Positions 1-64,000 of a stretch of DNA of 64,000 nt are shown one piece after another. Source of the stretch: Aquabacterium sp. Its GTDB lineage: Bacteria; Pseudomonadota; Gammaproteobacteria; Burkholderiales; Burkholderiaceae_C. A model generated the notes under the pieces. It was not told where the DNA came from. It was given only the letters and a program-made list of their open reading frames with translations, and did no database searches. The first letter of the stretch is position 1. Each line of letters opens with the position of its first letter. The translations under genes were made by a program, and so were the position numbers. The stretch spans positions 1 to 64,000 of the forward strand of contig NZ_JACRAH010000005.1 of assembly GCF_016234775.1 (NCBI RefSeq), in the 5' to 3' direction.

Positions 1-129
1 CGCTTACTTGAGCAGGCTCGTTACTTCGTGCTCCCTCCTCGTCGCACCGATCGCAGCTTCCCCCGCGAGGTCAAACGCTCCGCCCGCGGTAAGTACCCAT
101 CAAAAAAAACGCCAGTCAGGCTTAACTGA
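1..129 (+). pseudogene. 3' end of a transposase-like gene (partial at window edge)
   Basis: Reading frame 1 is open from the first base to a TGA at 127-129 and encodes 42 residues. The tail is very basic, with PRRTDRSFPREVKRSARGKY followed by PSKKTPVRLN. Basic C-termini with a PRxVKR-type motif ending in YPxK/FPxK are typical of IS4-family DDE transposases, so I read this as the end of an insertion sequence lying mostly to the left of the window. The call rests on tail composition alone; no catalytic residue is in view. Whether the gene is whole upstream cannot be told. Other overlapping frames here look like shadows. Confidence 0.4.
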
Positions 130-157
130 CTGGCATTGCCCTTCGGGGCCCTTTTTT
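102..157. terminator. strong hairpin with A-run and T-run, bidirectional terminator-like
   Basis: A perfect 9-base inverted repeat (GCCAGTCAG at 111-119, CTGACTGGC at 126-134) has a 6-base loop. Eight As precede it, giving a U-tract for minus-strand transcripts. A second short hairpin (GCCC at 138-141 with GGGGC at 145-149) runs into six Ts at 152-157 for plus-strand transcripts. The plus-strand stop codon at 127-129 lies inside the first stem, so this probably ends the transposase-like transcript and may coincide with the right end of the insertion sequence. Confidence 0.6.
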
Positions 158-216
158 CCTGGTAAGGGCAAACAAGCAAGCGGACAAATTTCAAAGCGTA
201 GAAATCCGCGTATTAC

Positions 217-1695
217 TTGGCAGAAAGCGCGACGCCTTTTGATGCAACATCGACACAAGTGCTTGCAATTGGCCAGAATGATGAAATAGCCCTGTCGTAT
301 GTCCACACCTTGAATCAGGCCATCCCCCTACTCACGCCGCAAGCCGGCATCAGTACCACCCAGTTCCTGGTGGTGCTCGCGTTCACGATGATCGTGATGG
401 TCGCGGGCCTGGCTGCGCTGGTACATCGCCGTGCCACGCGTGTGGGCAGCGGATGGCCCGTGCTGGGCTACCTGTCGGATCTGGTCCTGTCCACCGATCC
501 CAAGCAGAACGTCTTGCTGTTGCGCTATCTGGTCGGATCGGCCAATGCGGTGGCCGGCGTGGCGGCCTTGAATTTCGGCGTGTCTGAAGGTGTGATCGCC
601 GCAGACGGCAGTGGCTTGCTGACGGTCAGCGCCCTGACTTGCAATGCCGGGTTTTACGTGATCATGCGCAGCGGCCTGAACAAACGCTTTGCCGACCCGG
701 CGATGGCGGGGCCGCAGATCATTTGCGCCGAACTGTTCCTGGCCTGGGGATACCAGTTGGGCGGCCCCGGCAGCTCCATCGCCTTGCTGCTGCTGTTCGT
801 CTTCCTGATGTTCAGCATGTTCACGGCCAGCACCCGGACGCTGATCAAGGCCAGCGTGGTGGCCGCCATCGCATTCGGCGTTGCCATGCTGAACGTGGCG
901 CACAGCAACCCGCAAGTGCCCTACATGGGCAAATTGCAGATGGTGTATTTCGGGGTGATGCTGTTCATGCTCGTGAGCGTGTGCCTGCTGGTGTCGCAAC
1001 TCAACCGGATACGTGCCAGCTCAAGCCGACGCAAGAAGGAGTTGTCAGAAGCGCTGGCTCGCATTCAGGATCTGGCCACGCGCGACGAGCTCACGGGCCT
1101 GTTCAACCGCCGTCACATGCTGGAGTTGCTCAACACGGAAAAGCACCGCTGTATTCGCAGTGACCGCCGCTTCTGCATGGCCATGATCGACGTCGACCGC
1201 TTCAAGGCCGTCAACGACACACACGGCCACATGGTGGGCGACGAGGTACTGGCATCGGTTGCAAGGGTGATCAGCAGCGGCCTGCGCGAAACCGATGTGG
1301 TGGCACGCTGGGGCGGCGAGGAGTTCCTCATCATGTTCACCGACACCGACTGCCCCACAGCCGAGCTGGTGCTGTCGCGCATCCAGATGATGCTGTCAGC
1401 CAGCATGGTGAGCGAATCGGCTCCCAGCCTGCACGTGACCTTCTCGGCCGGGCTCACACACTACGAACCGGAAGAAATGCTGACCCGCACCATCGATCGC
1501 GCAGACCGTGGCCTCTATATGGCCAAGGCCGGTGGGCGCGACCGCGTGGTGCGACTGGAGCCCGGCCAGCCTGAAGAAAGCGTTGTCGCGCCGTCCACAC
1601 CAGGCAAGCCAGCACCGCTGCAATCAGTCGCGCTCGAAAACCGCCATGCTTTCAACGTGGGCGGTATGGGGGAACATGTTCACCGCCCCGCCTGA
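217..1695 (+). CDS. membrane-bound diguanylate cyclase (GGDEF)
   Basis: Makes the second messenger c-di-GMP from two GTP. About seven hydrophobic segments (roughly residues 48-69, 104-125, 132-150, 165-182, 186-204, 208-228 and 239-261) form the N-terminal membrane sensor. A GGDEF domain follows at about 285-450. The active-site loop is GGEEF (366-370), and an inhibitory I-site RxxD (R357-D360) lies exactly five residues before it, so product feedback inhibition is expected. No EAL domain is present. The start is uncertain: the TTG at 217 has no good ribosome-binding site, and an in-frame GTG (259) or TTG (310) is possible. The last 72 bases overlap the 3' end of the convergent rlmD, so the C-terminal tail is antisense to that gene. 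Confidence 0.9.
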
Positions 1696-3081
1696 TACGC
1701 AGCGGTAGCCCGCCTGGTGCACCAGCAAGCCGGCGTCACGCGCCAGCGTGGACGGGCTGCAGCTCACGTAGACGATGCGCTTGGGTGGCACCCAGTCGGG
1801 CACCAGTGTCGGATCCTGATGCAGGTCGGCCATGGCCTTGGCCAGGGCAAACGCACCTTCACGCGGCGGATCGATCAACCACTTGTCGGCATGGCCATAG
1901 CTGGCCAGCTCCTGCGGCGTGATCTCGAACAGGTTGCGGGCCACGAAGCTGGTATTGGCATCCACGCCATTGACCTTGGCGTTCTCGCGTGAACGCGCCA
2001 CCAGGGTTTCACTGCCTTCGATGCCGAGCACCTCACGGGCCTGGGTGGCCAGGGGCAAGGTGAAGTTGCCCAGCCCGCAGAACCAGTCGATCACACGCTC
2101 GTCGGGCTGCACATCCAGCAGGCGCAGCGCACGCCCCACCAGCACCTGGTTGATGGCATGGTTGACCTGCGTGAAGTCGGTGGGCTTGAACGGCATGGTG
2201 ATGCCGAACTCGGGCAAGGTGTAGTCCAGAGAAGGCAGGCTCTCATCCAGCGGATGGACGGTGTCCGGCCCCTTGGGCTGCAGCCACCAGGAGATGGTGT
2301 GCCGGCCGCCATCATGTGCACTGTGCTCGGTGGCGAAATCACGCAGGCGCTGGGCATCGGCCGGGCTGAGCGCATTGAGATGGCGCAGCACCAGCACGGT
2401 GACCTTGGTACCCACGGCCACTTCGATCTGCGGCAGGCTCTCGCGCTGGTCCATGCCCATGATGAGCGCACGCAGCGGCATCAGCAAACGGCTCATGTGA
2501 GGTGGCAGGATCTCGCAGGTCTGCATGTCGGCCACGTAGCGCGACTTGCGCTCATGGAAGCCCACCAGCACGGTGCTCTTCTTGGCCACATAACGCACAG
2601 ACAGACGAGCACGGTAACGGTAGCCCCAGGCCGGGCCCTCAATGGGGCGCAACAGCATGTCTGGCTTGACCTTGCCCAGGTGCCAGAGGTTGTCTTCGAG
2701 CACGCGCTGTTTGACAGCCACCTGGGCCGCGGCATGGAAATGCTGCATCTTGCAGCCGCCACACAGGCCGAAGTAAGTGCACTTGGGCTTGACGCGCTGC
2801 GAGCTTTCGCAACGCAGATCGGTCATCGTGCCCTGCTCCCAGTTGTTCTTCTTGCGAGAGATGTTGACGCGCACTTCCTCGCCGGGCAGCGCATCTTCAA
2901 CGAACACGACCTTGCCATCGGCACGGTGGGCCACACCCTGGGCTTCAAGGTCCAGGGACTCGATCTTCAGCCACTGCAGGTGCGGCGGCACGGGCGGGGT
3001 TTCGGGGGCCACTGCATCGGCGACATGGGCGACATGGCCGATGGGGGCAGCAGAAACAGAAACGGGGGATGAATCACTCAT
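1624..3081 (-). CDS. rlmD: 23S rRNA (uracil-1939-C5)-methyltransferase RlmD
   Basis: Transfers a methyl group from SAM to U1939 of 23S rRNA. The 485-residue protein has the expected order of parts. A TRAM-type RNA-binding domain covers about 35-95. An iron-sulfur cysteine cluster follows ([13 protein letters not shown] plus a later Cys). The C-terminal Rossmann methyltransferase has [14 protein letters not shown] for SAM binding, IDPPREGA, and the nucleophile loop [13 protein letters not shown] proline/alanine-rich leader of about 35 residues precedes TRAM. It lies 27 bases after nlpD on the same strand and is probably co-transcribed with surE-pcm-nlpD. Its 3' end overlaps the convergent diguanylate cyclase gene by 72 bases. 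Confidence 0.95.
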
Positions 3082-3108
3082 CCCCCGATTGTCTCAGACC
3101 CGAGCGCC

Positions 3109-4059
3109 TCAACGGCTGGGCAACTGTTTGCCCGGGTCGATCGGCTTGCCACGTTTGCGGATCTCGAAATGCAACTGGACGCGATCGGCATCGGTGGAGC
3201 CCATCTCGGCGATCTTCTGGCCCTTGCGCACGCTCTGGTCTTCCTTGACCAGCAAGGTCTGGTTGTGGGCGTAAGCCGTCAGGTACTCGCCGTTGTGCTT
3301 GACGATGATGAGGTTGCCGTAGCCGCGCAGGCCGGAGCCGGCGTACACCACACTGCCATCCGCCGCCGCGTAGACAGGATCACCGGCCTTGCCGCCAATG
3401 GCCAGGCCCTTGCGCTTGCCTTCTTCGAAACCGCTGAGTGTCGGGCCATTGGCCGGCCAGTTCCAGGCTGGCTCGTCGGCATCCCTGGCGACAGAGGCAT
3501 CCTTATCCTTGTCTTTGGCGGCATCCTTGCTCTCGGCCGCCGCACTGGCTGCCGCCGAGGCCGATGACGCGGCACCTGACGCACCACTGACCGCAGCCAC
3601 CACAACACCTGACGCGGGCTTGCCTGTCACGTTGCCCTTGGCATCCACATTGCGACCCTCGATCTTCGGACTGCCAATGGGCTTGGTGCTCACGCCAGCA
3701 GTCGCCCCGGCACTGGCATCGGCGCCTGGTGGCACCACCCGCAACACCTGACCTTCTTCAATCAGGTTGGGGTTCTCCAGGTTGTTCCAGACAGCCAGAT
3801 CACGCCAGCGCTGGCCGGCATCCAGCGAAATGCGGATCAGCGTGTCGCCCTTCTTGACAGTGTAGTAACCGGGTTTGCCTGCGTTTTCCGCGCCGGGCAG
3901 CACGCGCGGCGCCACAGGCGTGCCAGAGGCCGCACTGCCGGGTGTGCCCGCGCGGGAGCGATCTTCGACCGGGGCGTGATGGCTGGTGGAAGCGCAACCC
4001 GCCAGAAAGATCGTCAACGCGGCTGAGGCAGCGAACCTGTAAGTGAAATTCATGTGCAT
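3109..4059 (-). CDS. nlpD: LysM/M23 lipoprotein, NlpD-like murein hydrolase activator
   Basis: An outer-membrane lipoprotein that activates periplasmic amidases during cell separation in well-studied relatives. The signal peptide ends in the lipobox LAGC with the lipidated Cys at residue 22. A LysM domain (YYTVKKGDTLIRISLD, about 66-110) binds peptidoglycan. A low-complexity Ala/Ser/Lys/Asp linker follows, then an M23/LytM domain at about 215-312. The zinc-binding His of active M23 enzymes is replaced (LHFEI retains only part of HxH and the first HxxxD is absent), as in NlpD and EnvC, so it is probably an activator rather than an enzyme. An in-frame ATG at 4053 is an alternative start. It follows pcm and precedes rlmD; rpoS, usual after nlpD, is missing here. 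Confidence 0.9.
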   Translation of the reverse strand: MHMNFTYRFAASAALTIFLAGCASTSHHAPVEDRSRAGTPGSAASGTPVAPRVLPGAENAGKPGYYTVKKGDTLIRISLDAGQRWRDLAVWNNLENPNLIEEGQVLRVVPPGADASAGATAGVSTKPIGSPKIEGRNVDAKGNVTGKPASGVVVAAVSGASGAASSASAAASAAAESKDAAKDKDKDASVARDADEPAWNWPANGPTLSGFEEGKRKGLAIGGKAGDPVYAAADGSVVYAGSGLRGYGNLIIVKHNGEYLTAYAHNQTLLVKEDQSVRKGQKIAEMGSTDADRVQLHFEIRKRGKPIDPGKQLPSR

Positions 4060-4110
4060 GGGGACATTCGGTCAGGGTGGCTCGCGACAGGCGACGCCAA
4101 CCCGATTGCG

Positions 4111-5001
4111 TCATGTGGTGCCTGATTTTAGGGGGACGAACAACACCGCGCCGGCGCGGCTGTGCTGCAAACTGCCATCGGGCAGGCGATCCAGGATGGT
4201 CAGCACCTGCGTGCCACCGCGTGCCTCTTCCAGCGGGGCCACCAGACGGCCACCGGGCGCGAGCTGGTCGATCCAGGCCTGAGGCAGGGCGGCCCCGCCT
4301 GCGGCTGCGATGATGGTGTCATAAGGCGCCAAAGGTGCGTGCCCGATCATGCCATCACCATAGACCAGACGCACATCGGGCCATTCTGGCAAGTGCTGGC
4401 GCAAGGTATCCAGGTTGGCGCGCGCCTTCAGGTGCAGGTCGCGCAAGCGCTCGATGGACACCACACGACGCGAAAGGTGGCCCAGCAAGGCAGCCTGATA
4501 GCCACAGCCGCTGCCGATTTCCAGGCATTGACCCAGCGGTTTGTGCGTGACGGTGACCTCGGCTTGCACTTGCAGACCAGGCCGCACGCACAACAGTTGC
4601 ATCATGGCCGCCACCACGGACGGTTTGGAGATGGTCTGCCCCAATCCAATCGGCAGGCTGGTGTCTTCGTAAGCCTGGTTGACCAGCGCCGTGTCGACAA
4701 ATAGATGGCGAGGCACCCGCACGAAGGCATCCAGCACATGTTGGTGGCTGATGCCATCCAGCATCAGGCGCTCTACCATGCGACGACGCACGTGAATGGA
4801 GTCCATGCCCACACCTTGTGGTGTCGTGTGGCGACGGCGGTCCTGCTCGATTTGCTGGAGATGCGCCTGCGGGCGCAGTAATTCCCTGGCCCCGGTTTGC
4901 GCCACGGGTGCAGGCTTGGGGCCGGACGATTTGACCGTGGCCACCTGATCCAGCTGCAGCGGAAAGCGGCGGGGCTTGCGATCAGGTTGACCGGCGCTCA
5001 T
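4111..5001 (-). CDS. pcm: protein-L-isoaspartate O-methyltransferase
   Basis: Repairs damaged proteins by methylating L-isoaspartyl residues with SAM. The catalytic core starts near residue 70 ([13 protein letters not shown]), with the family signature [20 protein letters not shown], the SAM motif [15 protein letters not shown] and DTIIAAAGG further on. The roughly 70-residue N-terminal extension is Pro/Gln/Arg-rich and longer than in the E. coli enzyme. The start at 5001 was chosen because its ATG shares bases with the surE TGA (ATGA, 4-base overlap), a typical translational coupling; an upstream in-frame ATG at 5016 would overlap surE further. It is the second gene of surE-pcm-nlpD-rlmD. 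Confidence 0.93.
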
Positions 5002-5747
5002 CGTTGGTTCACCCATCCCTGCCAGGCTGGCAGACGCTGGTGATCCGTCATATCGACCTGCAGGGGCGTGATGGAGACCTGCCCATGGCGCAGGGCGTGG
5101 AAATCGGTGCCTTCACCGTCTTCCTTGGCCTCACCGGCCGGGCCGATCCAGTAAAACATGTCGCCGCGCGGGTTGGCCTGCGCCACGGCGGGGAAACTGG
5201 CGTGGCGCCGGCCCAGACGCGTGATCGTCCAGGGGGCTTGCTCGGCATCGGCCGACGCCGGGATATTGACGTTGAGCAGCCAGGGCCGTGCCGCCGGCGC
5301 CTGAGCCAGCACGTGCTCGACCACCTTGCGGGCGATGCGGGCGGCCACGTCCAGGTGCTGCCACCCCTTGTCGGTCAGGGAAAAGGCGATCGCGGGAATG
5401 CCGAACAGGTAACCCTCGGTCGCTGCCGCCACGGTGCCGGAGTACAAGGTGTCGTCACCCATGTTGGCGCCGTTGTTGATACCCGACAGTACGAGGTCTG
5501 GCTTGGGGATCAGACCGGAGGTCAGCGCCAGGTGCACGCAATCAGAAGGCGTCCCGCTGACATAGCGGAAGCCATTGCTGGCGGTGTGCAGACTCAAGGG
5601 CTGATGCAGGCTCAGCGCGTTGGAAGTGCCGCTGGCATTGCGCTCCGGCGCAAAAACATCAATGTGACCCAAGCCCTCACAGGCTGCGACCAGGGCGGCA
5701 ATGCCCGGCGCGAGGTAGCCATCGTCGTTGGCAATCAGAATTCGCAT
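4998..5747 (-). CDS. surE: 5'/3'-nucleotidase SurE
   Basis: A metal-dependent survival-protein phosphatase acting on nucleoside monophosphates and, in some species, polyphosphate. It starts [15 protein letters not shown], in which the DD pair binds the metal. NASG follows, and then [20 protein letters not shown] supplies the remaining metal ligand and active-site loop. The length of 249 residues is normal for SurE. The frame stays open upstream, but the protein homology starts at this ATG. It is the first gene of the surE-pcm-nlpD-rlmD run and is divergent from the response-regulator gene at 5944. Confidence 0.95.
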
Positions 5748-5809
5748 GAACCGGATTGTAGAAGCGCAACGGCCGGAATGGTCAAACCGTTTAACCGGGG
5801 GGCCTTGAC

Positions 5810-5838
5810 GTGACGGCAGGCGTTCTGAACCTGATAAT
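5810..5838 (+). promoter_or_regulatory. candidate sigma-70 promoter for the response regulator operon
   Basis: GTGACG (5810-5815, 4 of 6 to consensus), a 17-base spacer and GATAAT (5833-5838, 5 of 6) lie about 105 bases before the start at 5944. The leader that follows can form a hairpin (GCCTGGC at 5880-5886 with GCCAGGC at 5910-5916). This is a motif match only. Confidence 0.35.
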
Positions 5839-5943
5839 CTCCGCCTGACCGTCCGAAAGGATGGGCCCACCCGGTCTTTGCCTGGCTGGGTAGACAATTG
5901 CAACACCCCGCCAGGCCAGGACGACGGCTTCGGGAGGAGCACC

Positions 5944-6669
5944 ATGGCCGTCAAGGTATTGATTCTCGAAGACAACCCGGTCGCCCGGGGCTTTCTGTGC
6001 CGCGTGGTGCGAGAAAGCTTCAGCGACGTGAGCAGCATCACTGAAGCCGGTGATCTGGACGCAGCACGTCGTTTGCTGGGGCATTCGGCTGGTGGCAGAG
6101 CCGCGCCAACGGACGATCCCTACCAACTGATTCTGGTTGACCTGGAGTTGCCCGACGGCAGTGGCCTGGAGTTGCTGACCGAACTGGCCAGCTACCCCGC
6201 CACGCGCATCGTCACGACGCTGTACTCTGACGATGACCACCTGTTCCCGGCGCTGCAATGCGGCGCAGACGGCTACCTCCTCAAGGAAGACCGCTTCGAG
6301 GTGCTGGTGGAAGAGTTGCAAAAGATCGTGCGCGGCCAGCCGCCGCTGTCTCCAGCCATTGCGCGGCGCCTGCTGACGCACTTCCGCTCTGGCGACGGCC
6401 ATGGCCCGGGCCAGGCCCAGGCGCCGCAGGCCGCAGCGCCAGCGGTTGCAGCGGCTGCGCCTGCCGCACTGGATCACGAACGCCTCACGCCCAGAGAAAG
6501 CGAAGTGCTCACTTATCTGAGCAAGGGCTTCACGATCAAGGAAATCGCCTCCCTGATGGGCATCAAGTGGTTCACCGTCAACGACCACATCAAGTCCATC
6601 TACAAGAAGCTCAATGTGTCCAGCCGCGCTGAAGCCGCCGTGCTGGCGAGCAAGCAAGGGCTGGTGTGA
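5944..6669 (+). CDS. NarL/FixJ-type response regulator
   Basis: A two-component DNA-binding regulator of 241 residues. The receiver domain (about 1-125) has the acidic pair E9-D10, the phospho-acceptor Asp66 in [11 protein letters not shown], and the conserved Lys in YLLKEDR. An Ala/Gln/Pro-rich linker leads to a LuxR-type helix-turn-helix ([20 protein letters not shown] onward, about 180-235). The start at 5944 was chosen for the GGGAGGAG ribosome-binding site just before it; the frame is open further upstream. The histidine kinase gene begins 44 bases downstream, so the two are almost certainly partners. Target genes are not apparent. Confidence 0.92.
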
Positions 6670-6713
6670 TCACCAGCGAGGCCTGACCTGCTCGGCCCCG
6701 CAGCACACCGACC

Positions 6714-9065
6714 ATGAGCACCCCCGCCCCCGGCAAACTGCAGGCAGAACGACGCACAGGCTGGCCCAGCCTGGATGAAATCCTGCAAGGCTCGCACGAA
6801 CTGCCTCGCTGGATAGGCTGGCGCCTGCGCGCGCTGGTGACCACCATCCTGATGGGCTGCGCCCTGCTCTTCCTGGTGGCGCACTGGCTCTCCACCCAGC
6901 CTCGCCTGCCTTTCAACCTGCGCGCCACCCCTGAGGGACTGATCAAGATCCAGGGCGCGGATTACCCGCCGCTGGTGCACCTGGAAGGCCGCATCCTGGA
7001 TGGGCTGAGGCTGGACCACCCCGTCGACACGGGTGTGCAGACGCTGTATGCCCCCCTCGATCTGTTGATGCTGCAGCGCTCGGCACGGTGGATCATCGAC
7101 CCCGAACTGCGCAACCGCTACGTCCTGCTGCATCAAGGCATGAACGACCTGATGGCACAGGCCGGCACGGGCAGCATCACCGTCAACGTTGATTTGCTGC
7201 ACGCGCCCGATGAGCCCGTGCTGATCTCGCCAACAGGCTGGTCCGGCCTGAGCCCCTTGTTCTGGCTGCTGGGCCTGTTGGCGCTCGCGGTATTCGGTGT
7301 CGGCGCAGTGGTCCTGCTGGCGGGGCCGCATTGGCGCAACATGGCATTTGCGGCGTTGGCCATGAGTCAGGCCGGTCAGTTGCTCTTCATCGCCATCGAG
7401 AACAACCTCGATGTGTTTGCGCCAATGTGGTTTGTGCATCTGGACGCCCAGTTGCGCCTGGTGTTTGACCTGGTCGGCACCGCTGCACTGGTCCAGATTG
7501 CCGTGCTGCATCCGCAGCGGATGGCCGGCTGGGGCTGGTATGCCGCGATGGGCTGGCTGTCTGCCCTGGGCCTCTGGCTGGGCACCAATCAGCTGGATTC
7601 CACCTTCAACTGGTGGGTGGTACAGACGGGCTGCATTGGCCTGTCGATCGCCACGGCCAGCTTGATGACGGCGTCTTTCCACATCGCACCGCATCCGTTC
7701 ACCCTGGTGATGCGTCGGCTGGTCATTGTGGCCTTGTTGACCTGGGGCCTGTTGTCATTGGCCATCTGGCGCGGCGGCGTACGTGCCGACATGCAACTCA
7801 ACATCACGAACTTCGGGGTGATGACCTGGCAGGTGTTTGCGGCCATGGCGGTGCTGCTGTCGCCGTACCTGTCGCGTTCGCGGCCCATCCTGCAGGAGTT
7901 CTCGCTGCTGGCGGCCTCCAGCACGATCGCAGCATCGCTGGATCTGCTCTTCGTGGCCGTGTTCTCGCTGGGTCAATTCACGTCAATGACCCTGTCGCTG
8001 TTCTTCTCGTTCGGCCTGTACCTGATCATCCGCCGTTGGGTCATGACCCGACTGCCCGGCCGGGATTCGCTCACCATGGAGCGCCTGTTCCAGCGGCTCT
8101 ACCGTATCGCCCGTGAGGTGGAGCGCCAGCCCGACACACTCGATGCATCGCTGATGCGACTGATGCGCGAACTGTTCGACCCGCTCGAAGTGACCCTGGT
8201 ACCCGGTGAGATAGCTTACACGGCCTTGCGCGGCAATGGCTCAGTGCTGATCGTGCCGATCCCCCTGGTGGGTGGCAGGCTGTCTGCGGTTCGGCATGTG
8301 CTGGTGCTCAAGCATTCGCACAAGGGGCAACGCCTGTTCACGTCGGAAGACGCCCGTCTGGCCGAACGCGTAATGGAACAGCTGTACCGCGCATTGAGCT
8401 TTGACCAGGCGGTGGAGCAAGGGCGCAGCGAAGAGCGCCTGCGCATTGCCCAGGACCTGCACGATGACATCGGTGCCCGCCTGCTGACGCTGATGTACCA
8501 GGCACCGAATCCCGAGATCGAGGAATACATCCGCCACACGATCCAGGATCTGAAGACGCTGACGCGCGGGCTGGCTGCGCAGTCTCACCTGTTGAGCGAG
8601 GCCGCCGGCGAATGGAAGCGCGACCTGAGCCAGCGCCTCGCCGCCGCTCGCTGCGAGCTGGACTGGCACATGTTTCAGGATGCGGACATCACCCTGACCA
8701 TGGTGCAGTGGTCGGCTCTCACCCGCATCATGCGCGAACTGGTCAGCAATGCGATCAGCCACGCCAAGGCCAAAAAAGTGCAGGTCAAGTTGCGTCTGGA
8801 AAACGACCGCTTGACCTTGTCCGTTGAAGATGATGGGATGGGCCGCGAGCCCGCCACCTGGTCACATGGTCTGGGCCTGGGTGGCGTGCGCAAGCGCGTC
8901 AAGCAATTGGGCGGCAGCGTGCGCTGGCTGGAAGTGGATCCCAAGGGCATCCGCTGTGAGGTGGTGATCGACTACTTCTCAGGCTCCGCCGGCTCGACTG
9001 GCACGGGCGCCAGCACACATCAAAGCGCCACGCACCCCGGCCCGGACAGTCAGTTTTCCCACTGA
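6714..9065 (+). CDS. multi-pass membrane sensor histidine kinase (NarX/DesK-type)
   Basis: The cognate kinase of the preceding response regulator, 783 residues. One membrane helix (about 40-60) is followed by a periplasmic stretch of about 110 residues, then a block of about seven helices (about 178-450). A cytoplasmic GAF-like region follows. The HisKA_3-type phospho-acceptor is in LRIAQDLHDDIGARLL, with the phosphorylated His at residue 583. The HATPase domain carries the N box (RELVSNAISHAKA) and a glycine box (GMGREP, GLGLGGVRKR). The architecture resembles 7TM receptor-type bacterial kinases, so a small periplasmic or membrane ligand is plausible but unknown. The last 16 bases overlap the convergent gspE-like gene. 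Confidence 0.9.
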   Translation: MSTPAPGKLQAERRTGWPSLDEILQGSHELPRWIGWRLRALVTTILMGCALLFLVAHWLSTQPRLPFNLRATPEGLIKIQGADYPPLVHLEGRILDGLRLDHPVDTGVQTLYAPLDLLMLQRSARWIIDPELRNRYVLLHQGMNDLMAQAGTGSITVNVDLLHAPDEPVLISPTGWSGLSPLFWLLGLLALAVFGVGAVVLLAGPHWRNMAFAALAMSQAGQLLFIAIENNLDVFAPMWFVHLDAQLRLVFDLVGTAALVQIAVLHPQRMAGWGWYAAMGWLSALGLWLGTNQLDSTFNWWVVQTGCIGLSIATASLMTASFHIAPHPFTLVMRRLVIVALLTWGLLSLAIWRGGVRADMQLNITNFGVMTWQVFAAMAVLLSPYLSRSRPILQEFSLLAASSTIAASLDLLFVAVFSLGQFTSMTLSLFFSFGLYLIIRRWVMTRLPGRDSLTMERLFQRLYRIAREVERQPDTLDASLMRLMRELFDPLEVTLVPGEIAYTALRGNGSVLIVPIPLVGGRLSAVRHVLVLKHSHKGQRLFTSEDARLAERVMEQLYRALSFDQAVEQGRSEERLRIAQDLHDDIGARLLTLMYQAPNPEIEEYIRHTIQDLKTLTRGLAAQSHLLSEAAGEWKRDLSQRLAAARCELDWHMFQDADITLTMVQWSALTRIMRELVSNAISHAKAKKVQVKLRLENDRLTLSVEDDGMGREPATWSHGLGLGGVRKRVKQLGGSVRWLEVDPKGIRCEVVIDYFSGSAGSTGTGASTHQSATHPGPDSQFSH

Positions 9066-10888
9066 GGCGTGTTGCGCAGGACCTCGTCCAGCGTCGTCAC
9101 CCCTTCGGCCACCTTCATGACGCCCGACAAGCGCAGCGGGCGCAGGCCATCGCGGGCGGCCGTCTTGCGGATGCGGGCCATGTCCACGTCCGGGTGCATG
9201 CCGCCACGAATAGCCTCTGACACCGACAACAACTCATACAGGCCCACGCGCCCCTTGAAGCCCGTCATGCGGCAATCCAAGCAGCCCACCGGCTTGTAGG
9301 CATTGACCTTGCCGTTCATGCGCCAGGGCTTGATGGCCTCGGCCAGGGTGGCAGGGTCCAGTTGATCATCCGGCTGCTTGCAGGCGGGACACAAGGTGCG
9401 CACCAGACGTTGGGCCAGCACGCCGATCACGGTCGAGCTGATCAGGTAGGAGGGCACACCCAGGTCGGTCAGGCGGGTGATGGCCGATGCGGCGTCATTC
9501 GTGTGCAGGGTCGAGAACACGAGGTGGCCGGTCAGCGAGGCCTGGATGGCCATCTCGGCGGTTTCCAGGTCACGGATTTCGCCCACCATGATGATGTCGG
9601 GGTCCTGGCGCATCAGGGCGCGCAGGCCCTCTGCAAAGCCCAGGTCGATGGCTGACTGCACCTGCGTCTGGTTGAACGAGGCTTCGATCATTTCGATCGG
9701 ATCCTCGATGGTGCAGACGTTGACCTCGTCGGTGGCCACGCGCTTGAGCGTGGAGTACAGCGTCGTGGTCTTGCCGGAACCCGTGGGGCCCGTGACCAGG
9801 ATGATGCCGTGCGGGCGGGACACGAGTTGCTCCCAGATCTGCGTCTCGGAGGGCGCAAAGCCCAGGGCCTCGAATGACTTGACCGTGTTGTCCGGATCGA
9901 AGATGCGCATCACCAGCTTTTCACCAAAGGCGGTGGGCATGGTGGACAGGCGCATTTCAACCTCATCGCCGCCTGGGTTGCGCGTCTTGATGCGGCCGTC
10001 CAGCGGACGCCGGCGCTCGACCACATCCATGCGGCCAAGCAGCTTGATGCGCGCCGTCATGGCCTGCATCACCGACAGCGGTACCTGGTAGACCGTGTGC
10101 AGCACGCCGTCGATGCGAAAACGGATGGCGCCCATCTCACGGCGCGGCTCCAGGTGGATGTCCGATGAACGTTGGTCAAAGGCGTATTGCCACAACCAGT
10201 CGACCACCTGGATGATGCCCTGGTCATTGGCATCGAGCTGGCGGTTGGTCTTGCCCAGCTCCACCAGTTGCTCGAAGTTGTGGGCCACGCTGTCGCCCGT
10301 CTTTTTGTTGGCGTCGCGAACGGACTTGGCCAGCGTGTAGAACTCGGTGCGGTAGCGCTGCAGGTCCAGCGGGCTGGAAACAACCAGCTTGATGGTCTTC
10401 TTGGTGTGCGCCAGGATCTCGTCGATCCAGCCCACGTCCAGTGGCTCGCAGGTGGCGATGGTGATGTCGTTGAGGCCGAACTGCACGGGCAAGGCCTTGC
10501 GGCGCTCGGCATAGTTGATCGACATCACCTCGGCCACACGGGCCACGTCCACCTTGAGCGGGTCGATGCGCAGATAGGGCATGCCAATGTGCCCCGCCAG
10601 CCATTCGGTGAGCGCCTCCAGCTCCAGCGCGATGCCGGTGTCGGCGCGCTTGAGACCCAGACCTGCCAGGCGCACCAGGGGGTGCTGGGCGCTGTCACCC
10701 GCGCCGAAGCGCTGCGCCACGGATTCGGCGTCTTTCAGCGTCAGCACCTTGTCCTCGGTCAGCCAGGTCAGCAGCATGCGCCATTCGAGCGGGCCCTTGT
10801 GGGTCACGGGGCGCTTGGGGTGCGGCTTATTGGCACCGGAATAGGCCCCGGAATGGGCGCCCGGTGACGAGGCGTGTGCAGCGGTCAT
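9050..10888 (-). CDS. GspE/PulE/PilB-family secretion ATPase, orphan
   Basis: A hexameric traffic ATPase of the type II secretion/type IV pilus family, 612 residues. An N-terminal MshEN-like region of about 230 residues precedes the motor. Walker A is GPTGSGKTT (about 367-375), the Asp box is ASFNQTQVQSAIDLGFAEGL, Walker B is DPDIIMVGEIRD, and there is a His box (STLHTND). Near the C-terminus two CxxC pairs (CPAC, CLDC) form the usual zinc motif. The start at 10888 was chosen because ATG and the preceding gene's TGA overlap as ATGA. No secretin, platform protein or pilin gene is nearby, so its partner machine must be elsewhere. Confidence 0.9.
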   Translation of the reverse strand: MTAAHASSPGAHSGAYSGANKPHPKRPVTHKGPLEWRMLLTWLTEDKVLTLKDAESVAQRFGAGDSAQHPLVRLAGLGLKRADTGIALELEALTEWLAGHIGMPYLRIDPLKVDVARVAEVMSINYAERRKALPVQFGLNDITIATCEPLDVGWIDEILAHTKKTIKLVVSSPLDLQRYRTEFYTLAKSVRDANKKTGDSVAHNFEQLVELGKTNRQLDANDQGIIQVVDWLWQYAFDQRSSDIHLEPRREMGAIRFRIDGVLHTVYQVPLSVMQAMTARIKLLGRMDVVERRRPLDGRIKTRNPGGDEVEMRLSTMPTAFGEKLVMRIFDPDNTVKSFEALGFAPSETQIWEQLVSRPHGIILVTGPTGSGKTTTLYSTLKRVATDEVNVCTIEDPIEMIEASFNQTQVQSAIDLGFAEGLRALMRQDPDIIMVGEIRDLETAEMAIQASLTGHLVFSTLHTNDAASAITRLTDLGVPSYLISSTVIGVLAQRLVRTLCPACKQPDDQLDPATLAEAIKPWRMNGKVNAYKPVGCLDCRMTGFKGRVGLYELLSVSEAIRGGMHPDVDMARIRKTAARDGLRPLRLSGVMKVAEGVTTLDEVLRNTPQWEN

Positions 10889-11664
10889 GTCTTCTTGCGT
10901 AGGGCGGCGGGCGTGAAGGTCGACAAAAGCTTGACCCATTTTCGCGCCGGAAGCGACCATCTGGTCTGTAAAGTTTCGGCACGTTGTGCCAGCACTTCAC
11001 GCTCAGGCATGTCAAAACCCTTCCAGGCCAGCACGATGGTGTTGCCTTCCGTGGTGGGTTTGAGCATGGCCACGCGGCCTTCGCCAAAGGCGGCGCTGAT
11101 GCGCGCGGCACTGCGCTCGAAGCTGGCATCGCGGCCAAACAGGTTGACGCTCATCACGCCGCCGTCGTCCAGCACACGCCAGCAAGCACGGTAGAAATCT
11201 TCGTCGTCCAGCACGGGGCTGGCGGCGTCGTGGTCGTACAGGTCCACGCACAGGGCATCGGCGCTGGCGATGTGGCTGTCCTGGTTCACGTACTTTTCGG
11301 CGTCTCCCAGGATCACTTCCAGACGCTCGTCGTCTTCGGGCAGGTGGAACCAATTGCGGCACGCAGCGATGACCTGCGGGTTGATCTCGACGACCTTGGT
11401 GGGCAGGCGCAGCACGCTGTGGCAGTACTTGGTGATGGCAGCCGCACCCAGGCCCAGTTGCAGGCAACGGGTGTCGGCCAGATCGGCCGGCTCACGCAGG
11501 AGCATCCAGGCCATCATGCGCTGGATGTAGTCCAGCTCCAGCTTCTGCGGCTGGCGGATGCGCATGGCACCCTGGATCCACGGCGTTTCCAGGTGCAGGT
11601 ATCTCAGGCCACCTTCTTCTGAAATGGTGGCGTCGGGCAGGGTCGGGGCTTTGCTTCTTTTCAC
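10885..11664 (-). CDS. spermidine synthase-like methyltransferase-fold protein
   Basis: A 259-residue SpeE-like Rossmann protein. LQLGLGAAAITKY matches the nucleotide/SAM-type binding loop, VVEINPQVI is the acidic end of the second strand, and GDAEKYV plus VDLYDHDAAS correspond to the catalytic region of polyamine synthases. The N-terminal beta domain of true spermidine synthases is short here, so the polyamine reaction is uncertain. It is translationally coupled (ATGA) to the GspE-like ATPase, a pairing that I recall from other Burkholderiales, but its meaning is unknown. Confidence 0.8.
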   Translation of the reverse strand: MKRSKAPTLPDATISEEGGLRYLHLETPWIQGAMRIRQPQKLELDYIQRMMAWMLLREPADLADTRCLQLGLGAAAITKYCHSVLRLPTKVVEINPQVIAACRNWFHLPEDDERLEVILGDAEKYVNQDSHIASADALCVDLYDHDAASPVLDDEDFYRACWRVLDDGGVMSVNLFGRDASFERSAARISAAFGEGRVAMLKPTTEGNTIVLAWKGFDMPEREVLAQRAETLQTRWSLPARKWVKLLSTFTPAALRKKT

Positions 11665-11809
11665 GGGCGCCAGTGTGTCACAAGCCCTTCCCTGTTCCGG
11701 CGATCCCGTGTTTTGGGGGAGGGGTCGCCCTGATGTCGTTGATGGCTCAACAATGTTCTACTACACAACAATATTCCCGAAACACCGACCACCATCCAGC
11801 GAGACGCGC

Positions 11810-13405
11810 ATGCAACTGACCGCATCGACCTTCGGCCCACTCTTCAGCTTGCTGGCCATGCTGGGCTTCTCCACACCGTCACAGTCGGCATCGGCCCCGC
11901 CGGTGGTGCAGACCAGCCAAGGTGCAGTCAGTGGCAAGTTCGTCAACGGCGTGCGTGCCTACCTGGGCGTGCCCTATGCCGCAGCGCCCGTGGGCGACTT
12001 GCGCTGGCAATCGCCGCAGCCCGCGCCTTCCTGGACGGGCACGCGCGATGGCACCGCGTTTGGCAGCCGCTGCCCGCAACCCAAGAGCGCCATTTCGGCC
12101 GAGTCCACCAACGAGGATTGCCTCTTCCTCAATGTGCATGTGCCCGATGACATCGGCGCGGCCAGGCTGCCCGTGATGGTGTGGATCCACGGCGGCGCCT
12201 TCATGCTGGGTGCAGCCTCCGACTACGACATGAGCACACTGGCCAGGAAGGGCCGTGCCATCGTGGTGTCCATCAACTACCGCCTGGGCGCCTTTGGCTT
12301 CTTCCGTCAGATCGAACTGGGCGCGCAAGGTGCGCCAAGCAACTTTGGCTTGCAGGACCAACAAGCCGCCCTGCGCTGGGTGCGCTCGCAGATCAACCGC
12401 TTCGGCGGCGACCCTTCGCGCGTGACCATCTTTGGTGAATCGGCCGGTGGTGCCAGCGTGTGCATGCATCTGGTCTCGCCCACATCACTTGGCTTGTTCA
12501 CCGGGGCGATCTCACAAAGCGGCCCTTGCAAGCTGCTGAGCGACACGACAACAGCCTCGCTGGAAGCACAAGGCAATGCACTGGGGGCCACCGCGGGCTG
12601 CCCGACCGGCCCTGGTCAGCTGGCTTGCCTGCGCCAGAAATCGGCGGCGGATGTGCTGAGCGCTTCTGGCGTGACAGGCAGCATGCTCAAGGCCGGTGTG
12701 CGCTGGGCCCCCGTGCAGGACGGCATCACCCTGACGGGCAATCCGGCTCAGCAGGTGCAGGATGGCCAGTTCGCCCGCGTGCCCGTCATCTTTGGCTCCA
12801 ACCACGATGAAGGCCGATTCTTCGTGGCCACCGAATACCACTTGAGCAACCTGCTGCCGCTCAGCAGCAGCCAGTACACCGAAGCCATCAACAGGACTGC
12901 CAATGGTGACGCGGCCTTTGCGCAGCAACTGGCCAGCACCTACACCAGCCAGGCCTATGGCACGCGCGACAAGGCCTATGGTGCACTGATCACCGACCAA
13001 CTGTTCGCCTGCAATGTGATGCGAGATGTGGAAGCCCTGTCACGCTATGTGCCGACCTACCAGTACGAGTTCACCGAGGCCAAGACGCCCGGCATCATCG
13101 ACCCCTACATGGCCATGGGCGCTTTCCACGGTGCCGAGCTGCGATACATCTTCCAGGCCAAACTGCCCGGCCCCACGCTGAACCTGTCGCTGAACACGGC
13201 GCAGCAGCAACTGGCCGATCAGATGGTGCGCTACTGGGGCCAGTTTGCGGCCAACGGCAACCCCAATGCCGCCGCGTCGCCGCTGTGGCCCAGCTTCACG
13301 GCGGGCAAGGCCTCTTCGCTGGCACTCACCAGCCTGGGCATCACGGCCTTTGATGCCAACAGCTTCAGGGCCGATCACCAATGCGCCTTGTGGGCACAGC
13401 GCTGA
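11810..13405 (+). CDS. secreted type-B carboxylesterase
   Basis: An alpha/beta hydrolase of 531 residues. The signal peptide runs to about residue 27 (TPSQSASA). VRAYLGVPYAAAPVGDLRW and NEDCLFLNVHVP are family signatures. HGGAFMLG forms the oxyanion hole, the nucleophile Ser211 sits in FGESAGGAS, the acid is probably in NHDEGRFF, and the catalytic His is in GAFHGAEL. The start at 11810 gives a clean signal peptide; the open frame continues upstream to 11558, which would overlap the divergent gene. The substrate (ester, lipid, polyester or para-nitrobenzyl type) cannot be told from sequence. Confidence 0.9.
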   Translation: MQLTASTFGPLFSLLAMLGFSTPSQSASAPPVVQTSQGAVSGKFVNGVRAYLGVPYAAAPVGDLRWQSPQPAPSWTGTRDGTAFGSRCPQPKSAISAESTNEDCLFLNVHVPDDIGAARLPVMVWIHGGAFMLGAASDYDMSTLARKGRAIVVSINYRLGAFGFFRQIELGAQGAPSNFGLQDQQAALRWVRSQINRFGGDPSRVTIFGESAGGASVCMHLVSPTSLGLFTGAISQSGPCKLLSDTTTASLEAQGNALGATAGCPTGPGQLACLRQKSAADVLSASGVTGSMLKAGVRWAPVQDGITLTGNPAQQVQDGQFARVPVIFGSNHDEGRFFVATEYHLSNLLPLSSSQYTEAINRTANGDAAFAQQLASTYTSQAYGTRDKAYGALITDQLFACNVMRDVEALSRYVPTYQYEFTEAKTPGIIDPYMAMGAFHGAELRYIFQAKLPGPTLNLSLNTAQQQLADQMVRYWGQFAANGNPNAAASPLWPSFTAGKASSLALTSLGITAFDANSFRADHQCALWAQR

Positions 13406-13456
13406 GTTGATACAGGCGCGAAAGCTGGCACCGGAGGCTGTGGCACAGTCCTGCGC

Positions 13457-13978
13457 ATGACATCGTCGCCCTCGCCCAGACTCCATGGCCTGGCTCCTGT
13501 TGTGGGCGAAGGTGCCCGGTTGCTGGTGCTGGGCAGTTTCCCCAGCGTGGCATCCCTGCAGTCCCAGCAGTACTACGCCCACCCGCGCAACCACTTCTGG
13601 CCCATCCTCTCGGCCTTGTGGGGCCTGAAGGGCCCTCAAGCGCTACAGGCCCTGCCCTATGCCGCGCGATTGCCGATCGCCCGCGCCCATGGCCTGGCCA
13701 TCTGGGACGTGTACGCCGGTTGTGAGCGCCAGGGCAGCCTGGACAGCGCCATCCAGAACGCCGAACTCAATGACCTGGCGGGGCTGATCCAGCGCGTGCC
13801 CACCCTGCAGGCCATTGCCCACAACGGCGGCGAATCGGCCCGGCACATGAAGATCACGACCGCCTTGGGGCTGCCCGTGTTCAAGCTGCCCTCAACCAGC
13901 CCGGCCAATGCCTCGTGGTCTTTCGAGCGCAAGCTGGCTGCCTGGCGTGAGGTTTTCGAGCGAGTCGGACTGGCCTGA
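13457..13978 (+). CDS. DNA-deoxyinosine glycosylase (uracil-DNA glycosylase superfamily)
   Basis: Removes hypoxanthine from deaminated adenine in DNA, by family. The 173-residue protein has the hallmark strands of the hypoxanthine-DNA glycosylase branch: LLVLGSFPSVASLQSQQYYA then HPRNHFWPIL, IWDVYAGCERQGSLDSAI, an IAHNGGESA loop and LPSTSPANAS near the end. It starts 51 bases after the esterase and may share its transcript. Confidence 0.88.
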   Translation: MTSSPSPRLHGLAPVVGEGARLLVLGSFPSVASLQSQQYYAHPRNHFWPILSALWGLKGPQALQALPYAARLPIARAHGLAIWDVYAGCERQGSLDSAIQNAELNDLAGLIQRVPTLQAIAHNGGESARHMKITTALGLPVFKLPSTSPANASWSFERKLAAWREVFERVGLA

Positions 13979-14246
13979 CACAGGCCGTCCACACCCATTT
14001 GCCGATTGGCGCGATCAGTCAATTCATGACACCGAAGGTCAAGCTGTTCTGGCTTGAAAACGGAAGAATAAGCGCCGTGATGCAGTCACGCTGAAGCCCT
14101 GTCTGAAAGGGATTTCTCAGGCGTTTGATCGGTTTGATCCGTCCAAGAACTGGCCATGTGAATCGGGCAATAAATCCCCCGATGGCGCCAGCCTGCGCGA
14201 CTGTTTCTCACCCATTTTGATTTGGCATTTGAAGAGCGAGAAACAC

Positions 14247-15845
14247 ATGCGACGCTGGAACGGCTGGGGCGACGAGAACAACCACTTCCCCCTCAGAGAG
14301 GCCGGCCTGGGCTATATCCGCAGCCTGATTGGAGAGGGCCGTTTGCTGCAGGACGCCACACTGCAGGCCGTACTGGCCAGCGTGCCGCCCAGCCGCCTGC
14401 CCGATCACCCGCTGGTATCCAAAGACCCCGAGAAACGCGTTCGCCACGCACGCGGCCAAAGCTTGCCAGACTGGTATGCCATGCGCTCCGGTCAATTCGG
14501 CCACTTCCCGGATGGCGTGGCTGAACCCACCGACTCCGAGCAGGTCGCCACCCTGCTGAAATGGGCGCAGGCCCATGGTGTTCAGGTGATTCCTTATGGC
14601 GGTGGCACGTCCGTTGCCGGCCACATCACGCCCCCTGCCAGCGTCCAACCCATTCTGACGATCTCGATGGGACGCATGGACAAGCTGATCTCGCTGGACG
14701 AGACCAGCCAGATCGCCCGCTTCGGCGCGGGCACACCTGGCCCCGAACTGGAGCGCCAGCTGGCCCAGCGCGGTTATGTGCTGGGCCACTTCCCTCAATC
14801 CTTCGAGCTGTCCACCGTGGGTGGCTGGGTGGCCAGTCGATCGTCGGGCCAGCAGTCGATCCGATATGGGCGCATCGAGCAACTGTTTGCGGGCGGCCGC
14901 ATCGAAACACTCAAAGGCACGCTGGCCATCCCCACCATCCCGGCTTCGTCGGCAGGCCCCGATCTGCGCGAGATCTTCATGGGCACGGAAGGCCGCATGG
15001 GCATCATCACCGAGGTGGATGTGCGTGTGCAGCGCCTGCCGGAGCACGAGTCCTTCCACGTTGCCTTTGCGCCCACCTGGAACGCCGCCATGGGCATCGT
15101 GCGCGAGGTGGTGCAAGCCAAGGTGCCTGTGTCCATGCTGCGACTGTCCAACCCGGAGGAGACGCGCACGCACCTGCTGCTGGGCGCCGATGCCTGGCAG
15201 GCCAGCTTGCTCAACCGCTATGCGGCCTTACGCGGCTGCCCGGACGGCAAATGCATGATCACCTTCGGCACCACAGGCAGCCAGCGCCAGGCGCGGTTCG
15301 TACTCGGTGAAGTCAAGCGCTTCGTGCGACAAGGCCGAGGCTTTTATGGCGGCACCTTCATGGGCAAGAAGTGGGCGCACTCACGCTTTCGCTCGCCCTA
15401 TCTGCGCCACGGCTTCTGGGAGCACGGCTACTCGGTGGACACGCTGGAAACCAGCGTGAACTGGTCGCAAGTGAGCCAGGCCATGCAGCGCATCGAATCG
15501 GTCATCCGCGAACATGCTGGCGATGGCGAGAAAGCCCATGTGTTCAGCCACCTGTCGCACATGTACACGCAGGGCTCCAGCATCTACACGACCTATTTTT
15601 TCCGCAACTCGGCCGACTACGACACCACGCTGCAGCGCTGGCAGGCCATGAAGCGCGCGGCCTCCACCGCCATCACCGAACTGGGCGGCACGATCAGCCA
15701 CCAGCACGGTGTAGGCCGTGACCACGCGCCCTGGTTGCATGTGGAAAAGGGCCCACTGGGCATGGCGGCCATCGGCCAGGTGATCCGCTATTTCGACGAA
15801 GCCCAGGTGCTCAACCAAGGCTGTCTGGGTGACTTCCATGGCTGA
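14247..15845 (+). CDS. FAD-binding oxidase, alkyl-DHAP synthase-like
   Basis: A VAO/PCMH-type flavoprotein of 532 residues. The FAD-binding domain (about 95-270) includes VIPYGGGTSVAGHITP, STVGGWVASRSSGQQSIRYG and a GTEGRMGIITEV loop. The C-terminal cap ends with TISHQHGVGRDHAPWL, the GxxSxxHGVG-type signature of alkyldihydroxyacetonephosphate synthases and D-lactate/glycolate-type dehydrogenases. The start at 14247 was chosen over an upstream TTG at 14217. The gene overlaps glpD by 8 bases and is followed by an FGGY kinase, so a glycerol-phosphate or ether-lipid-related substrate is likely. The exact reaction is unknown. Confidence 0.85.
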   Translation: MRRWNGWGDENNHFPLREAGLGYIRSLIGEGRLLQDATLQAVLASVPPSRLPDHPLVSKDPEKRVRHARGQSLPDWYAMRSGQFGHFPDGVAEPTDSEQVATLLKWAQAHGVQVIPYGGGTSVAGHITPPASVQPILTISMGRMDKLISLDETSQIARFGAGTPGPELERQLAQRGYVLGHFPQSFELSTVGGWVASRSSGQQSIRYGRIEQLFAGGRIETLKGTLAIPTIPASSAGPDLREIFMGTEGRMGIITEVDVRVQRLPEHESFHVAFAPTWNAAMGIVREVVQAKVPVSMLRLSNPEETRTHLLLGADAWQASLLNRYAALRGCPDGKCMITFGTTGSQRQARFVLGEVKRFVRQGRGFYGGTFMGKKWAHSRFRSPYLRHGFWEHGYSVDTLETSVNWSQVSQAMQRIESVIREHAGDGEKAHVFSHLSHMYTQGSSIYTTYFFRNSADYDTTLQRWQAMKRAASTAITELGGTISHQHGVGRDHAPWLHVEKGPLGMAAIGQVIRYFDEAQVLNQGCLGDFHG

Positions 15846-17331
15846 TCTGCTTCAACGCCCATCGCTGGCTGAACTGTCCGCCGTCGAGCCATGGGATGCG
15901 GTGATCATCGGTGGTGGCATCACGGGTGCGGGCATCGCCCTGGAGGCGGCTCGCCGCAAGCTCAAGGTCCTGGTGCTCGAACAGCGCGACTTCTCGTGGG
16001 GCACGTCCAGCCGCTCTTCGAAGATGGTGCACGGCGGCCTGCGCTACATCGCCCAAGGCGACGTGAAGCTGACGCGCCATGCCTTGCAGGAACGCGAGCG
16101 GATGCTGGTCGAGCTGCCCGACCTGGTCGTGCGCATGCCCTATATCTTCCCGATTCGCCAAGGCAAGTTCCCGGGGCGCTGGGCCATGACAGCCGTGCTC
16201 AAGCTGTACGACGCACTGGCCGGCATACGCGACCACCGCTGGATGAACCGCGATGCCGTGCTCAAGGCCTATCCCGCCTTGAAGGCCGACGGGCTCCAAG
16301 GCGCCATGCGCTACACCGATGCCCTGACCGACGACAGCCGGCTGGTGATCCGCGTGCTGCAAGAGGCCACGCTGGAAGGTGCCGTGGCCCGCAACTACAC
16401 GGAAGTGCTGAGCGTGCAGCCACATGCGTCGGGATCTACCCTGCGCTTGCGCGATGCCGACACGGGCGAGGCGCACGAGATCCGCGCGCGCCGTGTGTTC
16501 AATGCCACCGGTCTGTGGGCCGATCGTCTGTCCGGCACGCCGCCGGTCGTGCGTCCTCAGCGCGGCACACACCTGTTCGTCGCCACCGAGCGCCTGCCCG
16601 TTCAGGATTGCCTGACGATCATGCACCCCGATGATGGGCGCCCGGTTTTCGTCTTCCCGTGGAAGGACCAGACCTGCATCGGCACCACCGATCTGGATCA
16701 CCGCGACGACTTCAACACCGAGCCGCATTGCAGCAGCGCCGAGATCGACTACCTGCTCAAGGTCGCCAACAGCGAGATGCCGCAACTGCAACTGAGCCGC
16801 CGCGACATCCTGTCGACCATGGCCGGGGTGCGCCCCATCATCGCCTCGGGCAAGGGCCGCGATCCATCCAAGGAGCGGCGTGATCACCTGGTGTGGCAAT
16901 CAGGCGGTGTGATCTCCGTCTCAGGCGGCAAGCTGACCACTTTCAGGCAGATTGCACTGGATGCCCTCAAGGCAGCAGGCGTGATCGATGCTGCCTCGCA
17001 CAAGCGCGCCCACCAGGACCGCCAGCGACGCTGTTTCACACACCAGGTCGCTGCACCCCATGGCCTGAACAACCCGCTGGGTGGCATGGCTCGGGGGGCC
17101 GCACTCACCGAGCAGGTCGCCTGGATCCTGCGCCACGAGATGGTTCAGCACCTGGACGACCTGATGCTGCGCAGGCTGCGCGCGGGCGTGCTGCTGGCGG
17201 ATGCCGGCGCGTCTCAGTTGCCGCTGATCAAGACGTTGTGCGAGAGCCATCTGGGATGGGATGAAGCGCGTTGGCAGGCCGAATGCCAGCGTTATCAACA
17301 CGTGATCAACAGCAGCTACCGACTGGGGTGA
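15838..17331 (+). CDS. glpD: glycerol-3-phosphate dehydrogenase/oxidase
   Basis: Oxidises glycerol-3-phosphate to dihydroxyacetone phosphate at the membrane, passing electrons to quinone. The N-terminus has the FAD motif VIIGGGITGAGIALEAARR, then SSRSSKMVHGGLRYI. FNATGLWAD and GTTDLDHRDD are further family motifs, and a C-terminal domain follows after about residue 385. At 497 residues it is typical of GlpD. The ATG at 15838 overlaps the FAD-oxidase stop by 8 bases; a GTG at 15829 is possible. The FGGY kinase starts 4 bases after the stop, so the three genes are one operon. Confidence 0.92.
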   Translation: MADLLQRPSLAELSAVEPWDAVIIGGGITGAGIALEAARRKLKVLVLEQRDFSWGTSSRSSKMVHGGLRYIAQGDVKLTRHALQERERMLVELPDLVVRMPYIFPIRQGKFPGRWAMTAVLKLYDALAGIRDHRWMNRDAVLKAYPALKADGLQGAMRYTDALTDDSRLVIRVLQEATLEGAVARNYTEVLSVQPHASGSTLRLRDADTGEAHEIRARRVFNATGLWADRLSGTPPVVRPQRGTHLFVATERLPVQDCLTIMHPDDGRPVFVFPWKDQTCIGTTDLDHRDDFNTEPHCSSAEIDYLLKVANSEMPQLQLSRRDILSTMAGVRPIIASGKGRDPSKERRDHLVWQSGGVISVSGGKLTTFRQIALDALKAAGVIDAASHKRAHQDRQRRCFTHQVAAPHGLNNPLGGMARGAALTEQVAWILRHEMVQHLDDLMLRRLRAGVLLADAGASQLPLIKTLCESHLGWDEARWQAECQRYQHVINSSYRLG

Positions 17332-17334
17332 TGG

Positions 17335-18900
17335 ATGGCCTCGTCTCAAGACCTCTTCCTGGCGCTGGACCAGGGCACACAGAGCGTGCGCGCGATGCTG
17401 TTCGATCTGGACGGCCAGGTTGTGGCCAAGTCACAGCAGCACATCACGCCGTATTTCTCGAAACACCCCAACTGGGCTGAACAGAACGGTGACTACTTCT
17501 GGCACCACCTGAGCCTGGCCTGCCTGAAGTTGTGGGAACAGTATCCGCAGTTGCGTGCACGGGTTGCAGCGGTCGCCCTCACCTGCCAGCGCGCCTCGAT
17601 GATCTGCCTGGACGAGGAGATGAAGCCCCTGCGGCCCGCCACCATCTGGCTGGATTCACGTCGCACGGACAACTACCCTCGCCTGCCCTGGTGGCTGCGC
17701 GCCGGTGTGCGTGCGGTCGGTCAGCAGCACATGATGTACCAGTTGCAGTCAAAAGCGGAGTGCAACTGGCTGGCCGCGGACTTCCCCGAAGTCTGGGCGA
17801 GGACCCGGCACTTCGTACAGGTGTCGGCCTACCTGAGCTACAAGCTCACGGATCAGTTGCGCGACGCCGTGCCTTCTCAGGTCGGCTACGTGCCCTTCGA
17901 CCACGAACACCAGCGCTGGGCCGACGACGGCGACATCAAATGGAAGGCCCTGCGCGTCAGGCGCGATCAACTGCCCCCGCTGGTTCAGGCCTCCGAGCCC
18001 TTGGGCGTGATCTCTCGCCGCGCCTCGCACGAGACCGGCATCCCCGAAGGCCTGACCCTGTATGCCGCCGGCGCAGACAAGGCCTGTGAGGTACTGGCCT
18101 GCGGCGGCATCAGCCCGGATGTAGGCTGCATCAGCTATGGCACCACGGCCACGATCAACACGGGCAATGCGCGCTGTGTGCCGCCCATGCCCTTCCTGCC
18201 GGCCTACCCGGCCGCCATGCCGCGGGCCTACAACTCCGAGATCATCGTGCAGCGTGGCTACTGGATGGTGAACTGGTTCAAGCGCGAGTTCGCAGCCAAG
18301 GAGGTGCAACAGGCCGAGGAGCGCGGCGTAGCGCCAGAAATCCTGTTTGACGACCTGCTGGATGAATCACCGCCTGGCGCCATGGGCCTGGTGCTGCAGC
18401 CCTTCTGGAACCCGGGCGTGAAGTTTCCTGGCCCCGAGGCCAAGGGGGCGGTGATCGGCTTTGGCGATGTGCACACGCGCGCCCACCTGTACCGCGCCAT
18501 CATCGAAGGCCTGGCCTACGCGCTGCGCCACGGCAAGGAGCAACTGGCGCATCGCAACCGCGTACCGATCCACAGCCTGCGTGTAGCTGGCGGTGGCTCG
18601 CAAAGCGACCGCATCATGCAGATCACGGCCAATGTGTTCGGCATCCGCACCGAGCGCATCCACACCTATGAGGCTTCAGGCTTGGGGGCGGCCATCAACG
18701 CGGCGGTCGGGGCCGGCTATTTCAAGGATCACGCAGCAGCAGTCAAGGCCATGTCGCATCAAGGGCAAGTGTTCCAGCCTCAGGCGGAACATGCGCACAC
18801 CTATGATCGACTGTACCGCGAGGTCTACAACCGCATGTATGACCGGCTCTCGCCGCTGTACCGCTCCATCCGCCACATCACGCACTACCCCAAGTACTGA
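17335..18900 (+). CDS. FGGY-family carbohydrate/polyol kinase
   Basis: An ATP-dependent sugar or polyol kinase of 521 residues. The N-terminal FGGY domain opens with FLALDQGTQSVRAMLFDLDG (phosphate-binding loop). ISYGTTATINTG marks the start of the C-terminal domain. AIIEGLAYALRHGKEQL and LRVAGGGSQSDRIMQITANV are the family's C-terminal signature. The position next to glpD suggests glycerol, but the sequence is not close to GlpK: the usual GlpK substrate motifs are not recognisable. Another triose/polyol such as a glycerol derivative is possible. Confidence 0.88.
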   Translation: MASSQDLFLALDQGTQSVRAMLFDLDGQVVAKSQQHITPYFSKHPNWAEQNGDYFWHHLSLACLKLWEQYPQLRARVAAVALTCQRASMICLDEEMKPLRPATIWLDSRRTDNYPRLPWWLRAGVRAVGQQHMMYQLQSKAECNWLAADFPEVWARTRHFVQVSAYLSYKLTDQLRDAVPSQVGYVPFDHEHQRWADDGDIKWKALRVRRDQLPPLVQASEPLGVISRRASHETGIPEGLTLYAAGADKACEVLACGGISPDVGCISYGTTATINTGNARCVPPMPFLPAYPAAMPRAYNSEIIVQRGYWMVNWFKREFAAKEVQQAEERGVAPEILFDDLLDESPPGAMGLVLQPFWNPGVKFPGPEAKGAVIGFGDVHTRAHLYRAIIEGLAYALRHGKEQLAHRNRVPIHSLRVAGGGSQSDRIMQITANVFGIRTERIHTYEASGLGAAINAAVGAGYFKDHAAAVKAMSHQGQVFQPQAEHAHTYDRLYREVYNRMYDRLSPLYRSIRHITHYPKY

Positions 18901-18928
18901 GCCGGCGCAGACGCGCTAAGCTTGAGGC

Positions 18929-19612
18929 ATGAGCCCGATCCGACACTACCTTGAACCACGCATGCTGTGGCCCATCCTGTTGATGGGCCTGGCGGCATGG
19001 GGCTTCATGGAAATCGCAGGCGAGGTACTGGAAGGCGATGCGCGCACGGTGGATGTGTGGATCCTGCACCTGTTGCGAACGGGTGATCAGGGGCTGAGGC
19101 CCATCGGCCCGCTGTGGCTGCAGGAAGCCATTCGGGATCTGACCGCACTGGGCAGCCCCGTCGTGCTGGTGCTCACGGTAGGTGCCGTCTGGGGTTACAT
19201 GGTCATGGCCGGGCAGCGTGCCATGTCATGGCTGGCCCTGGGATCCTCCTGTGGCGGTTTGCTGATGGCCTTCGCACTCAAATCGGTGTTTTCACGCGCG
19301 CGACCAGATGCCGTCTTTCATGCCACCGTGGCATCGGGCTACAGCTTTCCCAGCGGGCACGCCATGATGTCCGCCATCGTGTACCTGACGCTGGCCGCCT
19401 TGCTGGCCCGGCTCGTGCCGCGTGCGCGGCTGCGTTGGTACGTGATGGGCACGGCCGCCGCCCTCACGGGTCTGGTCGGCCTGTCACGCGTCTATCTGGG
19501 CGTGCACTGGGCGTCTGACGTGGCAGCCGGTTGGGCCGCGGGTGCCGCCTGGGCCTTGCTGTGCTGGCTGCTGGCACAACGTCTCAAACTGGGCCAGGAG
19601 AGCAAAGCATGA
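18929..19612 (+). CDS. PAP2-family phosphatase
   Basis: An integral membrane lipid phosphatase of 227 residues with about five to six helices. It has all three PAP2 signatures: KSVFSRARP (KxxxxxxRP), YSFPSGHA (PSGH) and SRVYLGVHWASD (SRxxxxxHxxxD). Likely substrates are phosphatidic acid, phosphatidylglycerol phosphate or undecaprenyl pyrophosphate. It is 28 bases after the FGGY kinase and overlaps dgkA by ATGA, so phosphatase and lipid kinase are made together. Confidence 0.92.
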   Translation: MSPIRHYLEPRMLWPILLMGLAAWGFMEIAGEVLEGDARTVDVWILHLLRTGDQGLRPIGPLWLQEAIRDLTALGSPVVLVLTVGAVWGYMVMAGQRAMSWLALGSSCGGLLMAFALKSVFSRARPDAVFHATVASGYSFPSGHAMMSAIVYLTLAALLARLVPRARLRWYVMGTAAALTGLVGLSRVYLGVHWASDVAAGWAAGAAWALLCWLLAQRLKLGQESKA

Positions 19613-20001
19613 AGGGCCATGGCTTCATCGACAGGCTGGGCTTCGCCTGGGCCGGTTTGCGCGCGGCGTGGCGCATGGAGAAAAGCGTGCGCACCCATGC
19701 CCTGGCCACCATCTGCGTACTGGCGTTGCTGCTGATCGTCCGGGCTCCCGCCATCTGGTGGGCGATCATGGCCTTGGCCATTGCGTTAGTGATTGCAACA
19801 GAGTTGCTTAACTCCGCGATCGAGGCCCTGGCAGATCACCTGCATCCACAGCGACATGAAGCCATCAAACTGACCAAGGATGTGGCCGCCGGTGCGGTGT
19901 TGATAGCCAGCTTGCTGGCACTCGTCGTCGCAGGCGCCTTCTTCGCGGACCAGATCTGGCCACAGCTGTCAGGCTTCCTCACGCTACGACCCCCTGCCTG
20001 A
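19609..20001 (+). CDS. dgkA: diacylglycerol kinase
   Basis: A small trimeric membrane kinase that phosphorylates diacylglycerol (undecaprenol in some relatives). The 130-residue protein has three hydrophobic helices and the signature ATELLNSAIEALADHL with KLTKDVAAGAVLI, which contains the catalytic Glu/Asn region. The ATG overlaps the PAP2 stop as ATGA. The gene ends 23 bases inside the 3' end of the convergent hybrid kinase. Together with the PAP2 enzyme it could set the balance between phosphatidic acid and diacylglycerol. Confidence 0.93.
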   Translation: MKGHGFIDRLGFAWAGLRAAWRMEKSVRTHALATICVLALLLIVRAPAIWWAIMALAIALVIATELLNSAIEALADHLHPQRHEAIKLTKDVAAGAVLIASLLALVVAGAFFADQIWPQLSGFLTLRPPA

Positions 20002-22378
20002 CAGTTGCTCGACGCTCGGCATCGACCCTGCACAGGGCTGCATCCAGCCTCAACAACACCCCGTCTACATTCAATGGTTTGGGCCAGAAGTCTGCAAAGC
20101 CCTGGGCCATGGCACGTGCGTGCGGTTCCCCGGAGACGTCTGCCGACATGGCAATGCACAACAGCTCCTGCCCGTGAGGCATGGTGCGAATGTGATGCAA
20201 AACATCGACGCCACTCATGTCCGGCAGGTTGATGTCCACCAGCACCAGATCAGGCCAGATGTGCTGCATGCGAGCCAGTGCGGACTCGCCGTCTTCCGCG
20301 ATCAACAGCTTGATGGACGGGCGCAAATCAAAAATGGCGCGAAGCAAAGCGGCGTTCAGGGGGTTGTCCTCCACGCACAGCACCGTGGTCTGGTTCAAGT
20401 CCGGATTGTGACGGGCTGGCGTCTGATCGACGGAAGGCGCCAGCACCGCGACCGTGCTGGCAGCCTGCCCCATCAAGGGCAGACACATCGTGACCGTGGT
20501 GCCGACGCCCTCCGTGCTGTCCAGCGAGATCTCGCCACCCATGGCCTCCATCAATCGCCTTGAGATCACCAGGCCCAGCCCTGTGCCTTCAATGCCCTCT
20601 CGGTCTGCGCCCAGGCGATTGAAGGGCTCGAACAGGTCCTTCATCTGATCTGCACGCAGCCCCCGCCCGGTATCGGCAACGCGCACGATCAGACGCCCAG
20701 GCTGCGTGTCTACCAATGAGGCATGCACCGTGACCTGCCCCCCCACACGGTTGTACTTCACCGCATTGGACAGGACGTTGATCAACACCTGCTTGATGCG
20801 ACGCTCATCTCCCAGTACCTGGCGCCGATCCACCTTGAGCGTGTCGACACTGACGGTCACCCCCATGGCTTCGGCTTGCGGCATGATCATGGGCAGGCTC
20901 TGCGTGATTAGCTCGCAGATGCGCACCGGCTCGATCTTCAGACCCGCATCACCTGATTCGATGCGGGTCAGATCAAGGATGTCATTGATCATTTCCAGCA
21001 GATGCTGCCCCGCCCTCAGGATGTACTCGACATGCAGGCGCTGCCCGGCTGCCATGCGTGCATTGGCATCGTGCAGCAGCAATTGTGCAAAGCCGATGAC
21101 GGCGTTCAGGGGCGTGCGCAGCTCATGACTCACCCTGGAGAGGAACTGGCTCTTGACCTGACTTGCATGCACGATGGCCTGTTGCTCCAGCAAGGCGGCT
21201 TCGGCCATCTTGCGCTCGGTGATGTCACGCGAGAGCATGATGAAGCGGGTATCCAGCCCATGCACGCTACCCTTGCGAGATACCGACAACTCGAACCACC
21301 TCACGCCATGTGGCAAGCTCAACTGGAGCTGGGCCCCTGAGGACGTGCCATTTTCAAGCGCATCCTCCAGCGCGGCGATGACCACACCGGCCTCCGCTGC
21401 CGGCAGCACATCGTGCACGGTCTGGCCGATCAGGTATTGCGCCGGGCGAATCAGCGTGTCGAGCCGGGATGAGTGCACAGCATGGTAGCGACCGTGCAGG
21501 TCCAGCTCCAGCATCACGTCAGGAACCGCGTCCAGCGTAGCCCGCAACTGATCGCCCATTCGTGCCATTTCGCGATAAGGCTCTTCGATCACCACGACGA
21601 ACACGGCGCGATACAGGAACAGATAGGAAACCACCTTGTAGATATGCCCGGCCACGTTGAAGAAATCCGACGTGGTCGCATACAAGGTGAACAGGCACTC
21701 GCTCAACGCCATGACGCACACTGCGCCGAACAATGCGGCGGCATTGAAGCTCACGGGGCGGCGCATTTGCAGCCAGAAACTGCAGGCCGCCGCCACATTC
21801 ATGGCGATGATGAGGTATTCGGCCCCGATCTTGAACGGCGTCAAACCTGAGCCTGGTATGTAAGTCTGAGGCACCCAATCCGCATGGAACAAGCAAACCC
21901 AATAGGTAGCGCCCACCAGTACCAGGACGGCCGCCAGCCAGCCGTAGCGACTGCCACTGGATGCAGCCTTCTCTGGCGGCAGGAGCGCCACCGTAAGCAA
22001 GGCAGACGCCGCCAGCAGGCGCGCCACCAGCCAGAAATTGATCGCTTTCTGAGGGCTGCTGGCGGTGACAAAATGCGGCATACCTGCGTATGACAGTGCA
22101 TGCGCAAAATCGAGCATGGCCACACCCAGGAACGCACAAGCGAGGATCAAGGCATGCCTCGGCAGGTTGCGACTGTAGGCATTCCAGCCCGAGGCAAATA
22201 CCAGCACGGCAATCACCACCGACACCATCTCCAGCATGGTGTGGATCGGCACGTAATCCTCGAACTTCTGAAAGCCCGCCCAGAACGGCACGGTCCAGAT
22301 CAACGCCAGGCCCATGGTCATGACAGCGACCAGGATCAAGGCTCGACGCATGGCAAGCCGATGGCTGTGATGCAACAT
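19979..22378 (-). CDS. MASE3-PAS hybrid histidine kinase with receiver domain
   Basis: An inner-membrane hybrid sensor kinase of 799 residues. The N-terminal 270 residues hold about eight helices that match the MASE3 sensory domain (FASGWNAYSRN, LGVAMLDFAHALSYAGMP). A PAS domain follows (about 285-395, ending in DITERK). The HisKA domain carries SHELRTPLNAVIGFAQLL and the HATPase domain NVLSNAVKYN, DTGRGL and GTGLGLVISRRL. A C-terminal receiver has the phospho-acceptor Asp in LVLVDINLPDMSG. The start at 22378 was chosen because AAGGAGC lies seven bases upstream; the frame is open to 22429. No output regulator is adjacent. Confidence 0.9.
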   Translation of the reverse strand: MLHHSHRLAMRRALILVAVMTMGLALIWTVPFWAGFQKFEDYVPIHTMLEMVSVVIAVLVFASGWNAYSRNLPRHALILACAFLGVAMLDFAHALSYAGMPHFVTASSPQKAINFWLVARLLAASALLTVALLPPEKAASSGSRYGWLAAVLVLVGATYWVCLFHADWVPQTYIPGSGLTPFKIGAEYLIIAMNVAAACSFWLQMRRPVSFNAAALFGAVCVMALSECLFTLYATTSDFFNVAGHIYKVVSYLFLYRAVFVVVIEEPYREMARMGDQLRATLDAVPDVMLELDLHGRYHAVHSSRLDTLIRPAQYLIGQTVHDVLPAAEAGVVIAALEDALENGTSSGAQLQLSLPHGVRWFELSVSRKGSVHGLDTRFIMLSRDITERKMAEAALLEQQAIVHASQVKSQFLSRVSHELRTPLNAVIGFAQLLLHDANARMAAGQRLHVEYILRAGQHLLEMINDILDLTRIESGDAGLKIEPVRICELITQSLPMIMPQAEAMGVTVSVDTLKVDRRQVLGDERRIKQVLINVLSNAVKYNRVGGQVTVHASLVDTQPGRLIVRVADTGRGLRADQMKDLFEPFNRLGADREGIEGTGLGLVISRRLMEAMGGEISLDSTEGVGTTVTMCLPLMGQAASTVAVLAPSVDQTPARHNPDLNQTTVLCVEDNPLNAALLRAIFDLRPSIKLLIAEDGESALARMQHIWPDLVLVDINLPDMSGVDVLHHIRTMPHGQELLCIAMSADVSGEPHARAMAQGFADFWPKPLNVDGVLLRLDAALCRVDAERRATVRQGVVA

Positions 22379-22571
22379 CACACCGCTCCTTCGTGTTTGT
22401 GTCTTGACGTCAGGGCACCTGGACCACACACCACTACAACAACAGGAAGAACAACCGCAACAACGGTGTGCCGAGACGGATTCAGATCATTGTGTCATGA
22501 GCGCATGCGCAGCACCAGATTTGTGCACGCACGCCGAATCCTCGTGAAAACCACAATGGACCTGCGTCCCG

Positions 22572-23417
22572 TCAAGCGATCAAGGCAGCAAGCCTTGGTA
22601 GGGCCCGCAACGCGTTGGCAGTGGTTTGTGCTTGAACCTGAGCCAGGCTCCAGCCGCGCAAGTCGGCCAGCGACTGCGCAATGCGAGGCAGCTCGGCCGG
22701 CTCGTTGCGGCTGCGCGCGCCCTCAGCCCTGGCCTGTGCTGTCTGATAAAGCCAATGTGGCGGGATGTCCGGCGCATCTGTTTCAAGCACGATGGCGTCG
22801 TCTGGCAGGCTGGCTGCCAGCCGCCGGATCTGCAAAGCGCGATCGAAGGTCATGGCACCGCCAAAGCCCAGTTTGAAGCCCAATGCCAGAAAGGCCAGCG
22901 CCTGTTGCTCGCTGCCGTTGAATGCATGGGCAATGCCCCCGGCTACCGGGCGTCCGGCATCCCGCAGTCGCCTGAGGTGCTTGAGCAGGCCGTCGGCACT
23001 GCGACGCACATGCAGGATCACGGGGAGCCCTGCCGCCACAGCCAGCTCCAGTTGAGCCGCGTACATGCGCTCTTGCAAGGCCTTGCCGGCCTCGTCCTGC
23101 AACTCAGGTACGAAATGGTCCAGGCCGATTTCCCCCACGGCCACCAGACGCGGGTCGTCCCGCCAGGCTTTCAAGGCCGAGGCCAGAGCTTGAAGGGCCG
23201 CTTCTTCAGGCTCCTGGCGTACATACAACGGGTGGATGCCCAGGGCATAGGCACCATGGCATTGCAGCGCTGCGTCACGGCTGGTGTGGAAGGTGGCCGA
23301 AGACACGGCCGGCACCACCATGAGCCCCACACCGGAAGCCAGGGCACGCGAGATCACATCTGCCCGATCGGCATCGAACTCCGGCGCATCCAGATGACAG
23401 TGCGTGTCCAGCCACAT
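22572..23417 (-). CDS. TatD-family metal-dependent hydrolase/DNase
   Basis: An amidohydrolase-fold TIM barrel of 281 residues. Metal ligands are recognisable in order: DTHCHLD, the Glu of GEIGLDHF, HVRRS, IAHAFNGSEQQA and ETDAPD. TatD relatives are 3'-5' exonucleases involved in DNA repair or D-amino-acid tRNA editing. It lies 21 bases after lolD on the same strand and may share its transcript. Confidence 0.92.
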   Translation of the reverse strand: MWLDTHCHLDAPEFDADRADVISRALASGVGLMVVPAVSSATFHTSRDAALQCHGAYALGIHPLYVRQEPEEAALQALASALKAWRDDPRLVAVGEIGLDHFVPELQDEAGKALQERMYAAQLELAVAAGLPVILHVRRSADGLLKHLRRLRDAGRPVAGGIAHAFNGSEQQALAFLALGFKLGFGGAMTFDRALQIRRLAASLPDDAIVLETDAPDIPPHWLYQTAQARAEGARSRNEPAELPRIAQSLADLRGWSLAQVQAQTTANALRALPRLAALIA

Positions 23418-23438
23418 GCCCTGCCTCCCAGAAGTGAA

Positions 23439-24119
23439 TCAGTCAGCGAAACGCCCGTTGACGAGGCGATGACGCTGCGCACAGCGCTCGGCCAGGACCG
23501 AATCATGGGTCACCATGATCACGGCCGTCCCTTGATCGGCGGCCAGTTGCAGCATCAAGTCAAACACGATGTTGGCGGTGTTGCGGTCCAGGTTGCCGGT
23601 GGGTTCGTCGGCCAGGATGCAGGCCGGCTGCGTGACCAGCGCTCGCGCCACCGCAACGCGCTGGCGCTCACCGCCAGACAACTCGGACGGGCGGTGCTCG
23701 ACACGGTTGAGCAAACCAACACGGTCCAGCCAGCCACGGGCCTGCTCGCGCGCCTGCTCCTGCGGCATGCGGCGAATCAGCAAGGGCATGGCCACGTTGT
23801 CCAGCGCGGTGAACTCGGGCAGAAGGTGGTGAAACTGGTAGATGAAGCCCAGATGCTGATTGCGCCAGGCACCTTGCTGAGCCGGGTTCATGGCACTGAG
23901 GTCCTGTCCCATCAAGCGCACACGGCCACTGGTGGGGGAATCCAGCCCGCCCAGCAAGTGCAGCATGGTGCTCTTGCCGGAGCCCGAAGCCCCCACGATG
24001 GCCACCGTTTCGCCGCGCGTCACGCGCAGGTCCACGCCTTGCAGGATGCTCACATCCAGCGGGCCTTCATGGAACCGCTTCACCAGCCCTTGGGCTTCCA
24101 GAATCAATGCGTCAGTCAT
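23439..24119 (-). CDS. lolD: lipoprotein-releasing ABC transporter ATP-binding protein LolD
   Basis: The cytoplasmic ATPase that powers extraction of outer-membrane lipoproteins from the inner membrane. Walker A is GASGSGKST, the signature motif [15 protein letters not shown], Walker [12 protein letters not shown], and the switch His lies in [26 protein letters not shown] is characteristic of LolD. The start at 24119 (MTDALI) was chosen because the upstream alternative would enter the preceding small gene. The run lolC-DUF2189-DUF2788-lolD places two small membrane genes between permease and ATPase. Confidence 0.93.
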
Positions 24120-24124
24120 GCCAA

Positions 24125-24334
24125 TCAGATGTTGAGCAACCACACAAGGACATTCTTGGCAATGAAACCCAACATGCCAAAACCCAGCACGATGAACAAC
24201 ATGAAGGTGCCAAACCTGCCAGCCTTGGACTCACGTGCCAGCTGCAAGATGATGAAGAACATGTAAAGGATGAAGCCACCCACGCCGAAGGTCAGCCCCA
24301 GTTGAGCAATCTGCTCCTCATTCATGCCAAACAT
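24125..24334 (-). CDS. DUF2788 small membrane protein
   Basis: A 69-residue protein with two hydrophobic helices (about 17-33 and 41-68) separated by RESKAGRFG. The pattern [16 protein letters not shown] then the helix [16 protein letters not shown] fits the DUF2788 family, whose function is unknown. The ATG at 24334 has GGGGAAG nine bases upstream; an ATG three codons later (24325) is an alternative. It lies between the DUF2189 gene and lolD with almost no spacing, so it is part of the lol transcript. Confidence 0.8.
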
Positions 24335-24335
24335 A

Positions 24336-25121
24336 TCAAACCGCTTCCCCGCCTGTCTCGCGGACCACCAGATCGCGGTACGCATGCCAGGTGGCATGGC
24401 CCAGAACAGGTATCACCAGAATCAAACCAAACATCATGGTGCACAGCCCCAGCAGGCTCAACGACATCACGATCGCGGCCCAGGTGCTCATGCAGATCGG
24501 GTTGGCCATCACGGCACGCCAACTGGTCAGCACGGCGCGCGGCACGCTCACCTTGCGGTCGACCAACAAAGGGATGGCCACGACGCTGGAGGCGAAAACC
24601 GGCGCGGCCATCACGCCACCGACCAGCAACCAGATCTCGAAAAATCCAGGATTGGGCGCCATCACCACGCGCAGCAGGAAGTCGGTCGGCGTCGTGACGG
24701 CCGGCTTGACACCCAGGGTGATCAGCGCAGCTGAAGTCATGACCCAGCCGGTGCCCAGCGCCGTCAACAAGATGCCGAACTTGACCAGGCGCCGATCCAT
24801 GGACGACCACACGGCCCACACGGCCTCAAAGCCGGCAGACTCGCCCCGCAACAAGGCACGGCTGACCGCATACAAGCCGGTGGACAGAATCGGCGCCACC
24901 ATCAGGAAGCCCGACATGGCGCCGGCCAGAATCCAGAAACGGTCCCAGGCCAGCATCAGCATCAGGCCGCCAAAGGCCCCCATGAGCACACCGTGGGTCA
25001 GGCCCACCAGTGGGGCGTCCATGAAGTCACTCCAGCCTCTAGCCAGCCAGATGAAGGTGCGCAAGGAATGCACCTTGCGAACACGCAGCGGACGGTCTTG
25101 AGCAGGCAGGATGTCACTCAT
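24336..25121 (-). CDS. DUF2189 family integral membrane protein
   Basis: A 261-residue protein with about six to seven hydrophobic segments and a short polar N-terminus (MSDILPAQDRPLRVRKV). Segments such as GLTHGVLMGAFGGLMLML and PILSTGLYAVSRALLRGE are typical of DUF2189, a family found in alpha- and betaproteobacteria with no assigned role; some members sit next to cytochrome oxidase genes. The start overlaps the lolC stop by 8 bases, so it is translated from the same mRNA. Confidence 0.85.
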   Translation of the reverse strand: MSDILPAQDRPLRVRKVHSLRTFIWLARGWSDFMDAPLVGLTHGVLMGAFGGLMLMLAWDRFWILAGAMSGFLMVAPILSTGLYAVSRALLRGESAGFEAVWAVWSSMDRRLVKFGILLTALGTGWVMTSAALITLGVKPAVTTPTDFLLRVVMAPNPGFFEIWLLVGGVMAAPVFASSVVAIPLLVDRKVSVPRAVLTSWRAVMANPICMSTWAAIVMSLSLLGLCTMMFGLILVIPVLGHATWHAYRDLVVRETGGEAV

Positions 25122-26367
25122 ATCGCAAGGCCTCGGCAGGTTGAACACGGCTGGCGCGCCAGCTGGGGTACAGCGTGGCAGCCAGGGACAGAACCAGTGA
25201 GATCAAACCAATGGGGATGATGTCGCCCCATTGCGGGTCGGAGGGCATCTTGGAGATCAGGTAGATGCTGCCAGGCAGGAAGCTCACGCCCAGCAGATGC
25301 TCGATGGCCGGCACGATGACATCCAGGTTGAAGGCCACCAGCAGGCCCAGGCCCAGGCCGCCCAGCGTACCCAGCACGCCCGACATGGCGCCTTGCACCA
25401 TGAAGATCCCCATGATCGAACGCGGGCTCGCACCCAGGGTGCGCAGGATGGCGATGTCAGCGCGCTTGTCGGTCACGGTCATCACCAGGGTGGACACGAG
25501 GTTGAAAGCCGCCACAGCCACGATCAGCGTCAGGATGATGAACATCATGCGCTTTTCCACCTGCACCGCATCGAACCAGGCCCGGTTGGTGTGCGTCCAG
25601 TCACGCACGATCACATCGGATCCCAGCGATTCCGCCAGTTCGTTGCCCACGCGCCGCGCCAGTTGCGCATCCTTGAGCTTGAGCTGCACCCCCGTCACGC
25701 CACCTGTGCGAAACAGCTTGGCGGCGTCATCCGCATGCATCAGCACCAGGCTGCTGTCGTATTCGTAGTGGCCGGCATTGAACACACCCACCACCGTGAC
25801 TTGCTTGAGCCGGGGTACGACACCGGCTGGCGTCATCTGGCCGCTGGGCGCTACCACCGTGAGTGGATCACCTTCGCGGATGCCCAGACTGCGCGCCATT
25901 TCGACGCCAACCACCACCCCCCAGCCACCCGGAGTCAGGCGAGCAAAGGTGTCCTTCATGGCTGCGGCCAAGGGGGTCACGGCCACTTCTTCGGAGGGCA
26001 CGATGCCGCGAACCAGGGCGCCCCGCATGTCGTCACCCCGCGCGATCAGGGCTTGCGCGGGAATGAAAGGCGCCGCGCCGATCACGGCGGGGTTGCGGCG
26101 GGCCTGCTCGGCCAGCACGTGCCAGTCGGCCAGGGCGCCACCTCGGGCGTCGTACAACTCGATGTGGGCGACCACGGACAGCATGCGGTCGCGCACTTCC
26201 TTCTGGAAGCCGTTCATCACCGACAGCACGATGATCAAGGCGGCCACACCCAGCGTAATGCCAAGCACGGACACCCCGGAAATGAAAGAAATGAAGCCGT
26301 TGCGACGTGTCGTGCGGCTGGCGCGGGTGTAACGCCACCCGATTCGCCACTCAAAAGGCAGATTCAT
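25114..26367 (-). CDS. lolC: lipoprotein-releasing ABC transporter permease (LolC/LolE family)
   Basis: The membrane part of the Lol lipoprotein extractor, 417 residues. One helix (about 26-50, SVLGITLGVAALIIVLSVMN) is followed by a large periplasmic MacB-PCD domain (about 52-255), then three C-terminal helices with the FtsX-type coupling motif TVTDKRADIAILRTLGASPR. The NGFQKEVRDRML signature after the first helix is characteristic of LolC/E. Only one permease gene is present, so the complex may use two copies. LolC and LolE cannot be separated from sequence alone. Confidence 0.9.
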   Translation of the reverse strand: MNLPFEWRIGWRYTRASRTTRRNGFISFISGVSVLGITLGVAALIIVLSVMNGFQKEVRDRMLSVVAHIELYDARGGALADWHVLAEQARRNPAVIGAAPFIPAQALIARGDDMRGALVRGIVPSEEVAVTPLAAAMKDTFARLTPGGWGVVVGVEMARSLGIREGDPLTVVAPSGQMTPAGVVPRLKQVTVVGVFNAGHYEYDSSLVLMHADDAAKLFRTGGVTGVQLKLKDAQLARRVGNELAESLGSDVIVRDWTHTNRAWFDAVQVEKRMMFIILTLIVAVAAFNLVSTLVMTVTDKRADIAILRTLGASPRSIMGIFMVQGAMSGVLGTLGGLGLGLLVAFNLDVIVPAIEHLLGVSFLPGSIYLISKMPSDPQWGDIIPIGLISLVLSLAATLYPSWRASRVQPAEALRYE

Positions 26368-26426
26368 GATGTGAGGAGTGTACCCACTTGATAATCACGC
26401 CCTGAACCTGAATACGTCTGCCCACT

Positions 26427-27419
26427 GTGTCATCCAAGCCAATCAAACACTGGATCGTGCCTTTCGCAGCCAGCCTGTCCGAGCCCTGTCAGCACGCGCT
26501 GCCCCGGCTGGCGGCGGGCAACGCCCTGCCTAACCTGCGCCGCGTGCTGAGCCAGTTGCAGGAAGTGCAGCGCATCGAGGGGGATGAGTACGCCCTGTCC
26601 ACGCCCCACGAGCGCGTGCTGGCTCGTGCCATGGGCTGGCCTGATTCGGACGGCCTGATGCCCTGGGCCAGTTGGTGGGCAGCCCAGGATGGCCTGGTGC
26701 TGGAGGCGGGCAAGACATGGGGCATGCTCAGCCCTGGTCACTGGCTGATGGGCCGCGACCACCTCACCTTGCTGGATCCTGCCACGCTCGGTCTCAGCGA
26801 AGCTGAGTCGCGAACCGTGTTTGACGCCATCCGGCCATTGTTCGAGGAAGATGGCTGGACCCTGCGGTGGGGATCAGCCCAACGCTGGTATGCCGCCCAT
26901 CCGTCGCTGAGCGGCCTGCCGACGGCCTCGTTGGACCGCGTCATCGGCCGCAACCCGGATCTCTGGCTGACCGACCACAGCCAGGCCCGCATGGTGCGCC
27001 GCCTGCAAAGCGAGGTGCAGATGCTGCTTTATCAGCACCCGGTCAACGATGCGCGCGAAGCGCAGGGGCTGGCCACGGTCAACTCCTTCTGGCTGAGCGG
27101 CTGTGGCGCAGTGCCTGCATGCACCGACCTGCCGCCCCACATTGCACTGGTCAACGATCTGCGTGCCCCCATGCTGGCTGACGACATGCCCTCATGGCTG
27201 GTCGCCTGGGCGCAGGTGGACGCCACCATACTGAAAGCCGCCTGCCAAGCCCTGGATGCCGGGCAGGCTATCGAGCTGACCCTGTGCGGTGAACGCCATG
27301 CCATGACCTTGGCGCCGGCACCCGCCACAGGCCTGAGCGCCAGACTGTGGCAATCTCTGAAGCGCCTGACCTCATCCGGCAGCGGCAGCGACCCTGTGCC
27401 CCTGCTCAACAGCCTGTAA
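26427..27419 (+). CDS. uncharacterised protein upstream of recJ
   Basis: A 330-residue cytoplasmic protein with no catalytic motif that I recognise. Distinctive stretches are STPHERVLARAMGW, GLMPWASWW, AESRTVFDAIRPLFEEDGW, LPTASLDRVIGRNPDLWL and HPVNDAREAQGLATVNSFWL then SGCG. Similar proteins beside recJ in Burkholderiales are often labelled 'phosphoglycerate mutase', but the phosphatase-type histidine motif is not visible, so that name is doubtful. It starts with GTG and ends 6 bases before recJ, implying co-transcription and possibly a link to DNA repair. Confidence 0.7.
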   Translation: MSSKPIKHWIVPFAASLSEPCQHALPRLAAGNALPNLRRVLSQLQEVQRIEGDEYALSTPHERVLARAMGWPDSDGLMPWASWWAAQDGLVLEAGKTWGMLSPGHWLMGRDHLTLLDPATLGLSEAESRTVFDAIRPLFEEDGWTLRWGSAQRWYAAHPSLSGLPTASLDRVIGRNPDLWLTDHSQARMVRRLQSEVQMLLYQHPVNDAREAQGLATVNSFWLSGCGAVPACTDLPPHIALVNDLRAPMLADDMPSWLVAWAQVDATILKAACQALDAGQAIELTLCGERHAMTLAPAPATGLSARLWQSLKRLTSSGSGSDPVPLLNSL

Positions 27420-27425
27420 GCCCCC

Positions 27426-29150
27426 ATGAAAATCACCGCCCGAGAGGTCCCGCCCCGCGCTGCCTGGACCCTGGAACAAGCCGGCGTCCACCCCCTGCTT
27501 GCCCGTTTGTTTGCCTCCCGCGGCGTGCGCACGGCCGAAGAACTCGACGACAGCCCGGCCCGCCTGCTCCCCCCTGCTGACCTGAAAGGTGCCACGCAGG
27601 CTGCCACGCTCCTGGCCGACGCCATCCAGCAAGGCCAGCGCATCTGCATCGTGGCCGACTACGACTGCGACGGCGCCACCGCCTGTGCCGTGGGCCTGCG
27701 TGGCCTGAAAATGCTCGGAGCCCGCCCTGAGCAGGTCAGTTTCGTGGTGCCCGACCGCGCCGTGCACGGCTACGGCCTGACGCCCCCCATCGTGGACATG
27801 GTGCGCGCCAAGCAAGCCAATGTGCTGGTCACCGTGGACAACGGCATGGCCAGCCACGAGGCCGTGCTCCTCGCCCGCGAGCACGGTCTCAAGGTGATCA
27901 TCACCGACCACCACTTGCCTGTGGTGCTGGACGACGGGCAGGTCAGCCTGCCCGATGCCGATGTGATCGTGAATCCCAATCAGCCCGGCTGTGCCTTTGC
28001 CAGCAAGGCACTGGTCGGCGTGGGCGTGATGTTCTACGTGCTGCTGGCCCTGCGTGCCGAGTTGCGGCAGCGTGGGGCCTTCGATGCCACCAACCAGCCC
28101 CGCATCGACAACCTGCTGGATTTGGTCGCCCTGGGCACCATCGCCGACGTCGGCAAGCTCGATGACAACAACCGCCGCCTGGTCGCCCAAGGCCTCAAGC
28201 GCATCCGCGCCGGGCGCATGCAACCGGGCATCGCTGCGCTGTTTACCGCTGCGGGCCGCGACCCGAAGAAAGCCACCAGCCAGGATTTCGGCTTTGCCCT
28301 TGGCCCACGCGTGAACGCTGCCGGCCGCCTGGCCGAAATGGGCCTGGGCATCGAGTGCCTGAGCACCGATGACGCCGATCGTGCCGACGCCCTGGCCCGC
28401 CAACTCGACACCATCAACCGCGAACGCCGTGAACTGGAATCCGGCATGCGCGAGCAGGCCGAGCAGTTGCTGGAAGGCCTGATGCCGGAAGACGAGCCAC
28501 CTGCCGCCGTGGCCATCTACGACCCGGACTTCCATGAGGGCGTGGTGGGCATCGTGGCTTCGCGCCTGAAAGACCGGCTGCATCGTCCCACCTTCGTGTT
28601 CGCCCTGGGCCAGGATGGCCTGCTCAAAGGCTCGGGCCGATCCATCCCCGGCTTTCACCTGCGTGATGCGCTGGACGTGATCAGCAAGCGCCACCCCGGT
28701 CTGCTCAAGCGCTTTGGGGGCCATGCCATGGCGGCCGGCTGCACCATAACCGAAGAAGACTTCGACACCTTTGATGCCGAACTGATCCGCATCGCCCAGG
28801 AAGGCCTGGATCCCAGCCTGCTGCTGCGCCAGATCAGCACCGATGGCCCACTGGACGCCCAGTGGTTCACACCGGAAACCGTGGCAGAACTCGACGGCGC
28901 CGTGTGGGGCCCTGGCTTTGACGCCCCGGTCTTCAGCGATCTGGCCGAGGTACTAGGCCAGCGCCTGGTGGGCGAGCGCCATCTCAAGCTGAGCCTGCGT
29001 GTGCAAGGGCAGGTGCGAGATGGCATCTGGTTCGGGCGCACGGAGCCGCTGCCAGCCAGAACCCAGTTGGCCTACCGCGTCAGCCTGGATGAATTCCAGG
29101 GACGTCAGCGTGTTCAGATCGTGGTGGAAGGCGCCGTCAATCCTGCCTGA
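27426..29150 (+). CDS. recJ: single-stranded-DNA-specific exonuclease RecJ
   Basis: A 5'-3' exonuclease for single-stranded DNA used in recombination and mismatch repair. It has the DHH-family core: VADYDCDGATA (metal-binding Asps), VTVDNG, ITDHHLP (the DHH motif), and LGTIADVGKLDDNN. DHHA1 follows with GSGRSIPGFHLRDAL and KRFGGHAMAAGC, then a C-terminal OB domain. The length of 574 residues is typical. It follows the uncharacterised gene by 6 bases. Confidence 0.95.
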   Translation: MKITAREVPPRAAWTLEQAGVHPLLARLFASRGVRTAEELDDSPARLLPPADLKGATQAATLLADAIQQGQRICIVADYDCDGATACAVGLRGLKMLGARPEQVSFVVPDRAVHGYGLTPPIVDMVRAKQANVLVTVDNGMASHEAVLLAREHGLKVIITDHHLPVVLDDGQVSLPDADVIVNPNQPGCAFASKALVGVGVMFYVLLALRAELRQRGAFDATNQPRIDNLLDLVALGTIADVGKLDDNNRRLVAQGLKRIRAGRMQPGIAALFTAAGRDPKKATSQDFGFALGPRVNAAGRLAEMGLGIECLSTDDADRADALARQLDTINRERRELESGMREQAEQLLEGLMPEDEPPAAVAIYDPDFHEGVVGIVASRLKDRLHRPTFVFALGQDGLLKGSGRSIPGFHLRDALDVISKRHPGLLKRFGGHAMAAGCTITEEDFDTFDAELIRIAQEGLDPSLLLRQISTDGPLDAQWFTPETVAELDGAVWGPGFDAPVFSDLAEVLGQRLVGERHLKLSLRVQGQVRDGIWFGRTEPLPARTQLAYRVSLDEFQGRQRVQIVVEGAVNPA

Positions 29151-29186
29151 CCCGCTTGAGGGCCAGATGACGGCATGCAGCTCGGC

Positions 29187-29582
29187 TCAACGGTAGGCGT
29201 TGAGCGCCTTGGCGATGGGCGACTGCCCCAGGTTGCCGTAGGTGCTGCTTTCCTCGGTGGGAAACAGCACTTTGAGCGTACGGTCGATGGAGGCATTGGC
29301 ACGGTGCACAGCCGCTTGCTGTGCCAGCAAGCGTGCCTGCGCCAGTTTCAGGCGCGAACGCAACTCGCCATCCAGCGGCTGCAAGCCGGCCTGCTCGGCC
29401 TTGCGAAACGCCACCAACGACTCGGCCAGCGTACGCTGCAATTGCTGCGATTGCTGGGCAATGGCATCGCCATCACCCGTGGCGAAGGCCTTGTCCAGTT
29501 CGGACAGACGTGCCTCGATGCCCGCCACATGGGCGCCCATCTCTGCAGACACGTCTTCTCCGAAAGGGTTGACCTGCGCCAT
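29187..29582 (-). CDS. flgN: flagellar chaperone FlgN
   Basis: The export chaperone for hook-filament junction proteins FlgK and FlgL. The 131-residue, Gln/Ala-rich helical protein ends with NASIDRTLKVLFPTEESST followed by YGNLGQ, which aligns with the FlgN C-terminus (LxxLxPxxEPxLYGxDGQ). The start is the ATG at 29582; a TTG six bases earlier is possible. It lies directly after flgM, the usual flgM-flgN order. Confidence 0.8.
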   Translation of the reverse strand: MAQVNPFGEDVSAEMGAHVAGIEARLSELDKAFATGDGDAIAQQSQQLQRTLAESLVAFRKAEQAGLQPLDGELRSRLKLAQARLLAQQAAVHRANASIDRTLKVLFPTEESSTYGNLGQSPIAKALNAYR

Positions 29583-29590
29583 GCTCAACC

Positions 29591-29884
29591 TCAGCCCTGC
29601 TTGCCTTGCAGCAATTCCTTGGCGTTGCCGATCAGCTTGTCGGCAATCACTTCAGGACTGATCTTGTAGGTGCCGTTGTCGATGGACTCCTTGACGCTGG
29701 ACACTTTGTCCGCATCAAAAGTGCCATCCGCAGCCGAAATCAGCCCGGAGGCGACCGTCGACAGGGTGACTTTCGAACTCTCGCTGACGCTACCCGAAGA
29801 CGAGGACGTCTTCCCGGTACTGGCTCCCTCGGTACGAGGGCTGACGCCACCGACCGCTTTGTCTAAAGGGTTGCCGATCTTCAT
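29591..29884 (-). CDS. flgM: anti-sigma-28 factor FlgM
   Basis: Binds FliA (sigma-28) and is exported through the finished hook-basal body to release it. The 97 residues are disordered and Ser-rich in the N-terminal half (GKTSSSSGSVSESSKVTLS). The sigma-binding helices are in the C-terminal half (FDADKVSSVKESIDNGTYKI then SPEVIADKLIGNAKELL). AAGGAG precedes the ATG. A sigma-28 promoter lies about 46 bases upstream, giving the classical feedback loop in which FliA drives its own inhibitor. Confidence 0.93.
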   Translation of the reverse strand: MKIGNPLDKAVGGVSPRTEGASTGKTSSSSGSVSESSKVTLSTVASGLISAADGTFDADKVSSVKESIDNGTYKISPEVIADKLIGNAKELLQGKQG

Positions 29885-29929
29885 GATGTACTCCTTGATC
29901 CCGGTTGATACCGAGTGGTCACATCCGCG

Positions 29930-29956
29930 ATATCGACGCGGGGCTGACCGACTTTA
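29930..29956 (-). promoter_or_regulatory. sigma-28 (FliA) promoter of flgM
   Basis: On the minus strand TAAA (29956-29953), a 15-base spacer and GTCGATAT (29937-29930) match the flagellar consensus TAAA-N15-GCCGATAA, with 6 of 8 positions in the -10 element. The -10 lies about 46 bases before the flgM start codon. No second site of this quality was noticed in front of flgB or flgK. Confidence 0.7.
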
Positions 29957-29973
29957 ATGCCAAACACCCCAAA

Positions 29974-29989
29974 CCCCCTAGGCAGGGGG
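29974..29989 (-). terminator. hairpin after flgA, weak terminator
   Basis: CCCCCT (29974-29979) and AGGGGG (29984-29989) form a 6-base GC-rich stem with a 4-base loop. On the minus strand it is followed by only three Ts. It sits between flgA and the flgM promoter and may separate the two transcripts. Confidence 0.4.
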
Positions 29990-30011
29990 GACGAATTGGC
30001 AAGAAACTGTT

Positions 30012-30818
30012 TCACAGAGACAACTCCACTTGCCGATCCCCGACCGGGTGACCACAAACCACCCGACCGTTATCGGTGCGAATCCGGGCACATTGACCCT
30101 CATCCCCGGGGGACAGCGCCATGCCCGCTGCCGCGATCTGAAAACCGTCGCCGCGCACCGTCAGCCGCACGGGGTCACCGGCGGAGAACCAGCGGCGGGC
30201 CTTCACGTCATCCTGATGGATGGCCTGCCCGACCTCCACGCCACGAATCACCGAGCGGCCCACCAGTTCGGCAGGACGGATCACGGCAGGCGACGTTTTT
30301 TCGGCCAGATCAACTTCCGCCACACGCAGGTCGCTGTGCTCGATCGGGTTGCCTGGGCGCAGCGGCACGGTGGCCACCAACGCCTGACCCCAGACCTTGA
30401 CGGTCACCGGCCAAAACACGTTCCAGCGCACGGGGCCTTGTTCACAGCGCAGGCCGACGCGGGTCTTGCCCCACATCTGCACGCCCTCGGGCATGTAAGC
30501 CTTGACCTTGTCGCAAGGCGCCAGCTTCAGGCGAGGATCCAGTTGCCCCAGGGCCACTTCAACACGCCAGGCCTTTTTTTGCATGGCGGCATCGCTGCTG
30601 CTGCCCTGGGGAAGCGCCTGCTGCTTGAGCAGCGACGTCACCTGGGTTTGCAAGCCCACCATGTCCGCCGTCTGGGCGCGGGCCGAGGAGGCACCCAGCG
30701 CAGCCAGGGCGCACAGCCCTACCCACAGCAAGGAGCTGAGCGCAGCCACCAGAAACTGGACGGGTGCCAGACCGATGTCTGTGTGCAGGCGCGCGGTGGA
30801 TTCAAAGGACGTTTTCAT
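30012..30818 (-). CDS. flgA: flagellar P-ring assembly chaperone FlgA
   Basis: A periplasmic protein that helps FlgI polymerise into the P ring. The N-terminal signal-anchor stretch lies at about residues 20-50 (QFLVAALSSLLWVGLCALAA). The SAF-type domain (about 150-265) includes RPGNPIEHSDLRVAEVD, VIRGVEVGQAIHQDDV and RRWFSAGDPVRLTVRGDGF. The start at 30818 (MKTSFEST) was chosen over upstream in-frame codons since it gives the expected length of 268 and a membrane segment. It is divergent from flgB. Confidence 0.9.
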   Translation of the reverse strand: MKTSFESTARLHTDIGLAPVQFLVAALSSLLWVGLCALAALGASSARAQTADMVGLQTQVTSLLKQQALPQGSSSDAAMQKKAWRVEVALGQLDPRLKLAPCDKVKAYMPEGVQMWGKTRVGLRCEQGPVRWNVFWPVTVKVWGQALVATVPLRPGNPIEHSDLRVAEVDLAEKTSPAVIRPAELVGRSVIRGVEVGQAIHQDDVKARRWFSAGDPVRLTVRGDGFQIAAAGMALSPGDEGQCARIRTDNGRVVCGHPVGDRQVELSL

Positions 30819-31010
30819 GGTGAGTTGACTGTACGAAGCCCGCCCCTCCACCAAGGACGGGAAATGCGGGGCGATTCGGCCTCTTATTCGACTCATGTTT
30901 TGACGCCACCCGATCAACATGCCAGACAAGCTGCCTCGTCGTGCACCTCCCCAGGAGACCACCCGGCGAACCCGGCAGCCAGAAGTGAACAGCCCCGGAG
31001 GGCCCAGACC

Positions 31011-31448
31011 ATGTTGAACCGATTGACCGATTCATTGAACTTCCAGTCCGAAGCGCTCGCGCTGCGGTCGGAACGCCAGCGCCTGATCGCCAGCAACATC
31101 GCCAATGCGGACACCCCCGGGTACGTTGCCCGCGATTTCGATTTCGCCACGGCCCTGCGCCAGGCGACCGGTCAGTCCTCAGCTGGCAACGCTGGCGTGC
31201 AAGCGCCGAAACTGAGCATGGCGGCATCCACCGCCGGCCACCTGAACCGCAACGGGCAGCCCGCTGGAAGCCGCGAACAACCCGACATGAACTACGCCCT
31301 CGCCTCGCAGACCAACCTCGACAGCAACACCGTCGACATGGACCGCGAACGCGCCAACTTCGCCGACAACACCGTGCGCTACGAAGCCACGCTGCGTTTC
31401 ATCAACTCACAGGTGAGGACGCTCAACACGGCCATCACTGGTCAATAG
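31011..31448 (+). CDS. flgB: flagellar basal-body rod protein FlgB
   Basis: A proximal-rod subunit and the first gene of the flgBCDEFGHIJKL run. The 145-residue protein has the rod/hook N-terminal signature LIASNIANADTPGYVARDFD and the C-terminal helix RANFADNTVRYEATLRFIN. GGAGGG lies about nine bases before the ATG at 31011. The upstream region shared with flgA shows no clear sigma-54 or sigma-28 site, so the class 2 promoter was not identified. Confidence 0.95.
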   Translation: MLNRLTDSLNFQSEALALRSERQRLIASNIANADTPGYVARDFDFATALRQATGQSSAGNAGVQAPKLSMAASTAGHLNRNGQPAGSREQPDMNYALASQTNLDSNTVDMDRERANFADNTVRYEATLRFINSQVRTLNTAITGQ

Positions 31449-31492
31449 GCCGGACCATAAGCAGGCCAGTCCGGCGACTACAGGAGACCATC

Positions 31493-31903
31493 ATGTCGAT
31501 GTTCAAGATCTTCAACGTGGCAGGCAGCGCGGTCAGTGCGCAGTCGCAACGCCTCAATGTGGTGGCCTCCAACCTGGCCAATGCAGACACGGTGGCCGGC
31601 CCCGATGGTTCTGCCTACAAGGCTCGCCAGGTTGTCTTCACCACCACGCCGATGGGCGAAGTGGGCACCGCCGGTGTCACGGTCAGTCAGGTCACCGAAG
31701 ACGCCAGCCCAGGCCGGCGCGTGCACGACCCCAAGCACCCTCAGGCCGATACAGAAGGCTATGTGACCTACAGCAACGTCAACACCGTGGAAGAGATGGT
31801 CAACATGATCTCGGCTTCCCGGTCCTACCAGAACAACATCGAGGTCATGAACACGGCGAAGACCCTGCTCATGAAGACCCTGCAAATGGGCCAAGGCGGT
31901 TGA
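31493..31903 (+). CDS. flgC: flagellar basal-body rod protein FlgC
   Basis: A proximal-rod subunit of 136 residues. NVVASNLANADTVAGPDG is the shared rod signature near the N-terminus, and VEEMVNMISASRSYQNNIEV is the conserved C-terminal helix. A CAGGAGA ribosome-binding site precedes the start. It follows flgB by 44 bases. Confidence 0.95.
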   Translation: MSMFKIFNVAGSAVSAQSQRLNVVASNLANADTVAGPDGSAYKARQVVFTTTPMGEVGTAGVTVSQVTEDASPGRRVHDPKHPQADTEGYVTYSNVNTVEEMVNMISASRSYQNNIEVMNTAKTLLMKTLQMGQGG

Positions 31904-31942
31904 TCCGCAACCGATCACGGCATCTGAAGAACAGGACACCGC

Positions 31943-32602
31943 ATGACCACCGTCACCAACAACACAGCAGCCACAGCGGCCACTACGTCAAGCACCACAT
32001 CAACCACGAGCAAGAACAGCATGTCCGAGGCATCGGACCGTTTCCTCAAGCTCCTGGTCACGCAGATGCAGAATCAGGACCCGCTCAACCCGGCCGACAA
32101 CTCGCAGATCACCAGCCAGATGGCCCAGATCAACACCGTGACCGGCATCGACAAGCTGAACACGACGATGACCTCCATGAGCGCCAACATGACGCAGTTG
32201 CAGATGCTGCAAGGCGCCAGTCTGGTGGGACATCAGGTCATCATGGAAGGCAACCAACTGGCCACCAACACGGCGGGCCACGGTGTGGGTGGCTACGACT
32301 TGGCAGCTGCTGCCTCCACGGTTCAAATAGACATCTACAACGCCGCCGGGGTCAAGCTCGACACGGTCACCAAAAGCGGTGTGGCCGCCGGCCAGCAAAG
32401 CTTCGAGTGGACACCCCCCAGTGGCACCAGCGCCGAAGGCCTGACCTTCAAGGTCGCCGCCACCAGTGGCAGCAAGACCATCGCCAGCACGCCATTGATG
32501 AGCGATCTGGTTGACGCTGTCAGCAACACGAATGGCGCCCTCACCCTCGAACTGCGCAACGCAGGCAGCACCGCCTACAACAAGATCAAGGCCGTGTCCT
32601 GA
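31943..32602 (+). CDS. flgD: flagellar hook assembly protein FlgD
   Basis: The hook cap or scaffold protein needed for FlgE polymerisation. The 219-residue protein begins with a Thr/Ser-rich tail, then the FlgD core RFLKLLVTQMQNQDPLNPAD and SQMAQINTVTGIDKLN. A C-terminal beta domain of FLG-type includes IDIYNAAGVKLDTVTKSG. It lies 39 bases after flgC. Confidence 0.94.
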   Translation: MTTVTNNTAATAATTSSTTSTTSKNSMSEASDRFLKLLVTQMQNQDPLNPADNSQITSQMAQINTVTGIDKLNTTMTSMSANMTQLQMLQGASLVGHQVIMEGNQLATNTAGHGVGGYDLAAAASTVQIDIYNAAGVKLDTVTKSGVAAGQQSFEWTPPSGTSAEGLTFKVAATSGSKTIASTPLMSDLVDAVSNTNGALTLELRNAGSTAYNKIKAVS

Positions 32603-32667
32603 TGGACAGCCCTCACCCCGAATTCATTTTCACCACGCCACAGCAGTAACGCCGAAAGGACATCACC

Positions 32668-33996
32668 ATGGGTTTCCAGCAAGGACTATCTGGTCTGAAC
32701 ATCTCCGCCAAGAATCTGGAGGTGATCGGCAACAACGTGGCCAACTCCAACACCTATGGCGCCAAGGCCTCACGGGCTGAATTCGCCGACATGTATGCCG
32801 CCTCACTGGGTGGTGGTGGCAGCAACGGCATTGGTATCGGCGCCCGCGTGGCATCGGTGGCCCAGCAATTCACGCAAGGCAACATCAGCACCACAGCCAA
32901 CGCGCTTGATCTGGCCATCAACGGCCGTGGCTTCTTCGCGTTGAGCACCTCTCAAGGTGAAACCGTCTACTCGCGCAATGGCCAGTTCAAGCGTGACAAG
33001 GATGGCTACATCGTCAACAACGAAAAGCACCAGTTGCTGGGGCAGGCCCTGGATGCCAACGGCGCACCGGCAGGCCCGGCCGGTACCGCCATCCAGTTGA
33101 CCAATGATGGCTCCCCACCGCAAAAGGCTACCGCGATCAGCATGACGGCCAACATGGACGCCCGCGCGGCCCTGCTGGGCGCCAACGACTCCACCGGCAC
33201 TTTCGTGCTCACGCCAACCGACTTCAGCAATGCGAAGTCCTACAACTTCGTGACCTCGCAAACCGTCTATGGTGACAACGGCGCGCCGATTGCCATCAAC
33301 TACTACTTCAAGAAGACCGCTGCGGCCACGCCTGGCGATGCCACCCAGACACCGCCCGACCCAGGTACCGGCGGCACCTGGGAGGTCTACATGAGCGCCG
33401 ATGGCAACACCAATGCCGCCTCGGTATCGCTGGACAGCAATGGCGCACCGGTTCCCGTGGCCACTCTCACCTTCCAGGCAGACGGCTCCCTGCCATCAGG
33501 CACCACCTTCACCATTCCATCGATCCCGGGCGGGAACAACGGCCAACCCCTCACGGGCGTGACACTGGACATCAGTGGCGCAACCGAGTACTCGGGTTCC
33601 TATGCCGTCACCGACCTCAGTGGTGGTGGCTACGCACAAGGCAACTTGTCGGACTTCCTGATCGAAACCGATGGCACGGTGAAAGCACGCTACACCAACG
33701 GCCAGTCCAAGGCGATTGCCCGCGTGCAGCTGGCTGACTTCAAGAACCTCAACGGTCTGCAGCCCGTCGGCGCCAATGAATGGAAGCCCACCAACTCATC
33801 GGGCGACCCGCTGCCTCTGGGCACCCCTGGCTCGGGCGTATATGGCTTGCTGCAATCCGGTGCACTGGAGGAATCCAACGTGGACCTTACCGGTGAGCTC
33901 GTCAACATGATCGTGGCCCAGCGCGCCTATCAGGCCAACGCCCAGACCATCAAGGCAGAAGACCAGGTTCAACAGACCCTGGTGAACCTGCGTTGA
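32668..33996 (+). CDS. flgE: flagellar hook protein FlgE
   Basis: The hook subunit of 442 residues. The N-terminal D0 region has GLSGLNISAKNLEVIGNNVA then NSNTYGAKASRAEF. The C-terminal D0 helix is ESNVDLTGELVNMIVAQRAY then QANAQTI. The middle is a long variable D1/D2 region (about 100-330). AAAGGA precedes the ATG. Confidence 0.96.
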   Translation: MGFQQGLSGLNISAKNLEVIGNNVANSNTYGAKASRAEFADMYAASLGGGGSNGIGIGARVASVAQQFTQGNISTTANALDLAINGRGFFALSTSQGETVYSRNGQFKRDKDGYIVNNEKHQLLGQALDANGAPAGPAGTAIQLTNDGSPPQKATAISMTANMDARAALLGANDSTGTFVLTPTDFSNAKSYNFVTSQTVYGDNGAPIAINYYFKKTAAATPGDATQTPPDPGTGGTWEVYMSADGNTNAASVSLDSNGAPVPVATLTFQADGSLPSGTTFTIPSIPGGNNGQPLTGVTLDISGATEYSGSYAVTDLSGGGYAQGNLSDFLIETDGTVKARYTNGQSKAIARVQLADFKNLNGLQPVGANEWKPTNSSGDPLPLGTPGSGVYGLLQSGALEESNVDLTGELVNMIVAQRAYQANAQTIKAEDQVQQTLVNLR

Positions 33997-34031
33997 TGAT
34001 CGACGCCTCAGGCAGACATCAGGAGTAAGAC

Positions 34032-34760
34032 ATGGACCGCATGATCTACGTGAGCATGGCTGGCGCCAAGATGAACATGCAGCGCCAGGATGTACTGTCC
34101 AACAACCTGGCCAATGTCAGCACCACCGGCTTTCGGGCCGAGCTGGAAGCAGTGCGCGCCGTACCCGTTCGCGGGGATGGTGCCAGCACACGTGTGTACT
34201 CGCTGGAAACCACAGTGGGCTACAACGACAGCGCCGGCCCCATCACCTTCACCGGCCGCTCACTGGACGTGGCAGCGCAAGGCAAAACCTGGATGGCCGT
34301 ACAGGCACTGGATGGCACCGAGGCCTACACACGCTCGGGCTCCTTTGCCGTCAACGCGGAAGGCACCCTGGTCACGCACAGCGGCCTGCCGGTCATGGGC
34401 GATGGCGGCCCCATCACCATCCCCGCAGGCGCCGAGCCCAGCATCGCACCTGATGGCACCGTGAGCGCCAAGGCTCTCAATGGCAAGACAACCGGCGTGG
34501 GCAAGCTCAAGCTGGTCACACCGCAAGACAAGCTGATCCGTGGCGACGATGGCCTGTTCCGCGCCCCTGACGGCGGTGAACTGCCCGTCGATGCCACGGC
34601 CCGCGTGCAGGACGGCTCGTTGGAAGGCTCCAACGTGAACCCCATCGAGACCATGGTGTCGATGATCGCGGCAGCGCGCCAGTTCGAGACGCAGATGAAG
34701 ATGATGCAGACCGCCGAGTCTGATGAAAAGGCCGCAGCGCAGTTGCTGTCCGCCAGTTGA
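34032..34760 (+). CDS. flgF: flagellar basal-body rod protein FlgF
   Basis: A proximal-rod subunit of 242 residues. It begins MDRMIYVSMAGAKMNMQRQD then VLSNNLANVSTTGFRAELEA, and ends with SNVNPIETMVSMIAAARQFE then TQMKMMQ, the typical FlgF C-terminus. GGAG precedes the start. It follows flgE by 35 bases. Confidence 0.95.
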   Translation: MDRMIYVSMAGAKMNMQRQDVLSNNLANVSTTGFRAELEAVRAVPVRGDGASTRVYSLETTVGYNDSAGPITFTGRSLDVAAQGKTWMAVQALDGTEAYTRSGSFAVNAEGTLVTHSGLPVMGDGGPITIPAGAEPSIAPDGTVSAKALNGKTTGVGKLKLVTPQDKLIRGDDGLFRAPDGGELPVDATARVQDGSLEGSNVNPIETMVSMIAAARQFETQMKMMQTAESDEKAAAQLLSAS

Positions 34761-34806
34761 TCACTGAATTGATTCGAGATGGCGCACTGCGCCAAGGAGT
34801 ACCGCC

Positions 34807-35589
34807 ATGATGCGTTCACTGTGGGTATCGAAGTCCGGCATGGAAGCCCAGCAAACCCAGCTGGATCACATCTCCCAGAACCTGGCCAACAGCGGCACCA
34901 ATGGCTACAAGCAGTCGCACGCGGTCTTCGAGGATCTGATGTACCAGAGCTTGCGTCAAAGCGGCGCCAACAGTTCCGAACAGACGCAGTTGCCAACCGG
35001 CTTGCAGGTGGGCCTGGGCGTGCGCGCCGTGGCCACGTCGCGCCAGTTCACGCAAGGTACCCTCACCCAGACGTCCAACAACCTGGACATCGCGATCCAG
35101 GGCAAGGGCTTCTTCCAGATCACCATGCCTGACGGCACCACCGGCTACACACGCGATGGCGCCTTCCAGATGGACGCACAAGGCCAACTGGTGACCAACA
35201 ACGGCTACCTGGTTCAACCGGGCATCACCGTGCCCGCCAACGCAACCAACCTGACCATCGGTCAGGACGGCACGGTCACGGCCTCCATCCCCGGACAAGT
35301 GGCACCCCAGAACCTGGGCCAGATCCAGTTGGCGTCCTTTGTGAACCCGGCCGGTCTGGAACCCAAGGGCCAGAACCTGTTTGCCGAAACCACGGCCTCC
35401 GGCGCCCCGCAAACCGGCGCGCCTACCGTGCAAGGCATGGGCACGCTGTCGCAAGGCTTCGTCGAATCCTCCAACGTGAACGTGGTGCAGGAACTGGTGA
35501 CCATGATCCAGACCCAACGCGCCTACGAACTCAACTCCAAGGCCATCCAGACCTCGGATCAGATGCTGCAGAAACTGGGTCAGATGTGA
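34807..35589 (+). CDS. flgG: flagellar distal rod protein FlgG
   Basis: The distal-rod subunit of 260 residues. It starts MMRSLWVSKSGMEAQQTQLD with HISQNLANSGTNGYKQSHAV, and ends ESSNVNVVQELVTMIQTQRA then YELNSKAIQTSDQMLQKL. The TGA is shared with the flgH start (TGATG), so the two are translationally coupled. Confidence 0.96.
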   Translation: MMRSLWVSKSGMEAQQTQLDHISQNLANSGTNGYKQSHAVFEDLMYQSLRQSGANSSEQTQLPTGLQVGLGVRAVATSRQFTQGTLTQTSNNLDIAIQGKGFFQITMPDGTTGYTRDGAFQMDAQGQLVTNNGYLVQPGITVPANATNLTIGQDGTVTASIPGQVAPQNLGQIQLASFVNPAGLEPKGQNLFAETTASGAPQTGAPTVQGMGTLSQGFVESSNVNVVQELVTMIQTQRAYELNSKAIQTSDQMLQKLGQM

Positions 35590-36275
35590 TGCAAAGGCTG
35601 CACCAGATGTTGCGTAAGATCCTGCCTGCCTTTTGCCTGCCAGCCCTGCTGGCTGGCTGCGTCACCACGGCCCCCAAGGTCGATGTGGCCGAACCCACCC
35701 AGGCTCGCCCTTCTGCCGCGGCCTATGCCCCCATCAACAACGGCGCGATCTTCCAGGCCGGTGGCTACCGCCCCCTGTACGAGACGCACCGCGCCCGCAT
35801 GGTGGGTGACATCATCACCATCAACATCAGCGAAGCCACCTCGGCCAAGCAGGAAACCACCAGCTCGCTCGAGAAAAAGGGCAGCGTCGCCAGCACGATC
35901 AGTGCCGTTCCGCTGATTCGACTGGATCAAGTAGCCAAGCTGGGCGCGGAAGGGTCGTCGACCAACAAGTTCGACGGCACCGGCAGCACCGCAGCCACCG
36001 GCAACTTCACAGGCACCATCACCGCCACCGTGATCGAAGTTCTGCCCAACGGGCACCTGATCGTCGCCGGTGAAAAGCAGATCGGCGTGGCCAAAAACGT
36101 GGACGTCCTGCGTTTCTCTGGCCAGATCGACCCCGCCAGCATCCAGCCGGGCAACACCGTGTTGTCCAGCCAGATTGCCAATGTGCGCATCGAGCACATG
36201 GGGCGCGGGGCGCAACAGGATGCGCAGGGAATAGGCTGGCTTGCCCGCTTCTTTTTAAGCATTACGCCCTTCTAA
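35589..36275 (+). CDS. flgH: flagellar L-ring protein FlgH
   Basis: An outer-membrane lipoprotein that forms the L ring. The signal peptide ends in the lipobox LLAGC with the Cys near residue 24. GDIITINISEATSAKQ and GTITATVIEVLPNGHLIVAG are the family's core, and the tail is GIGWLARFFLSITPF. The start at 35589 overlaps the flgG stop by one base; a GTG at 35586 is an alternative. Confidence 0.95.
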   Translation: MQRLHQMLRKILPAFCLPALLAGCVTTAPKVDVAEPTQARPSAAAYAPINNGAIFQAGGYRPLYETHRARMVGDIITINISEATSAKQETTSSLEKKGSVASTISAVPLIRLDQVAKLGAEGSSTNKFDGTGSTAATGNFTGTITATVIEVLPNGHLIVAGEKQIGVAKNVDVLRFSGQIDPASIQPGNTVLSSQIANVRIEHMGRGAQQDAQGIGWLARFFLSITPF

Positions 36276-36318
36276 AGATCCCGAAAATGAAGCCGAACCC
36301 CTCAAGGATTTCGGCCTC

Positions 36319-37449
36319 ATGGACATCTCGGATCGCCTCCTCAAACTGCTGATCGGCCTGGCCTTTCTGGCAGCCTCCGCGGCACTGTGGTGGCCGGTGG
36401 ATGCCAAGGCCGTGCGCCTCAAGGAAATCGCCGCCATTCAAGGCGTACGCAGCAACCAGTTGATGGGCTACGGCCTGGTCGTGGGCCTGGACGGCACCGG
36501 CGACCAGACCACGCAATCACCCTTCACCGCGCAAAGCCTCAACGCCATGCTGCAACAGATGGGCATCACGGTGCCCGCTGGCGTGGCCATGCAGGTCAAG
36601 AACGTGGCTGCCGTGATGGTGACCGCCACCCTGCCCCCGTTCGCACAACCCGGCCAGGCGATAGACGTCACAGTGTCGTCGCTGGGCAATGCCAAATCGC
36701 TGCGCGGCGGCACCCTGATCGCCACCCCGCTCAAAGGCGCCGATGGTCAGATCTACGGTATGGCGCAAGGCAATGTGGTCATCGTCGGCGCGGGTGCCAC
36801 GGCCGGTGGCGCCAAGGTTCAGATCAACCAGCTCAACGCAGGCCGCATCCCCTCGGGTGCAACGGTCGAACGCAGCGTGCCCACACCCTGGATGCAGGGC
36901 AGCACCATCCAGTACGACCTGCAAGCCGATGACTTCAACACGGCGCGCGAAGTCGCCAATGCGATCAACAAGACCAAGGGCAACGGCACGGCTGAAGCCA
37001 TCAATGGTCGCACCGTCAACGTCAACCTGCCCACGCAGCCTGGCGAACGCGTGGCCTTCATGGCCGATCTGGAAAATCTGAACATCGACAAGGCCACACC
37101 GGCCGCACGTGTGGTGATCAACTCCCGCACGGGCTCTGTGGTGCTCAACCAGTCGGTGACGATTGGCCCCTGTGCGGTGGCGCACGGCAACCTGTCGGTC
37201 ACCATCAGTTCCACGCCGGTGATCAGTCAGCCCAGCCCCATGTCGCAAGGCCAGACGGTCGCAGCCGAGAAAACCGACATCCGCATCAACCAGGAACCTG
37301 GTTTGCTGATCCAGTTGCCTAACGGCACCAAACTCACTGACGTCGTCAAGGCCTTGAATGCCCTTGGCGCCAACCCGCAGGACCTGCTGGCCATCCTGCA
37401 GGCGATGAAGGCGGCCGGCGCACTCCAAGCCGAGCTGGAGGTGATCTGA
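36319..37449 (+). CDS. flgI: flagellar P-ring protein FlgI
   Basis: The periplasmic P-ring subunit of 376 residues. The signal peptide ends near VDAKA (about residue 31). VRSNQLMGYGLVVGLDGTGD, the IDVTVSSLGNAKSLRGGTL region and the C-terminal LTDVVKALNALGANPQDLLA then ILQAMKAAGAL are hallmark FlgI segments. Its stop overlaps the flgJ start by one base (TGATG). Confidence 0.96.
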   Translation: MDISDRLLKLLIGLAFLAASAALWWPVDAKAVRLKEIAAIQGVRSNQLMGYGLVVGLDGTGDQTTQSPFTAQSLNAMLQQMGITVPAGVAMQVKNVAAVMVTATLPPFAQPGQAIDVTVSSLGNAKSLRGGTLIATPLKGADGQIYGMAQGNVVIVGAGATAGGAKVQINQLNAGRIPSGATVERSVPTPWMQGSTIQYDLQADDFNTAREVANAINKTKGNGTAEAINGRTVNVNLPTQPGERVAFMADLENLNIDKATPAARVVINSRTGSVVLNQSVTIGPCAVAHGNLSVTISSTPVISQPSPMSQGQTVAAEKTDIRINQEPGLLIQLPNGTKLTDVVKALNALGANPQDLLAILQAMKAAGALQAELEVI

Positions 37450-38384
37450 TGAGCCTGAATCCTTCTTCCAACAATCGCCCCACCAACGGGCTGACGCTGG
37501 ACCTGCGTTCCCTGGACCGCCTCAAGGCCACGTCCGGCAAGGATGCCCAGGCCGGCATCAAGGACACGGCCAAACAACTCGAAGGCCTGTTCATGCAGGA
37601 GCTGGTCAAGAGCATGCGCTCGACCACCATGAACAGCGGCATGATGGACAACTCGGCCACCGAGATGGGCACCAACATGCTCGACAGCCAACTGGCCAAC
37701 CAGATGACGGGCCTGCCCGGCGGCCTGAGCGACCTGATCACCAAGCAGCTGGAACGCCAATTGGGAATCACCAGCAAAGACGCCCCGGCCAGCCCGCTCA
37801 AAGGCTTGGGCGATATGTCATTGAACCGTTTGGGTACCTACCAGGCGGACAGCACCAACGCCCCTTCAACAGCACGAACCACCAACGCCGTGCAAGACGA
37901 CAAGCATCTCAGCGCGTCCGAGAGGTTCGTCCGCAAACACAAGTCCGCCGCACAAGCTGCTGAACAGGCCACGGGCATCCCCGCGTCCAACATCCTGGGG
38001 CAAGCCGCACTGGAGTCAGGCTGGGGCAAGCACGAGATCCGCATGAAGGATGGCACACCCAGCCACAACCTGTTTGGCATCAAGGCCAACTCCAACTGGA
38101 GCGGCAAGGTGGCCGAGGTCACCACCACGGAGTACATCGGGGGTGTGGCACGCAAGGTCACCGCCAAATTCCGTGCTTATGACTCCTATGAAGAGGCTTT
38201 CAAAGACCACGCCAAACTCCTCAGCAAGAGCCCGCGCTACAGTCAGACTGTTGCTCAGGCTGACACGGCCAGAGGCTTTGCCCACGGTTTGCAAAAGGCT
38301 GGCTATGCGACCGACCCGGCCTATGCCGACAAGCTCACCAAGGTGATCAACACCACCTTGCGTCTGCAAAAGACCGTCACCTGA
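37449..38384 (+). CDS. flgJ: flagellar rod cap and muramidase FlgJ
   Basis: Caps the growing rod and opens peptidoglycan for it. The 311-residue protein has the rod-binding N-domain (about 35-100, LEGLFMQELVKSMRSTTMN). A linker leads to a C-terminal GH73 glucosaminidase/muramidase domain at about 155-305, with the catalytic Glu in NILGQAALESGWGKHEI and then NLFGIKA. The two-domain form is the one seen in gamma- and betaproteobacteria. Confidence 0.95.
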   Translation: MSLNPSSNNRPTNGLTLDLRSLDRLKATSGKDAQAGIKDTAKQLEGLFMQELVKSMRSTTMNSGMMDNSATEMGTNMLDSQLANQMTGLPGGLSDLITKQLERQLGITSKDAPASPLKGLGDMSLNRLGTYQADSTNAPSTARTTNAVQDDKHLSASERFVRKHKSAAQAAEQATGIPASNILGQAALESGWGKHEIRMKDGTPSHNLFGIKANSNWSGKVAEVTTTEYIGGVARKVTAKFRAYDSYEEAFKDHAKLLSKSPRYSQTVAQADTARGFAHGLQKAGYATDPAYADKLTKVINTTLRLQKTVT

Positions 38385-38404
38385 CGGCCTGACAGGAGTA
38401 CACC

Positions 38405-40180
38405 ATGGGGTCAGGCATCTTCTCACTGGGCACCACGGCGATGACGGCGAGCCAGGCCACGCTGGACACCATCGCCCACAACATCAGCAACGTCAACACG
38501 CCGGGCTATTCACGCCAACAAGTTGAACTGGCCACGGAAGGTGGCCTGTACACAGGCGCCGGCTTCTATGGCCGCGGCGTGAAAGTGGTCTCGGTCAACC
38601 GGCAGACCAATGACTTCCTGGTCAAGGAACTCAACACCAACACGGCACGAGCGTCTGCTGACCAGACGCGGGTGGACAAGCTCAAACAGCTGGAAACCGT
38701 ACTGCCTACCGGTCAAACCGGGCTGGGCTACGCCGCCTCTCAGGTGCTCAACGCCATGGTCGATGTGGCCAACCAGCCGCAAGATATCTCCGCTCGCCAG
38801 GTTGCCTTGTCTCGTGCTCAGGAGTGGGTCAGCCGCATGAACACGGCAGGGCAGCAGATCGAAGACTTGCAGGCTGGCGTGGTGTCCGACATGGGCACTT
38901 CGGTGAGCCAGATCAACGACCTCACCCGCCAGATCGCCACGGTCAACCAGAACATCGCCAAGTTCACGGGCTCTGGCCATGCGCCCAATGACCTGCTTGA
39001 TCAACGCGACAGATTGATCAAAGACCTCAACGAACAAGTGCAGGTCAGCACGGTTGAAGCCGATGATGGCACCACCAGCGTGTTCATGGGTGGCGGCCAG
39101 TTGCTGGTTCTGGGCAACCAGGCTCAGACCTTGGCCGTCGTGCGTGACCCTGTCGATGTGAAACAGGGCCGTGTCGCCCTGGCCACCAATGGCACCAACC
39201 GCATTCTGGACAGTGGCCAGATGACCGGCGGCGTGCTGCAAGGGCTCATCCAGTTTCAAGACAGCGACCTGACGTCGACCAAGCAGCAGCTCGACACCTT
39301 TGGTGCCAACTTCGCCGATGCGGTCAACGCACAGCAAGCCCTGGGCATGGACCTGGACGGCAATCTGCTGACCACGTTTGATGCCGCTGGCAACCCCGTC
39401 GCCAGCGCCCCGCTGTTCATTAACACGGGCAGTGCCGTCGATCTCAAACTGGCCATGACGGCACCAAAAGGCCTCGCGGCGGCGGCCCCGTTGGTTGCCA
39501 TTCCCGGCACCGCCAACAAGGGCACGGTCAAGGTCGACACCATCGACATGGTGCGAGCCCTGCCCACGACCAACGCACTGGATGCCGCCACCTCCAAACC
39601 CACGGCAGGTTCGCCTCTGACGGTTGTCTTTGAAACCGACGCGAGCGATCCGACCAAACTGACCTACCGCTTCGTGGACAACACGGGCACCCCCTACAAG
39701 GACACCTCGCCGCCACGCAGCTGGACGGCAGGCACGCCCATCAACGATCAAGACGCCAACAGCACGCCCAGCCAGCAGTTGTTCAACCTGAACATCACCG
39801 GGGTCCCCAAGGCTGGTGACACCATACAGATCAGCACCACCGCCTACCCTGCCAGCAACAATGGCAATGCGATGACGATGCTGGGCCTGCGTGACAAGAC
39901 CTTGGTGTCGCTGGATGGCGTTTCGCACGCCACGGTGACGGATGCCTACTCCCAGATGATCGGCAACCTGGGAGTGATCGTGCAAAGCGGCGAGACATCG
40001 GCCAGCATCTCCAAGACCCTGCAGGACAACTCTCAGCAGACCTTGACCAGTACAAGCGGCGTCAACCTGGACGAAGAAGCCGCCCGTCTCATTCAGTTCC
40101 AGCAAAGTTATCAGGCTTCAGCCAAGGTGCTGCAAGTCGCCCAGTCGCTGTTCACCACATTGCTGCAAGTTGCCGGCTGA
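38405..40180 (+). CDS. flgK: flagellar hook-associated protein FlgK (HAP1)
   Basis: The first hook-filament junction protein, 591 residues. The N-terminus is SGIFSLGTTAMTASQATLDT with IAHNISNVNTPGYSRQQVEL. The C-terminal D0 helix is SGVNLDEEAARLIQFQQSYQ then ASAKVLQVAQSLFTTLLQV. The centre (about 330-500) is the variable exposed domain. ACAGGAG precedes the start. FlgN encoded at 29187-29582 is its export chaperone. Confidence 0.95.
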   Translation: MGSGIFSLGTTAMTASQATLDTIAHNISNVNTPGYSRQQVELATEGGLYTGAGFYGRGVKVVSVNRQTNDFLVKELNTNTARASADQTRVDKLKQLETVLPTGQTGLGYAASQVLNAMVDVANQPQDISARQVALSRAQEWVSRMNTAGQQIEDLQAGVVSDMGTSVSQINDLTRQIATVNQNIAKFTGSGHAPNDLLDQRDRLIKDLNEQVQVSTVEADDGTTSVFMGGGQLLVLGNQAQTLAVVRDPVDVKQGRVALATNGTNRILDSGQMTGGVLQGLIQFQDSDLTSTKQQLDTFGANFADAVNAQQALGMDLDGNLLTTFDAAGNPVASAPLFINTGSAVDLKLAMTAPKGLAAAAPLVAIPGTANKGTVKVDTIDMVRALPTTNALDAATSKPTAGSPLTVVFETDASDPTKLTYRFVDNTGTPYKDTSPPRSWTAGTPINDQDANSTPSQQLFNLNITGVPKAGDTIQISTTAYPASNNGNAMTMLGLRDKTLVSLDGVSHATVTDAYSQMIGNLGVIVQSGETSASISKTLQDNSQQTLTSTSGVNLDEEAARLIQFQQSYQASAKVLQVAQSLFTTLLQVAG

Positions 40181-40191
40181 GGATTTTGATC

Positions 40192-41433
40192 ATGCGCATT
40201 GCTACCGCCCACACCTATGACACGGCCATCGCCAATCTGCAGGAACGCCAGCAGAAGCTGAGCATCTCTCAGCAACAACTGACTTCCGGCAAACGCGTCA
40301 ACGTTGCCAGCGACGACCCCACGGCCGCTGCACGAGCCGAGCGCGCCCTGGCATCCATGGCCCGCCACGAAGCCAACCAGCGCACCCTGGACGCCAGCCG
40401 CAATGTGATGAACATCGCCAGCGGCGCCCTGGGCAATGCCACCGATCTTTTGCAGACAGCCCGTGAAACCCTGGTGGCTGCGGGCAACGGCAGCTATTCC
40501 GATGGTGAACGCAAGGCGCTGGCGATGAAGCTCAGCGATATCCGCAATCAACTGCTGTCCGTGGCCAATAGGTCGGATGGCGGTGGCGGCTATGTCTTTG
40601 GCGGGCAAGGGTCGTCGTCCCCGCCCTTCGTCGATGGCGCCGGTGGTGTGGTCTACCAAGGTCAAGGCGGTGAAACGCTGGCCTCTACCGATGAACACCT
40701 CAACCTCAGCGTCGATGGCGACCAGATCTGGCTGAAAGGCAAAACCGGCAATGGTGTGTTCAATACCGCGCCCGCCGGCAACACCATCACCAGTACCCCC
40801 AACACAGGTACCGCCTGGATCACATCCGGTTCGGTGGCCTCGCCCACCCAGGTACCTTACCCGGCCGCCACGCAGCCCGGCCCCACCTACACGGTGGCCT
40901 TCCACGTGACAGGCGCCACCACCACCTACGACATCCTGGAAGATGGCAACCCCATCTCCTCCGGCCAAACCTACAACACCGGCAAGGAAATCGGCATCCC
41001 GGGCAAGGGCATGTCCGTGGCGATCACCGGTGCGCCGGCTGACGGCGATTCGTTTGCCATCACCGAAGCGCAGAACAACCTGAACATCTTCAACAGCCTG
41101 GACAGCACGATTGCCGCGCTGAAATCGACCAATCAGCCAGCCGGTGCGGTGATGCAGGCGGTCAACTCCGGCATGACGCAAATCGATGCGGCCATGCGCA
41201 GCATTCAGGGCGCACAAAGCGCCGTTGGCGAACAGCTCAACCGGATGGATGGCATCGAAACGCGCATCGCAGATCTGAAGCTGGCCGCACAAACCGAGAA
41301 GTCGAACGCGGAAGATCTGGACATGGTCGCGGCCATCTCCGGCTTCCAGAACCAACAAACAGGCTATCAGGCTGCACTTCAGAGCTATGCCTCGGTGCAG
41401 AAACTGTCATTGTTCCAGTACATCAACGGATAA
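40192..41433 (+). CDS. flgL: flagellar hook-associated protein FlgL (HAP3)
   Basis: The second hook-filament junction protein, 413 residues. It begins MRIATAHTYDTAIANLQERQ with LSISQQQLTSGKRVNVASDD and DPTAAARAERALASM, and ends AEDLDMVAAISGFQNQQTGY then QAALQSYASVQKLSLFQYI, both flagellin-like. GAGGA precedes the ATG at 40192; an upstream TTG at 40186 is less likely. Confidence 0.94.
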   Translation: MRIATAHTYDTAIANLQERQQKLSISQQQLTSGKRVNVASDDPTAAARAERALASMARHEANQRTLDASRNVMNIASGALGNATDLLQTARETLVAAGNGSYSDGERKALAMKLSDIRNQLLSVANRSDGGGGYVFGGQGSSSPPFVDGAGGVVYQGQGGETLASTDEHLNLSVDGDQIWLKGKTGNGVFNTAPAGNTITSTPNTGTAWITSGSVASPTQVPYPAATQPGPTYTVAFHVTGATTTYDILEDGNPISSGQTYNTGKEIGIPGKGMSVAITGAPADGDSFAITEAQNNLNIFNSLDSTIAALKSTNQPAGAVMQAVNSGMTQIDAAMRSIQGAQSAVGEQLNRMDGIETRIADLKLAAQTEKSNAEDLDMVAAISGFQNQQTGYQAALQSYASVQKLSLFQYING

Positions 41434-41460
41434 CGCCAAGGGTAAAGGCAGGCCCATCTC

Positions 41461-42666
41461 ATGGATCACCCCATTCTCAGTCAGACCGCGTTGGCCTACT
41501 GCCCGGTCATCGATCGCAATCGCAGCGTCATCGCCACCCGCCTGTCGGTTTTTCCGCTCAATCCCAACGCGCAGCTCGATCCACGATCGCTGCTGGATGC
41601 GCTAGCCGAAGCCTGGCCAACGGGCGGACCGCAGTTGTGGCTCAATGTGGCCAATGAGTCCTTGCTGCGCGACCTGATCGTGGCCCAGCCCGGCACCCAC
41701 ATCGTGGTGGAAGTGCCTGCCTTCATGGCCTGCGACACCACCAACGCGGAGCCGCTGTGCACGCTGCATGCCAATGGCAGCATGATGCTGCTCAAGGGCC
41801 GCCCCTTGCAGGAGTTGCCGCGTGAAGTCCTGGCTTGCTTCAAGTATGCGATCGTGGACTTCGAAGAAGACCGTCGCATTGACCAGGCCACCGGGGGTGC
41901 TGGCGTGGCACCTGAGGGCATCCCGCGCCACATCGGTCACGTACAAGCGGGCGTCAGCAACGTGCCCGACATGGAAACCAGTTTCCGCCGGGGTGCCTCG
42001 GCCGTCCTGGGCTGGCCCATCGACGACGTCATCAAGGCTGGCAACAAGCCTGCCGATCAGCCTGCCTTGCAGGTCATCGTGATGCTCATCGATCAAGTCC
42101 ACAAGCAGGACGACATCGAGGACCTGGAAGCCACGCTCAAGCGCGATCCGCCACTGGCCTACAAGCTGATGCGCTACATCAACTCGCCTGCATTTGGCCT
42201 GTCGGTTGAGATCAGCTCGTTCCGGCACGCGATCATGATCCTGGGGTACCAGCGTCTCAAGCGCTGGCTCGCCCTCCTTTTGGCCACCGCCAGCAAGGAT
42301 CCCAACATGAAGCCGGTCATGTACGCCGCCGTGCGCCGTGGCCTGCTGATGGAAGAGCTCGCTCGCATCAGCGGCGACGACGAGATGCGCAACGAGTTGT
42401 TCATCTGCGGCGTGTTCTCACTGCTGGATCGCATGTTCCAGCTGCCCTTCAACGAACTGCTCAAGACCATCCCGGTACCCGAGCGGGTTTATCAGGCCCT
42501 GGCCGACAACACCGGCCCCTACGAGCCGTATTTCCGCCTGGTGCAAGCCATCGAAGGCAGCAGCGTCTACGACATCAAGGACGCCGCAGAGGCCCTGATG
42601 ATGAGCTTTGGCGACATCAATTCCGCTGTCATCAAGGCCATGGCCAACGCCTCGCAACTGGACTGA
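41461..42666 (+). CDS. EAL-like/HDOD signalling protein
   Basis: A 401-residue cytoplasmic protein. The C-terminal HDOD domain (about 190-385) has DPPLAYKLMRYINSPAFGLS and FRHAIMILGYQRLKRWLALL, and is a non-catalytic relative of HD phosphohydrolases. The N-terminal 185 residues have the length and hydrophobic pattern of an EAL domain but no EAL/ExL or DDFGTG motif (VDFEEDRRIDQ instead), so c-di-GMP hydrolysis is not expected. This degenerate EAL-HDOD layout resembles YuxH/CdgJ proteins, which promote motility in Vibrio. It starts 27 bases after flgL and is probably the last gene of the flagellar operon. Confidence 0.85.
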   Translation: MDHPILSQTALAYCPVIDRNRSVIATRLSVFPLNPNAQLDPRSLLDALAEAWPTGGPQLWLNVANESLLRDLIVAQPGTHIVVEVPAFMACDTTNAEPLCTLHANGSMMLLKGRPLQELPREVLACFKYAIVDFEEDRRIDQATGGAGVAPEGIPRHIGHVQAGVSNVPDMETSFRRGASAVLGWPIDDVIKAGNKPADQPALQVIVMLIDQVHKQDDIEDLEATLKRDPPLAYKLMRYINSPAFGLSVEISSFRHAIMILGYQRLKRWLALLLATASKDPNMKPVMYAAVRRGLLMEELARISGDDEMRNELFICGVFSLLDRMFQLPFNELLKTIPVPERVYQALADNTGPYEPYFRLVQAIEGSSVYDIKDAAEALMMSFGDINSAVIKAMANASQLD

Positions 42667-42689
42667 GGTCAGCGCCCTACATCGCGCAT

Positions 42690-42755
42690 TCAGCAAGGGG
42701 GTTGCATAGCGTGAACTTGTTCACACGCGCCTCCCCCCTGCTTGCGGGTTAACCC
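42690..42755. promoter_or_regulatory. cluster of palindromes after the flagellar operon
   Basis: GTGAAC (42711-42716) and GTTCAC (42719-42724) form a 6+6 palindrome with a 2-base spacer. It is flanked by a G-run on the left (GCAAGGGGG) and a C-run on the right (CCCCCCTGCTTGC) that are roughly complementary, so the whole could fold as one long hairpin. A separate 10-base palindrome GGGTTAACCC is at 42746-42755. There is no T-tract, so it may be an operator or a factor-dependent end rather than an intrinsic terminator. Confidence 0.4.
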
Positions 42756-42795
42756 TTGGCGACAGCAAGTGAAGTCAGTATCCTCTGGCTCCACT

Positions 42796-43125
42796 ATGAA
42801 TGCATTTGCCCCCCTCATCGGTGTCATGGTCCTGTCCTTTGTGCTGGTCACGAACTTCTTCGTGGCTGCATGGCGCCTGGGGGTCTTGCGCGCATTCGGT
42901 CGTCGACACAACCTGAGCTGGCGTGCACTGACAGCGGGCTCATTGGCCGCTTGCCTGCCTTTTGCGGGCGCGATCCTGGCCTTGACGCTCGTCCCTTCCG
43001 ACAATGGCGTGAACATTTCGCTGTCTGCAGGACAACTGGCCATTCAACTGGCTGGCAGCGGCTTGATCATGCACCTCATCAACGATCAGCTTGTGCTGTG
43101 GGGCCGCCAGCAAACGCAGCGCTGA
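42796..43125 (+). CDS. small membrane protein of unknown function
   Basis: A 109-residue protein with three hydrophobic segments (about 3-25, 46-66 and 79-97). The polar loop after the first helix is RLGVLRAFGRRHNLSWRAL. I recognise no family. The ATG at 42796 was chosen to start at the first helix; the frame extends upstream into the palindrome cluster. It ends 15 bases before the SrkA-like kinase gene. Confidence 0.55.
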   Translation: MNAFAPLIGVMVLSFVLVTNFFVAAWRLGVLRAFGRRHNLSWRALTAGSLAACLPFAGAILALTLVPSDNGVNISLSAGQLAIQLAGSGLIMHLINDQLVLWGRQQTQR

Positions 43126-43140
43126 TCTGTAAGATGGCGC

Positions 43141-44172
43141 ATGCACGCCGACACCCCTTACGCTGACCTCACGCCCGATCTTGTTCTGGATGCCCTGGAG
43201 GCACTTGGCCAACAGGTGGATGGCCGGCTGCTGCAGCTGAACTCCTACGAAAACCGCGTCTTCCAGATTGGCCTGGACAGCGGTCAGTTCGTGGTCGCCA
43301 AGTTCTACCGGCCAGGTCGCTGGAGCGATGCCCAGATCCTGGAAGAACACACTTTCAGCCAGGAACTCGTTGAGGCTGAAGTGCCAGCCGTCCCGCCGAT
43401 GACGCTGCAGGCAAATGGGCCAGATGCCACCGTGGTCGGCACCCCGCCTACATTGGGGCATTTCAAAGGTCATCGCGTAGCAGTCAGCCCTCGGCGAGGC
43501 GGACGCTCCCCTGAACTGGAAGATCCCGAGGTGCTGACCTGGCTCGGGCGCTTTCTGGCGCGGCTGCACGTGGTGGGTGGCCAGAAGCCCTTCGCACATC
43601 GCCCGACCATGGGGGTGGCGCAAACCGGTCGGCAAGCTCGTCAATGGCTGGCCGACAGCGAGCACAGTCTGCCCATTGAACAGCGCAGCAACTGGCTGGC
43701 GGTAACCGACCAGGCGCTGGACCTGTGCCAGCAGGCGTTCGATCGCGTCGATGGCTTGCGCCTGCACCGCCTGCATGGCGACTGCCATCCTGGCAACATT
43801 CTGTGGACACCGGACGGCCCCCATTTCGTGGACCTGGACGATGCCTGCATGGGCCCGGCCGTACAGGACCTCTGGATGCTGCTCAGCGGGGATCCAAGAG
43901 ATCGCCAGACTCAGCTCCATGCCTTGCTCGAAGGCTATGAATCGTTTGCCGAGTTTGACTGGCGCGAGCTCAAGTTGATCGAACCATTGCGCACCTTGCG
44001 CATCATCCACCACAGCGCCTGGCTGGCGCGCCGCTGGCATGACCCGGCCTTTCCTGCCGCCTTCCCCTGGTTTGAATCAGGCACCTACTGGCAACAGCAG
44101 ATTGACTTGCTGCGCCAGCAAATTGACGTGATGCAAACCCCGGACGATCAACCCGCCTGGATGCTGGATTGA
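43141..44172 (+). CDS. srkA: stress response kinase A (YihE/SrkA)
   Basis: A Ser/Thr protein kinase of the aminoglycoside-phosphotransferase fold, 343 residues. LNSYENRVFQIG and FVVAKFYRPGRWSD (ATP-binding Lys) are SrkA signatures, followed by the catalytic loop LHRLHGDCHPGNILW and the metal-binding FVDLDDACMGPAVQDLWMLL. In E. coli it counters programmed cell death under stress. It starts 15 bases after the small membrane gene. Confidence 0.9.
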   Translation: MHADTPYADLTPDLVLDALEALGQQVDGRLLQLNSYENRVFQIGLDSGQFVVAKFYRPGRWSDAQILEEHTFSQELVEAEVPAVPPMTLQANGPDATVVGTPPTLGHFKGHRVAVSPRRGGRSPELEDPEVLTWLGRFLARLHVVGGQKPFAHRPTMGVAQTGRQARQWLADSEHSLPIEQRSNWLAVTDQALDLCQQAFDRVDGLRLHRLHGDCHPGNILWTPDGPHFVDLDDACMGPAVQDLWMLLSGDPRDRQTQLHALLEGYESFAEFDWRELKLIEPLRTLRIIHHSAWLARRWHDPAFPAAFPWFESGTYWQQQIDLLRQQIDVMQTPDDQPAWMLD

Positions 44173-44316
44173 CTGGCGCCATTGATCAATCCCGGACTGC
44201 GCCTCGGGTTTGAGAGCGACAACACCGTGAGTTTGTCTCGGCTTGCAGCAGGCCTGCCAGCAGAGAAGCAAGGCCCCATAGTAAGGTTCAGCGGTCGTAC
44301 ACACGGAGCACTTTGG

Positions 44317-44772
44317 ATGGCTGTGGCAAAGACCGAATCCCCATCATCTGGCCTGAGCGACTGGCTGCTCGAACTGGCAATTGGCGTGGTCGTCATCGTG
44401 CTGGGCGGCAGTGTCTGGGCCTATAGCCACCTCAGCAACAAAAGCCCCCTGCAGGACAGACCCAAGCCCGCCTGGCTTGCCGTACCCAAAGTCATGGCCC
44501 AGATGTCCGACGGTCGCATGGTCGACATCAAGCTCAACCTTCAGTTGAGCAAACAAGGCGATGCCGCCGCGCTGGAACCCCATATGCCGGCCTTCACGGC
44601 GCTGATCCAGGCCGCCGGCGTTTCAACCACCCACGAGGACCTGCAGCAACAAGGTGGCGTGGCGCGCTTTGGCCAGTCAATACGCGGCTCGCTCAACGAG
44701 TATCTGGAAGAGCAAGACATGCCGGAGCGCATCAAGACCGTCGCATTCGAAGAAATGATGCTCATGCCTTGA
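44317..44772 (+). CDS. FliL-family flagellar basal-body associated protein
   Basis: A 151-residue single-pass inner-membrane protein. The helix at about 22-42 (LAIGVVVIVLGGSVWAY) precedes a periplasmic stomatin-like domain with DIKLNLQLSKQGDAAALEPH, FGQSIRGSLNEYLEEQ and IKTVAFEEMMLM. FliL supports the stator. This copy stands apart from a fliLMN cluster, so it may be a paralogue. The start at 44317 was chosen for the GGAG eight bases upstream and the normal FliL length. Its end overlaps the convergent subtilase gene by 11 bases. Confidence 0.75.
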   Translation: MAVAKTESPSSGLSDWLLELAIGVVVIVLGGSVWAYSHLSNKSPLQDRPKPAWLAVPKVMAQMSDGRMVDIKLNLQLSKQGDAAALEPHMPAFTALIQAAGVSTTHEDLQQQGGVARFGQSIRGSLNEYLEEQDMPERIKTVAFEEMMLMP

Positions 44773-46771
44773 TGGTGCGTCGAGTGCGAGACAGGTTCAG
44801 GCCCAACAGAAGCAGCCCAAGGGCCAGCAGTTCGGTTGAAGTCACGCTGCCCCCCCCACCACCGCCTGATGAAGATGTCGACACCGCGGTTGCCCCGGGC
44901 TGCGCCACCACGATCCATTGATCTACGTGCGAAGGCCCCTGGCCATCATCCACCGTCAGGCGAATGTGGAAATACCCAGCCGCAGAAGGTGTCACAACAA
45001 GCTCAGGGCTGGTCGCATTCCATCCCGTGCTGCTGACGATGCCGCCGCCATCCAGCAAGGTCCACTGGTAGCTGTTGATCTGGCCCCCATCGCTTGCCGC
45101 CAACGACTGCGCCGCGCTGAGTTGAATCGCATGGCCCGCCTGGGGCGTGTCAGTCATCACCGTGATCACCGCGACGGCTGACGAAGCAGCCGCTTGTACG
45201 GCGGCTTGCACATCCAGCATGCCAGCGCCACAAGTCAGCGTGGTGCAATAACACTCATCCTGTCTCACACCATTGCTCACGTGGCATCTTGCCGTGCCAC
45301 TCGGGGCAGGAAAACTTCTCGCTGTGCTCATCAACAAGGACCTGACGGCAGCTGGCGTCAGACTTGGCCGTGTCTCCAGCAGCAACGCGACGGCGCCGCT
45401 GACCTGTGGTGCGGCAAAGCTGGTGCCAACCGAGTGCCGCTGAACACTGCCCGGTACATATGTGGAGCCGGAATAGGTCGCCCCCGGTACATCTGGACTG
45501 GTTTCGCCTGTATTGCTCGTTGTCAGGATGGGATAGAGGCAAGCGCCATTCAAGTTGACACAATTGCCCCCTGGTGCAGCCACGCTGACTTCTGGGCCAA
45601 CATCCGCGTATTTGACCTTCGTACCGATGTGACGCACCCCGGTCACGCCAATGACCCCGGCGCAATTGGCGGGCGACATCGCGGCCAGCCCTTCGTTATT
45701 GCCCGCCGCTGCCACCACGACCACGCCCTCGCCAGACAACTCAGCCAATACAGCCTTGTAGCTCGCCGGACAGGCGCCCGGGGCACCCAGGCTCATGTTC
45801 AACACCTTGGCACGATGGGCCGTGTTGTCGGGGATGCCGTCAACGTGCAAACCAGCTGCCCATCGCATACCTGCCAGGATGTCGGAGTCCCATCCGCCGC
45901 ATTTGCCCAGCACACGCACGGGCAACAGCATGGCATCGGGCGCCACAGACGCCATACCGATGCCATTGTTCGTTTGAGCGGCGATGATCCCGGAGACCTG
46001 TGTGCCGTGCCAACTGCTGAAGTCATTTTCCCCAACGTCAACCGTGCATGGGGAGTCGCTGGGGTTAGCGGCATTGATCAGATCAGCATCGGTTTGGGTG
46101 ACCCAATCACCCAGATCGGACGCATCATTGTTGCGGCCTCCACTGACGCCAGAGATCGGGGCCAACTGAATCATGTTGTAGCCCGACTGCAGCAGCTTGG
46201 CTTGCAGGTCGGGATGATCAAATCGCACACCCGTATCCAGCACGGCCACCGTCACGCCATCACCCGTCGCGCTGCTCCAGGCAGGCTGGGCGTTGATGGC
46301 CGAATCAGAAGCGCTGGCGTAAGCACGCAGGTACCACTGCCCTTGAGCGACTACCGCATTGCCAACATTGCCAAACAGCGGATCCGTTGGCGCCTGATTA
46401 AACGCCATCGGCTTTCTCATGCGATCTGGAACGGCAAACAGCACATCACTGTCTTTGGACAGCGATGCAGCCAGCGCCTCCGAACTGACACCTCTGGCGG
46501 TGGCCACATGCATGTGGTTGCCAATGCCCCGCCCGTCCTGCACAGTCAGCCCCCGACGCGCCCCCAGGCGCCCCATGGGATTCATGACCTGCCCCGAACT
46601 CGTTGTTGATTGGGCCAATACCAGAGAGCCTCTCAGCACACTGGCATCGGGCTTGAGCTTGACGATCACGCGCGCGAACTCGGCATCACCGGCATGGGCC
46701 AGGACTGTCACGCATGCCAGCGAACCAGCAAACCATTGGCGCCAGCCAAGCCTTGTAATGAACAGCCCCAT
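44762..46771 (-). CDS. secreted S8 serine protease with GlyGly-CTERM tail
   Basis: A subtilisin-family protease of 669 residues. The signal peptide ends near LAHAGDAEF (about 27). A pro-region runs to about 150. The catalytic Asp179 is in VAVLDTGVRFDHPDL, His255 in SSWHGTQVSGI, the oxyanion Asn in AAAGNNEG, and Ser451 in VGTSFAAPQVSGA. A PKD/Ig-like domain (about 530-625, SYQWTLLDGGGI) follows. The C-terminus is a run of six glycines, a hydrophobic helix (ELLALGLLLLGLNL) and basic residues, matching the GlyGly-CTERM signal processed by rhombosortase. The start at 46771 has AAGGA eight bases upstream; 46780 is an alternative. Confidence 0.92.
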   Translation of the reverse strand: MGLFITRLGWRQWFAGSLACVTVLAHAGDAEFARVIVKLKPDASVLRGSLVLAQSTTSSGQVMNPMGRLGARRGLTVQDGRGIGNHMHVATARGVSSEALAASLSKDSDVLFAVPDRMRKPMAFNQAPTDPLFGNVGNAVVAQGQWYLRAYASASDSAINAQPAWSSATGDGVTVAVLDTGVRFDHPDLQAKLLQSGYNMIQLAPISGVSGGRNNDASDLGDWVTQTDADLINAANPSDSPCTVDVGENDFSSWHGTQVSGIIAAQTNNGIGMASVAPDAMLLPVRVLGKCGGWDSDILAGMRWAAGLHVDGIPDNTAHRAKVLNMSLGAPGACPASYKAVLAELSGEGVVVVAAAGNNEGLAAMSPANCAGVIGVTGVRHIGTKVKYADVGPEVSVAAPGGNCVNLNGACLYPILTTSNTGETSPDVPGATYSGSTYVPGSVQRHSVGTSFAAPQVSGAVALLLETRPSLTPAAVRSLLMSTARSFPAPSGTARCHVSNGVRQDECYCTTLTCGAGMLDVQAAVQAAASSAVAVITVMTDTPQAGHAIQLSAAQSLAASDGGQINSYQWTLLDGGGIVSSTGWNATSPELVVTPSAAGYFHIRLTVDDGQGPSHVDQWIVVAQPGATAVSTSSSGGGGGGSVTSTELLALGLLLLGLNLSRTRRTIKA

Positions 46772-46882
46772 CGACCTCATCCTTCACCCATTGTTTTCAA
46801 CCGCTGCAGCGGCATTTTTCGGACAAACCGAGATCAGCGTCACAAAACTGCCTCATTTCGAGGCATACCAGCCTCGACCCCA

Positions 46883-46927
46883 GGGGGAACCCGGGTTCCC
46901 CCAAGTTTGCCAACAAGGTTATCCACA
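46883..46927. promoter_or_regulatory. 20-base perfect palindrome and perfect DnaA box
   Basis: GGGGGAACCCGGGTTCCCCC at 46883-46902 is a perfect 20-base palindrome. Sixteen bases later TTATCCACA (46919-46927) matches the DnaA-box consensus exactly, with GGATAA (46936-46941) as an inverted partner of its TTATCC half. The pair lies in the 298-base gap between the divergent subtilase and sodC genes. No other DnaA box was noticed nearby, so this is not an origin; titration or regulation is possible. Confidence 0.45.
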
Positions 46928-47069
46928 GGATACGGGGATAAGTGCGTGCACCTGCCCCTCGAATCAGCCCTTGCCTCGGCTCCTTGCAAGGGTAATGCGG
47001 AAAACTTCCGGACACGGCGCTACAGTCCTGCGGTTACCAAACTTCATCATTGAAAACGCAGGAGAACCC

Positions 47070-47657
47070 ATGAAACGTATTTCGCTGACGACATTGAGCT
47101 TGCTGGCCGCGCTGCTGGGCGGGTGCGCCGCACCAACTGGTCACGGCCACCACAGCGCCGGGGGAACTCAGGGCGACGGGCAAGGCATGAAGATGGGGCA
47201 CATGATGCGCAACATGGCGGTGGCCACTGTCACGCCCACGCAGGGCAACACCGTTCGAGGCATGGTGGTCTTCCATGAAATGAATGAGCACGTGATGGTG
47301 CACGCCCACTTCACGGGCCTGTCCCCCAACACGGAACATGGCTTCCACCTGCATGATGTGGGCAACTGCGCCAGTGCCGACGGCACCAGTGCAGGCGGAC
47401 ACTTCAACCCAGGTAAGACCGCGCACGGCCCTCAGGATGCCGAACACCATGCAGGCGACATGCCCTCACTGAAAGCCGATGCCAACGGCGTCATCGATCA
47501 GAAGTTCATGCTGCATGGCGTGACGATCAAGCAAGGTGCCAATGCCATCGATGGCCACAGCGTGATCCTGCATGCCAATGCCGACGACTACAAGACGCAG
47601 CCAACGGGCAACTCCGGCCCTCGCATTGCCTGTGGCGTGATTGCCGTTCACCCCTGA
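47070..47657 (+). CDS. sodC: Cu/Zn superoxide dismutase, lipoprotein form
   Basis: Detoxifies periplasmic superoxide. The 195-residue precursor has a lipobox (LLGGC, Cys about residue 19) and a His/Met/Gly-rich linker that may bind copper (HGHHSAGGTQGDGQGMKMGH then MMRNM). Copper and zinc ligands lie in HGFHLHDVGNC, AGGHFNPGKTAHG and GHSVILHANADD, and the C-terminal disulfide Cys is in RIACGVIAVHP. GGAGA precedes the ATG at 47070; the frame is open far upstream but that part is antisense to the protease gene. Confidence 0.93.
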   Translation: MKRISLTTLSLLAALLGGCAAPTGHGHHSAGGTQGDGQGMKMGHMMRNMAVATVTPTQGNTVRGMVVFHEMNEHVMVHAHFTGLSPNTEHGFHLHDVGNCASADGTSAGGHFNPGKTAHGPQDAEHHAGDMPSLKADANGVIDQKFMLHGVTIKQGANAIDGHSVILHANADDYKTQPTGNSGPRIACGVIAVHP

Positions 47658-47701
47658 TCAACACGCATCTCGCGCAGCATCGCACCCACTACCAGCACGG
47701 C

Positions 47702-48787
47702 TCATATGGATGAAGCCGGATCCGCAGGCGGTGCTGTGCCCCAACCTTCGGCACTGAAGCGCCGAATACGACGCGGCTTGAGGTACGCCACGGCGCCGGG
47801 CTGCAAGATGCCGGAGTCGCGCAAGGCGGCGTACTCGGAACGGGGCAGCTCGACATCGATCTCACCCACACCATCGGCGCGCTTGAACTCCAGGCGCGTA
47901 TTGGGGCCCACCGTCAAGGTGTGCACGAGGCTCACAGGCAAGCTGCCCTCTTCCGCACGGGCCAGCACCTGGATCTCATGCGGACGCACATAGCTCACGG
48001 CATCGGCTGCCGCACCGGCCGAAGACACCACAGCGCCAGGCGCATGGTCACGGCCGTGGAACAGGTTCACGTCACCCAGGAACTGCAACACAAAAGGCGT
48101 GGCCGGATGGTCGTAGACCTCGTCAGGCGTGCCTTCCTGCTCGATGCGCCCCTGGTTCATCACCACGATGCGGTCGGCCACTTCCATGGCTTCTTCCTGA
48201 TCGTGGGTCACGAACACGCTGGTGATGTGCATCTCGTCGTGCAAGCGGCGCAACCAACGGCGCAGCTCCTTGCGAACCTTGGCATCCAGCGCACCGAAAG
48301 GCTCGTCCAGCAGCAGCACCTTGGGCTCCACGGCCAGTGCACGCGCCAAGGCGATGCGCTGACGTTGGCCACCGGACAGCTGATGCGGGTAGCGGTCGGC
48401 AATCCAGTCCAGCTGAACCAGCTTGAGCAGCTCGGTCACCTTGGCCTTGATCTGGGCATCGGACGGGCGCGTGTCCTTGGGGCGCACACGCAGGCCGAAT
48501 GCCACGTTCTCAAAAATCGTCATGTGGCCGAACAAGGCGTAGTGCTGGAACACGAAGCCCACCTGACGCTCACGTACGGCCACATGGGTGGCATCTTCAC
48601 CGTTGAACAACACGGAGCCGCTGTCAGGCGTTTCCAGGCCCGCGATGATGCGCAGCAGCGAGGTCTTGCCCGAGCCCGAAGGGCCCAGCAAGGCCACCAG
48701 TTCACCGGAAGGGATATTGAGGTTCAGCTGGTCACACACGGTGACCGAACCGAAACGCTTGACGAGGTTCTTGACTTCAATGCTCAT
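47702..48787 (-). CDS. cysA: sulfate/thiosulfate ABC transporter ATP-binding protein CysA
   Basis: The ATPase of the sulfate importer, 361 residues. Walker A is GPSGSGKTS, the signature [15 protein letters not shown], Walker [13 protein letters not shown], and the switch His is in [17 protein letters not shown]-terminal TOBE-like domain (about 235-345, [11 protein letters not shown]) is typical of CysA. The ATG overlaps the cysW stop as ATGA. Confidence 0.94.
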
Positions 48788-49683
48788 GCGGCAACTCCGA
48801 CATCCTTGGCCTGGGCCAGCTCGCGCTGCACCTGACGTTCGACAATGTATTTCAGGACCAGGGTGACCAGTGCCAGACTGGCCAGCAAGGATGCCACGGC
48901 AAAGGACGCGGCAAACTGGTACTCGTTGTAAAGGATTTCAATGTGCAGGGGCAAGGTGTTGGTCTGCCCACGCACGTGGCCAGACACCACGGACACGGCA
49001 CCAAACTCCCCCATGGCGCGGGCGTTGCACAGGATCACCCCGTACAGCAGCGCCCATTTCACGTTGGGCAACGTGACCTTCCAGAAGGTCTGGAAGCCCG
49101 ATGCACCCAGCACGCGTGCGGCTTCTTCCTGCTCCTGGCCCTGGGCCTGCATCAGGGGAATCAACTCACGGGCCACAAAGGGAAAGGTCACGAAGATGGT
49201 GGCCAGCACGATGCCTGGCACGGCGAAGATCACCTTCAGATCGTGGTCACGCAACCATTCACCGAACCAGCCCTGCAAACCAAACACCAGCACGTAGATC
49301 AGGCCGGCAATGACGGGCGACACCGAGAACGGCAGGTCAATCAGCGTGAGCAGCACACTCTTGCCACGGAAATCAAACTTGGCAATGGCCCAAGCTGCCG
49401 AGACACCGAACACCAGATTCAAGGGCACGGAGATGACCGCCCCAATCAGGGTCAGCTTGATGGCTGACACGGCGTCCGGCTCGGTCACGGCGGCCAGATA
49501 GACGTCTGCCCCCTTTTTGAACGCTTCAAAGAACACCGATACCAGCGGTACAAACAGGAAGATCGTCAGGAACACCAGGGCGATGCTGATCAGCACCCAG
49601 CGTACCCACACCGGCTCCTTGGTGGCGCCAACCACATTGGGCGGCGCGATGGTGTGGGCATTTGAAATCACAGTGGCACTCAT
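48784..49683 (-). CDS. cysW: sulfate ABC transporter permease CysW
   Basis: A six-helix permease of 299 residues. The EAA loop that docks the ATPase is [20 protein letters not shown] then [30 protein letters not shown] and [20 protein letters not shown] are CysW signatures. It forms the channel with CysT. Confidence 0.93.
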
Positions 49684-49704
49684 GGTTGAAACCTGCTTTC
49701 CCGA

Positions 49705-50547
49705 TCACTTGCCCTGACGCTTGCGCGCCCAGGCCTGCAATGCATTGATGGCCAGCAGCAGCACAAAGGACATCACCAGCATCACGACAGCAATGGCCGT
49801 GGCACCGGCGTAGTCGTACTGTTCCAGCTTGGTGATGATCAGCAGCGGCGTGATCTCGGAGATCATGGGCATGTTGCCCGCGATGAAGATGATGGAGCCG
49901 TACTCACCCAGCGCTCGGGCGAAGGCCAGCGCAAAGCCGGTCAGCAAAGCCGGAGTGAGAATGGGCAGGATGACCTTGTAGAAGGTCTGCAGACGGCTGG
50001 CACCCAGGGTCGCTGCGGCCTCTTCCAACTCGGAGGCCATGTCTTCCAGAATGGGCTGCACCGTGCGCACCACAAATGGCAAGCCGATGAAAGTCATGGC
50101 CACGAACACACCCACCGGCGTGAAGGCCACCTTGATGCCCAGAGGCTCCAGATACTGGCCGATCCAGCCATTGCCGGCGTACAGCCCGGTCAAGGTGATG
50201 CCGGCCACAGCAGTGGGCAACGCAAACGGCAAATCAACCAACGCATCAACAATGCGACGCCCGAAGAAGTCATAGCGCACCAGCACCCAGGCCACCAGCA
50301 GGCCGAAAACACCGTTGATGATGGCCGCCAGGAACGATGCACCAAAGGTCAGCTTGTAGGAAGCCACCACCCGCGGGGACGTCACAACCTCCACGAACTC
50401 GGCCCATGTCAGTTCCGTGGTACGCAAAAAGGCGGCGCTCAAGGGGATCAAGACGATCAGACACAGGTAGGTCAACGTCAGCCCCATGGCCAGATCGAAG
50501 CCCGGCAGCACCGAGCGTCGACGTAACAACAAGGATGAAAAGAGCAT
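49705..50547 (-). CDS. cysT: sulfate ABC transporter permease CysT
   Basis: The partner permease of CysW, 280 residues and six helices. FALPTAVAGITLTGLYAGNG, the EAA loop LEEAAATLGASRLQTFYKVI then LPILTPALLTG, and LGEYGSIIFIAGNMPMISEI are family signatures. It is the first gene of cysT-cysW-cysA. No sulfate- or thiosulfate-binding protein gene (sbp/cysP) precedes it, so the binding protein must be encoded elsewhere. Confidence 0.93.
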   Translation of the reverse strand: MLFSSLLLRRRSVLPGFDLAMGLTLTYLCLIVLIPLSAAFLRTTELTWAEFVEVVTSPRVVASYKLTFGASFLAAIINGVFGLLVAWVLVRYDFFGRRIVDALVDLPFALPTAVAGITLTGLYAGNGWIGQYLEPLGIKVAFTPVGVFVAMTFIGLPFVVRTVQPILEDMASELEEAAATLGASRLQTFYKVILPILTPALLTGFALAFARALGEYGSIIFIAGNMPMISEITPLLIITKLEQYDYAGATAIAVVMLVMSFVLLLAINALQAWARKRQGK

Positions 50548-50796
50548 ACGTGGAGGCCATCAACTTCAAGACCTCCGATGCTAATGACGCGGGCCAGAAA
50601 GGCGAACGACGCTTTCTGCAACTGCTTATGCGGAAAACGCAGATGCTGTCGTGCTCCGGCATAGTTGCCTGAGTGCGTCAACTACGGCATATGAATACCG
50701 TCAAACGGAACATTCTCCGCTCAATCAGGGGAATGACCGGACCAGTTGAATGAACGAGACTCCGCCCCTCAATTATTAAAAAAGGTGGATCTCATC

Positions 50797-51477
50797 ATGA
50801 AACTTTTGCCTCTTGTTTCTGCGCTCGTCGCACTCGGCACAACCAATGTTCATGCAGGCAATGCCACGCTGACCCATGATCGCGCCGCATTCGAGGCTGC
50901 GCTGGTTGGCCCCTTCACGGTCGAAACCTTCGGCGATGGTTACAGCTTCCCGATTTCAACGGGCGTGCTCAACAGCACCACGGAACTGGTGCCCGCCTAT
51001 GGCGAGCCGATTCACGCTGGCGACATCCAAGCCGGTGCCACCTACTCCACTCCTGTTGGTGACAGCTATTTCCTGAACATTGACACAGGTGGTGGCTTCT
51101 CTGGTGGCTTTCTGGACGGGTTCTACGGCACCTATGCTGGCCGCCAACTGACCGTGAAGTTCGATCAGCCCGTGAATTCATTTGGCTTTGACACCAACTA
51201 CCTGGGTGGCAGCCAGCAAGTGACACTGAGCTTCACCGATCACACCACACAGACGTTCATGACCTCAACCACGGAGATGCGCTTCTTCGGCTTCTCGGGC
51301 TCGGCCATTGACAGCGTGACGATTGGCAACACGAAAGACACCCGCGGCTTCGCCTTTGCCCTGGACAACGTGACCTTCGGGCAGACCACGGCCGTGCCGG
51401 AGCCCGAGAGCCTGGCCTTGACGCTGGGGGGCTTGTTGATGACGGCCACGCTGCTGCGCCGCCGCCGTCAAGGCTGA
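50797..51477 (+). CDS. PEP-CTERM sorting-domain protein
   Basis: An exported protein of 226 residues. The signal peptide is MKLLPLVSALVALGTTNVHA. The middle is beta-rich with PVNSFGFDTNYLGGSQQVTL and TRGFAFALDNVTFG, a lectin/jelly-roll-like pattern common in PEP-CTERM proteins. The C-terminus is VPEPESLALTLGGLLMTATL then LRRRRQG, the exosortase recognition signal. An AGGTGG ribosome-binding site precedes the ATG. It ends 3 bases from the convergent muramidase gene. The role is probably in surface or extracellular matrix. Confidence 0.88.
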   Translation: MKLLPLVSALVALGTTNVHAGNATLTHDRAAFEAALVGPFTVETFGDGYSFPISTGVLNSTTELVPAYGEPIHAGDIQAGATYSTPVGDSYFLNIDTGGGFSGGFLDGFYGTYAGRQLTVKFDQPVNSFGFDTNYLGGSQQVTLSFTDHTTQTFMTSTTEMRFFGFSGSAIDSVTIGNTKDTRGFAFALDNVTFGQTTAVPEPESLALTLGGLLMTATLLRRRRQG

Positions 51478-51480
51478 TCA

Positions 51481-52290
51481 TCAGCCAAACGCTTTGCGCC
51501 ACAGCGCCGCGTAAGTGTCGCTGTTGAGTTCGCCGGAGGCGGGCAAACCTGCGCTCAACTGGAACGCACGCAGGGCATCACGGGTTCTCCGGCCCAGGAT
51601 GCCATCGATCTTGCCTGGCGCGTGGCCCAGCAACAGCAGGGCCGCCTGCGCTGCACGCATTTCCAGATCGGGCAACGAACCACCCGCAAAGCGCGCGTAC
51701 TGTACCTGCAGCTTGATGTCGTATTGGTTCTTCGCAAACGTCGCGCCGTTGTAAAGCCGGGCAAAGCGCGCCCAGTCCTTGTTGCGCAAAGCCTTGTCGA
51801 GCCCTCTGCTCACCATGAAGCGTGCAACGGCCATGACCTGTGCATCTTCATCCTGCACCATGGCCTCCACCATCTGCCGGGCAGAGGCATAACCTGCGGC
51901 CTGGTGATTGAAGCCCATGACCTGACCAATGCCCCAAGACGCAGACTTGAGGGCGGGCTCTTCGCCCAGGCCCGCATCCTGGCTCAGCTTGAGGGCACGC
52001 TCCAGCTTGTCGTACTGACTGGCCAGCGTGCCATAGCCGCCCTGGCTGCCCGACAGATCGGGATGAGACTTGTTGAAGCGCCCGGCCGTGAACTCGCGAA
52101 ACTTGTGGCGCTCGAACAGGATCTCCGGGCGCCGATCCGGCCGAAAGCCGAACCCCTGCGTCACGCCGGACGTCTCAACCTCGAACACACACCACAAGGC
52201 GGCGGCCTCACCAGCGCCGAGATGCAGCACATCCAGCGCGGCGGCGAGCCCCTGGCGACTCAGTGGAATGCCCTTGGCAGCAAATTGCAT
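51481..52290 (-). CDS. N-acetylmuramidase with C-terminal peptidoglycan-binding domain
   Basis: An endolysin-like enzyme of 269 residues. The N-acetylmuramidase domain (about 20-195) has the likely catalytic Glu in CVFEVETSGVTQGFGF, then PEILFERHKFREFTAGRFNK and SASWGIGQVMGFNHQAAGY. A PG_binding_1 domain (about 205-265, GKIDGILGRRTRDALRAFQL) follows. No signal peptide is seen, as in phage lysins that need a holin, but no other phage gene is near. GGAGGA precedes the ATG. Confidence 0.85.
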   Translation of the reverse strand: MQFAAKGIPLSRQGLAAALDVLHLGAGEAAALWCVFEVETSGVTQGFGFRPDRRPEILFERHKFREFTAGRFNKSHPDLSGSQGGYGTLASQYDKLERALKLSQDAGLGEEPALKSASWGIGQVMGFNHQAAGYASARQMVEAMVQDEDAQVMAVARFMVSRGLDKALRNKDWARFARLYNGATFAKNQYDIKLQVQYARFAGGSLPDLEMRAAQAALLLLGHAPGKIDGILGRRTRDALRAFQLSAGLPASGELNSDTYAALWRKAFG

Positions 52291-52379
52291 ACGTCATCCT
52301 CCATGCGAACCAGTCTGGTCATTGAATGATCTCCGACCAGTCTAGAACCTTTGATGACAGGCGGGATGACGCCGCGCAA

Positions 52380-54677
52380 TCAAACAAGCAGTGACACCCT
52401 CGCTGGCACGTACTTGTGCCACGGCGTGCCCGCCAGGAAGTCGCGTTGCGTACAGTCGGTCAACTCGTTGGGGGCCACGCCCTTGCGAACCACCTGGCCA
52501 TCACGTTGCTGGTAGTCCAGGCCCAGGCCGTTGGGCAAGGAGATGTTGCCAGGCTGCATCATGTCGGTGAGCTCGACAGGCACCTCGACCGTCGCGCGGC
52601 GTGTGCTCAGGCGCACCACATCGCCATCGTGGCAGCCAATGGTTTGCGCATCCTGCGGGTTGATGCGCAAGGTGCCGTACGAGCCGCGCTTGTGCCAGGC
52701 GGTATCACGCACGGCGGTGTTGCTGGTCTCGGCCCGGCGCTCGCCTGCGGCCAGGATGAAGGGGTAATCCGGATCCTGTTTCGGCTGCTCGTGCTTGAGC
52801 TTGTCCAACTCCGGCAGCAACTCAGGGATATGCAGGTTGATGCGATGCCCGGGGTGCCCCACAGCCAGCCAGCTGTCTTCATGATCGGCCTCCGCGTAGA
52901 CCACGCCTGATCGGCCCTTGAGCAAGGCCTGGAACAAGCGCTCTGCCGCAAAGATCGGGAAACCGCCAAAGCCCGCCTTGGCCGCCACCTTGCGGTTGCC
53001 CTGGATGTACAACTGCGCCACGCCCCACAAGGCGGCAGCCGAAGCCATGCCTTTGGGCAGTTGCTCGCCCAAGGAGCGGTACAAGATCACCGCGGCGTAC
53101 TTCATCACCTTGGGCTTGCGCAGGCTTTGCGCCAGGAAGGTCAAGGCAAAGGCGGTGCGGCCCAGCTTCAAGGCACGGCGCAAGGGGGCGTAATCCTTCT
53201 CACCCAGCTCACCCATGGCCTCAACCAGGCGCGCATAGATCTCGGCCTCGGGCAAGGTGCCAGGCAGGGGCTCGAACAAAGGCTGGCGAAGGTGAAAGAC
53301 GTTGCGCGGGAACTCCAGGTTGAAGAACGTGGCCTCGGCCTTTTCGAACTGGCTGCTGGCAGGCAACACGTAATCCGCCTGGCGCGCCGTTTCCGTCATG
53401 GCAACGTCTACCACAACGGACACCTCCAAGGCACGCAAGGCTTCACGCATGCGTTGGCTGTCTGCCAGCGAGTGCACCGGGTTGCCGCTCTGAATCAGCA
53501 TGGCGCGGTAACGCTTGGGGTGATCGGTCAGTATCTCTTCGGGGATCACATTGCAGGGGATCAGGCCGATGATGATCTTGGCATTGGCCACTGGGCTGCG
53601 CCGCTCCACGCGCTTGGCCGAATTCGCCCCCACCGATGACTCACCCTTGCTCGCCTTCGACAAGGACAGCAAAGGCACCGGGGCATTGCTGGTACCTGCG
53701 CGGCCATAGTGGCCCGTGAGCACCCAGATCAGGCGTTGCAAGTAGCTCCCCAGGGTGGAGTGCACGTTCATCTGCAGGCCGAGGTCTTCCAGGATCGACA
53801 CGCTCTTTGCCTTGGCGATGCAGCGCGCCACGTCTCGCAGAAGCACCTCGTCCACCCCACAGACCTTGGCGTGCTGCGCCACGTCGATGGCCATCAAACC
53901 AGGCAAGACGGCATCCAGCCCACCCGTGTGCTGCGCGACCCAGTCCTTCGCCCACAGGCCCTCCTGCGCGATGATGCCCAGCAAGGCCGCCAGGCACCAG
54001 GCATCGGTGCCAGGCTTGATGGCCACGTGGTAATCGGCCATCGCAGCGGTTTCGCTGCGCCGTGGGTCGATCACGATCATCTTGCGGTTCGGATCCTTCT
54101 GGATCTCCTTGAGCACCACGCGGGCCCGCGCGAAGCCGTGCGAATGCCAGGGGTTTTTGCCGATGAAGACCGCCACCTCGCAGTGCTCGAAGTCACCATG
54201 CACGCCCGTGCCCAGCATCTTGCCCTGCACCCAGAACTCGCCCGTCTTTTCCTGCGCCAGCGCGTTGGAACGGTACTGGTTGCCCACGGCCTTCAGGAAG
54301 CTGTCGGCATAGGCACCGCCGAGGTGATTGCCCTGGCCGCCACCACCGTAGTAGAGGATGCTCTCGCCGCCGTGCCTGGTCTTGATGTCCTTGAACTTGC
54401 GGGCGATCTCGCTGATGGCTGTGTCCCAGTTGATGGCCTCATAGCTGCCATCAGGCTTGCGGCGCATGGGCGAGGTCAGGCGGTCCGCGCCGTTCTGATA
54501 GAAGTCCATGCGCTGCGACTTCTCGCAGATATAACCCCGCGAGACCGGGTGATCATCATCGCCCCGGATCTTGATGATGTGCCGGCCGCCCTCGCCGCCG
54601 GCTTGCACTTCCAGCCCGCAGTTGATGCTGCACAGGATGCAGGCGGTTTTCTTCCACTCGGTGTTCGTGTCTGTCAT
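52380..54677 (-). CDS. molybdopterin-dependent oxidoreductase, orphan catalytic subunit
   Basis: A DMSO-reductase-family enzyme of 765 residues. The 4Fe-4S cysteines are in CILCSINCGL and GYICEKSQRMDFY. GDFEHCEVAVFIGKNPWHSH, VIDPRRSETAAMADYHVAIK, and the C-terminal cofactor-binding part (DGDVVRLSTRRATVEVPVEL, MQPGNISLPNGLGLDY) follow. No twin-arginine signal is visible, so it is probably cytoplasmic. No iron-sulfur, membrane or chaperone subunit is adjacent; the substrate is unknown, with formate-dehydrogenase-like proteins the nearest well-known group. AAGGGG precedes the ATG. Confidence 0.88.
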   Translation of the reverse strand: MTDTNTEWKKTACILCSINCGLEVQAGGEGGRHIIKIRGDDDHPVSRGYICEKSQRMDFYQNGADRLTSPMRRKPDGSYEAINWDTAISEIARKFKDIKTRHGGESILYYGGGGQGNHLGGAYADSFLKAVGNQYRSNALAQEKTGEFWVQGKMLGTGVHGDFEHCEVAVFIGKNPWHSHGFARARVVLKEIQKDPNRKMIVIDPRRSETAAMADYHVAIKPGTDAWCLAALLGIIAQEGLWAKDWVAQHTGGLDAVLPGLMAIDVAQHAKVCGVDEVLLRDVARCIAKAKSVSILEDLGLQMNVHSTLGSYLQRLIWVLTGHYGRAGTSNAPVPLLSLSKASKGESSVGANSAKRVERRSPVANAKIIIGLIPCNVIPEEILTDHPKRYRAMLIQSGNPVHSLADSQRMREALRALEVSVVVDVAMTETARQADYVLPASSQFEKAEATFFNLEFPRNVFHLRQPLFEPLPGTLPEAEIYARLVEAMGELGEKDYAPLRRALKLGRTAFALTFLAQSLRKPKVMKYAAVILYRSLGEQLPKGMASAAALWGVAQLYIQGNRKVAAKAGFGGFPIFAAERLFQALLKGRSGVVYAEADHEDSWLAVGHPGHRINLHIPELLPELDKLKHEQPKQDPDYPFILAAGERRAETSNTAVRDTAWHKRGSYGTLRINPQDAQTIGCHDGDVVRLSTRRATVEVPVELTDMMQPGNISLPNGLGLDYQQRDGQVVRKGVAPNELTDCTQRDFLAGTPWHKYVPARVSLLV

Positions 54678-54723
54678 GGCGCGCCCCTTCGGTGATGCCC
54701 AGCGTTACTCGGCGGCATTATAG

Positions 54724-54738
54724 GTTCCAAAAAGGAAC
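54724..54738. promoter_or_regulatory. candidate HxlR operator
   Basis: GTTCC (54724-54728) and GGAAC (54734-54738) form an inverted repeat around AAAAA, 47 bases upstream of the oxidoreductase start and between it and the HxlR-family gene. Symmetric short sites of this type suit a dimeric winged-helix repressor. Assigning it to this regulator is inference. Confidence 0.4.
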
Positions 54739-54783
54739 TAATGTGTATCAAGGCAGGACAAGGCAGCCCGGCTCACCTGGGGC

Positions 54784-55359
54784 TCAGACCGTGCGCGTGC
54801 GCTGTCGAGGTTTGGCCGCCTTGGGCGACTCGGCTGCAGCGCTCGTCTTCTTGCGCAGGGGCTTGGCAGGCGTTCGGGTGTTGTCGCTGGCCAAGTCGCC
54901 GATCGTGGCCGTCAGCCCGGGGCCCGGCAGCGGCGTGACCTGGTTGGCCGTCAAGGGCTCGTGACATTCGGAACACACCATCACCGGGCGCATGACATGG
55001 CCGCATGTACGGTGTTGGTACAGCAGAGGTGGGCCCATGCCCTTGTCCATCCAGTCATCACCCCAGTTGGCCAGCGCCATCAGCACCGGATGCAGGGCCT
55101 TGCCCTTGTCCGTGAGCACGTATTCATGCCGCACAGGGGCCTGCTGATAAGGCATGCGCTCAAAGATGCCCTCTTCCACCAGGCGCTTGAGCCGGCTGGC
55201 CAGCAGGTGCCTTGTCATGCCCAGGCTGGACTGGAAATCATCAAAGCGGCGCATGCGCATGAAGGCATTGCGCAGGATGAGCATCGTCCAGCGGTCACCG
55301 ATGACGGACAAGGTGCGCGCCACCGAGCACGGCATATCGCTGACGTCATTCCATTTCAT
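54784..55359 (-). CDS. HxlR-family winged-helix regulator
   Basis: A 191-residue transcription factor. The HxlR domain (about 8-105) has CSVARTLSVIGDRWTMLILR, RRFDDFQSSLGMTRHLLASR and ERMPYQQAPVRHEYVLTDKG. A zinc-ribbon-like CGHVMRPVMVCSECHEPL follows and the tail is Lys/Arg/Ala-rich. The start at 55359 was chosen for the match to family N-termini; the frame is open to 55410. It lies upstream of the orphan molybdopterin oxidoreductase on the same strand and probably controls it. Confidence 0.88.
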   Translation of the reverse strand: MKWNDVSDMPCSVARTLSVIGDRWTMLILRNAFMRMRRFDDFQSSLGMTRHLLASRLKRLVEEGIFERMPYQQAPVRHEYVLTDKGKALHPVLMALANWGDDWMDKGMGPPLLYQHRTCGHVMRPVMVCSECHEPLTANQVTPLPGPGLTATIGDLASDNTRTPAKPLRKKTSAAAESPKAAKPRQRTRTV

Positions 55360-55579
55360 GGCTAGTTGATCAGATTCCAGTTGGGCATGAAACAAGTGTA
55401 CCGGTCGCACTGTCCGCTGCGCCAGTCAAGCGGTGGAGGTAACTCATGCGATTCAGTCGGGCACTTGTGGGGCGCAGGACGGCACAGGCATGGCGCCGTA
55501 GCATGGACAGGCTGGACTGATGGCGTGTATCAGTGTCGGCGCCCTTCGCCAACTCATCCACACCTTGATCGGGCCGCCG

Positions 55580-56026
55580 ATGACCTCAGAGACTCCCTTC
55601 GCCAAGAACAAAGTCATTCTTTGCCACTTCGACAGCTACAGCACGGCCCTGGTGTTTGCGCGCTGGCCAGACAGAAGTTTGCTGTTGCCTGGGCCGCTTC
55701 CTGCCGACGCACACAGCATGGCAGCGTTGGAGCAGGCTGACCCAGCGTATGGCGCCGATCTGGTCAAACAGGCTGCTATCGCCCAATACGGCTTGAATCC
55801 GGATGAACTGGTCTACGTGGACGACTTCAACCAGTGGGTGCAGACCGAGGATGGTCCCGTGCGGGTTCATCTGCTGCGCTTCACTACCTTCGAAGCGCCC
55901 GCATCGGCCCTGGCCGCTCATGAAGCTGTGTTCAAACCCATCAGCGAGCTCCGAGGCAGCGCGCCGGTAGAGTTGGGTCTGGTCCGCGAAGTGTTCAACC
56001 TCATCATGGGCGGTGGCGGGCGTTGA
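55580..56026 (+). CDS. hypothetical protein
   Basis: A 148-residue soluble protein with no family that I recognise. It starts MTSETPFAKNKVILCHFDSY, has a run of small conserved-looking blocks (LLLPGPLPADAHSMAALEQA, YVDDFNQWVQTEDGPVRVHL) and ends ELGLVREVFNLIMGGGGR. The ATG at 55580 was preferred to an upstream one at 55520 because the upstream extension looks non-coding. It stands alone between the HxlR and TetR genes. Confidence 0.55.
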   Translation: MTSETPFAKNKVILCHFDSYSTALVFARWPDRSLLLPGPLPADAHSMAALEQADPAYGADLVKQAAIAQYGLNPDELVYVDDFNQWVQTEDGPVRVHLLRFTTFEAPASALAAHEAVFKPISELRGSAPVELGLVREVFNLIMGGGGR

Positions 56027-56117
56027 GGCCCTGTTGCGCACAGGCAGGTGTTCGCCGAGCTCCTCCCAGCTTTGCCAATCCACCCGAGGCATGAGCTGAG
56101 CTGTGGCCCACGAGGTG

Positions 56118-56684
56118 TTAAGGCCTCAGCACCGCTTTGAACAAGGCCTTTTGCTGCTCGCCGGTGAGCACCGCCCCGTTGGCGCGCACCTGATCGAGCA
56201 AGAGCCCATCCACGATGACCAGCAAGCGAGGCGCGAGGCTGGCCGCCTGCGACACGCCAGCCTTGCTTAGCGCCGCCTCGGTCGCCGCCAGAAAACGCTG
56301 GCGTTGCTGCGTCACGATGTCGGCCAGTTCCGGCTCACGAGAGGCCACCAGGAACAACTCGAAGCGGGCCACCAGACGCGCCCGTTTGGCCGGCGACAAC
56401 CAATCTGCCACGCGCGCCACCAGCAGGTCGATGAAGTCATCGAGCCCCCAGTCGGGCCTGGCCATCAGGGGCGCGTCGGCCTGCAGATCAGCCAGATCCA
56501 GCGCGGCGTGCCGCAACAGGGCCAGGGTCAGCAACTCGTGCCGGGTGCGGCAATAAAAGGAGGTGGAGCCCAGCGGCAAGCCGGCCTCGGCGTCCACTGC
56601 GCGATGCGTGAGGCCCTTGGCGCCTGCACTGCCCAGCAAGGCAATAGCGGCATCGGCAATCAGGGTTTTGCGGTCTTTGTCCAT
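56118..56684 (-). CDS. TetR-family repressor of the PhlG-like locus
   Basis: A 188-residue regulator. The N-terminal helix-turn-helix is AAIALLGSAGAKGLTHRAVD then AEAGLPLGSTSFYCRTRHEL. The C-terminal part is the usual all-helical ligand-binding domain. It is divergent from the PhlG-like gene across 101 bases holding two identical-arm palindromes, so it almost certainly represses that promoter and its own, and is released by a small molecule. Confidence 0.9.
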   Translation of the reverse strand: MDKDRKTLIADAAIALLGSAGAKGLTHRAVDAEAGLPLGSTSFYCRTRHELLTLALLRHAALDLADLQADAPLMARPDWGLDDFIDLLVARVADWLSPAKRARLVARFELFLVASREPELADIVTQQRQRFLAATEAALSKAGVSQAASLAPRLLVIVDGLLLDQVRANGAVLTGEQQKALFKAVLRP

Positions 56685-56728
56685 CTGAGGCCAGTCTACC
56701 CAGGGTTTTCGATCTGGTCGGGCCCCGC

Positions 56729-56767
56729 TCTACAAATGTAGATTTCGCACAACTCTACATTTGTAGA
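56729..56767. promoter_or_regulatory. double TetR operator
   Basis: Two copies of TCTACA-N2-TGTAGA lie at 56729-56742 (centre AA) and 56754-56767 (centre TT), exactly 25 bases centre to centre. Each is a perfect 6+6 palindrome. They fill the gap between the divergent TetR gene (start 56684) and the PhlG-like gene (start 56786); the second ends 6 bases before the AAGGAG ribosome-binding site. Confidence 0.8.
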
Positions 56768-56785
56768 TAAACCAAGGAGCCCACC

Positions 56786-58027
56786 GTGTCTCATCCTCAT
56801 CGCCTGTTCAGATCCCTTCGCCTTCTGGGCGTGAGCGCCCCCAGCTTGCTGGCCATCGGCGGCGCCGCCCTGCTGCAACCCGCCTGCTTGATCGCTGGCA
56901 TGACGGTCACCACCGCCCATGCACAAAGCATCAATGCCTCGGCACAGTTCGTGGTCAAGGGCGTGCGCCCCGAGGCCTTCAGCTGGTTCTGGGACAACGC
57001 CGACCAGGCCATGCTCACCGCGGCCAACAGCGAGAACAAATCCTTCTGCTGGCTGCAGGCCCCTTCCAGCCCGCAGCACCTGGGTTACTCGGCCGGTGCG
57101 AGCTACCGCGCCCTGGCAACCTTCGGGCTGGGCGTGCACACGGTCGATGTCAGCTACCTGGATCCCGACACCATGCGTGGCCGCGTGGCCTCCGACAACT
57201 ACCTGGGCAGCAAGCCCTACAGCTTTCTGGCTCAGAGCGTGTCGGTCGATGGCAGGCCGCCCTTCACGGTGCTGATCCAGTACAACCCCGTGGGCAGCAC
57301 CTTCGGCGACAGCCAGTTCGTGATCCAGGCCACGGCTGCGGCCGATCCCCTGCTGGCGCAGGCCTATGTCAACCACCTGCGCAAAACCTTGACCGGCCTG
57401 CAGCCCACCTTGATGGACGCGCTCAACGAGCGCTACTTCAATGCCGTCCTCAAGAAGCGCGGCTACTACAGCATCGGCCAGGTGGACAAGAAGCTCAACG
57501 TCAAGCTCACCATCGTGCAGGAGATCAAGGGCATCGAGCCACAGATGCTGGCCTGGTGGTGGGACCACATCGGCAACACGGCCCGCTATCGCCTGTGGCA
57601 ACCGGTGGACCATGTCTCGTTCGAGTGGACCATCCCGCCCAACAGCCCCGACCTGATGTACGACATCGGCGCGGTGCAAAAGGCCAAGGAGTACATCGGC
57701 AAGACTGCCTTGACGCTCAACATCACCGGCGCAGACCCGAAGGTCACGCCACCGCCCGTGGCTCTGACCGACCCGGGCTACTTCTATGCCAGCACCAACC
57801 TGACGCTGCTGGCCAGCATCCTGCCCAACAACTCGCTGACGCACCAATGGCGCCCCAATGCCACGGGTGACGGCGTGGTGCTCACCAGCACCTTCGTCAA
57901 CACCGCGCTGGCGCTGGTCATCAACCCCACCTTCTTTGATGACCTGGGCTCGCACGCCTTGCGAGAGTTCCAGATGCTGCCCTACTTCCTGCCGCGTCTG
58001 TACAAGCGGGAATACCTCAACCAGTGA
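56786..58027 (+). CDS. exported tandem DAPG-hydrolase (PhlG)-like protein
   Basis: A 413-residue protein with a signal peptide ending in TTAHAQS (about 47). Two related halves are visible. Half 1 has FVVKGVRPEAFSWFWDNADQ; half 2 has IVQEIKGIEPQMLAWWWDHI then YRLWQPVDHVSFEW. PhlG, which cleaves the carbon-carbon bond of 2,4-diacetylphloroglucinol, uses zinc held by two His and two Glu. Half 2 keeps candidate ligands (WWWDHI, DHVSFEW, and HALRE near the C-terminus), whereas half 1 lacks most of them. The start is GTG with AAGGAG six bases upstream. The gene is controlled by the double TetR operator, and an SDR gene follows. The real substrate is unknown. Confidence 0.75.
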   Translation: MSHPHRLFRSLRLLGVSAPSLLAIGGAALLQPACLIAGMTVTTAHAQSINASAQFVVKGVRPEAFSWFWDNADQAMLTAANSENKSFCWLQAPSSPQHLGYSAGASYRALATFGLGVHTVDVSYLDPDTMRGRVASDNYLGSKPYSFLAQSVSVDGRPPFTVLIQYNPVGSTFGDSQFVIQATAAADPLLAQAYVNHLRKTLTGLQPTLMDALNERYFNAVLKKRGYYSIGQVDKKLNVKLTIVQEIKGIEPQMLAWWWDHIGNTARYRLWQPVDHVSFEWTIPPNSPDLMYDIGAVQKAKEYIGKTALTLNITGADPKVTPPPVALTDPGYFYASTNLTLLASILPNNSLTHQWRPNATGDGVVLTSTFVNTALALVINPTFFDDLGSHALREFQMLPYFLPRLYKREYLNQ

Positions 58028-58153
58028 GGCCCTGGGGGCAGCAACGGCGCTGTCACCAAGTCCCTCTTTCTGTCGCGATTCTCCATTGCCTGCGCGAACA
58101 TGCCGTTACAAACTGCAGGGTACGTTTGTCAAACAGCTCAAGGAGACACCTGG

Positions 58154-59050
58154 ATGAAAAGAGCATTGGTCACAGGCGGCAGCGCCGGCATCGGCAAGGA
58201 AACAGTCCGGCATCTGGCCGCACAGGGCTATGAAGTCATCATCGCGGCGAGGGACAAGGCCAAGGGCGATGCCCTGGTGCAGCAGATCAAGCGCGAGACC
58301 ACTGGCGCCCAGGTCGAGTTCATGCAGGTGGACCTGGCCAGCTTCCCCGATGTCATCCGCTTTGCACAGCGCATCAAGGAGCGTGGCCACCCCATCGATG
58401 CCCTGATCCTCAACGCCGGCCTGTTCACGCCCAAGCTGCATACCAATGCGGCCGGTTATGAGTTCATGTTCGCGGCCACCCATCTGGGTCACTTCCTGTT
58501 GACCCACCATCTGCTCCCACAGGTCAAGGCCAGCCGCAACGGCCGCATCGTGGTCACCAGTTCAGTGGCGCACTTCTTCGGTGGTGATTTCAATTTCGAC
58601 ACGCTGCGTGAGCCCTCCAGCAGCACGGCCTTGATGTTCATGCCCTTCCTGTCATACGGGCGCTCGAAGCTGGCCAACCTGCTGTTCGTGAGGGAACTGG
58701 CGCACCGGCTGCGCAACAGCAATGTGCTGGTCAACGCCTTCCACCCCGGACCGGTCAAATCGGAGATCTGGCGCAGCACGCCCGGCTTGTTCAATGCCTT
58801 GATCGGCCCCACACTCATCTCGGAGGCCAAGGGCGCGGAAACCCAGATCTACCTGGCCACCGCCCCCGGCCTGCATCAAAGCGGGCAATACTGGTTCAAG
58901 AAGGCCGTCCAGCGTGGCAGCCCAGCCAGCCGCGATGAAGGCCTGGCACTGGAGCTGTGGCACTACAGCGAACGTGCACTGGGCATCGAGCGCTTTGGCG
59001 AACAAGACAGTGAGACCCGGGTGTTTGACCTTGCGCAGCAGTGCGCCTGA
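58154..59050 (+). CDS. short-chain dehydrogenase/reductase
   Basis: An NAD(P)-dependent Rossmann enzyme of 298 residues, of the retinol-dehydrogenase/WWOX-like branch. It has the cofactor loop TGGSAGIGKET, AARDK for NADP preference, NAGLFTP, VVTSSVAHFF and the catalytic YGRSK. AGGAGA lies seven bases before the ATG at 58154; upstream in-frame codons are less likely. It follows the PhlG-like gene by 126 bases and may share its inducible transcript, acting on the same aromatic or ketone compound. Confidence 0.88.
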   Translation: MKRALVTGGSAGIGKETVRHLAAQGYEVIIAARDKAKGDALVQQIKRETTGAQVEFMQVDLASFPDVIRFAQRIKERGHPIDALILNAGLFTPKLHTNAAGYEFMFAATHLGHFLLTHHLLPQVKASRNGRIVVTSSVAHFFGGDFNFDTLREPSSSTALMFMPFLSYGRSKLANLLFVRELAHRLRNSNVLVNAFHPGPVKSEIWRSTPGLFNALIGPTLISEAKGAETQIYLATAPGLHQSGQYWFKKAVQRGSPASRDEGLALELWHYSERALGIERFGEQDSETRVFDLAQQCA

Positions 59051-59074
59051 AGCGCGCGAGGTGCACGCCGGCGC

Positions 59075-60124
59075 TCAGGCCGTCACAGGCTGAGGCGCTG
59101 GCGTCAACGACAACTTCCGATAGGCTCTGGGCGCCACACCCGTCCAGAGCTTGAAGGCACGCGTGAAGCTGTTGCGATCGGTGAAGCCCAGCTCTTCGCT
59201 CAAGGCATCGATATCGACCTGGCCACCTTTGAGGCGTTGCACGGCCAGCTCGTAACGGCAGCGCGTCTGGATATCGCCATACACCTGCCCCTCCTCCTTG
59301 AGGCGGCGCTGCAAGGTACGCGGGTGCAGCTTCATCAGCTCGGCCACATTCTGGATGCCCTGCCCCATGAGCCTGGGGTCGCGCCGGAAGTGGTATTCGA
59401 TCTGCGCCGTCAGACGCTTGCCAGGCGCGCTGGGCAGCTTCTGCTCGATCACCTGCTGCAACTGCTTGTGCAGATCAGGCACCCCACCGGGCAGACGCAC
59501 GTCCAGCAGCGACGAACGGATCCACACGGCATTGCGCGCCTGATGAACCAGGATGGGTGCGCCAAACTGCATCTCGCACAAGGCACGCACGGGCCCGGGG
59601 TCATGCTCCAGGTCAATGCGTGTGGCCAGGGACTGATCGCCCATGAGCATGCGCGCGAACTTGCCCAGGCAGGCCAGGATCAACTCCACAAAGTACCCTG
59701 CGGCCTTGGGCGGGTCATCCGGCCGCCGGCCCAGTTCGATGACCACAGCCGTACCTTGTGGGCCTTCCTCCATATGCAGGCGGATGTCGGTCAACAATTG
59801 CGACACCCATTGCAAGGCCTTCATCGCATCACGCAAGGTGGGACTGGTGGCCAGATAGGTTTCGATCGCGGGCACCGTGTCAAACGCGAAAGACTGGCCC
59901 ACCAGCAAAGGGAAGTGATGCGAGGGCGCGGTACGGCACACGCACTGCAGCATCACATTGACAATGCCCTTGCGGCTGATGTGATGGGTACCGTGCTGAT
60001 CCAGATGCAGGCCAGCCTCCATCAAGAGCGGGTTGATGTTGAGCTGGCACCAGGACGCGGCGCGCACCCAGGCATTCAGCCCAGGGAAAGGAACGATGTC
60101 GTCAACGGGTGGGTTGTTGGCCAT
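59075..60124 (-). CDS. AraC-family regulator (OruR/Arabinose_bd type)
   Basis: A 349-residue activator. The N-terminal sensor (about 20-220) is of the Arabinose_bd type common in regulators of lipid and aromatic catabolism. The C-terminal AraC domain has two helix-turn-helices (NVAELMKLHPRTLQRRLKEE and LSEELGFTDRNSFTRAFKLW then TGVAPRAYRK). It is convergent with the SDR gene, 24 bases apart, and may be a second control for the neighbouring locus. Confidence 0.9.
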   Translation of the reverse strand: MANNPPVDDIVPFPGLNAWVRAASWCQLNINPLLMEAGLHLDQHGTHHISRKGIVNVMLQCVCRTAPSHHFPLLVGQSFAFDTVPAIETYLATSPTLRDAMKALQWVSQLLTDIRLHMEEGPQGTAVVIELGRRPDDPPKAAGYFVELILACLGKFARMLMGDQSLATRIDLEHDPGPVRALCEMQFGAPILVHQARNAVWIRSSLLDVRLPGGVPDLHKQLQQVIEQKLPSAPGKRLTAQIEYHFRRDPRLMGQGIQNVAELMKLHPRTLQRRLKEEGQVYGDIQTRCRYELAVQRLKGGQVDIDALSEELGFTDRNSFTRAFKLWTGVAPRAYRKLSLTPAPQPVTA

Positions 60125-60182
60125 GCTTCCTGTCGATGGATTGCTTGAGGCGAATCAATTCCGACAGATTGGAAGCGATACA

Positions 60183-60209
60183 TCGCGACACGACAAGGAG
60201 ATGTCGCGA
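60183..60209. promoter_or_regulatory. inverted repeat upstream of the AraC gene
   Basis: TCGCGACA (60183-60190) and TGTCGCGA (60202-60209) are perfect 8-base arms with an 11-base spacer, 59 bases upstream of the AraC-type start codon. It may be an autoregulatory or dimer-binding site. Confidence 0.4.
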
Positions 60210-60267
60210 CTGGAGGATGCATTTGGCGACATCGGTGCGCCACTGACGCCTTTGGTGGCGCAAGAAG

Positions 60268-60299
60268 TAAAAAGCACCTGGCTTTGGTGGCCAAGTGCT
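60268..60299 (-). terminator. intrinsic terminator of the tRNA transcript
   Basis: On the minus strand AGCACTTGGC (60299-60290) pairs with GCCAGGTGCT (60282-60273), with one G-U pair and a 7-base loop, and is followed by TTTTTA. It lies 10 bases past the CCA end of the tRNA fragment, exactly where a tRNA terminator belongs. Confidence 0.75.
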
Positions 60300-60308
60300 G
60301 AATGGGGT

Positions 60309-60353
60309 TGGTAGGCCGTGTTGGACTTGAACCAACGACCAAAGGATTATGAG
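60309..60353 (-). tRNA. 3' fragment of a CAU-anticodon tRNA (Met or Ile2), attachment-site remnant
   Basis: Read on the minus strand, the anticodon loop CTCATAA (60353-60347) is followed by the 3' anticodon strand TCCTT, a 5-base variable loop, a perfect T arm (GTTGG, TTCAAGT, CCAAC; 60336-60320), the 3' acceptor strand ACGGCCT (60319-60313), A and CCA (60311-60309). Upstream of the loop the sequence no longer fits: the expected AAGGA and the 5' acceptor AGGCCGT are absent. So only the 3' 45 bases remain. This is the standard scar (attL) left when an element integrates into the 3' end of a tRNA gene and restores the intact gene at its far end. Confidence 0.8.
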
Positions 60354-60389
60354 GCGGCTCCAAGCCCACTTGCGAACCCGATTAACAAG

Positions 60390-60478
60390 GGCTACGCGAC
60401 ACACGCAGAGGAGAACTTGGAGTCCCTAGCCTCACCAAAACGCGCTTGGGAACGTAGCCTAGCTACGTAACAGCTACG
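60390..60478. repeat. clustered GCTACG repeats near the element end
   Basis: GCTACG occurs at 60391-60396, 60462-60467 and 60473-60478, and inverted at 60453-60458. ACGTAGC (60452-60458) and GCTACGT (60462-60468) form a perfect 7+7 inverted repeat with a 3-base spacer. Repeats placed 40-125 bases inside an attachment site suit arm-type integrase or excisionase binding. This 155-base gap holds no gene. Confidence 0.5.
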
Positions 60479-60507
60479 CCGCTTCAATTTACACCTGACG
60501 CGATGAC

Positions 60508-60948
60508 TCAAAGTGAATAGCTGGCACCATCTACGTCGAATCCGACCGATGACACCAGTGTAAGAGCGCCTGAAAACGCGTTCGGACCACCAAAGAACGG
60601 TCCATCAGGCTCACTGTGCAGAAAGAATGCCCCCTGAAGCACGCCACAGTGGATACAGACATTGCCCCAACTTGTCTCTCCAGCCATTCTTGAGAACGTT
60701 GGTTTGAAGTTTGTTGCCGTCTGCGCAACCACCGCAGTCACCTCCGCTGGAATGGCGTCCGGACTCAAGTCATAAACAAAGGTCGTTGCCTCCAACTTGA
60801 ATGGCTCCTCTCCGTCTACGAATTCCTCGACATCGGTTGCGACCAGAGCATGCACCGGCGTTACTGCATGGCATTTCCAGCATTCAGTTTCGGCGGAAGC
60901 TAACTTAATCGGCCCATGCAAACGAACAAACTCAGTTTCTTCATTCAT
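60508..60948 (-). CDS. small protein with two CxxC pairs, unknown function
   Basis: A 146-residue protein with CWKC at residues 23-26 and CIHC at 98-101, probably one zinc site. The centre is acidic (DVEEFVDGEEPFKLEATTFV). The start ATG at 60948 was preferred to a TTG six bases earlier. It lies 52 bases downstream of the DUF262 gene on the same strand and may be co-transcribed. I recognise no family; zinc-ribbon proteins of this size next to nuclease genes can be accessory or regulatory parts. Confidence 0.65.
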   Translation of the reverse strand: MNEETEFVRLHGPIKLASAETECWKCHAVTPVHALVATDVEEFVDGEEPFKLEATTFVYDLSPDAIPAEVTAVVAQTATNFKPTFSRMAGETSWGNVCIHCGVLQGAFFLHSEPDGPFFGGPNAFSGALTLVSSVGFDVDGASYSL

Positions 60949-60981
60949 AAACAAATCTCACCCGTCAATTTTTCTCACCCC

Positions 60982-61000
60982 AGATATTGCAAAAATATCT
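60982..61000. repeat. hairpin and TCTCACCC repeats after the DUF262 gene
   Basis: AGATATT (60982-60988) and AATATCT (60994-61000) form a perfect 7-base stem with a 5-base loop at the stop codon. TCTCACCC occurs three times in the neighbouring 50 bases (from about 60955, 60973 and 60998). There is no T-tract, so termination is uncertain. Confidence 0.3.
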
Positions 61001-62556
61001 CACCCCTTTATTCCAGTATTGCAGTATGGATGTACCATTTGCGCATTGGAAACACTTCCGTTACCCCCACTACTCTTCTTCTTGATGTGATCATAAGAAA
61101 CAGACTTAGCAGGATGCAGGTAGCCCTGACATATATTGCACTTCAATGCAGAACCCAATGCATTTTGAACAAAAACAAGCGACTTAGTATCATCAGAAAA
61201 ATTAATTGACGCCTGCGCCGAATTCACACTCAACACTCGCCCTCTCAAGCCCAGAATACCAATTGCTTCCTCAATTGTTGGCATAGCCCCTTTTGAACCA
61301 GACTCGACCAGCAAACCGAACAAATCCTTCATCTTTGGAACCCGCTGAGCCTTACTTAAGTTTTGCAGAACAAAACCAATTAGAGATTTATTCTCAACCA
61401 AAAACTCCTCAAACAGCTTGCGCGATTTTGTGAATTTCTTAAAAAATCCATCATCATTATTTCTTAGTGCCTGAACAATAAGCGCAATCATTCCCAAAAA
61501 CAAGAATCTATTGTACTTACCTCGTTCATTATAAAAATATATGACAGGGTGCAACCCAAGACTCCCAGGCGAGTTGCCAGTCACTCTATTCAGGACCTCT
61601 AAAGAGCGCACAAGTACGTCAATGGTGCTTTTGCCATCCAAGTCGTCAGAGTATCTCTCAATCGACATTGGAACCTGCTCACGACTTGCGGAGATTGTCA
61701 GAAAATCAATAAGCAAAGAAAGTGCGTCTACTGGCGAAACAGCTCCGCCAAACGGCACATCAAGAGTCTTTAATGGTAGCGTTGCCTCTGGCTCAAACAA
61801 AAGTTCATAGAATTTCCCAGCCAAACTCTCAACCTTGTTTCTATTTCTTTCTGAAAAAGCAGACCAGTATTTATGTCCTGTACCTGATCTAAGGATAGCT
61901 CTCGCAGCAATAGCAATCGGTTTACGCCTATTCTTGATCAACATTTCCTCAGTATCATCCAGGGGCGTCCCCTGAGAGTTGATCTTAAAAAATGACGTTT
62001 CCGCCACGTCGGCATTGCCTTGAATCCACTGAAGGTTTAATGCGCGAGTAACCAGCCTGTTTGCCCTTCGCTTTATTTGCGGATCATCGATATTTTTTAC
62101 ATCAACGATACCGCGCAAGTTCGCATAACGCCCGACCTTTTGCTCAATCAGTGTTCGAGCTCTTTTCGCAACACGCTTTTGGTCATCGGAAATTTCACCT
62201 CTATAAAATGCCGCTGACGCTGGCCCGTCACCATAGTCATCAAGAACCCAAGACCGCAGCGCACTTAACCGATGGCCACCATCAATAACAAATATGTACG
62301 TTGGTGACTTCCACAATATTAAAGAAGGGATAACTTCGTTATCCAAAAAACTTGCAATAAACGTTGCAACTTGCTCCGGGGACCATTGATTTGTTTCACG
62401 CTGAAAATCTGGCTTTCTCAATAGTTTTAATATGGGAGAATCGGACAACAGGTTAGCAATAGGAAAGTCACCGAAAAGATCTAGTACGAACTCCTCCTCC
62501 TCAACTGAGAAGTCTTCTCTAGGAATCATTGCATCTAGTGTTACTCTTTGAGCCAT
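61000..62556 (-). CDS. DUF262 and HNH-endonuclease domain protein, defence candidate
   Basis: A 518-residue protein with two recognisable ends. The N-terminal DUF262 (ParB/Srx-like NTPase or DNase) includes KPDFQRETNQWSPEQVATFI and the signature IDGGHRLSAL (DGGHR, 92-96). The C-terminus is an HNH nuclease with C473-x2-C476, D489-H490, a GG turn, N504 and H509-x2-C512. The region between (about 150-460) is helical. DUF262 plus HNH proteins (GmrSD and relatives) cut modified phage DNA. The frame is open up to 62748, but that part is GC-rich and unlike the gene. The ATG at 62556 has GAGAG just upstream. The gene is clearly AT-rich compared with its surroundings, a sign of transfer. Confidence 0.85.
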   Translation of the reverse strand: MAQRVTLDAMIPREDFSVEEEEFVLDLFGDFPIANLLSDSPILKLLRKPDFQRETNQWSPEQVATFIASFLDNEVIPSLILWKSPTYIFVIDGGHRLSALRSWVLDDYGDGPASAAFYRGEISDDQKRVAKRARTLIEQKVGRYANLRGIVDVKNIDDPQIKRRANRLVTRALNLQWIQGNADVAETSFFKINSQGTPLDDTEEMLIKNRRKPIAIAARAILRSGTGHKYWSAFSERNRNKVESLAGKFYELLFEPEATLPLKTLDVPFGGAVSPVDALSLLIDFLTISASREQVPMSIERYSDDLDGKSTIDVLVRSLEVLNRVTGNSPGSLGLHPVIYFYNERGKYNRFLFLGMIALIVQALRNNDDGFFKKFTKSRKLFEEFLVENKSLIGFVLQNLSKAQRVPKMKDLFGLLVESGSKGAMPTIEEAIGILGLRGRVLSVNSAQASINFSDDTKSLVFVQNALGSALKCNICQGYLHPAKSVSYDHIKKKSSGGNGSVSNAQMVHPYCNTGIKG

Positions 62557-62752
62557 AACTCTCTCAGTTGGTTGTTCTTCGCAGTATCCTACCTGCGCTT
62601 CGCATAATCTAGCGGGCAGGGGCACGGGGCGGGCCTTACGCCACGTCAAAACGACAGTCTCACCATGTTGGAGACCTAGCCCGCGGCAGGTGTCGCGCCT
62701 CACCACATCGGCGCCCGCGTCATCAAGACAAGCAGTGTCCGAACACACCCCG

Positions 62753-62782
62753 TTGACACGATCAAAACTCCAGAACTAAACT
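62753..62782 (+). promoter_or_regulatory. candidate promoter of the replication initiator gene
   Basis: TTGACA (62753-62758, perfect -35), an 18-base spacer and TAAACT (62777-62782, 4 of 6) lie about 208 bases before the start at 62990. The whole gap 62557-62989 (433 bases) holds no convincing gene. It contains this promoter and the inverted repeat at 62883-62985, and its GC-rich left part extends the DUF262 frame without coding signs. Confidence 0.4.
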
Positions 62783-62882
62783 GACCGCGAGACGTGACCA
62801 CCAGCGAAAACACGTCTGCCTACCAGTTGGGATGCTTCATTTAGGCCGTAGTTGCCACCATCCATAGCGCCCCCCGGATAGC

Positions 62883-62985
62883 ACTCCTTCGCACTCATCG
62901 CCCATCAATCAACTTGACGGGCGGCAGGTGCGTTTGGCCTCCCTTCTTGCCTACCTCCTTCCGCTCGTCGTCGTAGCGAAGGAGT
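62883..62985 (+). promoter_or_regulatory. long-range inverted repeat covering the ribosome-binding site
   Basis: ACTCCTTCGC (62883-62892) is the exact reverse complement of GCGAAGGAGT (62976-62985), which contains the GAAGGAG ribosome-binding site of the replication initiator. In mRNA the two can pair across an 83-base loop and hide the site. It might alternatively mark a folded single-stranded origin region. Confidence 0.5.
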
Positions 62986-62989
62986 TTCC

Positions 62990-64000
62990 ATGTCCGCATT
63001 TGATGACCGCCCTGGTGGCGGCAAAGCGTGTGGCGGTAGTGACGGCGACCGGGGATGCGCGGAGCGCGCACCGGGCGGCGGCGCTGGCGCCTCCCCCCGT
63101 ACAGTAACTACGGGGGGAAAGATTCGAGGCACGACCGACAACGCCCCGAAAGTCCTCAACGGTATTGATCCCGATACGGGTGAAAAGGTCGAGATCTACG
63201 CGTCCGGCAAGCACGGCCCAGAAGCTGTGCGCCTGATGGGTTCTAGACCTGAGTCCTCGCCCAAGCTGGCGCTTGTCGATGCGCTGGCTGTCTCCCTCAC
63301 CCCGCCCACGGAATACCTGCCTGAGTTGTGGGTGTCAGATCAACTGCGCCAGTTCATGCCCATCAACTCGCTGCAAGAGCGCAAGGGCTACTCAGGCTTC
63401 AAGCATTCCGCATCATGGGACAACGGCTCTGGCTTGATCGCCTGGGGTGGCAAGAGCCAACGTGGCCGCATGTACGTGAGCATCCAGGGCCAAGGCTGCG
63501 CCACAGTTCAAGACTGGGCAGGCCTGGCCCACTGGCTTGAACAGCGCATGGCCACGATCAAGCGTGTTGACCTGGCGCACGATGATTTCGCAGGCGAAAT
63601 CACCGACATCACATGGGCTGTCGAGCAATACAAAGCTGGCGGCTTCAATGCTGGCGGGCGTCAACCGGTTCACAACGTCTTTGGCGATTGGCTCTCAGGC
63701 GATGAGGCCACCGAGGGCCGCACCTTTGGCGTAGGCCGTCGAGCCAATGGCAAGTTCTGCCGTGTGTACGAAAAGGGCAAGCAGCAAGGCGACCCGCAAA
63801 GCGGCTGGGTGCGTGTTGAGGTGGAGTGGCGCGCTGAGCGGCGATACATCCCCTATGACGTGCTGACCAGGCCTGGCATCTACCTGGCTGGGGCCTACCC
63901 CTGCATGCACATCCTGTCGACCGAGCAGGAGCGCATACGCACCACGGCGAACGCTGCAACCATTACCTTTGAATCGGCCATGGAAAACGCCAGGCTTCAG
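62990..64000 (+). CDS. Rep_trans-type replication initiator (filamentous phage RstA-like), partial
   Basis: Open from ATG 62990 to the window end (337 residues visible, no stop). The Gly/Arg-rich N-terminus of about 50 residues is followed by the replication initiation factor domain. This includes LALVDALAVSLTP, YSGFKHSASWDNGSGLIAWG, the Asp-rich IKRVDLAHDDFAGE, GRTFGVGRRANGKFCRVYEK then GKQQGD, and VRVEVEWRAERRYIPYDVLT. These are the hallmarks of rolling-circle initiators of filamentous phages such as RstA of CTXphi and the Ralstonia RSM/RSS phages. The start has GAAGGAG five bases upstream. Its presence next to the tRNA scar points to an inovirus-type prophage. Confidence 0.8.
   Translation, partial: MSAFDDRPGGGKACGGSDGDRGCAERAPGGGAGASPRTVTTGGKIRGTTDNAPKVLNGIDPDTGEKVEIYASGKHGPEAVRLMGSRPESSPKLALVDALAVSLTPPTEYLPELWVSDQLRQFMPINSLQERKGYSGFKHSASWDNGSGLIAWGGKSQRGRMYVSIQGQGCATVQDWAGLAHWLEQRMATIKRVDLAHDDFAGEITDITWAVEQYKAGGFNAGGRQPVHNVFGDWLSGDEATEGRTFGVGRRANGKFCRVYEKGKQQGDPQSGWVRVEVEWRAERRYIPYDVLTRPGIYLAGAYPCMHILSTEQERIRTTANAATITFESAMENARLQ

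Follow-up and report, generated by a model that had tools for sequence, protein, structure and literature searches.

The window, as we call the whole stretch of 64,000 nucleotides of an Aquabacterium sp. contig that was analysed, carries near its right end a gene whose product joins a DUF262 domain to an HNH nuclease site. Which function does this protein have, and does it act alone? An earlier note had proposed the gene as phage-defence cargo of a tRNA-integrated element that might form a two-gene system with a small CxxC gene. The features of the element are the following.

60308 to 60353, no strand: att copy, a 46-bp exact repeat of the tRNA-Met 3′ end and left boundary of the element
60508 to 60948, minus strand: CxxC gene, 146 aa, 51 bases downstream of the DUF262-HNH gene
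61000 to 62556, minus strand: DUF262-HNH gene, 518 aa, with DGGHR at residues 92–96 and HNH at residues 473–513
62990 to 64000 and on to contig position 64210, plus strand: replication initiator (Rep), Rep_trans PF02486, phrog_453
Contig 64171 to 64596, beyond the window: excisionase-like HTH gene
Contig 64317 to 65471, beyond the window: ORF of a tyrosine-type integrase adjoining the tRNA gene, phrog_1 (E = 7.3e-63)
Contig 65484 to 65529, beyond the window: second repeat copy, equal to the 3′ end of tRNA-Met(CAT)
Contig 65485 to 65561, beyond the window: tRNA-Met(CAT)

The DUF262-HNH reading frame runs on the minus strand from an ATG at 62556 to a stop codon ending at 61000. The ORF list also included a longer GTG form of 582 aa; since homologues start at or near the ATG, the 518-aa form was taken. 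Pfam placed PF03235 GmrSD_N (DUF262) at residues 35–209 over the cut-off (E = 2e-15) and PF01844 HNH at residues 473–514 (E = 3.6e-4), where the score of 21.0 bits lies just below the cut-off of 21.4. A DUF1524/GmrD nuclease domain was absent from the Pfam results at E≤0.1, the HNH domain PF01844 being present instead. The HNH site is complete (C473, C476, D489, H490, N504, H509, C512 and N513). Moreover, the three DUF262 motifs of TgvAB and GmrSD, which are QR, a DGQQR-type motif and FxxxN (PMC11411939), have their counterparts in Q52-R53, D92-G-x-H-R96 and F189xxxN193. NCBIfam gave no match over the cut-off, and whole-length coverage was obtained with none of the Pfam, NCBIfam or PADLOC models. 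Among the PHROGs, phrog_29172 (‘unknown function’) matched residues 3–517 with profile positions 6–530 of 531 (E = 1.2e-169). Promoter and terminator scans gave about as many matches as shuffled sequences (4 versus 3.6 and 6 versus 5.5, respectively).

Scans for relatives of the protein yielded 95 loci, 19 viral and 76 from genomes. Locus counts given below refer to 96 loci, i.e. the 99 with a match after removal of L001 (the same place as L002, the window's own locus, which is included) and of L008 and L009 (copies of L007); near-duplicates such as L006/L049 were retained. Copies of 480–620 aa were regarded as intact, which applied to 76 including the window's own (75 distinct), while the other 20 were short, broken or ended by a contig edge. 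Alignment of the intact members displayed invariant residues D92, G93, H95 and R96, with G (42), A (22), S (11) or C (1) at position 94. According to this tally, the family motif is DG[GAS]HR and not the DGQQR of GmrS. Except for the variable position 94, the QR, DGxHR and FxxxN residues are each at least 97% conserved. C473, C476 and N504 are invariant in all 76 members, H490, H509, C512 and N513 are kept in 75 and D489 in 73. As every HNH residue is kept in at least 73 of 76 members, the HNH is not a chance motif. The description in the earlier note of a single 518-residue protein combining DUF262 (DGGHR) with a complete HNH was confirmed by PF03235, PF01844 and the conservation of these sites in the family.

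Two distinct phage proteins are full-length relatives, each present in two records: gp44 of the P2-like Burkholderia phage KL3 (46% identity) and a protein of the filamentous Pseudomonas phage Pf8 (40%). Other relatives reside on plasmids and chromosomes, with record titles naming Proteobacteria, Bacteroidetes, Acidobacteria, Planctomycetes, Cyanobacteria, Clostridia and others. Matches were found in 62 plasmid records, eight of them with at least 80% coverage. DUF262-HNH is a widespread full-length family with near-invariant sites. The Pf8 copy (L003:8523-10061, NC_073756.1) is annotated as ‘putative repressor C protein’ and aligns with DUF262-HNH over its full length, sharing its HNH; judged by its sequence, the ‘repressor C’ label is probably wrong. 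A search of open-licence PMC papers found no description of a DUF262-zinc-HNH family as a defence system; the KKP paper names DUF262 and HNH in the legend of a neighbourhood figure (PMC11341870).

An AlphaFold model of the window protein based on a 73-row alignment reached a mean pLDDT of 89.9 and a pTM of 0.84. Foldseek comparison with the PDB ranked BrxU (7p9k; E = 4.1e-3) and DndI (9jfl; E = 7.3e-3) on top, followed by ParB/Noc, with no match at E≤0.001 and TM-scores of 0.21–0.30 for the top two. Among viral models six passed 0.001, the best being a GmrSD N-terminal-domain protein (E = 8.8e-5). A PDB sequence search with the family profile led to six matches at E≤1 (best 0.0012), which were HNH parts or chance. 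Domains, conserved sites and fold matches support a defence-type relationship, as the earlier note had claimed.

The observed domains, conserved sites, predicted fold, distribution and context point to a stand-alone, DNA-sensing or DNA-targeting defence nuclease of the GmrSD/BrxU kind that travels as exchangeable cargo, a reading of the sequence that we regard as moderately probable. The N-terminal ParB/Srx-type DUF262 domain would bind and hydrolyse a nucleotide and would recognise some property of DNA entering the cell, with a modified base in phage DNA as the most likely one. Sensing would then switch on the C-terminal zinc HNH, which would nick or cut that DNA. Nuclease and NTPase activity, a sensing step and an anti-phage effect would be expected of such a protein, and both the CxxC neighbour and a phosphorothioate system would be dispensable. 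As exchangeable cargo, the gene would be carried by an element composed of integrase, excisionase and Rep, by filamentous and P2-like phages and by plasmids, and would be placed beside restriction-modification (R-M) genes. If this defence-nuclease reading applies, the trigger could be a modified cytosine, a prospect that we rate as reasonable but short of even. A trigger present on phage and not on host DNA, for instance a hypermodified cytosine, would fit best, since most copies are without a methyltransferase nearby and the host m5C methyltransferase is located elsewhere (the window's genome has one, on another contig). As this genome has its own m5C methyltransferase, a nuclease attacking any 5mC would be toxic.

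Alternatively, the protein may be an abortive-infection or toxin nuclease, in which DUF262 responds to a phage protein or to altered nucleotide pools and the HNH then damages host DNA. The two PADLOC matches with E<0.001, both partial, were to PD-T4-2_A and to NsnA, a Menshen protein, and HEC-05 followed at E = 0.034. In line with an abortive mechanism, Menshen, Dazbog and PD-T4-2 all contain DUF262 without DUF1524 (PMC10952713). However, the NsnA and PD-T4-2_A matches span residues 47–107 only, the zinc HNH resembles domains that cut DNA, and among the neighbour clusters, not all of which were named, none of an antitoxin or regulator type was conspicuous. We therefore consider abortive infection unlikely.

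A further possibility is an accessory of 5mC R-M systems that would cut unmethylated or escaping DNA under protection by a partner or host methyltransferase. Neighbour genes were called by a simple longest-ORF method. The nearest two ORFs of at least 100 aa per side comprised 115 downstream and 127 upstream proteins assigned to 112 and 167 Pfam families, respectively, most of which occurred in one or two proteins; many were housekeeping or mobile genes. Among the top 25 families, phage integrase (5 downstream, 4 upstream), DNA_methylase (4 and 3) and EcoRII-C (3 and 3) recurred on both sides, Bro-N (4) and Vsr (3) downstream, and Resolvase (3) and MethyltransfD12 (3) upstream. For the 96 loci, a profile search within 6 kb was positive for an m5C methyltransferase at 12, for Vsr at 8 and for EcoRII-C at 6. 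Where 6 kb were available on both sides (50 of 96 loci), the methyltransferase was found in 10. There is no fixed partner, the methyltransferases with their 12 loci forming the widest neighbour cluster. Among 185 whole genomes of the class, 9 contain EcoRII-C, and its six placements within 6 kb look far above chance, with the limits that defence genes cluster anyway and that the loci include other classes.

Both closest relatives (L024:624-11722 and L025:753-7405; 71% identity) adjoin a large m5C methyltransferase accompanied by HATPase-like and further large genes (named by eye), an arrangement that resembles a multi-gene R-M system. In phage KL3, gp44 directly follows the EcoRII M-Vsr-R set, and PMC3483164 describes the EcoRII-Vsr set of this phage as a self/non-self module. 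Mapped on a tree of 77 tips that lacks support values, the R-M label of 12 tips required seven Fitch changes, compared with a mean of 11.3 for shuffled labels and seven or fewer in none of 1000 shuffles. The R-M linkage is repeated on several branches, yet partly inherited. While the methyltransferases and EcoRII genes near the family, the context of the closest relatives, the methyltransferase elsewhere in the window's genome and the spread of R-M-linked members over several branches favour an R-M accessory, the 6-kb search for an m5C methyltransferase was negative for 84 of 96 loci, the set carries its own nuclease in all six EcoRII loci, and the clustering of the label beyond shuffles argues for an association partly due to shared descent. 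This role is improbable in our view.

For the same 84 of 96 loci and the nucleases of the EcoRII loci, a restriction subunit of an R-M system was judged unlikely. With so many loci negative for a methyltransferase within 6 kb and neighbours that are mostly singletons, the defence label draws on a minority of contexts and on homology. An effector of a phosphorothioate system is unlikely as well: DndC (TIGR03183) was absent from the window's genome and over the cut-off in one of 32 relatives' genomes, given for 32 of the 76 genome loci in a search limited to the DndC model.

Integration into a tRNA gene was borne out by the 46-bp repeat and by the tRNA-Met and integrase genes just past the window end. 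No tRNA was found within the 64-kb window, so that this part of the earlier note was inferred correctly from half of the evidence, tRNA and integrase lying outside. The repeat pair delimits an element of about 5.2 kb on a contig of 111,501 bases. Its four non-overlapping ORFs of at least 60 aa encode the CxxC protein, DUF262-HNH, Rep and the integrase, and the excisionase-like ORF overlaps. The Rep portion within the window matched phrog_453 with E = 1.3e-67. An inovirus-type Rep, a tyrosine integrase and a tRNA att repeat are features of filamentous-phage-type integrative elements. No coat or Zot gene was recognised among the element ORFs of at least 60 aa, and Pf8 Zot and coat A had no match in the window's own locus; 37 ORFs of 30–59 aa were outside the coat search, so that a small coat protein is possible. 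A satellite of a resident filamentous phage was not supported, as Zot had no match in the window's genome (94.7% complete) and one weak match in seven other carrier genomes. The left-flank and right-flank genes were searched in 42 genomes of the genus, the window's among them, and no tRNA lay at that position in any of the loci examined besides the own (5 left, 11 right); as no empty site was shown, the element call rests on the 46-bp repeat.

That the gene serves the element itself by superinfection exclusion, lysogeny control or homing and not host defence is very improbable: the ‘putative repressor C protein’ annotation of the Pf8 copy and its location at the end away from the integrase, which has a parallel in the integrase-distal position of the window gene, speak for it, but the Pf8 protein is related over its full length (40% identity) and keeps this HNH, family members are also located next to R-M genes, on plasmids and within a tailed phage, and an integrase-Rep element without DUF262-HNH exists (L133), though with a frameshifted integrase.

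A search of 399 genomes for relatives of the integrase (E≤1e-60) was positive in 26, the window's genome among them, with 30 places in total. From the 29 other places 18 were fetched, and a nineteenth region, L133, came from the Rep search. Eight of these 19 regions displayed a tRNA-linked repeat of 27–51 bp (L133, L244, L245, L246, L247, L249, L259 and L260), 17-bp tRNA-to-tRNA matches in L256 being left uncounted. The sibling elements are 2.8–7.7 kb in size. ORFs were listed for 8 of the other 11 regions, leaving out L248, L257 and L258. The regions contain the following.

L133: Rep_trans and an integrase in two frames, which is probably broken; no clear cargo
L244, L246 and L247: unknown genes, no PADLOC match
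L245: small unknown ORF only
L249: IS-like transposase pair (by eye); no Rep seen
L259:10832-12651: tRNA-Lys element with DUF262 (NsnA model, E = 2.4e-31) and an FRG gene (PDC-S15, E = 8.4e-56)
L260:9504-12463: Mrr-type nuclease adjoining a PtuA-like AAA ATPase
L256:10292-12138: retron RT (E = 2.1e-116) and NDT effector (E = 3.7e-76), type II-A models; right end beyond the contig

Defence-type cargo is present in three of the nine delimited elements, window included. The excisionase-like ORF was matched in L244–L247, not in L133, L249, L259 or L260. A G2P-type Rep (PF23343) is encoded in L244 and L245, and related Reps in L246 and L247. At the Rep position, L256, L259 and L260 have a different protein in common, of which the L259 copy had no Pfam or PHROG match; two of the three proteins are weakly similar to Pf8 Rep (E = 5e-4 and 5e-5), from which we infer a putative Rep. 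DUF262-HNH was found on none of 65 viral contigs with a Rep relative, indicating that its pairing with this Rep type is rare. Near a related integrase, L250:1266-8640 contains an ORF run that resembles CRISPR-associated genes by eye. A common chassis would consist of a related integrase and usually a filamentous-phage-type Rep or Rep-like gene, with no recognised coat genes. We tentatively suggest, as something possible and not yet probable, that minimal tRNA-integrating elements of this kind are a chassis for one exchangeable, often anti-phage cassette and that the window protein represents a new DUF262 effector architecture.

The earlier note had also argued from base composition. With a G+C content of 0.431, the DUF262-HNH gene lies below the CxxC gene (0.519) and window positions 1–60300 (0.627), so that the sharp difference from the chromosome was reproduced; as an argument for foreign DNA it is true yet general to the family, since among the 95 loci (window included) that offer at least 3 kb of flanking sequence, 90 have a gene lower in G+C than its flanks. 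The deficit exceeded 0.05 in 77 and 0.1 in 55 of these loci, and one gene surpassed its flanks by more than 0.05. Members of the DUF262-HNH family tend to be low in G+C.

The proposed two-gene system was not supported. The co-occurrence check across genomes was run, and no co-occurrence was found beyond the window: the CxxC protein was absent from all 95 fetched loci of DUF262-HNH relatives (at least 600 bases downstream were available in 81 of 96 loci), and no DUF262-HNH was found at E≤0.01 in the fetched 12–19 kb around four CxxC relatives (L130, L131, L132 and L211). The pair was consequently rejected as a system. The CxxC protein gave no Pfam, NCBIfam, PADLOC or PHROG match at E≤0.1 and none in phages at E≤0.01. 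It resembles the cysteine-rich part of DUF5710-containing proteins. Among 298 further genomes from the taxonomic family, three contained a relative (identities of 60%, 34% and, as a weak match, 26%), and one more was found on a viral contig (24%); the relative with 60% identity has Arg in place of the second Cys in its first CxxC. The relative L131:7632-8225 has an N-terminal extension resembling DUF5710 by eye. Plasmid matches comprised 22 records with 28–36% identity, 12 labelled DUF5710 and one competence protein CoiA family. The plasmid organism tallies of the two genes, with 22 of the 62 DUF262 records unlisted, had no genus name in common. The CxxC gene is probably an unrelated passenger.

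If DUF262-HNH is a nuclease that senses modification or infection, the DUF262 defence enzymes gain a widespread effector whose nuclease module differs from theirs and which the PADLOC 2023 models matched only in part. Furthermore, very small tRNA-integrated elements would be possible carriers of single defence cassettes, and the ‘repressor C’ label in the Pf phage record is called into question.

Small integrated elements comparable to the window element include RS1 and PICMI. Filamentous-phage accessory loci and satellites differ in that the window element has no recognised coat or Zot gene and no known helper. In filamentous phage genomes, studied as Vibrio prophages, 8.5% of the variable loci encode putatively complete defence systems (PMC11630473). 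The full-length relatives phrog_29172, KL3 gp44 and Pf8 ‘repressor C’ include proteins of full phages, namely KL3 and Pf8. A ParB-CTPase fold fused to PF01844 has been reported as a novel bacterial fusion (PNAS 2025, PMC12704722), a set that may include our family; the terms ‘GmrS’ and ‘PF03235’ do not appear in the main text of that paper. GmrSD-type ParB-HNH nucleases are described as BREX companions (PMC12839542), and ‘DUF262 domain-containing HNH endonuclease’ genes are reported from Acinetobacter BREX clusters (PMC10117892); the latter may be distant, since the Acinetobacter plasmid matches among those listed were 25–27% identical.

SspE and DndI share with the window protein a DUF262 domain and a C-terminal HNH-type nuclease, DndI being the second PDB fold match. 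In contrast, they pair with a phosphorothioation module, whereas the window genome is devoid of DndC, and DndI carries DUF1524 and DGQQR (PMC11662687). GmrSD, BrxU and TgvAB resemble the window protein in their N-terminal DUF262 with QR and FxxxN and in a single chain that ends in a His-Me/HNH-type nuclease. Like the window family, the GmrSD family is located near restriction genes and on mobile DNA, and BrxU was the top PDB fold match. The two families differ in DUF1524 and DGQQR on the one side, the latter nearly 100% conserved in GmrSD (PMC4619093), and a zinc-type HNH (PF01844) and DG[GAS]HR (one DGCHR) in 76 of 76 members on the other. The type IV restriction pairing named in the earlier note thus stands as a defence-type relationship through DUF262 and is otherwise a likeness, with DUF1524 undetected and DGQQR in none of the 76 members. 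In GmrSD, BrxU, SspE, DndI and TgvAB, the hydrolysis of a nucleotide is coupled to cleavage of DNA (PMC10952713, PMC11662687, PMC11411939). The window gene, likely a DNA-cutting phage-defence gene, is related to the known modification-sensing restriction enzymes and distinct from them.
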